DNA from: Bacteroidota bacterium
GTDB taxonomy: Bacteria > Bacteroidota > Ignavibacteria > Ignavibacteriales > Melioribacteraceae
Length of the DNA: 39,819 bases
Assembly (NCBI GenBank): GCA_018829545.1
Contig: JAHJTX010000217.1
Coordinates: 1-39,819 of the forward strand
Direction of reading: 5' to 3'
Part shown: positions 1 through 39,819 of the stretch, piece after piece
Layout: every line of letters begins with the position of its first letter
Position numbering within the stretch: position 1 is the stretch's first letter
Made by a program: the position numbers and the translations under genes
Notes under the pieces: generated by a model
What the model was told of the DNA's origin: nothing
The model's input: only the letters and a program-made list of their open reading frames with translations
Databases searched by the model: none

Positions 1-1
1 T

Positions 2-559
2 AATGGAAGCGCCTATTCTTAATCCATAAATATCCGAATTGAATAATACGCCAACAGCAAAAGCCAAGCTGCTCGCAGAAGTATTCCAAATTTTCTGTTG
101 AATATACTTTGCCGTACCGCCAATCGAAAAACGGTCGGTTAAATTAATAGCATAGCTAAGAGCAATATAAAGATCGTGGGCAGAATAGAATTCACCCGTT
201 CCTTCTTGCTCGGATAAAGTTGTTACTTCCATATCGCCGTAATCGAGCTGGTTCACGCTTAATCCAAGCGTTCCCATATCTCCAATTTGAACGGCGGCTC
301 CCGCCCAATTATAATTTATATCGGCTATCCAGCTTGTTCTTGAGAACAGAGCGCTGTTGCCGTATAATCTTGAAATCCCCGCGGGATTCCAGTACAATGC
401 GGTGATATCATCGGCAGTTGCAACAAAAGCGCCGCCCATTGCTATTGCCCTTGGCCCAACAGCAACATTTAAAAACGGAGCAGCGGTGGAACCGACTTTG
501 GATTGCCCAAATATCACGCCAGTGTAAGCTAAAAGAATTAAAAACAATACTTTCTTCAT
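2..559 (-). CDS. PorV/PorQ family outer-membrane barrel protein (partial)
   Basis: The reading frame starts at an ATG at 559 preceded by a GGAG ribosome site and runs off the left edge, so only about 186 N-terminal residues are present. It begins with a signal peptide (MKKVLFLILLAYTGVIFGQ) and continues with KVGSTAAPFL and a GPRAIAMGGAFVA-type stretch followed by DDITALYWNPAG. That GxxAxAMGGA...ALYWNPAG pattern is characteristic of the PorV/PorQ (UPF0164) family of FadL-like barrels that act in or near type IX secretion. It starts 12 bp after the stop of the large sorting-tail protein, so the two are probably co-transcribed. Which paralogue it is cannot be told without the C-terminus. Confidence 0.8.
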   Translation of the reverse strand, partial: MKKVLFLILLAYTGVIFGQSKVGSTAAPFLNVAVGPRAIAMGGAFVATADDITALYWNPAGISRLYGNSALFSRTSWIADINYNWAGAAVQIGDMGTLGLSVNQLDYGDMEVTTLSEQEGTGEFYSAHDLYIALSYAINLTDRFSIGGTAKYIQQKIWNTSASSLAFAVGVLFNSDIYGLRIGASI

Positions 560-571
560 GATGGATCTCCA

Positions 572-3500
572 TTATTTAATAAGGGCAAATTTGCCGATTT
601 TTTTGCCTACACCCGGAACTTCAACGACATAAATATATACACCGTAGGCGGCATCAATATTTTCTTCCGTTCTTAAATTCCAGAACACATCGCCCACGTA
701 AAGATTATCGTGATTGAGCGTTCTAATTAATTCTCCTCTCACAGTGAAGATCGAGATTTTTGAACCCGGAGGAATGTACGTAAACCGGATTTCTCTTTCG
801 CCTCTTCCGCTAGTCTGCGAACTTAACAATCTTCCTTCGCCCTTGTGAGTAACTACATAAGGATTTGGAACTACCTTTATTTCATCCAGATCATCTTTTG
901 CAACAGCTTTATTCAACGTTGCTCCCTTCATTGTGAATTCGATTACGTCATCTCTGCTGAAGGGTTTGCTAGTTACAAGCTTAAGTAAGCCGGAAGTTTC
1001 CAAAGGTTGGTTTGGACTTATATATGTAATATTTACACGCCATGTGCGTTTATACTGTCCTTGAATTGTTTCCTTAAAAATTATGTTATGCGTTGTGGAT
1101 ATACCCCCCGTGGTCCAGTATGAAAAATCAATTTCCTGACCAGTGGTTACATTCTTCACTTTAAAGTTCGCCGCTCTGGGTTGAATAACGTTTTTGGATA
1201 TCGGTGGAAAATCAATTGTGTCTTTGATAGATTGCGATACATTAGAATCAAAGAATTCAATTTCATAATCGTACGGCATACCAATACCGCTGTACACAGG
1301 ACGAGCAATATTTAGAAACGGCGTGAATGTATAAGATGGAGGCGTAGCCGATGAGAATCCTGTGAAGCTGGATTTAGATACATTCTGTTTTATTTGAGCG
1401 TCATTATAAATCTGAGGTCTAAATCCATGCGCAATTTTGGTGTTACCCGCTAATACATTCGATCTATTTATTAACGTATCGTAAGGAGCTTTGTAATAAC
1501 TTCCGGTAACCTTTCTTTTTAATCCGTTAATTAATAATGTATCGGAACCAATAGGAAGAGCAATAGAGTCCAAAGGATTAACTATATACGTTTCATTTGC
1601 CAACGGAACGAATACAGTATCAGGCGTTTGAAGATCAATTAAAGAATAATCTTGAGTGAGTCCTCTAAGGGACGTATCACGGAAAGCAATTTGATATTTA
1701 AAATTATCTCGAATAGCGCTGTCGTCAACTATTTCGATATCAATTCTTCCGGTAGCTTTATAAGTATCGGAAACTTTATAATCAGTAAAAGCTGCTTTGT
1801 CGTAGCCGCTAGGTCTTCTTCCCGGCGTTATATATCCGGTGTTATCATCGATAATTATTTCGCCGGTAGCATCGCGGAAAATGAATTTGGAATTCTCCGA
1901 CGGGAATATTTCAAGACCCTCATCACCCGAATCGTATGCAACAACCGCATAATAATAAGTTAGACCAGGCGTTACTGTTGAGTCCACAAATTTATTTACT
2001 ACGCCCGTGTTGTCTCCCAAGAAGTAAGTTATTCCGCCGACTTGCTGAAGAATTCCCGGCGTTGGGTAATAATAACCTTTTATGGAATCAACAAGATCAT
2101 ATTGCGCAATCGGTTTATCGAATGAAAGAACGCCAAGTGCGTTGGTTATTTGCCTTGCATCCTGGAATCCCGCATCGGTAGCGCGGTAAATTTTGTATCC
2201 CTGGAAATCTCTCTTCTTGGTAATAAAGTCTTTTGTGTTCTCTGTAACTTCCCTATCCCAATAAATAACAACGTTGCCATCGCTTTGTGAAATTGTAATT
2301 TTCGGTTTTCTAGGCGGCTGCGGGAATTTATAGCCGGAATTATAAATCTGTTGAACAATAACTTGATTTCCTTTAATATCATTCAAGTCTTCGCCAAATA
2401 GAAGTGCAACAGAAAATCTTTCGATTGCGCCTGCGATTAGCGGAAAGTAACCGGAAGCATAAATAAAATCACCATCCTGCGGCTGTTTTGCAATTTCGTC
2501 GAATCTTCCCGGAGTCATTCTTGCCCAGAGCAGTGAATCATTTGTCATATCCGGCGATGCGCTTAAATTAAAAAAGTTAAAAGCAGTAAGTCCTATTTGA
2601 TCGGATTCATCTGGATCGGTTCTACCGAAATTTGGTTCGCCTTGAGTTGGAATTCCGTCTGCTTCACCAAAATCCGGTCCTGGGTATCCGGTATCGTTCG
2701 GACCTAATCCGTCCTGTCCAATGTCATCTGTTAAAACATCCCAGTCTCCGTCTTCATCAATATCGTTATCTCTTTTTTCGTCTATTAGTTTATCGAAAAG
2801 TCCTGCTCCTGTTAGGTAATTGATGTACTTAACAGGATCTTGTTTATTAATCTGTCTGGAACTTAAATGTAGAGATTCGTTTTCATCAATCAATCCGTCG
2901 AGGTCATTATCATAACCGTCAAAGGCTGAACTATCCGGAATTGCAACGCCGTTGCTTATGCTTGCAATATGCCCTTCTCGGAATTTGTTAACGCCGTCAA
3001 TAATGAATCTTCTACCCAGCGAATAAACCGTATCGGGTAAAGTTGCAATTGTATAGACCGTTCTTTCATAAGTATCAGGATTTATTAATACAACTTTGCT
3101 TCCTGATTTATGTGTTATTTCAAGAAAATTGGTTTGGTTGAATTTCGGTGAACTTGGGTCATCGGAATCGCCGTCATTATCAATGCCATCGAAAGGATTG
3201 CCCGGAGATTCAAGAAATGCATAACCTATATAGCCAACTTTCTGTCCCTTATTACCTATTCCATCGCTATCCCATGAATAAGTAATAAACTTCTCGGTAT
3301 CGAAGAATCCCAGATCGTCACCGCTGTCGCCGTCTCCGCCTGCAAGAGTTCCAATAACAGTTCCAAAATCGGCTCTTTGGTAGTTTGTTGTGCCTTCATT
3401 TTTAATATCGTAAAGCCAAAAGATTGCGTCTTCTGCTAAAAAGCTTGACCATTGAAATCCGCGTTGTCTAAGCTGCAACGCCATTCCATTTCTAAGCAAG

Positions 3501-4114
3501 TCATTTGCGTCAGGCTTAAAGTTAGCGTTAAATTCATCGTCTTTTTGGTCATCGGCAATAAAATAACTTTCCTGATCTGCCTGCATTATTCCTCTACCAA
3601 AGAATCCCCACCAATCTGTTTTACCGTCTTCGTTGACGTAATTAACAACTTCCGGAAATTCGCCGGGATCAGCCCAACCGTTTACAGGCCATGAATTCTG
3701 CAAATGACTCATTGCAACAGACTCGCCTTTAGGATTGACGTAACCAGGCATGGGGTTAAATCCCCAGAAGTAACCTAAAATCGGATGTCGCTCTTCACCT
3801 TGTCTATTTCTAGGACCTCTTGAAATAGTAACGGATTGAAATTTTTCACCCTGGTTGTTCGTAAATTCAATGCCGATGAGCGGTATACAATCACCGATAT
3901 AATTTTCGCCCGAACCAAGAGGCCATTCTCCGCGTATATCTACTCCCTGCCTAAATCCAGCAATCTGTCCGTCATTATAAAAAGAAATTCCCGCTCTGTT
4001 ACCGGTATGGAATCCTATTTTTAGCAGATTCGGATCACCGCTTCCTTGAGCTTGAACAGTTGTTCCGGCAATAATAAGCAGTATTGCAATATTGATTAAA
4101 AACTTTTTATTCAT
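572..4114 (-). CDS. Secreted surface protein with Ca-binding repeats, Fn3-like region and T9SS-type sorting tail
   Basis: 1180 residues with an N-terminal signal peptide ending around AQGSG. The middle contains several aspartate-rich segments (FDGIDNDGDSDDP, FDGYDNDLDGLIDENE, DNDIDEDGDWD) that resemble thrombospondin type-3/EF-like calcium loops. A fibronectin type III-like stretch follows around PPRKPKITISQSDGNVVIYW. The last ~100 residues have the form of a type IX secretion sorting domain: VVPNPYV, then FTVRGELIRTL, and finally GKFALIK at the very end. The protein is therefore expected to be exported across the outer membrane and attached or released at the surface. It lies 16 bp downstream of the TonB receptor gene and 12 bp upstream of the PorV-like gene. 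Its substrate or function is unknown. Confidence 0.85.
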   Translation of the reverse strand: MNKKFLINIAILLIIAGTTVQAQGSGDPNLLKIGFHTGNRAGISFYNDGQIAGFRQGVDIRGEWPLGSGENYIGDCIPLIGIEFTNNQGEKFQSVTISRGPRNRQGEERHPILGYFWGFNPMPGYVNPKGESVAMSHLQNSWPVNGWADPGEFPEVVNYVNEDGKTDWWGFFGRGIMQADQESYFIADDQKDDEFNANFKPDANDLLRNGMALQLRQRGFQWSSFLAEDAIFWLYDIKNEGTTNYQRADFGTVIGTLAGGDGDSGDDLGFFDTEKFITYSWDSDGIGNKGQKVGYIGYAFLESPGNPFDGIDNDGDSDDPSSPKFNQTNFLEITHKSGSKVVLINPDTYERTVYTIATLPDTVYSLGRRFIIDGVNKFREGHIASISNGVAIPDSSAFDGYDNDLDGLIDENESLHLSSRQINKQDPVKYINYLTGAGLFDKLIDEKRDNDIDEDGDWDVLTDDIGQDGLGPNDTGYPGPDFGEADGIPTQGEPNFGRTDPDESDQIGLTAFNFFNLSASPDMTNDSLLWARMTPGRFDEIAKQPQDGDFIYASGYFPLIAGAIERFSVALLFGEDLNDIKGNQVIVQQIYNSGYKFPQPPRKPKITISQSDGNVVIYWDREVTENTKDFITKKRDFQGYKIYRATDAGFQDARQITNALGVLSFDKPIAQYDLVDSIKGYYYPTPGILQQVGGITYFLGDNTGVVNKFVDSTVTPGLTYYYAVVAYDSGDEGLEIFPSENSKFIFRDATGEIIIDDNTGYITPGRRPSGYDKAAFTDYKVSDTYKATGRIDIEIVDDSAIRDNFKYQIAFRDTSLRGLTQDYSLIDLQTPDTVFVPLANETYIVNPLDSIALPIGSDTLLINGLKRKVTGSYYKAPYDTLINRSNVLAGNTKIAHGFRPQIYNDAQIKQNVSKSSFTGFSSATPPSYTFTPFLNIARPVYSGIGMPYDYEIEFFDSNVSQSIKDTIDFPPISKNVIQPRAANFKVKNVTTGQEIDFSYWTTGGISTTHNIIFKETIQGQYKRTWRVNITYISPNQPLETSGLLKLVTSKPFSRDDVIEFTMKGATLNKAVAKDDLDEIKVVPNPYVVTHKGEGRLLSSQTSGRGEREIRFTYIPPGSKISIFTVRGELIRTLNHDNLYVGDVFWNLRTEENIDAAYGVYIYVVEVPGVGKKIGKFALIK

Positions 4115-4130
4115 TTTTTCCTGCTCCTAA

Positions 4131-6944
4131 TTAGAAATTATATGAAACGCCAACTTCAACTTTTCTAGGTTCTGAGAAGAAAGTCGGATTTGTGTACAAT
4201 TCATTTAAGCTGTTCGTGTATAAAGTAGGATTTATTAAAGTTGCTTCATACTTAGAAAAAGTAAAGTACGGATCGCCTGAATCACCATAAACTCCGGTTG
4301 CATTGTCGGAATCGAAAAGGTTAAATACTTTTAAGAATACCGAGAATTCGTAATCAAGTAAGTCAATATCTTTATAAACCCTCATATCCACGTTGAAAAC
4401 AGTCGGTTTATTATCGCTGTTTCTTGGGAATGCGTTTTGAGTAACTCTAGTATTTTTATTAACACCCGGTGAATACGGCTGACCTGAAAAGAAATTGCCT
4501 ATAATCGAAAATCCAAAATCGCCTGGTTTAGTATAAGCAACGGAAATGTTAAGAGTATGTGTCTGATCCCAATCAAGAGGAACAATAAATGTTTCCGGCA
4601 AAGCGCCGCCAAGAACTGCGTTTCTTGCGTCAGATGGATTTGAAGCGTTGCCTTTTGTTACAGAATAAGTATAATCTAAATTCGTGGCAAGTCCACCGGA
4701 AAATCTTTGGGTAAATTTAACAATTATACCTTTCGAAAATCCGAAGTCGGAGTTTGAATATTTGCTGTAACTCTGCGCTCTTCCGAATACAATGATGTCG
4801 TCTGTTTGAGTTCCGGTAAGATTTCTGAAATCTTCAAAAAACATTGTTACGTCAATTGCAATGTCCTCGCCTATCTGCTGCTGAAGACCGATTTCGCCTT
4901 TAACAGTTTTCTGAGGATATAGATCAGCATTGCCGAATAAACCGGCATTACCTGAACCAACGCCAAGTTCAAAATCGGGATTCTGATAAAGCAGTTCATA
5001 TCTTGGCAATTGGAAAAAGTAACCATAAGAAAAGTGAATTACGCCTCTATCGGTAATCGGGAATGCTATTCCCAATCTTGGGCTTAGCTGAGTTTTTACG
5101 CTTGCGTCTTTAAACCAATATTTTAATCTATCTGAATCTGATTTATAAGTCTCACCTTGATCTATAATTCCGTTATCGTTAAGGTCGTTAAACTGATTCG
5201 AAGGTTTTAAAGGATTTCTATAATTCGGATCTGACGGATCGTTCAATACAACTCCATCCGGTTCGAATATATCGAATCTTAATCCGGCGTTAAAAATCAT
5301 ATTGAACGCTTCAAATTTTGCCTGGACATAAGCAGCGCCTTCTCTTGGCTTGTGTAGATAAACATCGTGATCGGTTGTTGAAACCGGCGGAACTACAACG
5401 TTGTATGGCGATGCTTTTTGTCCGTTTTCATCAAACTGAGGAACCAAATTAATATTCTTGTAAAATAGTCTGTGCTCTTTTAAATCACCGCCGAACTGAA
5501 CATTAATTTCTCTGGTTGCCTGTGTTGCCCAATCTAATTTAGCGCTCATTGTACCGCTGTTTCTGGAAAATCTATTGTGGTTTGTTCCACCGATGTTAAA
5601 ACTATACGGCGGCGTTTGTCTCCATGAATTATCAACATAATTTGTTGGCTTGGATGGGTTACCTGTATAAATATCTTCAAATAAAAAATGACGATAATCT
5701 TTGAAATAATAGCTCAAATTCAATGTGTAGAAACTGCTGGCAGAAATGGCATGATTAAGACTGAGTATATTCGAATAAGATTTTTCAAATCGTCTCAAAT
5801 TATTGTCGGGAGTTAATCTTGCGCCTCCGTCATAAAACTTCATATTCTGATTTTCTATCATGAAGTTATAACTTACTTTCATACCTTCCATTAAGCGATA
5901 AGATATTTTAGCTTGTCCGTAAATACGCTCGGTAGGATTGAGCGACACATAATTGCTGTCGCCATTAGAATTAATATTAAACGCTCCGCCTGCTGAACCG
6001 GGAACTTCCGAAGCATAATCTGTTACGAGAAAATATCTCTTCCCGTAAAAGTAACCTTGATTTTTATAGTATCTCAAATTTGTGAAAAAGAATAGATTGT
6101 CTTTGATTATGGGTCCGCTTAAACTTGCTTCATAGTTTTGAACGCTGATTGGATTTAATTCATCAATATTCCAAAAGACATTGTTTCTGTCGGAAACGTA
6201 ATCTCCAATATAACTTTGAACGGAACCTTTAAAGTCGTTGTTGCCATCCTTTGTAACAAGATTTACAACACCGGAGAGAGCCTGCCCATATTCAGCATTG
6301 AACGCGCCGGAAACAACTTGCAGTTCCTGCACTGCGCTGGTATTCACTTCCACAACAACGCTTCCATCGTATGAATCCGTTACCGGAACGCCGTCGATTT
6401 GATAAGCGATCTGCCCGCTTCGTCCACCGCGCAAGTGAATTGCGCCGTCTGGTGAAACCACTATTCCAGCTTGGAGTGCAAGTACATCGCTAATTTCCGT
6501 TACGGGAAGTTCTTTAATCAACCGAGCGTCCACAATTGCTGTTGAAGCGGTTAAATCCTGCTGAATCATTTTTCGTTGGGCAATAACAACCACCTCTTCA
6601 CCAAGTTCTAAACTCGTTACGGCTAATGTAAAATCTACGGTTGATGTAAGATCAATTGAAACCGTAACATTTGTGAATGTTGTTGTATTGAATCCGATTG
6701 CAGAAGCTTTTACCGAGTAATTTCCGGGTGGGATATTGAGAATAGAATAATATCCGTCTAGATCGGTGGCAGCCCCTAAAGTTGTTCCCATTATTATAAC
6801 ATTAACGAAAGGAAGAGGGTCACCGGTAGCAGAGTCAGTAATTCTTCCGGCAATTTTTCCTGTCGTTCCCATATCTGCACCAAAGGATGCAAACAAGGAA
6901 CCTGTTAGAACAATAAGAAACATGAGTTTTGTAGCAATGCTCAT
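4131..6944 (-). CDS. TonB-dependent receptor with N-terminal carboxypeptidase-regulatory-like domain
   Basis: 937 residues. After a signal peptide (to about FASFGAD) comes a carboxypeptidase-regulatory-like beta-sandwich (KIAGRITDSATGDPLPFVNV ... DLDGYYSILNIPPGNYSV). A plug domain follows (IHLRGGRSGQIAYQIDGVPV, then VVSGAFNAEYGQALSGVVNL), then a long 22-strand-type barrel ending in the aromatic VGVSYNF. This is the receptor architecture typical of Bacteroidota/Ignavibacteria, although no SusD partner is adjacent. A GGAGG ribosome site precedes the ATG. It is the first gene of the operon with the sorting-tail protein and PorV-like barrel. The ligand cannot be deduced; the Ca-binding neighbour is not diagnostic. 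Confidence 0.92.
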   Translation of the reverse strand: MSIATKLMFLIVLTGSLFASFGADMGTTGKIAGRITDSATGDPLPFVNVIIMGTTLGAATDLDGYYSILNIPPGNYSVKASAIGFNTTTFTNVTVSIDLTSTVDFTLAVTSLELGEEVVVIAQRKMIQQDLTASTAIVDARLIKELPVTEISDVLALQAGIVVSPDGAIHLRGGRSGQIAYQIDGVPVTDSYDGSVVVEVNTSAVQELQVVSGAFNAEYGQALSGVVNLVTKDGNNDFKGSVQSYIGDYVSDRNNVFWNIDELNPISVQNYEASLSGPIIKDNLFFFTNLRYYKNQGYFYGKRYFLVTDYASEVPGSAGGAFNINSNGDSNYVSLNPTERIYGQAKISYRLMEGMKVSYNFMIENQNMKFYDGGARLTPDNNLRRFEKSYSNILSLNHAISASSFYTLNLSYYFKDYRHFLFEDIYTGNPSKPTNYVDNSWRQTPPYSFNIGGTNHNRFSRNSGTMSAKLDWATQATREINVQFGGDLKEHRLFYKNINLVPQFDENGQKASPYNVVVPPVSTTDHDVYLHKPREGAAYVQAKFEAFNMIFNAGLRFDIFEPDGVVLNDPSDPNYRNPLKPSNQFNDLNDNGIIDQGETYKSDSDRLKYWFKDASVKTQLSPRLGIAFPITDRGVIHFSYGYFFQLPRYELLYQNPDFELGVGSGNAGLFGNADLYPQKTVKGEIGLQQQIGEDIAIDVTMFFEDFRNLTGTQTDDIIVFGRAQSYSKYSNSDFGFSKGIIVKFTQRFSGGLATNLDYTYSVTKGNASNPSDARNAVLGGALPETFIVPLDWDQTHTLNISVAYTKPGDFGFSIIGNFFSGQPYSPGVNKNTRVTQNAFPRNSDNKPTVFNVDMRVYKDIDLLDYEFSVFLKVFNLFDSDNATGVYGDSGDPYFTFSKYEATLINPTLYTNSLNELYTNPTFFSEPRKVEVGVSYNF

Positions 6945-7044
6945 TTTTCCTCCGTGTGGGGATGAAGTATTACAATTTTCAAAATAGTTTTGGGAAATTA
7001 CAAAGATTCCTGTTAATCCGAAAATTAAATCTGGAGACAGGAGA

Positions 7045-7128
7045 TTCTTAGTTCTTAGTTCTTAGTTCTTAGTTCTTAGTTCTTAGTTCTTAGTTCTTAG
7101 TTCTTAGTTCTTAGTTCTTAGTTCTTAG
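7045..7128. repeat. 7-bp tandem repeat (TTCTTAG)x12
   Basis: Twelve perfect copies of TTCTTAG run without interruption for 84 bp. The perfection suggests recent slippage or active length variation. It lies about 100 bp upstream of the TonB receptor start codon. Confidence 0.97.
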
Positions 7129-7209
7129 TTTGATATCAAAGTTATAGGCTCTAAGTTATGCGGCATTATTAGAATCACGCTTGTTGACTCTGTAATTTGT
7201 ATTTTATAA

Positions 7210-7430
7210 TTTATCATTAGTGTTTTGTGATTATCCCCTGTGTCTTGTCACTTCTTGATTGTCGCTTCATGCTTATTATTTGTTATTTGTATTATGTGAT
7301 TTGTGACTTTATTTGGTTTTTTATCATTTGTATTTTGTGATTTTCCCCGGCCCCTTCTCATTTGTTGCTTGTGGTTTGATGTTTTTTATTTGTAGTTTGG
7401 TTTTTATTATTTATCAATTAATGTTTGCTG
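7210..7430. repeat. Degenerate ~110-bp direct duplication, T/G-rich low complexity
   Basis: The 29 bases at 7210-7238 match 7320-7348 at 26 of 29 positions (TTTATCATT...TTTTGTGATT.TCCCC). Similarity continues more weakly for the rest of each unit (CTTCTTGATTGTCGC versus TTTGTTGCTTGTGGT). On the opposite strand it reads as runs of ACAAAT/ATCACAAA words. It looks like an old tandem array decaying by point mutation. Confidence 0.65.
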
Positions 7431-7561
7431 TTTTCTAATAACTGTTAGCCGATCGCTGATCGTCTTTTCGAAAATTTCACTTGATACAAATACTTTCTTG
7501 CTGTAATTTACGTTCAATTCCTTTTCTTCCTTGAGATAATTAATAACCTAGGGAGGTTAGC

Positions 7562-8275
7562 ATGGATATCCACTCATCGCACAAAAAAGCGCGCCATTAT
7601 ATTGAAAAACATTCAAAAGAATCTGCAGAAGTTATATTAAAGAAAAGAAAGCTAAACCCTGGACCGACAATAACTATATCGCGTGAAACCGGATTGGGTG
7701 CAGAACAAATTTGTGAAAAGCTGGTAGAATTTTTTGAAAAACACCGCAACAGTGATGACAATGAATGGGCTTATTTTGACAAAGAATTAATTGATAAAGT
7801 TATTGAAGATCATAACCTGCCCCCGCACTTTCATAAATTTTTTACTGAAGAACACCCAAAGCAATTTGAAGCAATGTTCGGGCAGCTTTTAGGAGTTACA
7901 CCTTCAAAAATTCTATTGCTCAAGAAAGTATCGCAAACAGTTTATCAGTTGGGCGAATACGGAAACGTGATAATAGTTGGACGAGGAGCAAATATTATTA
8001 CTTCCGATCTCCGGAATGCGTTTCACGTAAGGTTAGTAGCGCCGCTTAACTTCCGGATTGAAAAAGCGATGCATCTTTATCACCACAATCGCAAAGCAAC
8101 TGCCGATTTTATTAAAAAGGAGGACAAGAAGCGCAAACAGTTCATTAAGGTATATTTCCACAGAAACATCGATGACCCGCTGCTTTATCATCTTGTGATT
8201 AATGCAAATCTTCTTTCTTCCGAAGAAATTGCAGACATGATTGGTAATTGCGTGCTGAAGAAGTTTAAGAAATGA
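7562..8275 (+). CDS. Cytidylate kinase-like family protein
   Basis: 237 residues. After a basic ~30-residue N-terminal extension comes GPTITISRETGLGAEQICEK, the modified P-loop seen in the cytidylate kinase-like family (Pfam Cytidylate_kin2), followed by WAYFDKELIDKV where these proteins bind substrate. A central VIIVGRGANII and a FHVRLVAPLNFRIEKAM segment fit the family's core, and the C-terminal half keeps an arginine/lysine-rich lid region. The family is related to NMP kinases, but members of this sub-branch are rarely characterised and the true substrate is uncertain. It is the only plus-strand gene for kilobases, is flanked by repeats on both sides, and has a strong GGGAGG ribosome site 6 bases before the ATG. 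Confidence 0.8.
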   Translation: MDIHSSHKKARHYIEKHSKESAEVILKKRKLNPGPTITISRETGLGAEQICEKLVEFFEKHRNSDDNEWAYFDKELIDKVIEDHNLPPHFHKFFTEEHPKQFEAMFGQLLGVTPSKILLLKKVSQTVYQLGEYGNVIIVGRGANIITSDLRNAFHVRLVAPLNFRIEKAMHLYHHNRKATADFIKKEDKKRKQFIKVYFHRNIDDPLLYHLVINANLLSSEEIADMIGNCVLKKFKK

Positions 8276-8295
8276 TTGGGTGAAATGCGGAATCG

Positions 8296-8360
8296 TGATT
8301 AAGATTATGATTAGGATTAGGATTAAGATTATGATTATGATTATGACTAGGATTAGGATT
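8296..8360. repeat. Degenerate hexanucleotide repeat (GATTAx/GGATTA)
   Basis: About eleven consecutive six-base units such as GATTAA, GATTAT and GATTAG. The array starts 20 bp past the stop codon of the cytidylate-kinase-like gene and reaches into the end of the convergent small membrane protein gene, whose stop codon (8353-8355) is inside the array. Confidence 0.9.
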
Positions 8361-8670
8361 GTGGGAAGATACTCGTGTTGAGAGAAGTTATTTTCTTTTG
8401 CTTGCGGTATTCTCTGAATGCCCATGTTAAAATTGGGAAAAGAGAATAGACTAAAAACTCGGTATAGTCGTAAGAATTTGTTGTGACGGTAAAATTATAA
8501 GTTAGGTTGTTCTCAACGTCTTCGCGCGTAAATGAAAAACTGTATTCCGTCCGGAAAGGATAAACAGTACTCTTGTAAAAAAATGTGCTGTCAAGACTAA
8601 ATAGAAGATAAATATTTAATGCCAACCAAAGAAGGTAAATTATGCTAAGGATTTTGGATGGTTTAACCAT
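8353..8670 (-). CDS. Small hypothetical membrane protein
   Basis: 105 residues with two likely transmembrane helices, about residues 7-26 (ILSIIYLLWLALNIYLLFSL) and 72-86 (FLVYSLFPILTWAF), separated by a polar segment rich in Thr/Asn/Tyr. A basic tail (REYRKQKK) follows the second helix. I do not recognise a family. Its last codons and stop codon fall inside the hexanucleotide repeat, so the C-terminus may have been set by repeat expansion. It lies 29 bp downstream of the lipoprotein gene and may share its transcript. Confidence 0.6.
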   Translation of the reverse strand: MVKPSKILSIIYLLWLALNIYLLFSLDSTFFYKSTVYPFRTEYSFSFTREDVENNLTYNFTVTTNSYDYTEFLVYSLFPILTWAFREYRKQKKITSLNTSIFPQS

Positions 8671-8699
8671 AAGTTGAATCCCGAAGAAGCAATTTCCTT

Positions 8700-9104
8700 T
8701 TAGTATTTCCGAATTATAAAATTATTACTCATCCCGATGATATCAGGGTTATCGCTGTTCTCTAATTTAATTTGATACTGACCCGATACTTCTAAATTAT
8801 CAGGAATATTCCACTTGAATAAGCCATCGTTTTGCGTTCGTTTTATTATTGTGTAAACAAGACTGCCTGAATTCAAAAGATAAATGTTCAATTCGATTGT
8901 TTCCGGAAGCAGAATATAATTAATCGGATATTTTGTGCCGGGTTTAACTACTTCACTTAAGCCCGGGCTTTTAACGTAAACTGCCGGTAAATCTATTGGG
9001 ATTACTGTTGTCGAAGAATCGGTAACAACACTCGAATCATGTCTGCACGATAAACAAAACAAACAGACAGTCATTATCCAAATAATTTTCTCAGTCTTTT
9101 TCAT
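8700..9104 (-). CDS. Lipoprotein with Kre9/Knh1-like immunoglobulin-like domain
   Basis: 134 residues with a lipoprotein signal peptide whose lipobox ends at Cys20 (CLSC). The remainder reads as one beta-sandwich: VKSPGLSEVVKPGTKYPINY, a short strand IELNIYLLNSG, GLFKWNIPDNLEVSGQYQIKL and a final NNFIIRKY. That order (Pro-Gly start, W-x-IP-x-L, G-Y-x-I-x-L, F-x-I end) matches the Ser-Thr-rich/Kre9-Knh1 N-terminal domain found in many bacterial surface proteins. The fold assignment is by pattern only. It follows the RDD gene by 6 bp, so the two are probably an operon. Confidence 0.65.
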   Translation of the reverse strand: MKKTEKIIWIMTVCLFCLSCRHDSSVVTDSSTTVIPIDLPAVYVKSPGLSEVVKPGTKYPINYILLPETIELNIYLLNSGSLVYTIIKRTQNDGLFKWNIPDNLEVSGQYQIKLENSDNPDIIGMSNNFIIRKY

Positions 9105-9110
9105 ATCAAA

Positions 9111-9677
9111 TCACAAATTAGTTTGATCTGCGATAAACGCTTGAAGAGGGTCATCGTACAGCACAAGACAGTTTGCCATGATATCATGAAGCGCCTGCTT
9201 TTTATCCGTGAATGCCGCCATTATGTAGCCTATATTCAAAAGAAGACTTGAAATAATTTTCCCAAAATATCTTCCCGTTGCCTTTGCGAATGAAATGCGA
9301 TTGCCTTCCATATCGGTTACGCGAAGATTCAAAATTATTTTACCAACAGTAGCCTGCTTTGCGGATGATTCCATTAGCGCATAATACAACCATTGGATCA
9401 ATGTCGAAATTACAATCAGAAAGAAAATAAATAACAACAACAGCCCTAGTTCGGCGGGACCGAATTCATCAAATTTAATATGAGAAAAAGTAGAGACTGA
9501 TGAGTATTCCTCGTAATCAAAATCTTTCAAACTATAAAACAAGCGCAGACCAAAAAAAAGAATGAAAGGTAAAATGACAATAAATTGTACGAAGCCAATT
9601 AATATTTGATCGATTATGTGCGCGCCGAATCTTCTCCAAAAACCTGCGTAGATTAATGTTTTTTGTTGAACTTCCAT
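9111..9677 (-). CDS. RDD family membrane protein
   Basis: 188 residues. The N-terminus has AGFWRRFGAHIIDQILIGF, the Arg...Asp motif that names the RDD family. Three or four hydrophobic helices follow (residues about 25-45, 75-100, 145-165), with the family's second signature KQATVGKIILNLRVTDMEGN and RYFGKIIS in between. RDD proteins are inner-membrane proteins of unknown or varied function, with some implicated in cation exchange. It is followed after 6 bp by the lipoprotein gene. Confidence 0.85.
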   Translation of the reverse strand: MEVQQKTLIYAGFWRRFGAHIIDQILIGFVQFIVILPFILFFGLRLFYSLKDFDYEEYSSVSTFSHIKFDEFGPAELGLLLLFIFFLIVISTLIQWLYYALMESSAKQATVGKIILNLRVTDMEGNRISFAKATGRYFGKIISSLLLNIGYIMAAFTDKKQALHDIMANCLVLYDDPLQAFIADQTNL

Positions 9678-9790
9678 TTCCGTTCCCGATTTTGAAATGA
9701 ATATAAAAATTTATTGATTGATTTTAAAATAGAGAATTATTGTTTGAAAATTCCTCTTATCAAAATCGGCAATATTATTTTAATCATCAA

Positions 9791-11164
9791 TTATACATTA
9801 AGTGAAATTGAGTTTGAATTTTCTGCATTATACAATTTTACTTTCGGAAATCTTGATAGAATTTCGTACCCGAATTTATCTTTTGATTCATAATCGCCGT
9901 GAATCAAAATAATTTTCGAAGGTTTCAAATCATCTATAAAATTGAGTAATTCCGTTTTTGAGGAGTGCGAAGGGAAGTGAAATTTTTTAACATCACAGTT
10001 AACTTTTACAGGAGTTCCGTTTTGAACAACTATCTTATCTCCTTTATTTGCAGCGCTAATCGGATATCCAGTGCTTTCGGGATCGATATAACCGACAATC
10101 CACACGGCAAATTTTTTCTGTTTCAGCCAAAATTTTGCCATCCGCAAAGAAGCTGTTCCTTCAATCATCATTCCGCTTGTTGCTAATACTATTCCTGGTT
10201 TTCTTATAAAATGCGAAAGGTCTTCGATCTCCAAATAGTTTTCCTGAGGAATATCGTGAAGATTAAGATTTTCATAATTCCTTTTAACAAGATATTTATT
10301 AGTATCGTATATTCTTGAAATTCTTCTCCCAATGCCGCCGGTATAAATAGTTGTTTCTACGAGTTTACATTTTTGCATCAGTGAGTAAATTAAAGAAAGC
10401 ATTTCCTGATATTTGCCCAATCCAAAAACGGGAATAAGAACCGATCCACCATTATTCAAAACATTGTTAGTTTCCCAAGTAAATCTTTTTATTTCATCCA
10501 GTCTGTTCGGGATTAACGTATCCTCCAAATAGCCATAAGTAGATTCGGTAATCAGCAGGTCGGCGTTAATACCAAAAACAGCCGCGCCTTTCAGAATCGA
10601 TTGACTGCCCAATTTAATATCGCCGGTGTAAAGAATAATTCTGCCGTTGTATTTAATCTCAATCAAAGACGAACCTAAAATATGACCGGCATCGTGAAAT
10701 GTGACTGAGATAGAATTTTGATTTTTATGAGCTAAGCCTCTAAGAGAGATCTCTTCTTCATAATCAAAAGTGCGCACGCTTTTGAGCATTAATTCCAGCT
10801 CGTCGTGGGTATAAAGCAAATCCTGGTTGTTTTCGCTTAGCTGTGCTTTAAGAATTTTTGCGGCGTTGTTTAATGTTACCATGCTTATTTCAACCGTTTG
10901 AACAGTCGAATAAATTTTAACATGCGGGAACTGTTTTACAAAATATGGTAAAGCTCCGATGTGATCTTGATGGGCGTGAGAGATAAACACTGCATCAACG
11001 GGATGATTTTTTAATAAGTTGAAATTCGGGAGTGAATCGAAGCCGGATTTACGAGGATGGATTCCGCAATCCAATAGAATGCCAGTGCCGTCAATGTTGA
11101 GATAAAAACAGCTTGCGCCGATTTCACTTGCACCTCCGAGAGGTAGAAAAAATAAATCAAACAA
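9791..11164 (-). CDS. MBL-fold beta-CASP RNase-like protein (CPSF73/RNase J type)
   Basis: 457 residues. The metallo-beta-lactamase core is complete: HAHQDH at 63-68, an HDAGHILGSS motif and a YTGDIK segment for zinc coordination. The beta-CASP insertion and RNA-specificity part follow, with PVFGLGKYQEML, GIVLATSGMM, FHFPSHSSKTEL and a closing KIILIHGD. This organisation is that of the CPSF73/Ysh1-like exo/endonucleases of the RNA-specificity MBL family, which process or degrade RNA. It is shorter than canonical RNase J (~550) and lacks that enzyme's C-terminal domain. It sits 14 bp downstream of the BrkB-type gene and is the last gene of a purL-brkB-MBL run. Confidence 0.88.
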   Translation of the reverse strand: MFDLFFLPLGGASEIGASCFYLNIDGTGILLDCGIHPRKSGFDSLPNFNLLKNHPVDAVFISHAHQDHIGALPYFVKQFPHVKIYSTVQTVEISMVTLNNAAKILKAQLSENNQDLLYTHDELELMLKSVRTFDYEEEISLRGLAHKNQNSISVTFHDAGHILGSSLIEIKYNGRIILYTGDIKLGSQSILKGAAVFGINADLLITESTYGYLEDTLIPNRLDEIKRFTWETNNVLNNGGSVLIPVFGLGKYQEMLSLIYSLMQKCKLVETTIYTGGIGRRISRIYDTNKYLVKRNYENLNLHDIPQENYLEIEDLSHFIRKPGIVLATSGMMIEGTASLRMAKFWLKQKKFAVWIVGYIDPESTGYPISAANKGDKIVVQNGTPVKVNCDVKKFHFPSHSSKTELLNFIDDLKPSKIILIHGDYESKDKFGYEILSRFPKVKLYNAENSNSISLNV

Positions 11165-11178
11165 TCTTTTGCATAATT

Positions 11179-12180
11179 TTATTTATGATCGATTCCATTT
11201 GAAGAATTGCCGCCGCTACTATTTTTAGAGGAATTTCCGTTGCCGTTTTGTTTTTCCTCTAGCAGCATATTTTTCTGCAAAATCCTTTCTCTGTATAGTT
11301 GACCGATTTCTGCGGCTAAGATAAATACACAAGAAGAATAAAAAATCCAGAATGCAACTACTGCAATAAAAATGAATGCGCCGTAAATTTTATTCATCGC
11401 AAGAAAATGGGAAACATAATATCCAAAAATGCTACGAGCAATCTCCCACAAAATAGTCGCCCAAAATGCCGCTAGAAACGGTACTTTCTTTCCCAGTTTA
11501 TCGTAAGGAATAAGGGAATAAAAAACAAAAAACATTGCGAACATAATCAGCAGCGAAACAACGGATAGAATAATATCCATAAAATCGCTTAGTCTAAAGA
11601 AGAATAAAAATTCGGAATGTTCCGCAGAACTAACAAGAAAATTAATTGTGGGGATAATATATGTTCCAAGAACAATTAAAATCAGCAATAGAATCACCAT
11701 CCCGAAATCACGGAGAATTCCTATCAATGCGTGCTTTTCTTCCTGCACTCCAAAGACTCTATTTAAAATCGTACGCAGACTGCTGAACAGCCATGTGGAA
11801 GTAAACAGCAATCCGAATGCGCCGATGTATGCGGCAGTGGTTTTATACTGAACAACTTCCGGCACACGCGAAAGAAGAAATTCCTTCATATACTCTGCAT
11901 ATTTGGGGTAAGGAATTAGATTTGATATCACATAGTTTATCTGTTCCTCGATTGTCGTAGTATCAATAATATTCCCGAGTACAGAAAAAACTATTAGTAT
12001 AATCGGGATAATACTAATGAATAATGAATATGCAACACCTGCGCCGGAAAGGAAAATGTGGTGTTCGTCTGTGCGGTGATATATCCCCACAAAATAATGC
12101 CTGAAAAATTCAAGTATTTTTCTGAATTTTGGAACGGATATATATTGGGTGATTTTTCTAAATAATTTAAATCGTGACAT
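11179..12180 (-). CDS. YihY/BrkB family inner-membrane protein
   Basis: 333 residues with about six hydrophobic helices. Family signatures include the N-terminal [23 protein letters not shown], a central [16 protein letters not shown] and [23 protein letters not shown]. The C-terminal ~25 residues are a hydrophilic Asn/Ser/Gly tail. The family was once annotated as RNase BN; that activity is now assigned elsewhere and the function is unknown. Its start overlaps the purL stop by 14 bp, suggesting translational coupling. Confidence 0.88.
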
Positions 12181-14395
12181 TCATTCTCTTGGAAATTGTA
12201 TTGTAATAAATTTCGATCAGCCGCTTTGTGGAAAAATCGAACTGATCATTTATCTTCAACGAATTCCCTCCTGTTCTGCCTGCAGCAAAAAATGCAACTT
12301 TACTGCGCGCAGCTATTTCTTCAAAACTATTTCTGTCCTCGGGTGAAACTGAAACAATTATCCGCGATTGCGATTCGGAGAAAAAAGTAAAATCCGCTCT
12401 CTGTTTTATCGGAATTTTTAGTTCGGCTCCAATTGGATGATCGAGGTTTAGAATACAGCATTCCGCAAGCGCACATGCTAATCCTCCTTCAGAAATATCA
12501 TGCGCCGAATTTATAACCTTACTGCCGATAAGCTCTAATACAAGTGTGTGTAAATCCTTTTCTATCTGCATATCCATTTTTGGTGAATCGCCTTTAACAA
12601 GTCCGTGTACAATTTTAAGATATTCGCTTCCGCCGATTTCATCTCTATCTTCTCCGAGAATAAAAATATAGTCTCCCTCGTTTTTAAAATAAGATGTGGT
12701 GATGTTTTCAATATCTTCAATTAATCCTATCATGCCGATTACGGGCGTTGGGTAAACTGCATTTATCGGGCTTTCATTGTAGAAGCTTACATTGCCTCCC
12801 GTAACCGGAGTATCAAAAAATCTGCATGCATCTCCCATGCCTTCAACTGCTTTTTGGAAATTCCAATACATTTCAGGTTTGTACGGATTCCCGAAATTAA
12901 GGCAGTTGGTAATTGCAAGCGGCACAGCTCCGGAACAAACGATATTTCTTGCAGCTTCCGCAACGGCAATTTTAGTTCCCTCGTATGGATTTAAGTAGAC
13001 ATATCTTCCATTGCAATCCGTTGTTGCGCTGATTGCTTTGTTGGTGCCTTTTATATAAATAACAGAAGCATCGCAACCCGGACCAACAATTGTGTTCGTC
13101 CTAACCATTGAATCGTATTGCTCATAAACCCATCTTTTCGAAACTATATTAGGCGAAGAAAAAACTTGTGCAAACGCTTCGCTAATGCATTCCGGTTCGG
13201 GAAGATCGAGTGCATTAAATTCACGAAGCTCTTTTAAATATTCCGGTTCTTTTGTTTCTCTGTGGTAGACCGGCGCTCCGCCGCCCAATACTAAATCGTA
13301 TGGAGCTATCTCAACTTGCTTTTCACCATTCTGAAAAATTGTTATTAATTTGTCATCGGTAACATGACCAATATACTCGCAATTTAAATCCCATTTTAGA
13401 AATGTATCCTTTACGTTTTGCTCGAATTCCTTTTTGGTTACAACAAGCATACGTTCTTGGCTTTCACTGAGCATAATTTCGTAAGCGCTCATTCCTTCTT
13501 CGCGAAGCGGAACTTTGTCAAGATTAATAAACATGCCGGAATCGCCTTTTGCGCTCATCTCGGAAGTTGAGCAAGAAATTCCAGCAGCTCCCATATCTTG
13601 AATACCGATTATCCAATCATTTTTAATAATCTCTAATGTAGCTTCGAGTAAAAGTTTTTCCGTAAATGGGTCTCCAACTTGAACCGAAGGACGTTTTGAT
13701 TCGGATTCTTCGGATATTTCTTCTGATGCAAAAGTAGCTCCGTGAATTCCGTCTCTTCCTGTAGAAGACCCGACAATCATAACAGGATTACCTTTTCCTT
13801 TTGCAGTTGCCGAAGCTGTTCTATCTTTTTGTACAATTCCTATTGCCATGGCATTAACAAGTGGATTATCCGTATAAGAATCGTCAAAAAAAACTTCGCC
13901 GCCAACTGTTGGAACGCCGAAGCAGTTTCCGTAATCAGCTATTCCTTCAACTACGTGTTCAAAAAGAAAACGTGTTCGCGGATCTTTAAGCGAGCCGAAA
14001 CGGAGTGAATTTAACACGGCAATGGGTCTCGCGCCCATAGTGAATATATCGCGTAGAATTCCGCCGACTCCGGTAGCGGCGCCTTGATATGGCTCAACAG
14101 CGGAAGGATGATTATGACTTTCTATTTTAAATGCTACGGCTAAACCGTCGCCAATATCAACCAAACCCGCATTCTCTTCTCCGGCGCCTACCAATAATCT
14201 GCCGCCTTCACGGGGAAGCGTTTTAAGCAGAGCAATTGAATTTTTATAGCTGCAGTGCTCACTCCACATCACGCTAAAAATTCCAAGTTCAGTAAAATTA
14301 GGAACGCGTCCCAATTTTTGGCAAATCAGTTCGAACTCTTCTTCTGTTAGTCCATGTTCTTTTGCAAGCTGTATATCAACTGCTGGTTCAATCAT
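12167..14395 (-). CDS. purL: Phosphoribosylformylglycinamidine synthase subunit PurL
   Basis: 742 residues, the size of the small PurL that works with separate PurS and PurQ subunits. It converts FGAR to FGAM in purine synthesis using ATP and ammonia from PurQ. Visible signatures include SEHCSYKNS near the N-terminus, [21 protein letters not shown] with the catalytic His, [31 protein letters not shown], and in the second half [28 protein letters not shown] and [10 protein letters not shown]. purS and purQ are not in this window. It heads a run with brkB and the beta-CASP gene. Confidence 0.97.
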
Positions 14396-14612
14396 TAATA
14401 ATAATGGCGTCTTTTTTTAAGGAAGACAATATAATATAATTTGAAGTGAGAATTCCCGATAAAGTGGATATGCGAAATGTGAAATGTACCTGTAATTATT
14501 ACGGAATAAATTTAGGAATAATTGAAAAACGTCCTTTTGGGCATTTAATAGTATAAAAAAAACAGGTACAATTATTGCTCAATAAATAGTTTCTGTAATA
14601 TTATGGTACGCG
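14396..14612. promoter_or_regulatory. Divergent promoter region with spaced inverted repeat TGTACCTGT/ACAGGTACA
   Basis: This 217-bp gap lies between purL (leftward) and a rightward hypothetical gene. It contains TGTACCTGT at 14485-14493 and its perfect reverse complement ACAGGTACA at 14562-14570, both followed by AATTATT on the plus strand. The arms could be two operator half-sites or a regulator pair, or an RNA stem with a 68-nt loop. Confidence 0.35.
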
Positions 14613-14996
14613 ATGAATCCTAAAGATTTGAACCTGTTGAAAATTGGATTTAACCTGGGAAAGATTTTCACCTCAAAGGATAAGATTAAATATCTTGTAA
14701 ATGCTTGCGGGGAGATTACAAAACTTATCAATTATATTGAGCAGCCTAGAGAATTTCCCTTGAAATTCCTTGCAAATGAAACAGTCCTAAAACTTGATGC
14801 TAATCCTTATGCCTTCTTAGTAAAAGAGATAATTGTTGAACTGGAAAAAAGGGCGGAAGAAGACGAGCATATCACCGAAGAAATGATTCATGCGGAGCTC
14901 GAAAAAAAATCAACTGAGTACAATATTTTATTAAAGCAGTTAGCAGCGGAGATACTAAAATTAAAAAATTTGGGTTTGTCTGTTACAAAAGCTTGA
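14613..14996 (+). CDS. Hypothetical helical protein
   Basis: 127 residues with no signal peptide or membrane segment. It is charged and predominantly helical by composition, with Leu/Ile heptad-like spacing in the second half (EKRAEEDEHITEEMIHAELEKK is the most charged part). I do not recognise the family. There is no clear ribosome site before the ATG, as is common in this group. It converges on the exonuclease gene with an 11-bp gap and no clear terminator between them. Confidence 0.6.
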   Translation: MNPKDLNLLKIGFNLGKIFTSKDKIKYLVNACGEITKLINYIEQPREFPLKFLANETVLKLDANPYAFLVKEIIVELEKRAEEDEHITEEMIHAELEKKSTEYNILLKQLAAEILKLKNLGLSVTKA

Positions 14997-15007
14997 TCCA
15001 AAAAAAG

Positions 15008-15697
15008 CTATTCTAAATTCAAATACTCGTTCCAAATCTTGTATAATTTATAAGTGGCTTTTACGTCATCGGCACAATAAATAGCAATTTCTTTGCATCT
15101 TCCGGAGTTAAATAATTCCTTAACATCCATTCCGGAAACACCGTGAGATTTAGGCGAATCTATCCCAAATGCATGGCAGTAAAAATCCAAATTAAATTTT
15201 CTTATCATTCCGTGTAGTGTCAATTGGTCCAGAAGATCGAGATGGCTTTTGGTATCGTATCGATTTTTTATAAAATTCTTCGTCGGTTTAACTTTTAATA
15301 TTGCCGAGCGGAACATTAGGAAAGGTATATCAAACTGCCTGCCGTTAAAGGTAATTAACTGTTTTGCTTTATCCGCATAACTCCAAAATTTTTGTAATAA
15401 CTCTTTTTCATCTATGGATTTGTACGTGATAAGTTTATCCTCGGATTTCCATTCCTCGCTTGGCTCACCGCAGTAAAATACAATTACCTGCTCTGTATCA
15501 ACATTAAGCATTGCTAATGCGGCAACGGACGCCGTAAATGGGTAAAGGCTTAAATATCGGATGGCTTCTTCCCTTTTTAATACCTTATCGTCTTCGCATT
15601 TTTCTTTTTCGGCAAAACGGAGTAAATGTTCTTGCTGCGATTCGGAGAGCGCTTCAAAATCGAATCCCACAGTTTCGATGTCGAATACTAATTTCAT
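15008..15697 (-). CDS. DEDDy-type 3'-5' exonuclease (PolB exonuclease-like)
   Basis: 229 residues with the three exonuclease motifs of the DnaQ-like superfamily: ExoI FDIETVG (Asp6, Glu8), ExoII LITFNGRQFDIPFL and ExoIII EIAIYCADDVKATYKLY with the Tyr-x3-Asp spacing of the DEDDy group. It matches the standalone family annotated as predicted 3'-5' exonuclease related to the PolB exonuclease domain. It probably trims DNA or RNA; the substrate is not evident. It is a single gene between a convergent hypothetical gene and the decayed thioesterase. Confidence 0.85.
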   Translation of the reverse strand: MKLVFDIETVGFDFEALSESQQEHLLRFAEKEKCEDDKVLKREEAIRYLSLYPFTASVAALAMLNVDTEQVIVFYCGEPSEEWKSEDKLITYKSIDEKELLQKFWSYADKAKQLITFNGRQFDIPFLMFRSAILKVKPTKNFIKNRYDTKSHLDLLDQLTLHGMIRKFNLDFYCHAFGIDSPKSHGVSGMDVKELFNSGRCKEIAIYCADDVKATYKLYKIWNEYLNLE

Positions 15698-15753
15698 AGG
15701 TCCAAATTAGCATTAGATATTCAAATACTCAATAGATTATTTTAAAATCGCAA

Positions 15754-15918
15754 TTATTTTTTTATTTCTACTTCGTCTTCAAATTGATTTACTGCGCTAA
15801 TAAATTCATCCGGCAGATTTACTTTTTTCTTAGTATAAAAATCGATATGCGCTAAAACTTCCGCGTCTTAAGCCAACTTTGCGTCGTCGCTTTTTCTAAA
15901 ACTGAATGCTTGAATCCA
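15754..15918 (-). pseudogene. Remnant of an acyl-CoA thioesterase (4HBT/hot-dog family)
   Basis: Reading minus from 15918 gives WIQAFSFRKSDDAKLA, then a stop (15868-15870), then DAEVLAHIDFYTKKKVNLPD and EFISAVNQFEDEVEIKK ending at a stop at 15754. The pattern of a K-x-DDxKLAxxAEVLAHID-xxTKKxVxLPDEFI run followed by a Gln-Phe-Glu end is that of the C-terminal third of YbgC/FadM-like thioesterases. The in-frame TAA and the loss of the N-terminal two thirds (another stop at 15919, then the end of the aldolase gene) show that it is broken. Assignment is by pattern only. Confidence 0.6.
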
Positions 15919-15929
15919 TTATTCTGAGC

Positions 15930-16961
15930 CTATGCAAATATTTTAAAGAAAATTACTTTTACTTTTTCTATATCATCAAAACTTACATCCATATGAGTAA
16001 CCGCTCTAATTATCCCGAAACCACCAGTACCGAGAATCAAGCCTTCTTCCTTCAGTTTAGACAGCGCATCTTCAACTGTCATAGAAATGGGTCTGAACAT
16101 TAACATATTCGTTTCAACGCTTTCAAGATTAATCTCAACGTTTTGTAGAGTGTCCAAATGCTCAGCTAGGATTCTTGCTTTGTGGTGATCTTCGGCAAGT
16201 CTGTGAATATTATTTTCAAGCGCGTACAAACCAGCAGCGGCAATAATTCCAACCTGTCTCATGCCTCCGCCGATTGCTTTGCGAACGCGGTATGCCTCTT
16301 TGATGAAATCTTTTGTACCTAAAATAATTGATCCGATTGGCGCGCCAAGCCCCTTTGATAAACAGCATGAAAGAGTGTCACAATATTTTGCGTATTCAGA
16401 AAGTGAAATTCCGGTTTTCACCGAAGCGTTCCAAATCCTTGCTCCATCGAGATGTGTATAGAGTTTATACTTATCCGCCAGATTTTTTATCTCGATAATA
16501 TTTTCTATTGGAAAAACCGCCCCGCCCGCAACATTGTGTGTGTTTTCAATCTCGATCACTCTTGTTCGCGGCATGTAGTAAGCGCTTTCGGGACGAATAA
16601 GAGGCTCAATTTGTGCGGGAGTAATAACGCCTCTTGTTCCTTCTACCAAGTTCAACTGAATTCCGCTGAGCATGGCGGGAGCGCCGGATTCGTATTGAAA
16701 TATATGGGCGTGCCTTTCACAAATCACTTCATCGCCGGGATTTGTGAGAACATTCAAACAAATTTGGTTGCCCATTAATCCTGTGGGAACGAATAATGCC
16801 GCCTCCTTTCCGAATAGTTCGGCTGCGTAGGATTCTAATCGGTTGACTGTTGGATCTTCTTTATAAACGTCATCGCCAACTTCCGCAGATGCAATTGCTT
16901 TGCGCATTCCTGCAGAAGGTTTGGTTACTGTGTCGCTGCGTAGGTCAATTACTTTCTTCAT
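15930..16961 (-). CDS. ltaE: Low-specificity L-threonine aldolase
   Basis: 343 residues from the ATG at 16961; the frame is open for 69 more codons upstream but those lie over lnt and look non-coding. PLP-dependent cleavage of L-threonine/allo-threonine to glycine and acetaldehyde is expected. Signatures: IDLRSDTVTKPS at the start, VPTGLMGNQ, the cofactor-stacking His84 in ERHAH, HLDGARIWNA with Asp172, and LSKGLGAPIGS with the Schiff-base Lys203. The start overlaps the lnt stop in an ATGA, so it is translationally coupled and is the last gene of a long operon. Confidence 0.95.
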   Translation of the reverse strand: MKKVIDLRSDTVTKPSAGMRKAIASAEVGDDVYKEDPTVNRLESYAAELFGKEAALFVPTGLMGNQICLNVLTNPGDEVICERHAHIFQYESGAPAMLSGIQLNLVEGTRGVITPAQIEPLIRPESAYYMPRTRVIEIENTHNVAGGAVFPIENIIEIKNLADKYKLYTHLDGARIWNASVKTGISLSEYAKYCDTLSCCLSKGLGAPIGSIILGTKDFIKEAYRVRKAIGGGMRQVGIIAAAGLYALENNIHRLAEDHHKARILAEHLDTLQNVEINLESVETNMLMFRPISMTVEDALSKLKEEGLILGTGGFGIIRAVTHMDVSFDDIEKVKVIFFKIFA

Positions 16962-18613
16962 ATTTTTTTTCTGATTTTGGATTTTATGACTAAATAAACA
17001 TTGGTGAAAATGATTAGTAGAATTGCAGCAACAGATATAAATGGAATCAGCAAAGGATACTTTGTGTAGAATGTTAAAGTGTTGTTTAATTCTGCCTCTA
17101 CAACAAGATATTTCCGGATGAACATAGTTGTGCTTGCGACAGTTCTGCCAAGTGGATCGATTAAACAACTTATTCCACCGTTGGCTGCACGTAATACGCT
17201 GCGCCTATTTTCAACGGCTCTTAGTGCAGAAATTTCTTTGTGCTGGTAAGGACCGCTTGAATTGCCGTACCAACTGTCATTTGTAACCACAGCTAAAATC
17301 TCAGCGCCCTTTTGAACAAACTCCGTACAGAATTCAGGATAAATTGATTCGATGCAAATTACGCCGCCAATATTTGTAAAATCATCTTCGTTTTTAATTT
17401 TAAAAATTGTTGTATCCTCACCTGTGTTCCAACTTGTTATTCCGACATTCCATTTAAAAATATCGCCGAGAAAAGGAAGTTGATCAACAAGAGGCACCTT
17501 TTCTCCAAAAGGCACAAGTTTAATTTTTCCGTATCGCTGAACATCTCTTGATCCCGGAGTGAAGAGCAAAATTGAATTGTACGATGTGTAAAGATAATTT
17601 CCGCTGCCTGTTGGTTTAGCAGTTTCCGGAGCAGTTTCTTTATTGAAATAAAAAGTAGCATCCGGCATTCCGGTAAGTAAACTTATGCCAGCGCTGTCAA
17701 CATAATTAAATATTCGCTCAGCATCTTCTCTTCGTGTTCCGGAAAGAAGATAAACAGGCAAAGCAGTTTCTGGCCAAAGAAGAATATCTGCTCCCTCTGC
17801 TATTGCAGAATCGGACAGGGTAAAATACAGATCAATAATGTTATTCAAATCTCCAAGCTGCCATTTATCCCACGGATTCAAATTCGGCTGAATTAGTCCA
17901 ACCTTTATTTTCTTCGGAGACGCTTCGTAGCTAGACGTTCTATAAATTCCATACACAATAACAAATGTGAAAATAGTAAGCGCCAACGCTGCTGGTCTAA
18001 TCCAATTTTCTTTTTTATAAATACTTAATGCGGTTTTGTAGAAAAGAATATTGATGTGAAGAATTAAAAGCGTTAATCCATGAGCGCCAATAATATCAGC
18101 TATTTGGATAAAAGTATTAAAATATGGAAGTCCGTTTCCAAGTGTAAGCCATGGGAATCTAAAATCCGTAATGCTGTAAAGATATTCATATCCTGCCCAG
18201 TACAGTGGGAAGAGGAACAAACTAATTTTATGGTTAAAAATTTTTCTGCTGAAATAATAGAGAGATGAGGGAATAAGAAAAAGCAGCGGATTAAAAAACA
18301 TCAGCGCTGAGCCGGAAATCATTAAATACGTGTCGGCTTCCTTCGTCCAGCTTCCTACCCAATATAGAGTTATCAAGTTGAAAATAAACATCGCGGCATA
18401 AGTAAATCTATTAATCTCGCTTAAGGATTTTTTTTGTTCAATCACGTAGAAATAAGGAATGAGCGCGATGAACGAGAGAAGAAATAAAGGAATAGGCGGG
18501 AATGATAAACCGAGCAATAAACCCGAAAGCAATCCTAACAATAAATGCTTGCGGTTTCTTTTTGCTTCTTCCGGAGAGGAGTAGTTCATAAATATTTTCA
18601 AGATTTTAATCAC
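16958..18613 (-). CDS. lnt: Apolipoprotein N-acyltransferase
   Basis: 551 residues. It transfers a third acyl chain to the N-terminal cysteine of lipoproteins in the inner membrane. The N-terminal half holds about six helices (starting LLLGLLSGLLLGLSFPP); the nitrilase-like domain follows with the catalytic triad context: Glu in LLWPETALP, Lys in IKLVPFGEKVPL and Cys in GGVICIESIYPEF. A final helix lies near the C-terminus. The chosen start overlaps dedA by 8 bp; a later ATG (MNYSS) 8 codons in is equally possible. The window's several lipoproteins would be its clients. Confidence 0.93.
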   Translation of the reverse strand: MIKILKIFMNYSSPEEAKRNRKHLLLGLLSGLLLGLSFPPIPLFLLSFIALIPYFYVIEQKKSLSEINRFTYAAMFIFNLITLYWVGSWTKEADTYLMISGSALMFFNPLLFLIPSSLYYFSRKIFNHKISLFLFPLYWAGYEYLYSITDFRFPWLTLGNGLPYFNTFIQIADIIGAHGLTLLILHINILFYKTALSIYKKENWIRPAALALTIFTFVIVYGIYRTSSYEASPKKIKVGLIQPNLNPWDKWQLGDLNNIIDLYFTLSDSAIAEGADILLWPETALPVYLLSGTRREDAERIFNYVDSAGISLLTGMPDATFYFNKETAPETAKPTGSGNYLYTSYNSILLFTPGSRDVQRYGKIKLVPFGEKVPLVDQLPFLGDIFKWNVGITSWNTGEDTTIFKIKNEDDFTNIGGVICIESIYPEFCTEFVQKGAEILAVVTNDSWYGNSSGPYQHKEISALRAVENRRSVLRAANGGISCLIDPLGRTVASTTMFIRKYLVVEAELNNTLTFYTKYPLLIPFISVAAILLIIFTNVYLVIKSKIRKKI

Positions 18614-19217
18614 GTTGCTCTTTTTCTTTAAGCTGCCAGCGGATAATAAAAAATATGATTACCAGCAATGTTAAAATCATAATTATCATGGAATACGTTG
18701 ATAAATAATAATCAATCATCTCAACATTATTGCCAAGCAGCATTCCCAAATAAATTATTATTGCATTCCATAAAAAAGCGCTGATGGTGGCAAGAACAAA
18801 TGTTCTCCACAAATCGAGTTCATACAATCCGGAGAAAAAACTCACAAGAGACCTTGTCCCCGGAAGAAATCTGTTAAGCAAAATCAGCTTATATCCGTAT
18901 TTGCTAAACCAGATATCTGTTTTGCTGATACTTTCCTGTGTTATAAATTTCAATTTGCCGCTAAGAACTACCCGCTCGCCAAAAATTTTTCCAACGTAAT
19001 ACATTAAAACAAATCCCAAAGAACTGCCAAAACTTGTGATGAGAAGGATGGGAATGTAACTCAGCGATGTTGAGGCAATTAGCGAAGCTCCAAATACAAC
19101 AACAACATCGCTTGGAGAAGGCGGGAATATATTTTCAATGTAGCAAAAGAAAAAAAGTATTAAGTAGAGAACGATTGGATCTACAGTACTCATATAGTGG
19201 AGGATTTCTTCTAGCAT
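18606..19217 (-). CDS. DedA family membrane protein
   Basis: 203 residues with about five hydrophobic segments. The family landmarks are ENIFPPSPSDVVVVFGASL near the N-terminus, an FGSSLGFVLMYYVGKIFGE stretch and RFLPGTRSLVSFFSG. DedA proteins are inner-membrane transporters; several move undecaprenyl phosphate or other lipids across the membrane. It overlaps ispF by 1 bp upstream and lnt by 8 bp downstream, in a run of genes that touch isoprenoid and lipid metabolism. Confidence 0.92.
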   Translation of the reverse strand: MLEEILHYMSTVDPIVLYLILFFFCYIENIFPPSPSDVVVVFGASLIASTSLSYIPILLITSFGSSLGFVLMYYVGKIFGERVVLSGKLKFITQESISKTDIWFSKYGYKLILLNRFLPGTRSLVSFFSGLYELDLWRTFVLATISAFLWNAIIIYLGMLLGNNVEMIDYYLSTYSMIIMILTLLVIIFFIIRWQLKEKEQRD

Positions 19218-19708
19218 TAATTCATTTTCCAGATTAAAAGAACAGTGGACATAACCTTGATTCCTTCTTCCTGCCCAACAAAACCAAGTCTTTCGGAAGT
19301 AGAGGCTTTTACAGATATTTGGTCGATTGAACAGTCGAGTATTTTTGAAATTGATGACCGCATGTCATTTATAAACGGAGCAAGTTTGGGTTTTTGTATT
19401 ACTATCGCAGAATCGCAATTGCCGATTGTGTAGCCATTTTCGTTTACTAATTTGTAAACTTCTGCGAGAAGAATTTTACTATCAATTCCCTTGTAGTTTT
19501 CATCAGTATCCGGAAAGTGTTTGCCGATATCGCCCAAAGCCAATGCTCCAAGCATAGCGTCGCAAATAGAATGAAGCAGCGCGTCTGCATCGGAATGCCC
19601 GACTAATCCTTTGTCGAACGGAATTTCAATTCCACCAAGGACTAATTTTCGGCCATAATCCAAAGCATGAACGTCGTAGCCAAACCCAATTCTAACCGAA
19701 TTATTCAA
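19217..19708 (-). CDS. ispF: 2-C-methyl-D-erythritol 2,4-cyclodiphosphate synthase
   Basis: 163 residues, the usual length. It makes MEcPP in the non-mevalonate isoprenoid pathway. Metal and substrate motifs are plain: RIGFGYDVHAL with Asp12/His14, GGIEIPFDKGLVGHSDADALLHSICDAMLGA (metal His), DIGKHFPDTD, and the C-terminal SVKASTSERLGFVGQEEGI. It overlaps the acylphosphatase stop by 4 bp. ispD is not adjacent. Confidence 0.97.
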   Translation of the reverse strand: MNNSVRIGFGYDVHALDYGRKLVLGGIEIPFDKGLVGHSDADALLHSICDAMLGALALGDIGKHFPDTDENYKGIDSKILLAEVYKLVNENGYTIGNCDSAIVIQKPKLAPFINDMRSSISKILDCSIDQISVKASTSERLGFVGQEEGIKVMSTVLLIWKMN

Positions 19709-19989
19709 TACCGTATCTCAAATTTTTTAAACTCATTTTTGCTTTCGGATAATTTTATTGATGAATCTTTAACATGCGCGTGCATAGGACCAATTTTAAG
19801 TTTGTTATAAAATTCATCTATCTTATATTTTTCGCCTTCAACAACCGTGTAAACATTACCATTGTATAAATTTTTAACAAAACCCGGAAGACTTAATTTT
19901 TCAGCAGTGCGGTAGACAAAATACCTAAACCCAACACCCTGCACTAAGCCAATTACAACAATCTCTGCCCGGAAATTTTTATCTGCCAT
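19705..19989 (-). CDS. acyP: Acylphosphatase
   Basis: 94 residues, normal size for the family. The catalytic Arg22 lies in GLVQGVGFRYFVY and the catalytic Asn40 in GFVKNLYNGNV. It hydrolyses acyl phosphates such as carbamoyl phosphate. It overlaps the EamA transporter gene by 11 bp and ispF by 4 bp. Confidence 0.93.
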   Translation of the reverse strand: MADKNFRAEIVVIGLVQGVGFRYFVYRTAEKLSLPGFVKNLYNGNVYTVVEGEKYKIDEFYNKLKIGPMHAHVKDSSIKLSESKNEFKKFEIRY

Positions 19990-20899
19990 TTTTTTGAAAA
20001 ATAGATTCGTAAATCTCGGATACGATTAAACCTGAGAAAATCAGCGCACATCCAATTAATCCAAAATTAGTGATTTTTTCACTGAGTGCAAAGAAAGCGA
20101 TGATTGCAGCAAATATTGGCTCGAACGAGTAAATAATGCCCGCTTTAGTTGGGGTAACTTCTTTCTGATACTTTGTTTGAAGCGCTGTAGTAATCAATGT
20201 GGCAAAAATGCCGGTGTACAAAATTCCAAATATTAAATAATACGTCGCATCAAACTGAACTGCTTCTACCTGGGTGAACGAAAAAACAATAGCAGAGGCA
20301 AACGCCAAAACTGCCGTAACAAAGATTTGAAAAAACAATAAGACAAGTATTGAATTCCTCTTTGTGAATATATCCAGATAGACAACGTGGAGAGCGAACA
20401 CAAATGCGCAGATCAATGTGTAAACCTCACCTTTATTAAAGTTTGCCCCTAAGTCGTTCAAAAATGTTTGAATTGAAGCACCGCCGCTGGATAAAAATAA
20501 TATTCCGATGAAAACAAGAATCACTCCGATTACCGCGCCTTTGTTTGGCTTTTTTTTGATCACAATCAATTGCAGTATAGGAATCATTACAACTAATGAC
20601 CCTGTAATAAATCCGGACTTAGTTGCAGTGGTATAATTCAATCCAACAGTTTGAGTTGCGAATCCAAAAAATAAAAGCACTCCTAAAATAGTGCCAGATA
20701 TAACAGAACTTCGGTCAAAAGAATTGAAATGTTTTATTGCGAAAGGTAGGAGAATTAAAGAAGCGAGGCTGAAGCGCAGCCCAATAAATAACATCGGCGA
20801 AACATCGCTCAAAGACTCTTTCACGATTGTAAACGTTCCGCCCCAAAGAAGCGTAACTAATAGTAAAGCAAATTCACCAATATATTTTTTTGAAACGAT
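19979..20899 (-). CDS. EamA/DMT family transporter
   Basis: About 307 residues with ten hydrophobic helices and two EamA repeats, the second starting near LICAFVFALHVVYLD. The family's first-helix motif (LLLVTLLWGGTFTIVKESL) lies upstream of the first standard start, a GTG at 20824, so the real start must be earlier. The frame is open back to the era stop (TAG at 20912-20914) but contains no ATG, GTG or TTG in suitable position. A TAGGAG ribosome site (20914-20909) stands nine bases before an ATC codon at 20899, which I used as the start; an ATT at 20881 is an alternative. The transported metabolite is unknown. Confidence 0.8.
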   Translation of the reverse strand: MVSKKYIGEFALLLVTLLWGGTFTIVKESLSDVSPMLFIGLRFSLASLILLPFAIKHFNSFDRSSVISGTILGVLLFFGFATQTVGLNYTTATKSGFITGSLVVMIPILQLIVIKKKPNKGAVIGVILVFIGILFLSSGGASIQTFLNDLGANFNKGEVYTLICAFVFALHVVYLDIFTKRNSILVLLFFQIFVTAVLAFASAIVFSFTQVEAVQFDATYYLIFGILYTGIFATLITTALQTKYQKEVTPTKAGIIYSFEPIFAAIIAFFALSEKITNFGLIGCALIFSGLIVSEIYESIFQKNGR

Positions 20900-20911
20900 T
20901 TTTATCAGCTC

Positions 20912-21820
20912 CTAATTAGAGGAAAGATCATATCCAAAATTTTTCAAACTTACAGGATCGCTGCGCCAATTCTTTTTGACTTTTACGTGTATCTCCAAAT
21001 AAACAGGGCGCATGAGGAATGCTTCGATTGCGGTTCGAGCAGATTGACCAATTTTCTTTATCCCTTCTCCGCCCTTTCCAATAATAATTGGTTTTTGAGA
21101 TTCTCGTTCAACTATGATGGATGCGGAGATAAAATCTTTCCTGTTTTCCCGCTCTTTAAATTCTTCAATAATTACTTCTGTGCTGTAAGGTATTTCATCT
21201 TTATAATTTTCGAATATCTTTTCGCGTATTAACTCTGCCACGAAAAATCTTTCCGGTTCGCTGGTCAGTTGATCATCGGGATAATATTTTGGTCCTTCGG
21301 GAAGAAATTGAACTAATGTTTCTTCTATCTTTTCAATGTTGTAACTAATTAACGACGAAGCCGGTATTATTGCATCAAAAAATTTTGTGTCTTCAGCTTT
21401 TTTTACAAGGGTTGTCACAACTTCTTCATTTGATAAATCAATTTTATTGATGACTAAAATTTTCTTTTTTCTGGGATTATTTAAAATCTCAATAAGCGTT
21501 GCATTCTCTAAAGTTTTACTTCCGGTTAGATCAATGGAAACGTCCACGAGTATTAAAAGAATGTCCGCATCCTTTACAGATAGAGAAACAAAATCCAAAA
21601 GCTTTTCTTGCATTAAATAATTCGGTGTTAATATTCCAGGCGTATCAAGAAAAATCATTTGGGATTCAACGCTGGTTAATATGCCAAGAACTCTCTTTCT
21701 CGTAGTTTGGGGTTTGTTTGTTACGATTGACAATCGCTCTTTCAGTAGTTGGTTCATTAGAGTCGATTTGCCGACATTCGGTAAGCCGATAAGCGATATG
21801 TAACCTGATTTAAAACTCAT
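20912..21820 (-). CDS. era: GTPase Era, 16S rRNA assembly
   Basis: 302 residues, standard for Era. GTPase motifs are G1 GLPNVGKST (12-20), G3 in FLDTPGI and G4 NKIDL. A C-terminal KH domain has IIGKGGEGIKKIGQSARTAI, which binds the 3' end of 16S rRNA. It is the first gene of the long overlapping minus-strand operon. Confidence 0.97.
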   Translation of the reverse strand: MSFKSGYISLIGLPNVGKSTLMNQLLKERLSIVTNKPQTTRKRVLGILTSVESQMIFLDTPGILTPNYLMQEKLLDFVSLSVKDADILLILVDVSIDLTGSKTLENATLIEILNNPRKKKILVINKIDLSNEEVVTTLVKKAEDTKFFDAIIPASSLISYNIEKIEETLVQFLPEGPKYYPDDQLTSEPERFFVAELIREKIFENYKDEIPYSTEVIIEEFKERENRKDFISASIIVERESQKPIIIGKGGEGIKKIGQSARTAIEAFLMRPVYLEIHVKVKKNWRSDPVSLKNFGYDLSSN

Positions 21821-21890
21821 TTTTAATCTGATATAATTTTTCTAAAGCGCGGGGAATATAGAGAAAGGATTAGCGAATGGCAATCTGTCT

Positions 21891-22418
21891 CTAGCGCATA
21901 TTCTTGTTCAATTTTTGCTTGAAGGATTTATGAGATTCAAAAATATAATACGCGCTGATTAAGAGCATAAACGTGAGACTTGCTCCAATTAATAAAAATT
22001 GATCGTTCGACGTAATAGATTTTACGAAATCAAGTTTGGCAAGGTAAGAACTTATGAAAGAGTTGAAATTTATGAAGATAGCGGACGACTCTCCTGATCC
22101 ATTCACTTGAAAAATCGTGTACCCAAGCACAGCTATTATTGAAGCAAAGAATAATGAAAGAATAATATAAATGAAGTTGTCTTCTGCTTTACTTGATTTG
22201 CTCATTAAAGCTATTCTGCTCATAACTCTAGCTGTAATGCCTGACGGGGCAGGAAGCGGATCGATTGTATTAAGAATTTTATGAACGGCAGAATGCGCTT
22301 GAAGTTTCTTCAATTCAACAGAATCGTTATCAACAATTTCTTTTATATCTGCAACTTCATGCGAGTTTAATTCATTATCTATAAACTTGTTTAATATTTC
22401 ATCCGATAACTTTACCAT
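21891..22418 (-). CDS. Putative anti-sigma factor, single-pass membrane protein
   Basis: 175 residues. The N-terminus (LSDEILNKFIDNELNSHEVADIKEIV) resembles the cytoplasmic part of anti-sigma factors of the zf-HC2-like class, but without the His-Cys zinc residues. Two hydrophobic segments follow, about 80-103 (FIYIILSLFFASIIAVLGYTI) and 140-160 (LLIGASLTFMLLISAYYIF). The gene overlaps the 3' end of the ECF sigma gene by 7 bp, the usual position for the cognate anti-sigma. The assignment rests mostly on context. Confidence 0.65.
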   Translation of the reverse strand: MVKLSDEILNKFIDNELNSHEVADIKEIVDNDSVELKKLQAHSAVHKILNTIDPLPAPSGITARVMSRIALMSKSSKAEDNFIYIILSLFFASIIAVLGYTIFQVNGSGESSAIFINFNSFISSYLAKLDFVKSITSNDQFLLIGASLTFMLLISAYYIFESHKSFKQKLNKNMR

Positions 22419-22981
22419 ATAAATTCCTCCTGGTAATTTTGTTTTATCAGTATTTCTCTTAGGACATTTCTCGATCGGTGTAAAAGAACTTTTGTATTAA
22501 CTAAAGATAAATTCAAAACCTGGCTTATTTCATTTAATGAAAGATCGTCGATGTAAAAAAGAATAATTACTAACGCATTTCTTATCGGCAGCCGTTCTAT
22601 GAAATTCATTAAATGTATTTTAAGTTCTTCTGATTCAAAACTTATATTATCATCTAACTGGCCAAGCTCAAGATGATCCTCAACTGAAGACATTTCCTTT
22701 TCTATTTTTCTGTTTTTCTTGGTCAAACAAGAGAGTCCGGTATTGTAAACAATCCTATAGAACCATGTTGAAAATTTAGCATCATTTCTAAAACCGCTCA
22801 ACGAATGATAAACTTTTAAAAAACTATCCTGAAGTGCTTCTTCCGCATCCATTTCATTTTTTAGAATACTTCGTAGAAGAGTGAATGCCCTATCTTTGTA
22901 TCGATCGATTAAAAGAGAATAATCGTTTTGATTCCCTCTTCTTACGGATTCAATTATTTCGTCGTCAGTTAATTTTTTCAT
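22412..22981 (-). CDS. ECF-type RNA polymerase sigma factor
   Basis: 189 residues. Region 2 is recognisable in NDYSLLIDRYKDRAFTLLRS and DAEEALQDSFLKVYHSLSGF, followed by FSTWFYRIVYNTGL; region 4 is LSLNEISQVLNLSLVNTKVLLHRSR. It lacks sigma-1 and sigma-3 regions, which places it in the ECF group. The following anti-sigma gene overlaps it. Its regulon cannot be read from the window. Confidence 0.92.
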   Translation of the reverse strand: MKKLTDDEIIESVRRGNQNDYSLLIDRYKDRAFTLLRSILKNEMDAEEALQDSFLKVYHSLSGFRNDAKFSTWFYRIVYNTGLSCLTKKNRKIEKEMSSVEDHLELGQLDDNISFESEELKIHLMNFIERLPIRNALVIILFYIDDLSLNEISQVLNLSLVNTKVLLHRSRNVLREILIKQNYQEEFIW

Positions 22982-23005
22982 GCCAACCGTTAGACTAAAA
23001 TAAGC

Positions 23006-23050
23006 AGAAAAAGGTTACTCTTTGATCAAAAATAAATCGACCAAGAGTAA
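23006..23050 (-). terminator. Putative rho-independent terminator after hicBA
   Basis: On the minus strand TTACTCTT (23050-23043) pairs with AAGAGTAA (23022-23015), extended by partial pairing inside, and is followed by CCTTTTTC. It sits between the hicA stop and the sigma factor start and would separate the two transcripts. Confidence 0.5.
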
Positions 23051-23088
23051 ATTACTGATAGTTGGGGGAGTTGAAAAACAGGACTCTA

Positions 23089-23331
23089 TTATATAAGCGC
23101 TTCAATTAATTCTTCTTTGGGTATATTCAATATTCTTGAAAGCTGATGCAAAATATTATTTAATGTACCTATCTTAATTGGAGAGTGATTGGGAATTGTG
23201 ATACTAAAAGATCCTTCCTCTGTGATTTTTGATAACCGAATATGGCTGCCTTTTTGCCTAGTAACCTCAAACCCGTATTTTTTCAATACCTTTATTAAAT
23301 CATCTGCTGAAATATCCCTCGGAATTCTCAA
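23089..23331 (-). CDS. hicA: HicA-type toxin (YcfA-like mRNA interferase)
   Basis: 80 residues with the dsRBD-like HicA fold: ISADDLIKVLKKYGFEVTRQ followed by KGSHIRL with the catalytic His30, then TIPNHSPIKIGTLNNILHQL. HicA cleaves mRNA and is blocked by HicB. It starts inside the hicB stop region (4-bp overlap), so the antitoxin gene comes first, opposite to the classical hicAB order but common. Confidence 0.88.
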   Translation of the reverse strand: MRIPRDISADDLIKVLKKYGFEVTRQKGSHIRLSKITEEGSFSITIPNHSPIKIGTLNNILHQLSRILNIPKEELIEALI

Positions 23332-23540
23332 GCCGCGATTACCTCTTCCTTAACATAATGCAGTCGAATTAATTTTGGCTTTTTCTCAGAATCAAAATGA
23401 CAATCCACAGCTTCTAAGATATTTTTTTTTAGTTCTTCATACGTTTCGGCTTCAGTAAATATTAATTCACTTATAGCTCGCGCAGTAATACCGCCATCCT
23501 GTGAATCTTCAATTAAAAATAATATTTCTGTTTTTATCAT
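23328..23540 (-). CDS. hicB: HicB-like antitoxin (short form)
   Basis: 70 residues with the partial RNase H-like HicB core: a first strand EILFLIEDSQDGGITARAI, then TEAETYEELKKNILEAVDCHF. The C-terminal ribbon-helix-helix or HTH domain found in longer HicB proteins is absent. Such short HicB proteins are often misannotated as dehydrogenase subunits. It overlaps hicA by 4 bp and should neutralise it. Confidence 0.78.
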   Translation of the reverse strand: MIKTEILFLIEDSQDGGITARAISELIFTEAETYEELKKNILEAVDCHFDSEKKPKLIRLHYVKEEVIAA

Positions 23541-23679
23541 ATCCTTCCTTGCTCGATTTACAGTCTGAAAATATGAAAAATGTTTTAATGATTACAGGAA
23601 ATAATCGATATAAATAATATTGTAACCTTTCTTTCTATCCTTTTGTCTTAACCACAGAACCAATAAAAGGAGATAAAAT

Positions 23680-24045
23680 ATGCAAGCAATTGAAGCCTTA
23701 ATTCCAATAATTTCTGTGTTAGTAACAGGATTTGTATTCGTTACTTGGATTTATTTCAAATCCAAAGAAAAGCAAATGATGATAGAACGCGGTATGTCGT
23801 ACGGCGAAATGATGGAATTTCTGAAATCAAAAAAGAGTCCATACACTTTACTGAAAATAGGCATCGTGGTGTTCTTTTTTGGTCTCGGTTTAGGAATCGG
23901 TCTTTTAATAGAAGTCGCTACGGAGGTAGATGAATGGATACCGTTTTTGCTCTTTACATTAACGGGAATCGGTTTTGCACTAGCCGCATTAGTTACTAAA
24001 AGACTGGAAGATGCCGATAAGAAGAATGGAAATACAGAGGTTTAG
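23680..24045 (+). CDS. DUF6249-like membrane protein
   Basis: 121 residues with three hydrophobic segments: about residues 5-27, 57-80 and 85-108. Between the first two lies a conserved-looking ERGMSYGEMMEFLKSKK stretch, as seen in small membrane proteins of the DUF6249 kind that often accompany ECF sigma factors in Bacteroidota. A ribosome site AAAGGAG precedes the ATG. It is transcribed divergently from hicBA and convergently to trxB. Function unknown. Confidence 0.65.
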   Translation: MQAIEALIPIISVLVTGFVFVTWIYFKSKEKQMMIERGMSYGEMMEFLKSKKSPYTLLKIGIVVFFFGLGLGIGLLIEVATEVDEWIPFLLFTLTGIGFALAALVTKRLEDADKKNGNTEV

Positions 24046-24051
24046 ATTTTA

Positions 24052-24101
24052 GGGATTGTCTCAACGGCATCGAAATAGAGATAACCATTGACGACAATCC
24101 C
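24052..24101. terminator. Hairpin between convergent genes
   Basis: GGGATTGTC at 24052-24060 is the perfect reverse complement of GACAATCCC at 24093-24101; pairing continues inside with TCAA/TTGA after a single bulged base. It lies 7 bp after the DUF6249-like stop and 7 bp before the trxB stop, so it may end both transcripts. Neither side has a long T run. Confidence 0.6.
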
Positions 24102-24107
24102 AAACTT

Positions 24108-25058
24108 CTATTCAATTCCTTGTTCTTCTAACCAGCGCTGTGAATCTAAAGCCGCCATACATCCTGTTCCCGCCGCGGTTATTGCCTGCCTGTAAGTTTT
24201 ATCTTGAACATCGCCTGCAGCAAAAACGCCTTCAATATTTGTGTGGGTTGTGCCCGGTTTTACAATCAGATAACCGGTTTCATCCATATTCAATTGCCCT
24301 TTGAACAATTTAGTATTCGGCTGATGACCAATTGCCATAAAAATTCCATCAGCTTGAATCTCTTTAGTACTGCCGTCTTTTGTGTTCTCTAAAATTGCCC
24401 CGGTTACTAATTTCCTGCCGTCCTCTTCTGTGCCTATGATTTCTTTAATAACCGAATTCGTTGCGAATTTAATTTTGAGATTTTTTTCTGCTCTTTCAAT
24501 CATAATCTTTGATGCTCTAAATCCCTCTCTTCTATGAATCATTGTAACTTCGGAAGCAAATCTCGTTAAATAATTCGCTTCTTCAAATGCAGTATCGCCG
24601 CCGCCGACAATCAAAACTTTTTGATTTCTGAAAAAGAATCCGTCGCAGGTTGCGCAAGCGGAAACGCCATAACCCATAAATTTCTTTTCGCTTTCTATTC
24701 CAAGAAGTTTTGCCGACGCTCCGGTCGAAATTATTACAGAATCTGCTGTGTAAACTTCATCATTGGATTTAACGATAAACGGACGCTGGGAAAAATCGAC
24801 TTCGGTGATTTCCTTAAAAAATGATTTTGCGCCGAAACGCGTAACTTGTTTGCGCATTACGTCCATTAATTCTGGACCTTGAATGCCGTTTTCAAAACCG
24901 GGAAAATTTTCAACTTCTGTTGTGATTGTTAACTGTCCGCCCGGCTGCATTCCTTCAAAAATTATTGGACTTAAATTTGCTCTTGCGGTGTATAGCGCCG
25001 CTGTTAATCCCGCTGGACCTGAGCCAATTATTATAACTTTGTGATGATTATCCGACAT
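24108..25058 (-). CDS. trxB: Thioredoxin-disulfide reductase
   Basis: 316 residues, the low-molecular-weight FAD/NADPH enzyme. The FAD-binding GSGPAG is at 11-16, the redox-active CATC at 134-137, a second NADPH dinucleotide motif is VGGGDTAFEEA, and the C-terminal FAD motif is EGVFAAGDVQDKTYRQ. Thioredoxin itself is not adjacent. Upstream on the minus strand a TATTTTTG box fits the -7 element of Bacteroidota promoters loosely. Confidence 0.96.
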   Translation of the reverse strand: MSDNHHKVIIIGSGPAGLTAALYTARANLSPIIFEGMQPGGQLTITTEVENFPGFENGIQGPELMDVMRKQVTRFGAKSFFKEITEVDFSQRPFIVKSNDEVYTADSVIISTGASAKLLGIESEKKFMGYGVSACATCDGFFFRNQKVLIVGGGDTAFEEANYLTRFASEVTMIHRREGFRASKIMIERAEKNLKIKFATNSVIKEIIGTEEDGRKLVTGAILENTKDGSTKEIQADGIFMAIGHQPNTKLFKGQLNMDETGYLIVKPGTTHTNIEGVFAAGDVQDKTYRQAITAAGTGCMAALDSQRWLEEQGIE

Positions 25059-25205
25059 ATTATTCTCCGTATTTACATTTTATCAATTGCAGTTTTACCT
25101 ACAAAAATAAAATTATTTCGCTTAAGTAGCATTTATTTCTGAATAGTAAGATTCACAAAAAGGACAAAGGGTTCATTTCAATTGATGATGGAAAGAATCT
25201 TATTT

Positions 25206-25334
25206 ACTCACTTTACGCAAAATGAAAAAAATGCTGGGCGATTTCGCTGCCTTGTTCAATTGAGAATCGCTCAGTCAATTTAGTATTTAAGGAGCGAAAC
25301 AGCGTTTCGCTCTACATTTTTGCGTAACGTGAGT
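25206..25334. mobile_element. 129-bp MITE-like element with 19-20-bp terminal inverted repeats and TATTT duplication
   Basis: The left end (25206-25224, ACTCACTTTACGCAAAATG) is the reverse complement of the right end (25315-25334, CATTTTTGCGTAACGTGAGT) apart from one mismatch and one extra T. The element is bordered on both sides by TATTT (25201-25205 and 25335-25339), as expected for a 5-bp target duplication. Inside is a perfect 9-bp hairpin, GAGCGAAAC-AGC-GTTTCGCTC (25292-25312). There is no coding capacity, so any transposition must depend on a transposase elsewhere. Confidence 0.7.
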
Positions 25335-26251
25335 TATTTAATAAATTCCGCATTTCGCTTCAGTCCTTTTAACCGCGCTCTGCTGATTGGACTAATGCTA
25401 AACTTTTTCTTGAATTGACTATTGGTCATTTCATCAATTTCACTAAAATTCAATTGCTTGTTCACAGGATGAAGAAAATCATGATCTGAAGTCAAAACCG
25501 AGAACTTTTTATTCCATGGACAAACATTCTGGCAAATATCACAACCAAAAATCCAGTCGTCAAAATGCTTATTAAATTCTGCCGGGATTTCTCCTTTATT
25601 TTCAATAGTTAAGTACGAAATGCATTTAGTGGAATCCAAAACATATTCATCAATTATTGCATCGGTGGGACAGGCCTCAATGCACGCAGTACACGAACCG
25701 CAGTGATCTGTATCAATTTTGCTGTAATCAAATATGAAATTCGTAATTACCGTGGAAATGAAAAACCAACTCCCAATTTCGCGCGAAATAACATTTGTGT
25801 GTTTTCCCATCCAACCGAGACCCGATTTTACCGCCCACACTTTATCCATCACCGGACCGGTGTCAACGTATGCTTTTGCGTTAAATTCAGAATCAACAGA
25901 CTGTAATTCATCAATTAGTTCGCTTAATTTTTCCCAAAGAATTATGTGATAGTCCTTAGACCACGCATATCTTGAAACTTTACCGTGCCCTTCAAGAACA
26001 TCATGAGATTCATCGTTATAATAATTATAGCCTAATGAAATTATGCTTTCCGCGTTTTCTAAAATCAATCCGGGATCAGATTTCTTCTCAAGATTGTCAG
26101 CCATATAATTCATATTTGCATGATAATTTTTGGAAAGCCATGTTTTGAGATTGTCAATTTCATGTTCTAATTGCCCGCATTTTGAGAATCCAACAAGACT
26201 GAATCCTAATCTCGCAGCAATTTCTTTAACTGTGGAGTTGCTGATATTCAC
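25334..26251 (-). CDS. queG: Epoxyqueuosine reductase
   Basis: 305 residues. QueG performs the last step of queuosine formation in tRNA using cobalamin and two [4Fe-4S] clusters. The cluster ligands are in HCGSCTACIEACPTDAI and later FGCDICQNVCPWNKKF; the N-terminal half has the conserved YVDTGPVMDKVWAVKSGLGW and GKHTNVI stretch. It lacks the C-terminal HEAT-repeat domain of the longer QueG type. The last base of its stop codon (25334-25336) is contributed by the inserted element, so the original C-terminus may have been a little longer. It is third in an operon with the MBL and Rieske genes (2-bp gap). Confidence 0.93.
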   Translation of the reverse strand: MNISNSTVKEIAARLGFSLVGFSKCGQLEHEIDNLKTWLSKNYHANMNYMADNLEKKSDPGLILENAESIISLGYNYYNDESHDVLEGHGKVSRYAWSKDYHIILWEKLSELIDELQSVDSEFNAKAYVDTGPVMDKVWAVKSGLGWMGKHTNVISREIGSWFFISTVITNFIFDYSKIDTDHCGSCTACIEACPTDAIIDEYVLDSTKCISYLTIENKGEIPAEFNKHFDDWIFGCDICQNVCPWNKKFSVLTSDHDFLHPVNKQLNFSEIDEMTNSQFKKKFSISPISRARLKGLKRNAEFIK

Positions 26252-26253
26252 TT

Positions 26254-26586
26254 TTACCAGTTCAATTCTTTTTTATAAACTTTTACGAAAAGAAAGCCAT
26301 CAATAATTTTAGTTTCATACACGTTTAACCCTCCGACTCCGGATTTCACTTTCCCGGTAACAATATCGAATTCCCAACCATGCGCGGGACAAACAACACT
26401 GCCATTCTCAATAAAACCATTGTGTATTATTGCCGCGTGCTGATGGGGACAAATGTTACTAATCGAATAAAATTTATCGTCGATTTTATAAACTGCAACA
26501 TCAACATCGTCTATTAAAAACCTTTCGCCCCGCCTGTCTTTGAAACGAGAAAGAGGAGCTACTTTTGTAAATCCGTCATCATTCAT
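26254..26586 (-). CDS. Rieske [2Fe-2S] ferredoxin-like protein
   Basis: 110 residues forming a single Rieske domain. The cluster ligands are Cys46-x-His48 (CPHQHA) and Cys66-x-x-His69 (CPAHGWEF). Without an oxygenase or membrane anchor it is probably a soluble electron carrier. It lies 1 bp after the MBL gene and 2 bp before queG, so it could pass electrons to one of them; that is inference. Confidence 0.92.
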   Translation of the reverse strand: MNDDGFTKVAPLSRFKDRRGERFLIDDVDVAVYKIDDKFYSISNICPHQHAAIIHNGFIENGSVVCPAHGWEFDIVTGKVKSGVGGLNVYETKIIDGFLFVKVYKKELNW

Positions 26587-26587
26587 A

Positions 26588-27433
26588 TTAAAAAGTATCT
26601 ATTCTTTCTTTCAAGTAAAATCCTTTTTCCGAAATTCCGACCCTGCCCGCAGTCATATACGGATCGTGCTCAAAAAACAAAATCCATTCTTCATCCACAG
26701 CCTGGGGAAGCAGCTTCAATTTTTCCTCAATAGTTTTAACCGGCTGCAAATCGTATCCCATAACATATGGAATTGGAATGTGAGACGATGTTGGCATTAA
26801 ATCGGCGCAATATAAAAGCGTAGTTGACGAATCGCTGACTTTTACCAATTGTTGTGAATATGAATGTCCGTTCAAAATGATAAAATTTATTTCATCGTCA
26901 AATTCTGTTTGGTTATCAAGTAAATTTAATATGCCTTCCTTTGCCAGAGGTATGAATCTGTTTTCTATAAAACTCGCTTTATCTTTTGTTGAAGGATTAC
27001 ACGCCCACTCGAAATGAGATTTTTGAACGTGATAAACCGCATTCGGAAAAGCGGGCACAATTTTGCCGTCTATAAATTCAACCGAGCCTCCTGTATGGTC
27101 AAAATGAAGATGAGTAATAATCACATCGGTAATATTAGCGCTCTCTACTCCGGCTTCTTTCAAAGAATTCATAAGTGTAAATTCAGAATGATCAACTCCG
27201 TAAATTTTTTCGAATTTTTCATCCCACCCTTTTCCGATGCCAGTATCGATCAAGACATTTTTGTTTTCCGATTTTAACAACAGGCAGCGCGTAGAAAGCA
27301 GAATTCTATTCAATTCATCAGAAGGATTTGTTTTCTGCCAAAGCGGTTTGGGAATAATTCCGAACATCGCTCCACCGTCGAGAGAAATTCTTCCGCTTTC
27401 AATCGGAACGACTTTGTACTTACCGATTTTCAT
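26588..27433 (-). CDS. MBL-fold metallo-hydrolase
   Basis: 281 residues. The metal motif HLHFDH is at 108-113 with GG after it; a later LNGHSYSQQLV and the aspartate in LLYCADLMP complete a typical binuclear site, and a final FEHDP supplies the last His. It resembles the lactonase/glyoxalase-like branch (similar size and pattern to N-acyl-homoserine lactonases), but the substrate is undetermined. First gene of the MBL-Rieske-queG operon. Confidence 0.87.
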   Translation of the reverse strand: MKIGKYKVVPIESGRISLDGGAMFGIIPKPLWQKTNPSDELNRILLSTRCLLLKSENKNVLIDTGIGKGWDEKFEKIYGVDHSEFTLMNSLKEAGVESANITDVIITHLHFDHTGGSVEFIDGKIVPAFPNAVYHVQKSHFEWACNPSTKDKASFIENRFIPLAKEGILNLLDNQTEFDDEINFIILNGHSYSQQLVKVSDSSTTLLYCADLMPTSSHIPIPYVMGYDLQPVKTIEEKLKLLPQAVDEEWILFFEHDPYMTAGRVGISEKGFYLKERIDTF

Positions 27434-27461
27434 TTTTCCTCAAGAATTTGGTATAATTGAT

Positions 27462-27491
27462 AAAAAAAAAGGACACCGGTTGATGTCCTTT
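27462..27491 (-). terminator. Rho-independent terminator of the ferredoxin gene
   Basis: On the minus strand AAAGGACA pairs with TGTCCTTT around an 8-base loop, followed by a run of T (27470-27462). It is a classic intrinsic terminator 20 bp after the ferredoxin stop codon, and lies upstream of the MBL operon. Confidence 0.88.
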
Positions 27492-27511
27492 GAAAACTAA
27501 TTTTTTGAGAC

Positions 27512-27844
27512 TTACCTTCCTAGACCGTCCAATCTATCTTTTTTAGCGAGGAGCGCTTCTTCGGTTTCTTCATGCTTTGGATCCGGAACGCAGCAGTCAA
27601 CAGGACAAACAGCTGCACATTGAGGTTCATCATGAAATCCTTTGCACTCCGTACATTTATCCGGAACTATATAAAAGAAATCTCCCGAATAAAATCCTTC
27701 CGCTCCGTCCGGAGAGTTATCTCCCTCGCCGTAAGTTTGACCCGCTAAATCCCAATCAACTCCTCCTTCGTAAATGGCGGTATTTGGGCATTCAGGTTCG
27801 CATGCACCACAGTTGATGCACTCGTCTGTGATCACTATTGCCAT
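27512..27844 (-). CDS. 2[4Fe-4S] ferredoxin (YfhL/Alvin type)
   Basis: 110 residues. Cluster ligands: Cys9, Cys12, Cys15 and Cys19 ([13 protein letters not shown]), then Cys64, Cys67, Cys76, Cys80 ([19 protein letters not shown]) with Cys84. The eight-residue gap in the second C-x2-C-x8-C-x3-C motif is the mark of Alvin-like ferredoxins, whose clusters have very low potential. An acidic insert of about 35 residues separates the two cluster motifs. Monocistronic, with its own terminator. Confidence 0.92.
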
Positions 27845-28037
27845 ATTATTTCTCCTGTTTAATTTAAATGTATGTTAAACTTTGAATGATATATGAAGTT
27901 ATTCACCAACAAATTAAATCATTTTTTTAAGATGAACAAACCAAAATTCAAAAAATTTGAAGAAAATTGCTCTAATCGAATGCCATTATAATAAATGAAC
28001 TGCAGACTAGCAACATAAAACGGAGGGCAAAATCAAC

Positions 28038-28757
28038 TTACCAACTTCCGCTGGAGCCTCCTCCGCCAAAGCTGCCGCCGCCGCTAAATCCACCAAAACC
28101 GCCTCCGCCAAAACTGCCACCGCCACGCGATCTGCCTCCGCTCAAAGCTCCCAATAGGAGCAGCGTTCCAAGTCCGCCGCGTTTGCCTCGTGAGAAGAAT
28201 GAGATTATAATTATGATAATTATATATATGAATGGAAATCCTCCTCCATCGTTATCTTTTCTTTTCTTCTTCTCCTGTTTGTATTCACCTTTGACTGCGG
28301 AAACAATAGAATTAAGCCCTGCAATTATACCGCCGAGATACTGATCCTTTTTGAAGTGCTGCGCAACGTCATTTCTTAAAATTGAACTTGCCAGGGCATC
28401 GGGAAGCGCTCCTTCAAGACCATAACCTACCTCTATTCTCATTTTACGGTCGTTTTTCACAACTAGAAATAGTATTCCGTTCGAATTTTCTTTTGTTCCA
28501 ATTTTATTTTTCTCAGCAATTTCGTGCGAAAGCATTTCGAGTGGATATCCCTCAAGAGAAGGAATCATCAATAAAACAATTTGGGTGCTGGTAGCCTCGT
28601 CGAATCTGGTTAATTCCTGATTGATTTGATTCAGCTCGGAACTATTCAAAGTCCCGGTTAAATCCGTAGCGTAATTTTTTAGATTAGGAATCCTAGGCTG
28701 CGCTAAAAGGAAACCTGAGATCAAAAATAAAACTACAATGTAAATAGATTTTTTCAT
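28038..28757 (-). CDS. TPM domain membrane protein (YgcG-like)
   Basis: 239 residues. After a signal peptide comes a TPM domain (LKNYATDLTGTLNSSELNQIN, TQIVLLMIPSLEGYPLEMLS, NSNGILFLVVKNDRKMRIEVGYGLEGALPD). A transmembrane helix (FIYIIIIIIISFFS) and a Gly/Ser-rich tail ending SSGSW follow. Members are often encoded with LemA, which is the case here, and are thought to act at the envelope. Starts 3 bp after the lemA stop. Confidence 0.9.
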   Translation of the reverse strand: MKKSIYIVVLFLISGFLLAQPRIPNLKNYATDLTGTLNSSELNQINQELTRFDEATSTQIVLLMIPSLEGYPLEMLSHEIAEKNKIGTKENSNGILFLVVKNDRKMRIEVGYGLEGALPDALASSILRNDVAQHFKKDQYLGGIIAGLNSIVSAVKGEYKQEKKKRKDNDGGGFPFIYIIIIIIISFFSRGKRGGLGTLLLLGALSGGRSRGGGSFGGGGFGGFSGGGSFGGGGSSGSW

Positions 28758-28760
28758 TCG

Positions 28761-29369
28761 TTAGAATTCTACTTTTGGAGCTACGTCCGAACCTTCCACA
28801 GCTTGGAAATACTGCTTCTCACCAAAGCCGGCTATTCCAGCTATAAAATTCGCGGGGAATCTTCTTCGTGTTGTGTTATACGTTTGAACTGATTCATTAA
28901 ACTTTTTTCTTTCAACAGAAATTCGATTTTCCGTTCCTTCCAACTGAGCCTGCAACTGAAGGAAATTTTCATTCGCTTTTAATTCCGGATATTTTTCAAC
29001 TGTAACCAGCAATCTTGAAAGCGCGCTGGATAACCCATCCTGAGCAGATTGAAACTGCCTGAATGCATTCGGGTCGTTAAGAATATCGGAAGAAACATTA
29101 ATTTGGTTAACGCGCGATCTTGCTTCTGTGACCGCTGTGAATGTCTCTTTTTCGAAAGCAGCAACGCCTTTAACTGTGTTCACTAAATTTGGAATTAAAT
29201 CCGTTCTACGCTGATATTGATTTTCAACCTGACTCCATGAACTTGTTACTTGTTCATCCATAGTCACAAGGTTATTATAAATTCCAACTCCCCACATCAC
29301 AAGCATTACTCCAACAATGAGCGCCACAGCCAAAACTCCGCCGCATCCAAATAATACTTTTTTATTCAT
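28761..29369 (-). CDS. LemA family protein
   Basis: 202 residues. The N-terminal membrane segment (VLAVALIVGVMLVMWGVGIYN) is followed by a helical domain: LVTMDEQVTSSWSQVENQYQRR, TDLIPNLVNTVKG, and RISVERKKFNESVQTYN. It lies immediately upstream of the TPM gene, a pairing seen widely. Function in the envelope is not established. Confidence 0.93.
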   Translation of the reverse strand: MNKKVLFGCGGVLAVALIVGVMLVMWGVGIYNNLVTMDEQVTSSWSQVENQYQRRTDLIPNLVNTVKGVAAFEKETFTAVTEARSRVNQINVSSDILNDPNAFRQFQSAQDGLSSALSRLLVTVEKYPELKANENFLQLQAQLEGTENRISVERKKFNESVQTYNTTRRRFPANFIAGIAGFGEKQYFQAVEGSDVAPKVEF

Positions 29370-29508
29370 TAGATACTCCCTTAAATTTTTCTCGTATTAA
29401 AAAAGATATAGATTCTTTCAAAATCCTCTCGGAAACATATAAAAATTATAATTAAATAGTTATTCTTGAAGTACAACTAAATTGGAAATGCTAAGGTTTT
29501 TACACTAA

Positions 29509-29763
29509 TTATTCCTCAGATTCTTTCTTTCTCCACGGCGGATTTCCATAATGAAGGTAAAAGCCTTCAACTTTTTCACGCGCCCAGGGAGTTTTTCGCA
29601 GAAATTTTAAACTGGATTTAATAGATGGATCGCTGTTGAAGCAATTTATATTAATATGTCTTCCAAGTTTTTCCCACCCGTAGAAATCAACAAGCTGGGT
29701 CAGTATCTTTTCTAGCGTAATTCCGTGCAGAGGATTATTCTTTTGCTCATCACTCATTTGCAA
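29509..29763 (-). CDS. VF530 family DNA-binding protein (DUF2132)
   Basis: 84 residues. It begins [20 protein letters not shown] and continues [42 protein letters not shown], the full VF530 pattern. The family includes small DNA-binding proteins of unknown role. It stands alone with no neighbour within 50 bp. Confidence 0.9.
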
Positions 29764-29816
29764 ACTCCATAACTAAAATGCAATAGTAGCAAATCGTTAT
29801 AAATAATAATAATTGA

Positions 29817-30230
29817 TTAATTGGTTGTTGTTTTTACAACTATAAGGGTATCTCTAAAATTTGTAAATCCAATTTGCTGCAATGTATCTGCTTCTGCCGA
29901 AGTAATCAAATCCTTGTGCGTTACTTTTACCCAAGTTCTTGTAAGCACAGTACCGCATTTGTTCCACATTTCAAAAAGTATTGCTTTATTTGAATGATCA
30001 TGCGATAAAAATAATCCATATTCAAGAACACCCCAACTAGTTGCTTGAATTTCAAGAGTATCGCTATCTGAACCTTTCTCAACGAAAAATTCAGAAAAAG
30101 AAAACTCTGTCGGTTTTGGTTCTGTTGATGTGCTGCTGCTTTCGCTGCAATTAAATAGAGGTAATGATAATGCGATTGTAATAATCACAACAAATAAATT
30201 ACGGAGATTTAAGAGGTTTCTATTATTCAT
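29817..30230 (-). CDS. Hypothetical lipoprotein
   Basis: 137 residues with a signal peptide and a lipobox ending at Cys28 (LFNC) followed by a Ser/Thr-rich linker. The mature part is mixed strand and helix, with a notable HDHSNKAILFEMWNKCGTVL. I do not recognise a family. Transcribed divergently from the MazEF-like pair. Confidence 0.6.
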   Translation of the reverse strand: MNNRNLLNLRNLFVVIITIALSLPLFNCSESSSTSTEPKPTEFSFSEFFVEKGSDSDTLEIQATSWGVLEYGLFLSHDHSNKAILFEMWNKCGTVLTRTWVKVTHKDLITSAEADTLQQIGFTNFRDTLIVVKTTTN

Positions 30231-30294
30231 ATTTTAATTCTCCTAATTCTTCTTAGAAAATGTTCAAATTTTCCGCGGCTTACCTATCGCGAAT

Positions 30295-30323
30295 TGCTCC
30301 GCAGTTTTTTTGCGCGGAGAGCA
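30295..30323. other. GC-rich hairpin in divergent promoter region
   Basis: TGCTCCGC pairs with GCGG-AGAGCA (two bulged bases) around an 11-base T-rich loop. In this AT-rich intergenic region it stands out, but no T run follows on either strand, so it is not a clear terminator. Confidence 0.4.
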
Positions 30324-30346
30324 TTTGCTTATACTGGAATTTCGCA

Positions 30347-30416
30347 ATATTCTACACCTAATATTACACTTGATTATACGCATATTTTTACACATATTTA
30401 TGGCAATATTTTTACA
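30347..30416 (+). promoter_or_regulatory. Repeated ATATT(TT)TACA boxes upstream of MazEF-like pair
   Basis: The 11-bp word ATATTTTTACA occurs twice with 24-base spacing (30382-30392 and 30406-30416), and the related ATATTCTACA and ATATTACA stand at 30347-30356 and 30361-30368. The nearest is 11 bases before the start codon, after which AAGGAG provides the ribosome site. The array is a plausible autoregulatory operator for the RHH antitoxin. Confidence 0.45.
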
Positions 30417-30427
30417 AAGGAGAAATA

Positions 30428-30682
30428 ATGCCCACTGCTCAATTAACAAATAAAAAAGAACGACTTAGCTTCTTCGTTGATTCAGATTTATCGGAGAGAG
30501 TCAATAAAATTTCCAAGCAGTCAAAAGTAACCGTCAGCGAAATTGCTCGAAAAGCAATACAAAATTTTATTGACCAAATTGAGAATGAGAAAATAGAGAA
30601 AGAACTTGAAGCTGGCTATAAAGCTAATTACGATTATTACTTAAATTCTCAGGCGGATTGGAAATATGCAGACAAAGAATAG
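30428..30682 (+). CDS. Ribbon-helix-helix antitoxin (MazE/CopG-like)
   Basis: 84 residues. The N-terminal part (ERLSFFVDSDLSERVNKISKQSKVTVSEIARKAIQNFID) reads as a ribbon-helix-helix: one beta strand then two helices, with a hydrophilic C-terminal tail (NYDYYLNSQADWKY) that should bind the toxin. It overlaps the toxin gene by 17 bp and is expected to repress the operon. Confidence 0.82.
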   Translation: MPTAQLTNKKERLSFFVDSDLSERVNKISKQSKVTVSEIARKAIQNFIDQIENEKIEKELEAGYKANYDYYLNSQADWKYADKE

Positions 30683-31046
30683 AACTGGTATTATAAATCC
30701 TCTCCTCCGTGGAGATGTTTATCTTGTAAATCTTGACCCAATCATCGGCAAAGAAATAGGGAAATCCCGACCGGCGGTAATAATTCAAAACAATATTGGA
30801 AATAAATTCAGCCCCGTTACAATCATCGCCCCAATCTCAAGTACGAAAGAAATAACCAAACCTCTGCCCATTATGATATTTCTTAAGAAAGGCGAGGCTG
30901 GATTAACGGAAGATAGTTATGTTGATTGTGGGCAAATAAGAACAGTTGATAAAGATGAAAGATTAATTACCAAATTTGGAGCACTAGATAATTCGAAAAT
31001 ACTCGAAGTTGATAAAGCAATAAAAATTTCTCTTTCTCTTCAATAA
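30666..31046 (+). CDS. mazF: MazF/PemK-like endoribonuclease toxin
   Basis: 126 residues. The PemK/MazF fold signatures are GDVYLVNLDPIIGKEIGKSRPAVIIQNN, VTIIAPISSTKEIT and DSYVDCGQIRTVDKDERL. It has an N-terminal extension of 13 residues before the first strand, mostly overlapping the antitoxin gene. It should cleave mRNA. The Gly-Asp start and Arg-Pro-Ala-Val motif are intact, so it looks functional. Confidence 0.9.
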   Translation: MQTKNRTGIINPLLRGDVYLVNLDPIIGKEIGKSRPAVIIQNNIGNKFSPVTIIAPISSTKEITKPLPIMIFLKKGEAGLTEDSYVDCGQIRTVDKDERLITKFGALDNSKILEVDKAIKISLSLQ

Positions 31047-31077
31047 CTCAAAGAACACTTGGAACGAAGAATAGTTT

Positions 31078-31386
31078 TCACGCGTTTCTGAAATATACCT
31101 TTTTCGTAATTTGATAATTATTGCCATCAACTCCTTTCACAACCAGCGTATAAAAATAAATGCCTTCTACTAAATCGTCCACCGGTAAATCAATGCTATG
31201 AGTTCCAGCCGGCAATTTAGTTGATACCGAAAATACTTTTGTATTATATGTGTTTTCTAGATAGAATTCTACATCGGAAGTTTCTGCCAAGGAAAAGTAC
31301 ACTGTGGTTTGAATATTTTCAAGAGGTTCAACTGAATTTGAACAACCGACTAAAATTAATAACGAAATAACCGATAGTAATCTCAT
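31078..31386 (-). CDS. Small lipoprotein with beta-sandwich domain
   Basis: 102 residues with a lipobox ending at Cys15 (LVGC). The mature part has the rhythm of a FlgD-like or sorting-tail-like beta sandwich: VYFSLAETSDVEFYLENTYN, LPAGTHSIDLPVDDLVEGIYFYTLVV and ITKKVYFRNA. This resembles the fold at the end of secreted proteins in this group, here as a lone lipoprotein. It starts 9 bp after the barrel gene's stop. Confidence 0.65.
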   Translation of the reverse strand: MRLLSVISLLILVGCSNSVEPLENIQTTVYFSLAETSDVEFYLENTYNTKVFSVSTKLPAGTHSIDLPVDDLVEGIYFYTLVVKGVDGNNYQITKKVYFRNA

Positions 31387-31395
31387 AGTTCCCTC

Positions 31396-32100
31396 TTAAA
31401 ACTCAAAACAGTAGTTTACGAATAGTTCAACACTCAGAAAATCTTGCGAGTAATTTGATAAGTCTCGATGCTCATTATCATAAATAAGCGAATGTGTATA
31501 AATTGATTTTAGCCCAATTAAATAATTTGAGGATTTTATGTAAAAGTAGATATTTGCTCCCAAACCGAATGAATTTAGTCTATCTTCAAAGTCCCACCAC
31601 TCAGTATTTTCTGATGAAATTGTTCTCAGAAACATCGCTAATGTTGGTCCGACGGCAATATTCATTGAGCTTCCAAGATCAAGCTCATAAGCTAAATTGA
31701 GACTGAATGTTGTTAAAGATAAATCAAATTCATTTGTTTTGCCGCCGGAAGTCAGAGTGGTTGTTTCTATCTCCATTTTTTCAAATGGTTTGCTTTGCTT
31801 CCATTGCAGTTCAACTATTAATTCATTCGGTAATAATTTGTTTTCGAGTAACCCGATATTTGCTCCGTAGATAAGCACCAAATCGGAGAAAGCGTAACTC
31901 TCTTCAGTTACTGAATTATTGTTCTCCGAATTGTAAGCATAGACTCCAATATTTGCACCAACAAAAATATTGTTTGACTGTGAATGGCTGTTGGATTTTA
32001 AAACCAACGAAAATAAAAGCACCACCATAAATATAAATTTCAGTTTTCCTCTGCAGGCTTTAAAAATCAATAAATTTGTGTCAAATAAAACATTATTCAT
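31396..32100 (-). CDS. Outer-membrane beta-barrel protein with VapC-like N-terminal codons
   Basis: The ATG at 32100 follows AAAGAG and overlaps the stop of the upstream antitoxin gene by 8 bp, giving 234 residues. Codons 1-12 encode MNNVLFDTNLLI, the start of a PIN-domain VapC toxin, after which the sequence changes to RGKLKFIFMVVLLFSLVL, a signal peptide, and then alternating strand segments (FSLNLAYELDLGSSMNIAVGP and others) ending VNYCFEF, like an outer-membrane barrel. The likely original start of the barrel gene is the ATG at 32028, or it was lost. The remainder lacks any PIN motif. Confidence 0.65.
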   Translation of the reverse strand: MNNVLFDTNLLIFKACRGKLKFIFMVVLLFSLVLKSNSHSQSNNIFVGANIGVYAYNSENNNSVTEESYAFSDLVLIYGANIGLLENKLLPNELIVELQWKQSKPFEKMEIETTTLTSGGKTNEFDLSLTTFSLNLAYELDLGSSMNIAVGPTLAMFLRTISSENTEWWDFEDRLNSFGLGANIYFYIKSSNYLIGLKSIYTHSLIYDNEHRDLSNYSQDFLSVELFVNYCFEF

Positions 32101-32272
32101 AAGCTCTTTCTCGAATATTGATATTGTCGAATTGACCATTCAATTTATAAGTGTGCAATTTCTTTTTATTTGTTTTTAGAGACGTAAGACCATTAATGTA
32201 TTTATAAACTTTTTCCAATAATTCGTTTGGCATACGATCTATTTCGCGTTTTATTCTTTCCTTTGTTACCAT
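32093..32272 (-). CDS. VapB-like antitoxin (short, DUF2281-like)
   Basis: 59 residues, starting at ATG 32272. It begins MVTKERIKREIDRMPNELLE and goes on through KVYKYINGLTSLKT to a C-terminus of LNGQFDNINIRERAYE. The Thr-Lys-Glu...IDRMPxELLEKVYxYI start and the ...GxFDNINIRExAYE tail match small antitoxins encoded just upstream of PIN-domain toxins. Its stop overlaps the next start codon by 8 bp, as in many vapBC operons. Its cognate toxin seems gone (see the barrel gene), so it may be an orphan antitoxin. Confidence 0.6.
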   Translation of the reverse strand: MVTKERIKREIDRMPNELLEKVYKYINGLTSLKTNKKKLHTYKLNGQFDNINIRERAYE

Positions 32273-32411
32273 GTTGTCCTCAATAATTATTAATTGCTTT
32301 TATCTAAATATAAACCTAACCTTTCTTACATTCAATTTATTATTTAGAACTGATACAGCATGGTGGGTAAGGCAAATCCCTAAAACTATAATACCTTACT
32401 TGTCAATTAGA

Positions 32412-35039
32412 TTAAAATGAAAGCTCGAACAACCATCTAATATCAAACGATCTCTCATCTCTTGTCGGCTTGTTTATATAGAAAGGAAAATCAATTCTAA
32501 TAAATTGTAAATCAATCCCAATACCGAAACCATATTTCAATGATCCAAATTTTTTATCCCAAACATTTCCAATATCACAAATTAAATTTATTATACTCAA
32601 TTGAGGTATTGGGATATCGATATTTATTCCGAAACCGTTTTTCCCGTTAAGATGCTGACCTATAAAACCTCGTAAATTTGCATCTCCTTTAATATGCAAA
32701 TTTTCTTGTGTTGATATTTTATTATCCGGATCAACAAACCAATAGGCAAAACTAGACGGTTTTACACTTCCAGATAAATAAACTGCCTCTTGATTGGGAT
32801 AACTACCTCTGACAATTCCCCCGTAAATTCTGAAATTAAACCACCGATTTAGAGTCGGGAAGAAGTTTTCAAGTTCCATAGTTATCTTTGAGTAAGAATA
32901 TCTACCCCCAAACACCTCTTGACCAATTTTTATATTAAAGTGCTCTTTCTCCTTGTTAATCAGTCTATCCCAATCAAATGCTAAAGTAGTATTGGTTCCA
33001 ATTTCATAATCCTTTAAATCAAAATAAGCTATATCATAAATTTGATCACGAGTGATATTAATGTTCACTATATTGTGTTTAAAGTGGTTTTCGTCCTTTT
33101 CAAAATTGTAGTTAACAAATGCCCCATAATTTTCGCTTCCTCTAAAGTTACTCATGTTCATTCCAGCCTCCCATCTGAATGACGGCACACTAACAATGGT
33201 CTTTATGTTAAGTTTATAACCGATTCGCTTTGTTTCAAAGCCATAAAACAAACCGGCTCTCCATTCAACGGGAACTAAATTTCTCTTGATAGATTCGGAG
33301 AATACCGGATAAATATTTGTAGCCCACAAACCCATTCTGACTTTATCTCGTTGACCATAAGTAATAGAAGGATAATAGAAATATTGATCTTCGCTTACAC
33401 TATAATTTGAAAATAGAAATGATATCTTGTTTTTACGCGGATACAAATTATTAGTTCTATCAGCATCTAAAAGATACCAGTACGGATCAACCCCGGCATT
33501 TATGGTTTCTTCTTTTGTAATAAATTCATAAGAAGCGTAATTGTTAAAGAACTGATTTACTTTACCGATAAACTTTTCACCGCTTTTTGTTGTTGCCGAA
33601 ACTTCAAAAGGTACAGTTATTTCACCACGATTCTGTATGTAGACTGTTGTCTTATAATCTCCATTTGGCAGTTTTTCATTGGAGAAATCCGATAATTCAT
33701 AATCCAAAGTCTTATTGGTATTAATCCATTCGGTTATTTGATATTTTAGATTCTTGCCGCTTACTTTCTCAATTGACTTTACCAATTCATCTACAGAAAT
33801 AAAATTAAGACTCTTGTTTTCTATTATCTTTTTTACTGCCAGATCAAATGTGTCTCTGCCAACTTCAGATGCAAGACTTCGTAAAAAATAAAATCCTTTG
33901 TAATATGCTGCCCATTTGTATAATCTACCATCCTTGATAGAAATTTCGGAGAGAGGTTTTTCTTCATAAATGAAATGATCTTTTACTCGGGCTAATTCAT
34001 TTAAGTTGCCGTCAACACCAAAATCCATAAAAAGATTTTTTTTCTTTAAGCTGTTATCTTCCTTTTGAGTAATTCCAATAAAATCCGCATAGGCAAAAGC
34101 AGCAAATTGAGCAAAAGATTCGTTTAAATAATAATCTGGGAAAAACATTCTGATATGTGGGAACCATTGATGAGCAACTTCATGAGCAATTATAAAAACT
34201 CCTAAATCATCAATATTAGCTATCATTTGAGAACTTAAGAGAAATTGTCCGGGTGGAGCATAACCACCTCGTCTCTCTGTTTCAACAATTTTAAAGTCTG
34301 GGAAAGAATAATTCCCGAATTTATCTTGATAATAATTAAGCACATTGCTAAATATCTCAACAAGAGTATCGCTTTTGGATTGATGCTCTGGGAAAAGAAA
34401 GCTTTTGACTTTCATTCCCCTATTTTCGTATTCCTTAATTTCATAAACAGCGGCACTAATACTTAAAAATGATTCGCGTATCTTTGAGCTGTAATAAAAA
34501 GTAGTTTTGCTTTTTGAGGTGTCTCTTTTTAGTAGCTGACCGGAACATACAACGTTCATACTATCGGGTACAGTTACTTTTATGCTAAAGGAAAATTTAT
34601 TGTCGGGGATTTCATTGCTTACACGAGGATAAAAATTTGATTCATAAAGCAGCCAAGAACTTTTAGCGTCGATTCTATTTGATACCCACCCTTGATAAAT
34701 GCCTTCATAATTCAGCTTTATTGCGATACTATCATCCAAAGTATGTCTAAGCCAAATAATTACTTTCTCATTTTCCTTGGAAAATTCCAGATCATTGCCA
34801 TAAATATCTCTTACCGAATTGATCCGATCACAGTTTAAAAATAGTTCTACTTTTTCTATAACATCTTTATTTAAGCATTTAATTGTTAATTCAGATTCTG
34901 CAATTAATTTGTGAGCTTCAGGAAATATTTCGAATTGCAAATTATAATGTGTTATTTCAATACTCTGTGAAGAAGCAAAGCAATAAGAAAGAAAAGTTAG
35001 CGGTATCAGAAATTTTGTAAATGAATAATTGTTTTTCAT
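32412..35039 (-). CDS. M1-family metallopeptidase fused to an Omp85-like outer-membrane barrel
   Basis: 875 residues. After a signal peptide (ending ~FASSQS) come an N-terminal beta-domain (30-200) and an M1-type catalytic domain with HEVAHQW at 286-292, the third zinc ligand Glu307 in YLNESF, and a Tyr-Tyr-Lys-Gly (379-382) that fits the catalytic tyrosine. The spacing from the second His to Glu is 16 rather than the usual 18, and the exopeptidase GxMEN motif is replaced by GGYAPPGQ. From about residue 540 to the end the sequence alternates like a beta-barrel, with LRGF at 789-792, CDIGNVWD, GFGIGIDLQFIRIDFPFYI and a final Phe, the marks of the Omp85/BamA barrel. No POTRA domain is visible. 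Confidence 0.82.
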   Translation of the reverse strand: MKNNYSFTKFLIPLTFLSYCFASSQSIEITHYNLQFEIFPEAHKLIAESELTIKCLNKDVIEKVELFLNCDRINSVRDIYGNDLEFSKENEKVIIWLRHTLDDSIAIKLNYEGIYQGWVSNRIDAKSSWLLYESNFYPRVSNEIPDNKFSFSIKVTVPDSMNVVCSGQLLKRDTSKSKTTFYYSSKIRESFLSISAAVYEIKEYENRGMKVKSFLFPEHQSKSDTLVEIFSNVLNYYQDKFGNYSFPDFKIVETERRGGYAPPGQFLLSSQMIANIDDLGVFIIAHEVAHQWFPHIRMFFPDYYLNESFAQFAAFAYADFIGITQKEDNSLKKKNLFMDFGVDGNLNELARVKDHFIYEEKPLSEISIKDGRLYKWAAYYKGFYFLRSLASEVGRDTFDLAVKKIIENKSLNFISVDELVKSIEKVSGKNLKYQITEWINTNKTLDYELSDFSNEKLPNGDYKTTVYIQNRGEITVPFEVSATTKSGEKFIGKVNQFFNNYASYEFITKEETINAGVDPYWYLLDADRTNNLYPRKNKISFLFSNYSVSEDQYFYYPSITYGQRDKVRMGLWATNIYPVFSESIKRNLVPVEWRAGLFYGFETKRIGYKLNIKTIVSVPSFRWEAGMNMSNFRGSENYGAFVNYNFEKDENHFKHNIVNINITRDQIYDIAYFDLKDYEIGTNTTLAFDWDRLINKEKEHFNIKIGQEVFGGRYSYSKITMELENFFPTLNRWFNFRIYGGIVRGSYPNQEAVYLSGSVKPSSFAYWFVDPDNKISTQENLHIKGDANLRGFIGQHLNGKNGFGINIDIPIPQLSIINLICDIGNVWDKKFGSLKYGFGIGIDLQFIRIDFPFYINKPTRDERSFDIRWLFELSF

Positions 35040-35135
35040 AATAAACTACCTCTTGTTTTATTTAAGCCAACTGTTTATGAAGTTGAATATCGGTGTCTCC
35101 CAGATTTACCTATTGTATTCTCCAAAAGAGTGGTT

Positions 35136-35231
35136 TTTGCCATCTCCGAAGGTTTCACTTAGTGATTGGCACGAATGCCGCAATAAAAACAGCTTGTCCC
35201 GATTTTTTCTGACGGGACGTCGGCTGGCAAA
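35136..35231. repeat. Hairpin-rich intergenic segment, possible REP/MITE-like unit
   Basis: Outer arms TTTGCCA (35136-35142) and TGGCAAA (35225-35231) enclose three smaller palindromes: TCACTTAGTGA (35155-35165), GGCA-CGAA-TGCC (35168-35179) and GTCCCG...CGGGAC (35196-35218). The packing of nested palindromes into ~95 bp resembles a repetitive extragenic element. No target duplication is clear. Confidence 0.4.
35185..35218 (-). terminator. Possible terminator downstream of hsdR
   Basis: On the minus strand GTCCCG pairs with CGGGAC around an 11-base loop and is followed six bases later by TTTTT. It lies about 30 bp after the hsdR stop codon and before the M1-barrel gene. The stem is short, and the same hairpin belongs to the palindrome-rich segment. 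Confidence 0.4.
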
Positions 35232-35247
35232 GCAAATTAGTTTACTG

Positions 35248-38199
35248 TCAATTCTTAACATCATCTTTAAATTCAGAATTGACCATGATTTTTTCAAATA
35301 TTTCTTGGTTAGCATCCATCCGGTCTATCAAAGTCTGGATGAAAACTTCGTCAAAAGCATATTTGAAATTTTCTATTGGATTATTTTTCGCACGAACTTT
35401 CAGATCATTGTTTTCGAATAATGCTTGTTCTATTTGTTCAAAATACAATCTATCTTGATCTGTGAAATCGAAATTATACTTATCATTAAGAAGTGAGATA
35501 ATATTAGAAAGTTTATCTTTCTCCTCTTTCTCTCTGCTAATTCCGGCTTCAGTAATTGGGTCGAGACTATGCTGTCCTTGTACCTGAAGCACTAAATCAT
35601 CCTCTGCAATTTTTTGTAGACAGTAATATTCCAAAGCTACTTCGTTATCTAACTTCAATCTTTCTGTGTAATCTACTTTTGGAAGTTTTGTTAATAAAAA
35701 TCGCCCGAATGAATAAAGCTTTTCTAAATCAACATCTTGGAAGGGTATAATTTGAGAAAGAAATGAATAGATGCGGATAAATGAAGTTAGCGATTTCTTA
35801 AACTCGTCTTGTTGTTCTTCATCAAATGATTTAAAGCGATCAACAGCGGGATCAATAAAAGCGTACAATTTTCCTTGATCTCTTACTGACGCGCTTTCAG
35901 GTTTGTAGAATATTTTTGAAAATGCATCAACTTCAGATTGGAAATATACTTGAGCTGTATCAGTTTTGCCTTTTAAGTCATAAAGGTGATTTGGATCGGT
36001 GGTATCACTCATCATTGTCCTTTCATAGTAGGGTTGGAATGAATCCACTATTGTCTGTCGGTCATTAGCAAAATCCAAAACAAACGTATCCTCTTTGCCT
36101 GGACAAGTTCTATTCAACCGTGATAATGTTTGAACCGCTTTTACTCCGGATAACATTTTATCAACATACATCGTATGCAATAATGGCTGATCGAAGCCAT
36201 ATTGATATTTATCAGCTACAAGCAGGACTTGATATTCATTAGTGTTAAACTTATCCGGTAATTCTTTTTCACCGAATTTATTTAATTGTGGTTCAGTTAC
36301 ACCATCGGGATAGAGGTCATCAATTAAAGAACCAGAAAACGCCACAAGCGGTCTTATGCCTTTATAACCCTTCTCTTTTATGTAATCTTTAAATTCCAGA
36401 TAAAATTTTAATGCGTGTTTGCGCGATGCTGTTACGACCATTGCTTTTGCCTTTCCCCCGATCTTCTTCATTGTAACTTGGCGGAAATGTTCAACCATAA
36501 CTTCAGTTTTTTGAGCAAGATTAGTGGGGTGAAGAGAAGCAAATCTACCAATAGCTCTAACCGTTTTCTTTTTATTTAATAGCGGATCATCTTCAATGGT
36601 TTTATTAAATCTATAATAGGTTTCATAAGTTGTATAGTTTTTCAGCACATCAAGGATGAATCCTTCTTCAATTGCTTGACGCATTGAGTAAAGGTGAAAT
36701 GGTTTCGGCTTTCCTTCAGCATCTTTAGTCCCAAAAACTTCTAATGTTTTTGGTTTGGGCGTGGCTGTAAAAGCGAACAGACTTATATTTTCTTGCGGAC
36801 CTCTTTTCTGAATTACTTCTCTAATGTAATCGTCTTCGTCCTGTACATTAGCTTCAATTTCACCTTTAACTTTTGCCGATTCTTCCAATGAAACATTTTT
36901 GCCTACAAGCGCTTCGGTCATTTTGCGGCTTGATTCTCCGCCTTGACTGCTGTGAGCTTCATCAATGATAACAGCATATTTCCTATTTGGAATTTCTGAT
37001 AAATGATTCAGAGCAAAAGGAAATTTTTGAAGCGTAGTAATAATTATACTTACCCCGCTTGTTATTGCTTCCGCCAATTGTTTAGAGTCAACTTCAATTC
37101 TTTTAACCACACCGGATTTATGCTCAAACTGATAAATTGTGTTTTGCAATTGCTGGTCGAGTACATTCCTATCTGTAATAACAATTACCGAATCAAAAAT
37201 CTTTTTATCGAACGCATCGTAAAGAGAGGATAAACGATAAGCAAGCCAGGCAATTGAGTTACTTTTACCGCTTCCGGCTGAGTGCTCTATTAAATATCTT
37301 TGACCGCTTCCGTTTGTTTTAGAATCAGCAATAAGCTTTCTCACAACATCAAGTTGGTGGAACCTTGGGCAAAGCATTGCTTCTTTGTAATACTTTTTAC
37401 CCTCAACTGTGTATTCTTCCTTTTGAAGGTGAACATATCTGCCAATAATCTCCGACCAACTATCAACCGATAAAATATCTTCCCAAAAGTAAGCCGAGCG
37501 GTTAGTTGTGTAATCCTTTGCTGGTGGATTTCCGGCACCGTTGTTGAACCCTTTGTTAAACGGGAAAAATCTTGTTCTACTGCTTTCAAGTTTTGTTGTA
37601 AAATATACTTCATCGGGATCGACTGTAAAATGAACGATGGCTCTTTTCTTGAATTGGAATAATAACTCTTTAGGGTCGGGGCTGGTTTTATATTGTTCTA
37701 TGGCTTCTTTTACTCTTTGCCCCGTGAAATGATTTTTAAGTTCTATTGTAGCAACCGGCAGACCGTTTAACGAAAGAAGAAGATCAATGCTTTTTTTGTT
37801 TTTGGCAGAAAAATAAACTTGCTTTGTTACATAGTGTTTATTTAGACTGTATTGTTTAAGTGTATCGGGATTAAGTCCACTATCCGGTTTAAAGTAAGCA
37901 AGTTTGAATTTTACGCCGCTATCGGTTATTCCGTGACGGATAACATCGAGCATTCCGCGTAAATCCAATTCTTTAAATAATCGTTGGATGAATTTGTTTT
38001 CGACTTCTTCTTTGTAATATGATTTTAATAAATCCCATTCTTTAGGTTGTGAGGTTTGAATAAAGTTCATGATTGCTTTTTTATCCAAAGCGATTTCACT
38101 GTTGAAATCCGATGCGTTCCCTTCAAACCAGCCATTACTGGTTAGATGCGCAATTATAGCCGATTCGAATGTTGATTCTGTGTGGATAAAACTAGCCAT
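35248..38199 (-). CDS. hsdR: Type I restriction endonuclease subunit R
   Basis: 983 residues. An N-terminal nuclease domain has KSIDLLLSLNGLPVATIELKN with Asp139, Glu153 and Lys155 of the PD-(D/E)XK site. The motor follows: Walker A SAGSGKS (307-313), DEAH at 413-416, FAFTATP and a late LLVADKYQYGFDQP ... VQTLSRLNRTCPG. It cuts and translocates DNA in complex with HsdM and HsdS, neither of which is in the window. It begins 2 bp after the stop of the PIN-like toxin remnant, so it was probably expressed together with it. Confidence 0.95.
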   Translation of the reverse strand: MASFIHTESTFESAIIAHLTSNGWFEGNASDFNSEIALDKKAIMNFIQTSQPKEWDLLKSYYKEEVENKFIQRLFKELDLRGMLDVIRHGITDSGVKFKLAYFKPDSGLNPDTLKQYSLNKHYVTKQVYFSAKNKKSIDLLLSLNGLPVATIELKNHFTGQRVKEAIEQYKTSPDPKELLFQFKKRAIVHFTVDPDEVYFTTKLESSRTRFFPFNKGFNNGAGNPPAKDYTTNRSAYFWEDILSVDSWSEIIGRYVHLQKEEYTVEGKKYYKEAMLCPRFHQLDVVRKLIADSKTNGSGQRYLIEHSAGSGKSNSIAWLAYRLSSLYDAFDKKIFDSVIVITDRNVLDQQLQNTIYQFEHKSGVVKRIEVDSKQLAEAITSGVSIIITTLQKFPFALNHLSEIPNRKYAVIIDEAHSSQGGESSRKMTEALVGKNVSLEESAKVKGEIEANVQDEDDYIREVIQKRGPQENISLFAFTATPKPKTLEVFGTKDAEGKPKPFHLYSMRQAIEEGFILDVLKNYTTYETYYRFNKTIEDDPLLNKKKTVRAIGRFASLHPTNLAQKTEVMVEHFRQVTMKKIGGKAKAMVVTASRKHALKFYLEFKDYIKEKGYKGIRPLVAFSGSLIDDLYPDGVTEPQLNKFGEKELPDKFNTNEYQVLLVADKYQYGFDQPLLHTMYVDKMLSGVKAVQTLSRLNRTCPGKEDTFVLDFANDRQTIVDSFQPYYERTMMSDTTDPNHLYDLKGKTDTAQVYFQSEVDAFSKIFYKPESASVRDQGKLYAFIDPAVDRFKSFDEEQQDEFKKSLTSFIRIYSFLSQIIPFQDVDLEKLYSFGRFLLTKLPKVDYTERLKLDNEVALEYYCLQKIAEDDLVLQVQGQHSLDPITEAGISREKEEKDKLSNIISLLNDKYNFDFTDQDRLYFEQIEQALFENNDLKVRAKNNPIENFKYAFDEVFIQTLIDRMDANQEIFEKIMVNSEFKDDVKN

Positions 38200-38201
38200 A
38201 T

Positions 38202-38599
38202 TTACAGCTTCTCCATTTTGCCCCGAACACGTATTCTATATGCGAAAGGTTTTATGTCATTTTGCGACTTGTTTACCAACTCCACCCAATTAATTATAAG
38301 TAGCTTTACAATTTCCCAGTGTTTATTCTGGTTTTTAGGCAATGTTAAAAAAAACATTCCTAAATTATATTTGGAGCAGAGTGCAAATTGGAATTTATTT
38401 CTATTAATGTTATTGTCTTGTGTAACAAAAATCCCCTGACGTTGACCAATTGCAGGGATCAATTCTTCATCTGGATGCCTCTGTTAAACTCTAATTTTGT
38501 AGAAAATACTTTAATTTCATTAAAATAACCCTTATTCAGTGAGTTTAGGGCTTCTGCTACATATTCCGAAAGATTTTCATCAAGAAAAATTTCGATCAT
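38202..38599 (-). pseudogene. PIN-like toxin (DUF5615-type), frameshifted
   Basis: The first reading frame starts at ATG 38599: MIEIFLDENLSEYVAEALNS through FSTKLEFNRGIQMKN and stops at 38459. From about 38473 the sequence continues in another frame as DEELIPAIGQRQGIFVTQDN, then LPKNQNKHWEIVKLLIINW, to a stop at 38202. Joined, the two give a ~130-residue PIN-like protein with an N-terminal DEN and a central TQDxNI, the form of DUF5615 toxins. One missing base near 38473 would explain it. The start overlaps the DUF433 stop by 4 bp, as in active pairs. Confidence 0.7.
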
Positions 38600-39273
38600 G
38601 CTGCAGTTCTACAAAAGTTAATAGCATCATCAATTTCTTTTTCGGTTAGACCATAAAGAACTGCCAGTGCAGAAGTTGGTTCACCACTTCTAAGCATTGA
38701 ATAGATTACTTCAGCATTTATATTTGTTCCATTAATTACTGGTTGTCCAAATTGATGATGTGGATCCACAACAATGCTACTATTTCTCCCGAATGGCCAA
38801 AATTGTCTGGCTAGAAAGCTATCGTCGAAAAAATCCACCATCGTTGCAAAGCACTCGATTATCTGGATAAAATTTGTTTGACTAGTTCCATCTGCATTGA
38901 CAATATCATCTTGAAATCTGTACCAGATATTTTTTCCATCAGTTAAAAGTTTTGATGAAGCAAAAGGATATTCAATACTTAATTCTTTAGAAATGCTCCT
39001 TCGAGCTTTGAGAATTGTTTTTGCTTTGACTCCCCGCTTTTGCAATTCAAAGAAAGTAAAAAGCTCTATTAAAACATAGAAATTTACAGCCTTGTTTCTT
39101 TTGTTTATGGTCCAAGAATAGGTGTCGCTAAAAAGTTTTTTACCTTGATTCTCGTCCCAATATTCTGAAATATAGCGTGTAACTTTCCTGCGCTCAATTT
39201 TAAGCAAACGACTTATATCGGGAATAGTATAAATACCAAAACCTAATTCATTTTTGTGTGATATTACTTTCAT
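38596..39273 (-). CDS. DUF433 antitoxin with N-terminal HTH
   Basis: 225 residues from the ATG at 39273, chosen because a GGAGG stands five bases before it; an ATG ten codons earlier lacks one. The N-terminal ~70 residues (YTIPDISRLLKIERRKVTRYI) look like a MerR-type winged helix. The C-terminal ~70 residues have the DUF433 form: SIVVDPHHQFGQPVINGTNI, then MLRSGEPTSALAVLYGLTEKEIDDAINF. DUF433 proteins are antitoxins of PIN-like DUF5615 toxins, and the frameshifted toxin overlaps the end of this gene. Confidence 0.82.
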   Translation of the reverse strand: MKVISHKNELGFGIYTIPDISRLLKIERRKVTRYISEYWDENQGKKLFSDTYSWTINKRNKAVNFYVLIELFTFFELQKRGVKAKTILKARRSISKELSIEYPFASSKLLTDGKNIWYRFQDDIVNADGTSQTNFIQIIECFATMVDFFDDSFLARQFWPFGRNSSIVVDPHHQFGQPVINGTNINAEVIYSMLRSGEPTSALAVLYGLTEKEIDDAINFCRTAA

Positions 39274-39341
39274 TTTTTCCTCCTTCATAAATAAGAAAGG
39301 CAACTGAAATTGTATATAAAAATAAGAAACAGAAAAACATT

Positions 39342-39695
39342 TTACACTACATTATTTTGGTTTCTTATTCTTTCAAGTTTTTCAATGCTCAATGATACAA
39401 GTTCTTGACCATTGCGTGCATGCCAATGACCCACCCAACTTGTAGGAATACCTTTAATAGCAGGAGGAATCCTAAACATTAAAACCCGATTTTGATTGAT
39501 GAATAATTCGTAGATATCAATAAAAGTGATATTGTTATTAGTTTTTCTTGCTATTTCACCCTTCAAATTATCAAGATCAGCTCTGTTGGGACGATAATTT
39601 GTGCCGACAATTATTCTATCGCTATCCCTAATGCCAAATATTAACCATGCTTCTTTTTTACTATTAAGATTCGCCTCGTTACTTAGTGCATAATT
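39342..39695 (-). pseudogene. Truncated AlbA_2 (Schlafen-type) DNA-binding protein
   Basis: The open frame from the TGA at 39696-39698 to the stop at 39342 reads NYALSNEANLNSKKEAWLIF, then GIRDSDRIIVGTNYRPN, FIDIYELFINQNRVLMFRIP and a final ARNGQELVSLSIEKLERIRN. This is the AlbA_2 domain at the start of ATP-binding/transcriptional regulator proteins usually over 400 residues long. The beginning (EFK motif) is cut off by the stop, the few codons before it appear to be in another frame, and the protein ends just where the next domain should begin. Such genes are often found in type I restriction loci. Confidence 0.7.
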
Positions 39696-39698
39696 TCA

Positions 39699-39819
39699 CA
39701 AATACAGTGACGTATAAAATAATGGCTAAATGTATTAGCTCTGTCAATAAGTTAACAAAAGTATAATAACTAATCTAGGGTATTTACTTCCTGCCACTAA
39801 TAGAATATGGCACAATTAA
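39699..39819. other. Right-edge intergenic sequence
   Basis: No supported gene in the last 120 bases. On the minus strand a TTGACA (near 39750) with an AT-rich stretch about 18 bases further could be a promoter for the truncated AlbA_2 gene, but promoters in this group do not usually have this form. Confidence 0.4.

Follow-up and report, generated by a model that had tools for sequence, protein, structure and literature searches.

MITEs that contain a GTAG REP have been described before, as have longer palindromes that contain a REP dimer. In Coxiella burnetii, QMITE2 is described as a small MITE with inverted ends, duplications of 7–11 nt and a GTAG REP inside, occurring for the most part in 3′ UTRs and between genes (PMC5896051; also cited in the review PMC10969869). 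Anabaena variabilis carries GTAG-15 dimers within long palindromes, a frame described in the relevant section as a palindromic target; the survey in the same source covers GTAG repeats of Proteobacteria, Cyanobacteria, Chloroflexi and the PVC group (PMC3733652). On the transposon side, ISAba11 is listed as an IS701-family element (PMC8472584), with 5-bp duplications, TATAG and ATTTA, given in an excerpt of PMC7885321.

The window, meaning the whole stretch of 39,819 nucleotides analysed here, is contig C188 of a 4.1-Mb genome in 408 contigs. Between queG and a gene that we take, from the look of its sequence, to be trxB-like lies a 129-bp element (Table 1) that is very probably a composite MITE—IS701 ends carrying a REP doublet, moved by an IS701-family transposase into TANTA. 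Like QMITE2, it is a short MITE, bounded by inverted ends and duplications, with a GTAG REP inside; unlike QMITE2, as characterized in the portion of PMC5896051 considered, it has 5-bp duplications, a transposase family identified by matching ends and, as cargo, an inverted REP pair, with several cargos under one end pair. A REP dimer lying within a longer palindrome recalls the A. variabilis GTAG-15 arrangement; the difference, to judge by the section of PMC3733652 considered, is that here the surrounding palindrome consists of paired transposon ends flanked by their own duplication and also occurs around other cargo. With the ISAba11 branch of IS701 (PMC8472584, PMC7885321, in excerpt) the system shares 5-bp A+T-rich duplications and a similar size; unlike ISAba11 the element here is geneless, and the likeness is drawn from descriptions, not from sequence. 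REPINs and their RAYTs, as outlined in parts of PMC3116915 and PMC8266576, provide the parallel for an inverted pair of GTAG-headed hairpins and for a genome in which hairpins of this kind flank the RAYT gene; unlike them, the pair here would move via IS701-type ends, as far as duplications tell.

The present case adds several things: the end family is identified, duplications included; the cargo is an inverted REP pair; one end pair encloses several cargos; the lineage lies outside the list surveyed in the available part of PMC3733652; and insertion is neutral for the stop codon. Our literature search, for which subscription papers were mostly out of reach, returned no report combining IS701 ends, REP-pair cargo and stop-neutral insertion (nearest were QMITE2 and the GTAG survey) and no paper that brings Ignavibacteria together with insertion sequences and MITEs.

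Table 1 Features of the element and flanking genes (positions in the window)
Feature	Position	Strand	Basis
MITE, 129 bp, IS701-type ends and REP-doublet body	25206–25334		Repeat search and BLAST
Left target-site duplication, TATTT	25201–25205		Sequence read
Right target-site duplication, TATTT	25335–25339		Sequence read
Left terminal inverted repeat, ACTCACTTTACGCAAAA	25206–25222	+	Matches ends of relatives' IS701-family elements
Right terminal inverted repeat, minus strand ACTCACGTTACGCAAAA	25318–25334	−	17 bp identical to G027 IS ends
Intact REP, TGTAG head and hairpin GAGCGAAAC/GTTTCGCTC	25292–25316	−	Pattern site 25294–25316, minus strand
Second REP, inverted, decayed; head TGCTG, not TGTAG	25232–25274	+	Repeat search, alignment
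queG, 305 aa	25334–26251	−	TAA = two duplication bases plus last element base
trxB-like gene (presumed), co-directional, downstream of queG; element in the gap between	24108–25058	−	ORF list

As the original prediction had it, TATTT flanks the element on both sides, and a perfect internal hairpin, GAGCGAAAC-AGC-GTTTCGCTC, occupies 25292–25312 (0 expected, judged by shuffles). The inverted ends, described there as near-perfect over 19–20 bp, are present in shorter form: 17 nt with 16 of 17 positions paired (94% complementary, a single mismatch), separated by 95 nt. Allowing up to 3 mismatches, the end sequence occurs at two sites in the window, both of them element termini, with 0.13 expected. 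The element has no ORF of at least 80 aa. In alignment, the second REP retains a stem (GCGATT../..AATCGC) around a loop bigger than in most other copies and has lost its GTAG head, leaving the window copy with one intact head; this loss is a point against reading the element as a composite MITE.

Further copies, foreseen in the original prediction, are abundant. BLAST of the own genome with the element gave 47 matches including itself, the next best being ~76–82% identical, and the end pattern (up to 3 mismatches) gave 80+69 matches against 22+29 for a reversed control. Pairing ends 95–260 bp apart in all own-genome loci fetched produced 50 pairings, of which 47 were kept; three were dropped as false left ends (L009, 142 bp; L005, 183 bp; L196, 194 bp). 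The 5-bp flanks of the 47 paired-end copies agree at 5/5 positions in 33 copies, 4/5 in eight, 3/5 in four, and 2/5 and 1/5 in one each; a 5/5 match arises by chance in 0.2% of cases (492 of 240,000 random position pairs 125 bp apart). The 33 perfect duplications represent 17 different sequences with the consensus T-A-N-T-A. Bodies are of type A, the window's type (20 copies), type B (23), type B′ (one) or other (three). Mean identity among 19 type-A copies of this genome is 85% (69.6–100%), and the window copy shares only 72–84% with the other 18, so by this measure it is an old member of the family. At one locus (L024:274–720, contig C7), a stretch of 450 bp holds three MITEs, of types A and B, in head-to-tail order, each flanked by TATTA or TAATA—repeated insertion into the same target.

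Relatives hold full-length partners. Guided by G027, in which three contigs break off 79–93 bp into an element sharing the MITE end (a pattern typical of a collapsed multi-copy IS), we searched this end through the order and obtained matches in 18 of 164 genomes. Full-length ISs of 1,177–1,188 bp (~1.18 kb), whose ends match the MITE ends, are present in G099, G022, G027 and G111. The G027 IS (1,183 bp) is bounded by a perfect duplication, TAAGT/TAAGT; agreement is 5/5 there, 4/5 in G111 and G099 and 3/5 in G022, a spread that counts against a composite MITE. Two of the four transposases were scanned, those of G099 and G022, and both match NCBIfam transpos_IS701_2 (NF049921; 326.7 and 325.3 bits, cut-off 250) as well as passing Pfam DDE_5 and DDE_Tnp_1. 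The string YHKRWKVEEYHKTLK in the transposase presumably corresponds to the Y-R-E-K signature of the IS4-like superfamily. Many copies, site-specific 5-bp duplications and full ISs with the same ends in relatives bear out the original proposal of a non-autonomous element made by transposition. The same-ended transposase that it anticipated exists, in relatives, as IS701-family ISs; in the 408-contig assembly of the own genome, the G099 transposase found no match and the IS701_2 model reached only 17 bits at best, an absence that counts against a composite MITE. The G099 query picked up contig-edge pieces as short as 22–31 residues in G022, and 12 of the 20 genomes supplied gave matches. The window copy thus looks orphaned and, its partner transposase not being found in its own genome, is probably immobile now.

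Aligned type-A copies run in the order left end, TGTAG-hairpin, spacer, hairpin-CTACA, presenting two outward GTAG heads. TGTA[G/A] stands at both inner ends in 32 of 44 copies of types A, B and B′ and at one end in the remaining 12/44. The own genome also encodes a RAYT of 244 aa (L162:1228–1959, contig C342), which passes NF047646 narrowly (81.5 bits, cut-off 80) and scores 21 bits on Pfam Y1_Tnp, below the cut-off of 23, again a point against a composite MITE. GTAG-type hairpins, with stems that differ but are self-complementary, surround the gene. The intact REP of the window copy is 92% identical over 25 bp to these hairpins, and the type-A body 88–92% over 25 bp, making them related, not identical. 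Two REP-type hairpins also seem to lie in frame inside the RAYT coding sequence (L162:1612–1635 and 1700–1730), with the peptides ...PFVERSEVS... and ...HVKRTDCSHY....

We propose that an IS701-family transposase (Pfam DDE_Tnp_1/DDE_5, NCBIfam transpos_IS701_2) recognizes the outer ~17 bp and that the enzyme, supplied by an autonomous copy, would have moved the element into T-A-N-T-A targets, each insertion leaving a 5-bp duplication; the anatomy is observed and the act of movement inferred. Between the ends would sit two inverted, GTAG-headed hairpins of the kind that RAYTs act on, so that IS701 ends would carry REP palindromes round the genome. REP doublets riding on a classical DDE transposon would amount to a second route of spread, whose duplications give a readable record of jumps.

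A plainer origin would be a full IS701-type IS that suffered an internal deletion, with the hairpins incidental, and the ends and duplication size do agree with IS701 elements. The interior speaks against it. In BLAST comparisons of the window copy and of type-A, type-B and B′ copies with the four ISs, matches were confined to the outer 31 bp, while the same four copies matched the RAYT locus in their interior units only (20–29 bp, 78–96%). Because the ISs match the ends only and the RAYT locus the interior only, the body is, on the strength of these matches, something other than IS701 DNA: two GTAG-headed REPs in inverted orientation, REPIN-like in arrangement. The same ends moreover enclose at least four different palindromic bodies, among them those at L193, L203 and L204, and a simple deletion derivative is accordingly quite improbable. 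At the opposite extreme, the GTAG heads, the inverted doublet and a RAYT with the same hairpin class would suit a REPIN or BIME spread by the RAYT alone, its IS701-like ends being chance or passenger. In 33/47 copies, however, the 5-bp duplications adjoin IS701-type ends rather than GTAG heads. The REP pattern has 37+37 sites in the own genome (0+0 for the reversed control); window-type REPs (AAAC/AAAA stem) account for 26 sites, two of them sharing one context, and 22 of the resulting 25 distinct contexts directly adjoin an IS701-type end in the fetched loci. The other three are C155, with the far end only, C348, with the look of a decayed MITE, and C169, an exact REP alone. With just one exact singlet and two doubtful cases away from IS701 ends in the own genome, independent movement of the doublet here is no more than possible, a point against the composite MITE too. 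Of all the readings weighed here, spread by RAYT alone is the least credible. C348 had been entertained as a free doublet; its flanks look like decayed ends, and it may be a decayed MITE. The exact type-A REP at C169:5007–5029 (L181) has no IS701 ends; it falls in frame within a large ORF whose product has the look of a secreted protein carrying a C-terminal sorting region (VERNSVSLNNDW).

Retention for structure, as a transcription terminator or 3′-UTR RNA element, is also unlikely, if somewhat less so than either origin above. In its favour, all 47 copies lie outside ORFs of at least 150 codons, and the element folds better than shuffles (z −6.5 as DNA, z −4.6 as minus-strand RNA); good folding is as expected of any such palindrome. 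The one terminator-like match (shuffles give 0.4) is on the plus strand, antisense to both queG and trxB, so the element is not placed to end queG transcripts, and the suggestion that its hairpin marks such an end finds no support. A hairpin with a T-run on the queG strand was not found in the element. We looked for strong RNA covariation and saw it only slightly (energy term −0.26, double changes in 4 of 20 predicted pairs); Rfam gave no match at gathering score, its two sub-threshold matches being to eukaryotic families.

For the composite MITE, the queG junction has a simple consequence. As originally claimed, the stop codon (TAA, minus strand, 25336–25334) is formed across the junction, with TA supplied by the duplication and A by the element. 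The accompanying claim, that the insertion fixed the C terminus of QueG, does not survive reconstruction of the empty site: once the element and one copy of the duplication are taken out, the frame closes at the same TAA after the same 305 residues, ruling out an altered C terminus. Since the target closes with TA and the element opens with A, an insertion that splits TAA after its TA would rebuild the codon and leave QueG unchanged. The nearest relatives of this QueG are from Ignavibacteria (Stygiobacter electus, 61%, and MAGs of Melioribacteraceae and Ignavibacteriaceae). Its length in relatives, flagged as a check, is consistent at one level and variable at another: the match extends to residue 304 or 305 in 34 of the 36 relatives with a match, and the tail past the conserved '...KRNA' motif varies, with four residues here and 4–19 in the 12 relatives, out of 29, whose motif was legible; 16 gave no motif match and one was misread.

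A stop straddles the junction in 6 of the 47 own copies (ORFs of at least 100 codons), and in all six the empty site restores a stop at the identical place (TAA five times, TAG once). A crude ORF and target model predicts 0.5 such insertions (a share of 1.1%, or 1.7% from the window alone). Among 20 elements of other genomes none sits at a stop codon, the flanks of the ten G099 copies being short for this purpose. A preference of the element for stop codons is therefore a lead, unproven because 0/20 elements elsewhere behave so, though the crude model predicts only 0.5. These insertions indicate that a mobile element can settle at a gene end with the protein unharmed, and they counsel caution: a stop codon common to a gene and a mobile element need not imply a changed C terminus.

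G099 carries a sister MITE. This genome holds an intact IS together with type-B′ MITEs at 13 places, reduced to ten distinct readable insertions (one copy is cut by a contig start, another has no left flank, and two represent a single insertion). All ten have perfect 5-bp duplications, and nine N-free copies are 99.4% identical; judged by these features, the sister MITE was recently active alongside the IS. A class-wide search (E 1e-6, two candidates scored per genome) placed B′-like copies in 5 of 391 genomes, the own genome included. One copy, of B type with TATTC duplications (L290, G217:C347:5517–5628), is 92% identical to the G099 element although its host belongs to another family within the class. 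The QueG comparison, made for relatives in the order and not for G217 itself, gives 51–62% identity to the window QueG; against this, the 92% suggests horizontal spread of the G217 copy. An A-type composite is carried by G022, of another family. A scan of a wider contig collection, of which the own genome is possibly not part, gave 0 stretches with the A-type junction. G029 contains three doublets of the same make free of IS701 ends (L063, L068 and L255): within 60 bp on each side the best end match has 7–9 mismatches of 17, and on the left, the side for which shuffles were made, it is no better than in shuffled sequence.

More speculatively, IS701-type ends may be a general REP carrier in Ignavibacteria, spreading doublets (types A, B and B′ plus three or more further palindromic bodies) whose own RAYTs disperse them poorly, and preferring or tolerating stop codons, where TANTA plus the terminal A rebuilds TAA and offers a safe landing site at gene ends; we hold this broader view only tentatively.

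Two sets of observations concern other cargo. In type-B scaffolds of different genomes (L034, L276, L294 and L296), ends and spacer are kept and the hairpins in the same slots differ (GATCCCG.., ACGAAGC.., ATCCGTTAGC..), as if hairpin modules had been swapped or inserted. A scan of viral contigs for the ends gave six stretches, one of them with paired ends and a TATTA duplication: on a predicted viral contig from IMG/VR (L106:2077–2211), a 135-bp element shares these ends, is flanked by TATTA duplications and lacks GTAG REPs.

Follow-up and report, generated by a model that had tools for sequence, protein, structure and literature searches.

A predicted periplasmic zinc peptidase fused to an Omp85-related barrel in Ignavibacteria

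Omp85 proteins are best known for protein insertion and translocation and, to our knowledge, PlpD is the clear exception among those studied so far. A gene on an Ignavibacteria contig (the window, meaning the whole 39,819-nucleotide stretch that was analysed) appears to place a zinc peptidase directly ahead of an Omp85-like barrel. We asked whether both halves are what they seem, whether their union is more than an accident of one genome, and what such a protein might do.

The gene, its orthologs and its peptidase domain

The protein is encoded by a single 875-codon open reading frame on the minus strand, running from 35039 to 32412. The original prediction had located this 875-residue frame correctly but missed its strand; the plus strand at 32412-35039 is closed by stops and has no open frame. 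The features of the gene are as follows, with their basis in brackets.

32412..35039, minus strand: whole gene, an M1-like peptidase plus Omp85-like barrel of 875 aa (ORF, PF01433, orthologs, barrel profiles)
34965..35039, minus strand: putative Sec signal peptide, residues 1-25, MKNNYSFTKFLIPLTFLSYCFASSQ (read from the sequence by eye)
34374..34964, minus strand: N-terminal beta domain of the M1 fold, residues ~26-222 (phmmer alignments to M1 structures extend here; boundaries approximate)
33705..34373, minus strand: gluzincin catalytic domain, residues ~223-445 (PF01433 and 3q7j alignment)
34254..34268, minus strand: GGYAP, residues 258-262, replacing GxMEN / GGMEY (family alignment)
34170..34184, minus strand: HEVAH zinc-binding motif, residues 286-290 (invariant in 20/20 family members)
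34119..34121, minus strand: Glu307, third zinc ligand, x16 spacing (invariant in 20/20)
33903..33905, minus strand: Tyr379 of the YxKG motif, equivalent of the catalytic Tyr (invariant in 20/20)
33447..33704, minus strand: M1 C-terminal beta-sandwich ending DADRTNN, residues ~446-531 (colinear with the family; N531 invariant)
32415..33395, minus strand: Omp85-like barrel, residues ~549-875 (profile of relatives; profile-profile comparison)
32664..32675, minus strand: LRGF, loop L6 landmark, residues 789-792 (barrel alignment)
32559..32576, minus strand: DIGNVW, beta-13 landmark, residues 822-827, with Asp822 (barrel alignment)
32415..32444, minus strand: C-terminal beta-signal-like end DIRWLFELSF (hydrophobics alternate and the last residue is Phe, as judged from the sequence; kept in orthologs)

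Two full-length orthologs were found in Ignavibacteria MAGs, one 83% identical (L001, the same gene as in G168) and one 75% identical (L002), together with a 49% identical ortholog in G151 that ends at residue 522, at the end of its contig. Of 79 genomes of the window's family, only 3 contain a member of this window clade. Among the window protein, L001 and L002, the peptidase part has a dN/dS of 0.16-0.23 and the barrel one of 0.13-0.18, indicating that purifying selection maintains both halves. The genes next to the three orthologs differ, being HsdR in the window, ABC transporter permeases in L001 and GDP-sugar genes in L002 (the latter two sets named from reading the protein sequences). 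There is no conserved operon partner among the three, and their differing neighbours thus indicate neither a partner nor a substrate. In the window, the gene directly upstream encodes an HsdR-like type I restriction subunit (35248-38199, minus strand), and a ribbon-helix-helix antitoxin gene adjoins a PemK/MazF-type toxin gene at 30428-31046 (plus strand).

PF01433 (Peptidase_M1) matched residues 281-438 (E 1.6e-14, 54.5 bits against a cut-off of 27.7), and the top PDB matches of the peptidase were M1 aminopeptidases, among them tricorn-interacting factor F3 (3q7j, E 1.2e-7). The zinc-peptidase motif HEVAHQW starts at residue 286 and is followed by Glu307, as had been predicted, and H286, E287, H290, E307 and Y379 are all retained. 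A Pfam scan of the protein found no patatin domain.

Two departures from M1 enzymes, already noticed in the original prediction, were real and specific to a clade. GGYAP occupies the GxMEN position in all four members of the window clade, and the spacing in the window protein and its three orthologs is HExxHx16E, against x18 in homologous M1 structures in the PDB and in ordinary members of the family. Ordinary members have GGMEY(P) and HExxHx18E, with the Glu of MEY kept in 17 of 17, whereas Ala261 takes its place in the window protein, L001 and L002. What the prediction had not recognised is that loss of the exopeptidase motif is confined to this small clade within a larger family. In M1 enzymes the Glu of GxMEN binds the free amino group of the substrate, so with Ala at this site strict aminopeptidase behaviour is expected to be lost in the window clade. 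Because of the x16 spacing, we class the window protein, on its sequence, as an M1-homologous gluzincin and predicted peptidase rather than a canonical M1 aminopeptidase.

The missing GxMEN and the zinc spacing two residues shorter might be taken as signs of a pseudo-peptidase, in which a domain without catalytic activity serves as a scaffold or for binding where a POTRA domain would be. We regard this as very unlikely, since all 20 aligned family members keep the zinc ligands (His, His, Glu), the general base Glu and the YxKG Tyr unchanged, and purifying selection acts on the catalytic region. The x16 spacing also recurs in L032, an unrelated M1-like protein, on a long branch whose placement relative to the window clade the tree does not resolve.

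Relationship of the C-terminal barrel to Omp85

The C-terminal barrel of the window protein is about 326 residues long. No Pfam model matched residues 549-875, and PF01103 (Omp85) matched 0 of 17 family barrels at E up to 1; Pfam detects six other Omp85 proteins in the window's genome. A profile built from the 17 barrels and searched against the whole PDB (E up to 10) matched 42 sequences, all of them BamA (best E 3e-4), which goes against the possibility, raised with the original prediction, that this region resembles M1 C-terminal domains alone. Comparison by hhalign of the barrel set with an Omp85 set (the six proteins of the window's genome plus E. coli BamA and TamA) gave 95.3% (E 2e-8). 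The window triplet alone gave 84.5% against the Omp85 set and 99.6%, over its full length, against the rest of the family. When the barrel set was compared with single E. coli proteins, BamA gave 80.7%, TamA only 1.6%, and LptD, FadL and BtuB 0.1-0.3%. The similarity to BamA lies mostly in the barrel's second half.

Both sequence landmarks that first suggested an Omp85 barrel are there: LRGF occupies residues 789-792 and IRIDFPFYI residues 847-855. The barrel alignment places R790 and G791 in the RGF loop and D822 on beta-13. Across the fused barrels the Arg and Asp landmarks are mostly kept or lost together: 13 have both, and most of those without the Arg are also without the Asp. A Pfam scan at E up to 1 found no POTRA domain in the window protein, and the segment preceding the barrel is the M1 beta-sandwich. 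Thus, the proposal that an M1-like peptidase stands in the place of POTRA domains before an Omp85-related barrel was borne out by the PF01433 match, the BamA profile matches and hhalign, and the barrel is, on these comparisons, related to Omp85.

Amphipathic stretches can be read as 11 strands before and 5 after the L6 RGF loop, which is the pattern of a 16-strand Omp85 barrel, but the scan is nonspecific, giving 19 peaks each for the window barrel, BamA and TamA; the peptidase half scores too, which makes the count weak evidence. AlphaFold models from a shallow three-sequence input had mean pLDDT values of 29.8 (full protein) and 31.5 (barrel alone), and were poor because alignment depth was lacking.

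A barrel so related could itself be a working Omp85 machine that inserts or translocates proteins, with the peptidase as a quality-control partner in cis, much like BepA, which acts at BAM in E. coli (PMC8423444). The window barrel retains the RGF and Asp landmarks that some ordinary members have lost, and between orthologs the barrel is more conserved than the peptidase. However, the protein has no POTRA for receiving clients and no partner genes, and several family members have neither landmark, so insertase function would not be general. We consider this reading unlikely.

A wider family and its history

The fusion is widespread in the phylum, its frequency having been one of the points that the original prediction left to be checked. 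Fused M1 and barrel proteins occur in at least 19 GTDB families (class and phylum searches combined), and at least 34 of 296 sampled genomes have a fused copy, with matches running into the barrel; these figures are lower bounds, since scoring was limited to the top two candidates of each genome. The prediction had overlooked both the ordinary GGMEYP members and the second M1-barrel protein in the window's own genome (G000:C7, 1001 aa), which is of that ordinary type. The fused proteins are about 990-1200 aa long and follow the window protein colinearly, starting with the M1 N-terminal domain and ending with the final strand of the barrel, in the order M1, beta-sandwich and barrel (for example G000:C7, L005 and L055), but differ from it in length, in GGMEY(P) and in x18. 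The two close orthologs and the 49% identical one, the dN/dS values and this recurrent domain order together put the fusion far beyond chance.

The edges of the family are varied. One divergent copy (L147) was found by profile comparison alone (96.6%), and four proteins (L156, L157, L158 and L166) have barrel-like ends that gave no significant profile match. One genome carries a tandem pair of fused genes (L100:3015-9637). A 54-aa open stretch (L045, G418:C40 54065-54202) matches the last strands of the window barrel alone, at 52%, with a stop upstream, and is a probable gene remnant. Other lineages carry just a 620-640 aa version that has no barrel, and since many ordinary relatives are barrel-less, the barrel is not required for such peptidases generally. 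A scan of IMG/VR for further members returned just four M1-like matches, all barrel-less.

Barrels of this kind also occur alone, as relatives of 400-465 aa (L090-L095, L097, L098 and L101, in families f37 and f38), and both landmarks are present in 22 of 22 stand-alone barrels. In f38 the gene lies in a conserved order between GreA/NUDIX and acetate kinase / caspase-like genes, the neighbours having been identified in L090 and matched in other genomes by the same ORF sizes. We considered whether stand-alone barrels are split partners of an M1 gene and rejected this, as the f38 copies are flanked by NUDIX/GreA and acetate kinase, not M1.

The barrel tree separates every fused barrel from the stand-alone barrels of the two families (100%). 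Within the fused set, the window clade nests, not strongly, with barrels from its own class. The peptidase tree places the window clade apart from the main fused clade, on a long branch with a poorly resolved position. Grouping it with the main fused clade gave P = 0.64 in an AU test, so that a single origin of the fusion was not rejected. Two independent fusions were set aside as an explanation, given that long branches meet in the peptidase tree, the AU result and the nesting in the barrel tree. The simplest reading of these sequences is one ancient fusion followed by several losses of the barrel, with the window protein in a fast-evolving side branch.

Proposed function and comparison with known systems

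We propose, with reasonable though not high confidence, that the protein works as a zinc peptidase in the periplasm, tied to the outer membrane through an Omp85-type barrel, the window clade probably accepting substrates without a free N-terminus. We infer its membrane insertion, topology, activity and substrate as follows. Sec would export the protein, BAM would insert the C-terminal barrel into the outer membrane, and the M1-like domain would stay folded in the periplasm directly below the barrel, where BamA has its POTRAs. Ordinary members would probably be tethered aminopeptidases that trim periplasmic peptides, and the window clade, with Ala for Glu, may be an endopeptidase or have a special substrate. 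The tethered peptidase is favoured by the PF01433 match, the invariant catalytic residues, the Glu-to-Ala change confined to the window clade, the profile matches to BamA only, the hhalign comparisons, the landmarks, the 11 and 5 readable strands, dN/dS and the precedent of PlpD, whose patatin domain was experimentally shown to remain periplasmic (PMC11116518). Set against it are the low-pLDDT models, the 0 of 17 PF01103 matches, a likeness to BamA limited to the barrel's second half, the absence of informative neighbours and the barrel-less relatives.

The same precedent bears on surface display, in which the barrel would carry the peptidase across the outer membrane, in a 'type Vd'-like manner, to act on external proteins. 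Free-living and presumably peptide-using hosts would suit such a role, and it was once claimed for PlpD, but that claim was experimentally overturned (both discussed in PMC11116518). Omp85 topology puts the N-terminus in the periplasm, and a large globular M1 domain would need unfolding for passage, leaving this explanation with a slim chance. A tethered periplasmic peptidase is thus more likely than surface display, than an insertase with a peptidase in cis or than a dead peptidase. A bolder proposal, which we hold with low confidence, is that M1-Omp85 proteins form an undescribed phylum-wide subfamily whose barrel serves as an active conduit or insertase, with the peptidase processing polypeptides that pass or stall at the outer membrane and the GGYAP clade having turned from aminopeptidase to endopeptidase.

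A peptidase-Omp85 class in at least 19 families of a major phylum would mean that the barrel has been taken over widely to anchor (or gate) hydrolases in the periplasm. With GGMEY and GGYAP clades sharing a scaffold, there is a natural contrast in which exopeptidase versus endopeptidase specificity can be tested directly.

Enzyme-Omp85 fusions are known; the M1-Omp85 form is undescribed in the literature covered. The 2014 survey by Heinz and Lithgow lists ten Omp85 subfamilies, including patatin, 'Metallo', WD40 and 'noNterm' types, none of them M1 (PMC4104836). The original prediction had named no characterised member, and our full-text literature searches, with subscription journals and preprints outside their coverage, likewise found no M1-Omp85 protein; nor did keyword searches of a 2026 BAM review and 2025 papers on Bacteroidota BAM. 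Since neither the survey nor the searches contained an M1 type, we take M1-Omp85 as a new form of enzyme-Omp85 fusion.

Omp85-type barrels in the window's genome follow M1 (twice), patatin, endonuclease/phosphatase and Peptidase_MA domains. The patatin-POTRA-Omp85 protein is PlpD-like (G000:C233, L119:668-3370, 901 aa), and a 626-aa protein joins an Endonuclease/exonuclease/phosphatase domain to an Omp85 barrel (G000:C50, L121:460-2337). A 950-aa protein combines Peptidase_MA_2 (HELVH), a PD40 propeller and an Omp85 barrel (G000:C297 ~29032-31881, L122:533-3382); it resembles the WD40-Omp85 class, but its N-terminal zinc-peptidase domain is absent from the survey text (PMC4104836).

The M1-barrel protein can be set beside four known systems. 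M1 aminopeptidases (PF01433; 3q7j, 1z1w, 3cia) have their catalytic fold and residues in common with the window protein, which differs in GGYAP for GxMEN, HExxHx16E for x18 and the added C-terminal barrel. BamA is the sole PDB family matched by the barrel profile and has the RGF and Asp landmarks in common with it, but carries five POTRA domains where the M1-barrel protein has none detectable. POTRA-less Omp85 proteins have already been described (PMC4104836), and the 'noNterm', 'Metallo' and 'WD40' subfamilies, like the protein studied here, are Omp85-type barrels of this sort with other or no N-terminal domains, although the 'Metallo' domain is PF00149 and not an M1 peptidase (PMC4104836). 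PlpD and FplA likewise place an N-terminal hydrolase ahead of an Omp85 barrel; they differ in having patatin in place of M1, in retaining POTRA and in a barrel that matches PF01103, which M1 barrels do not.
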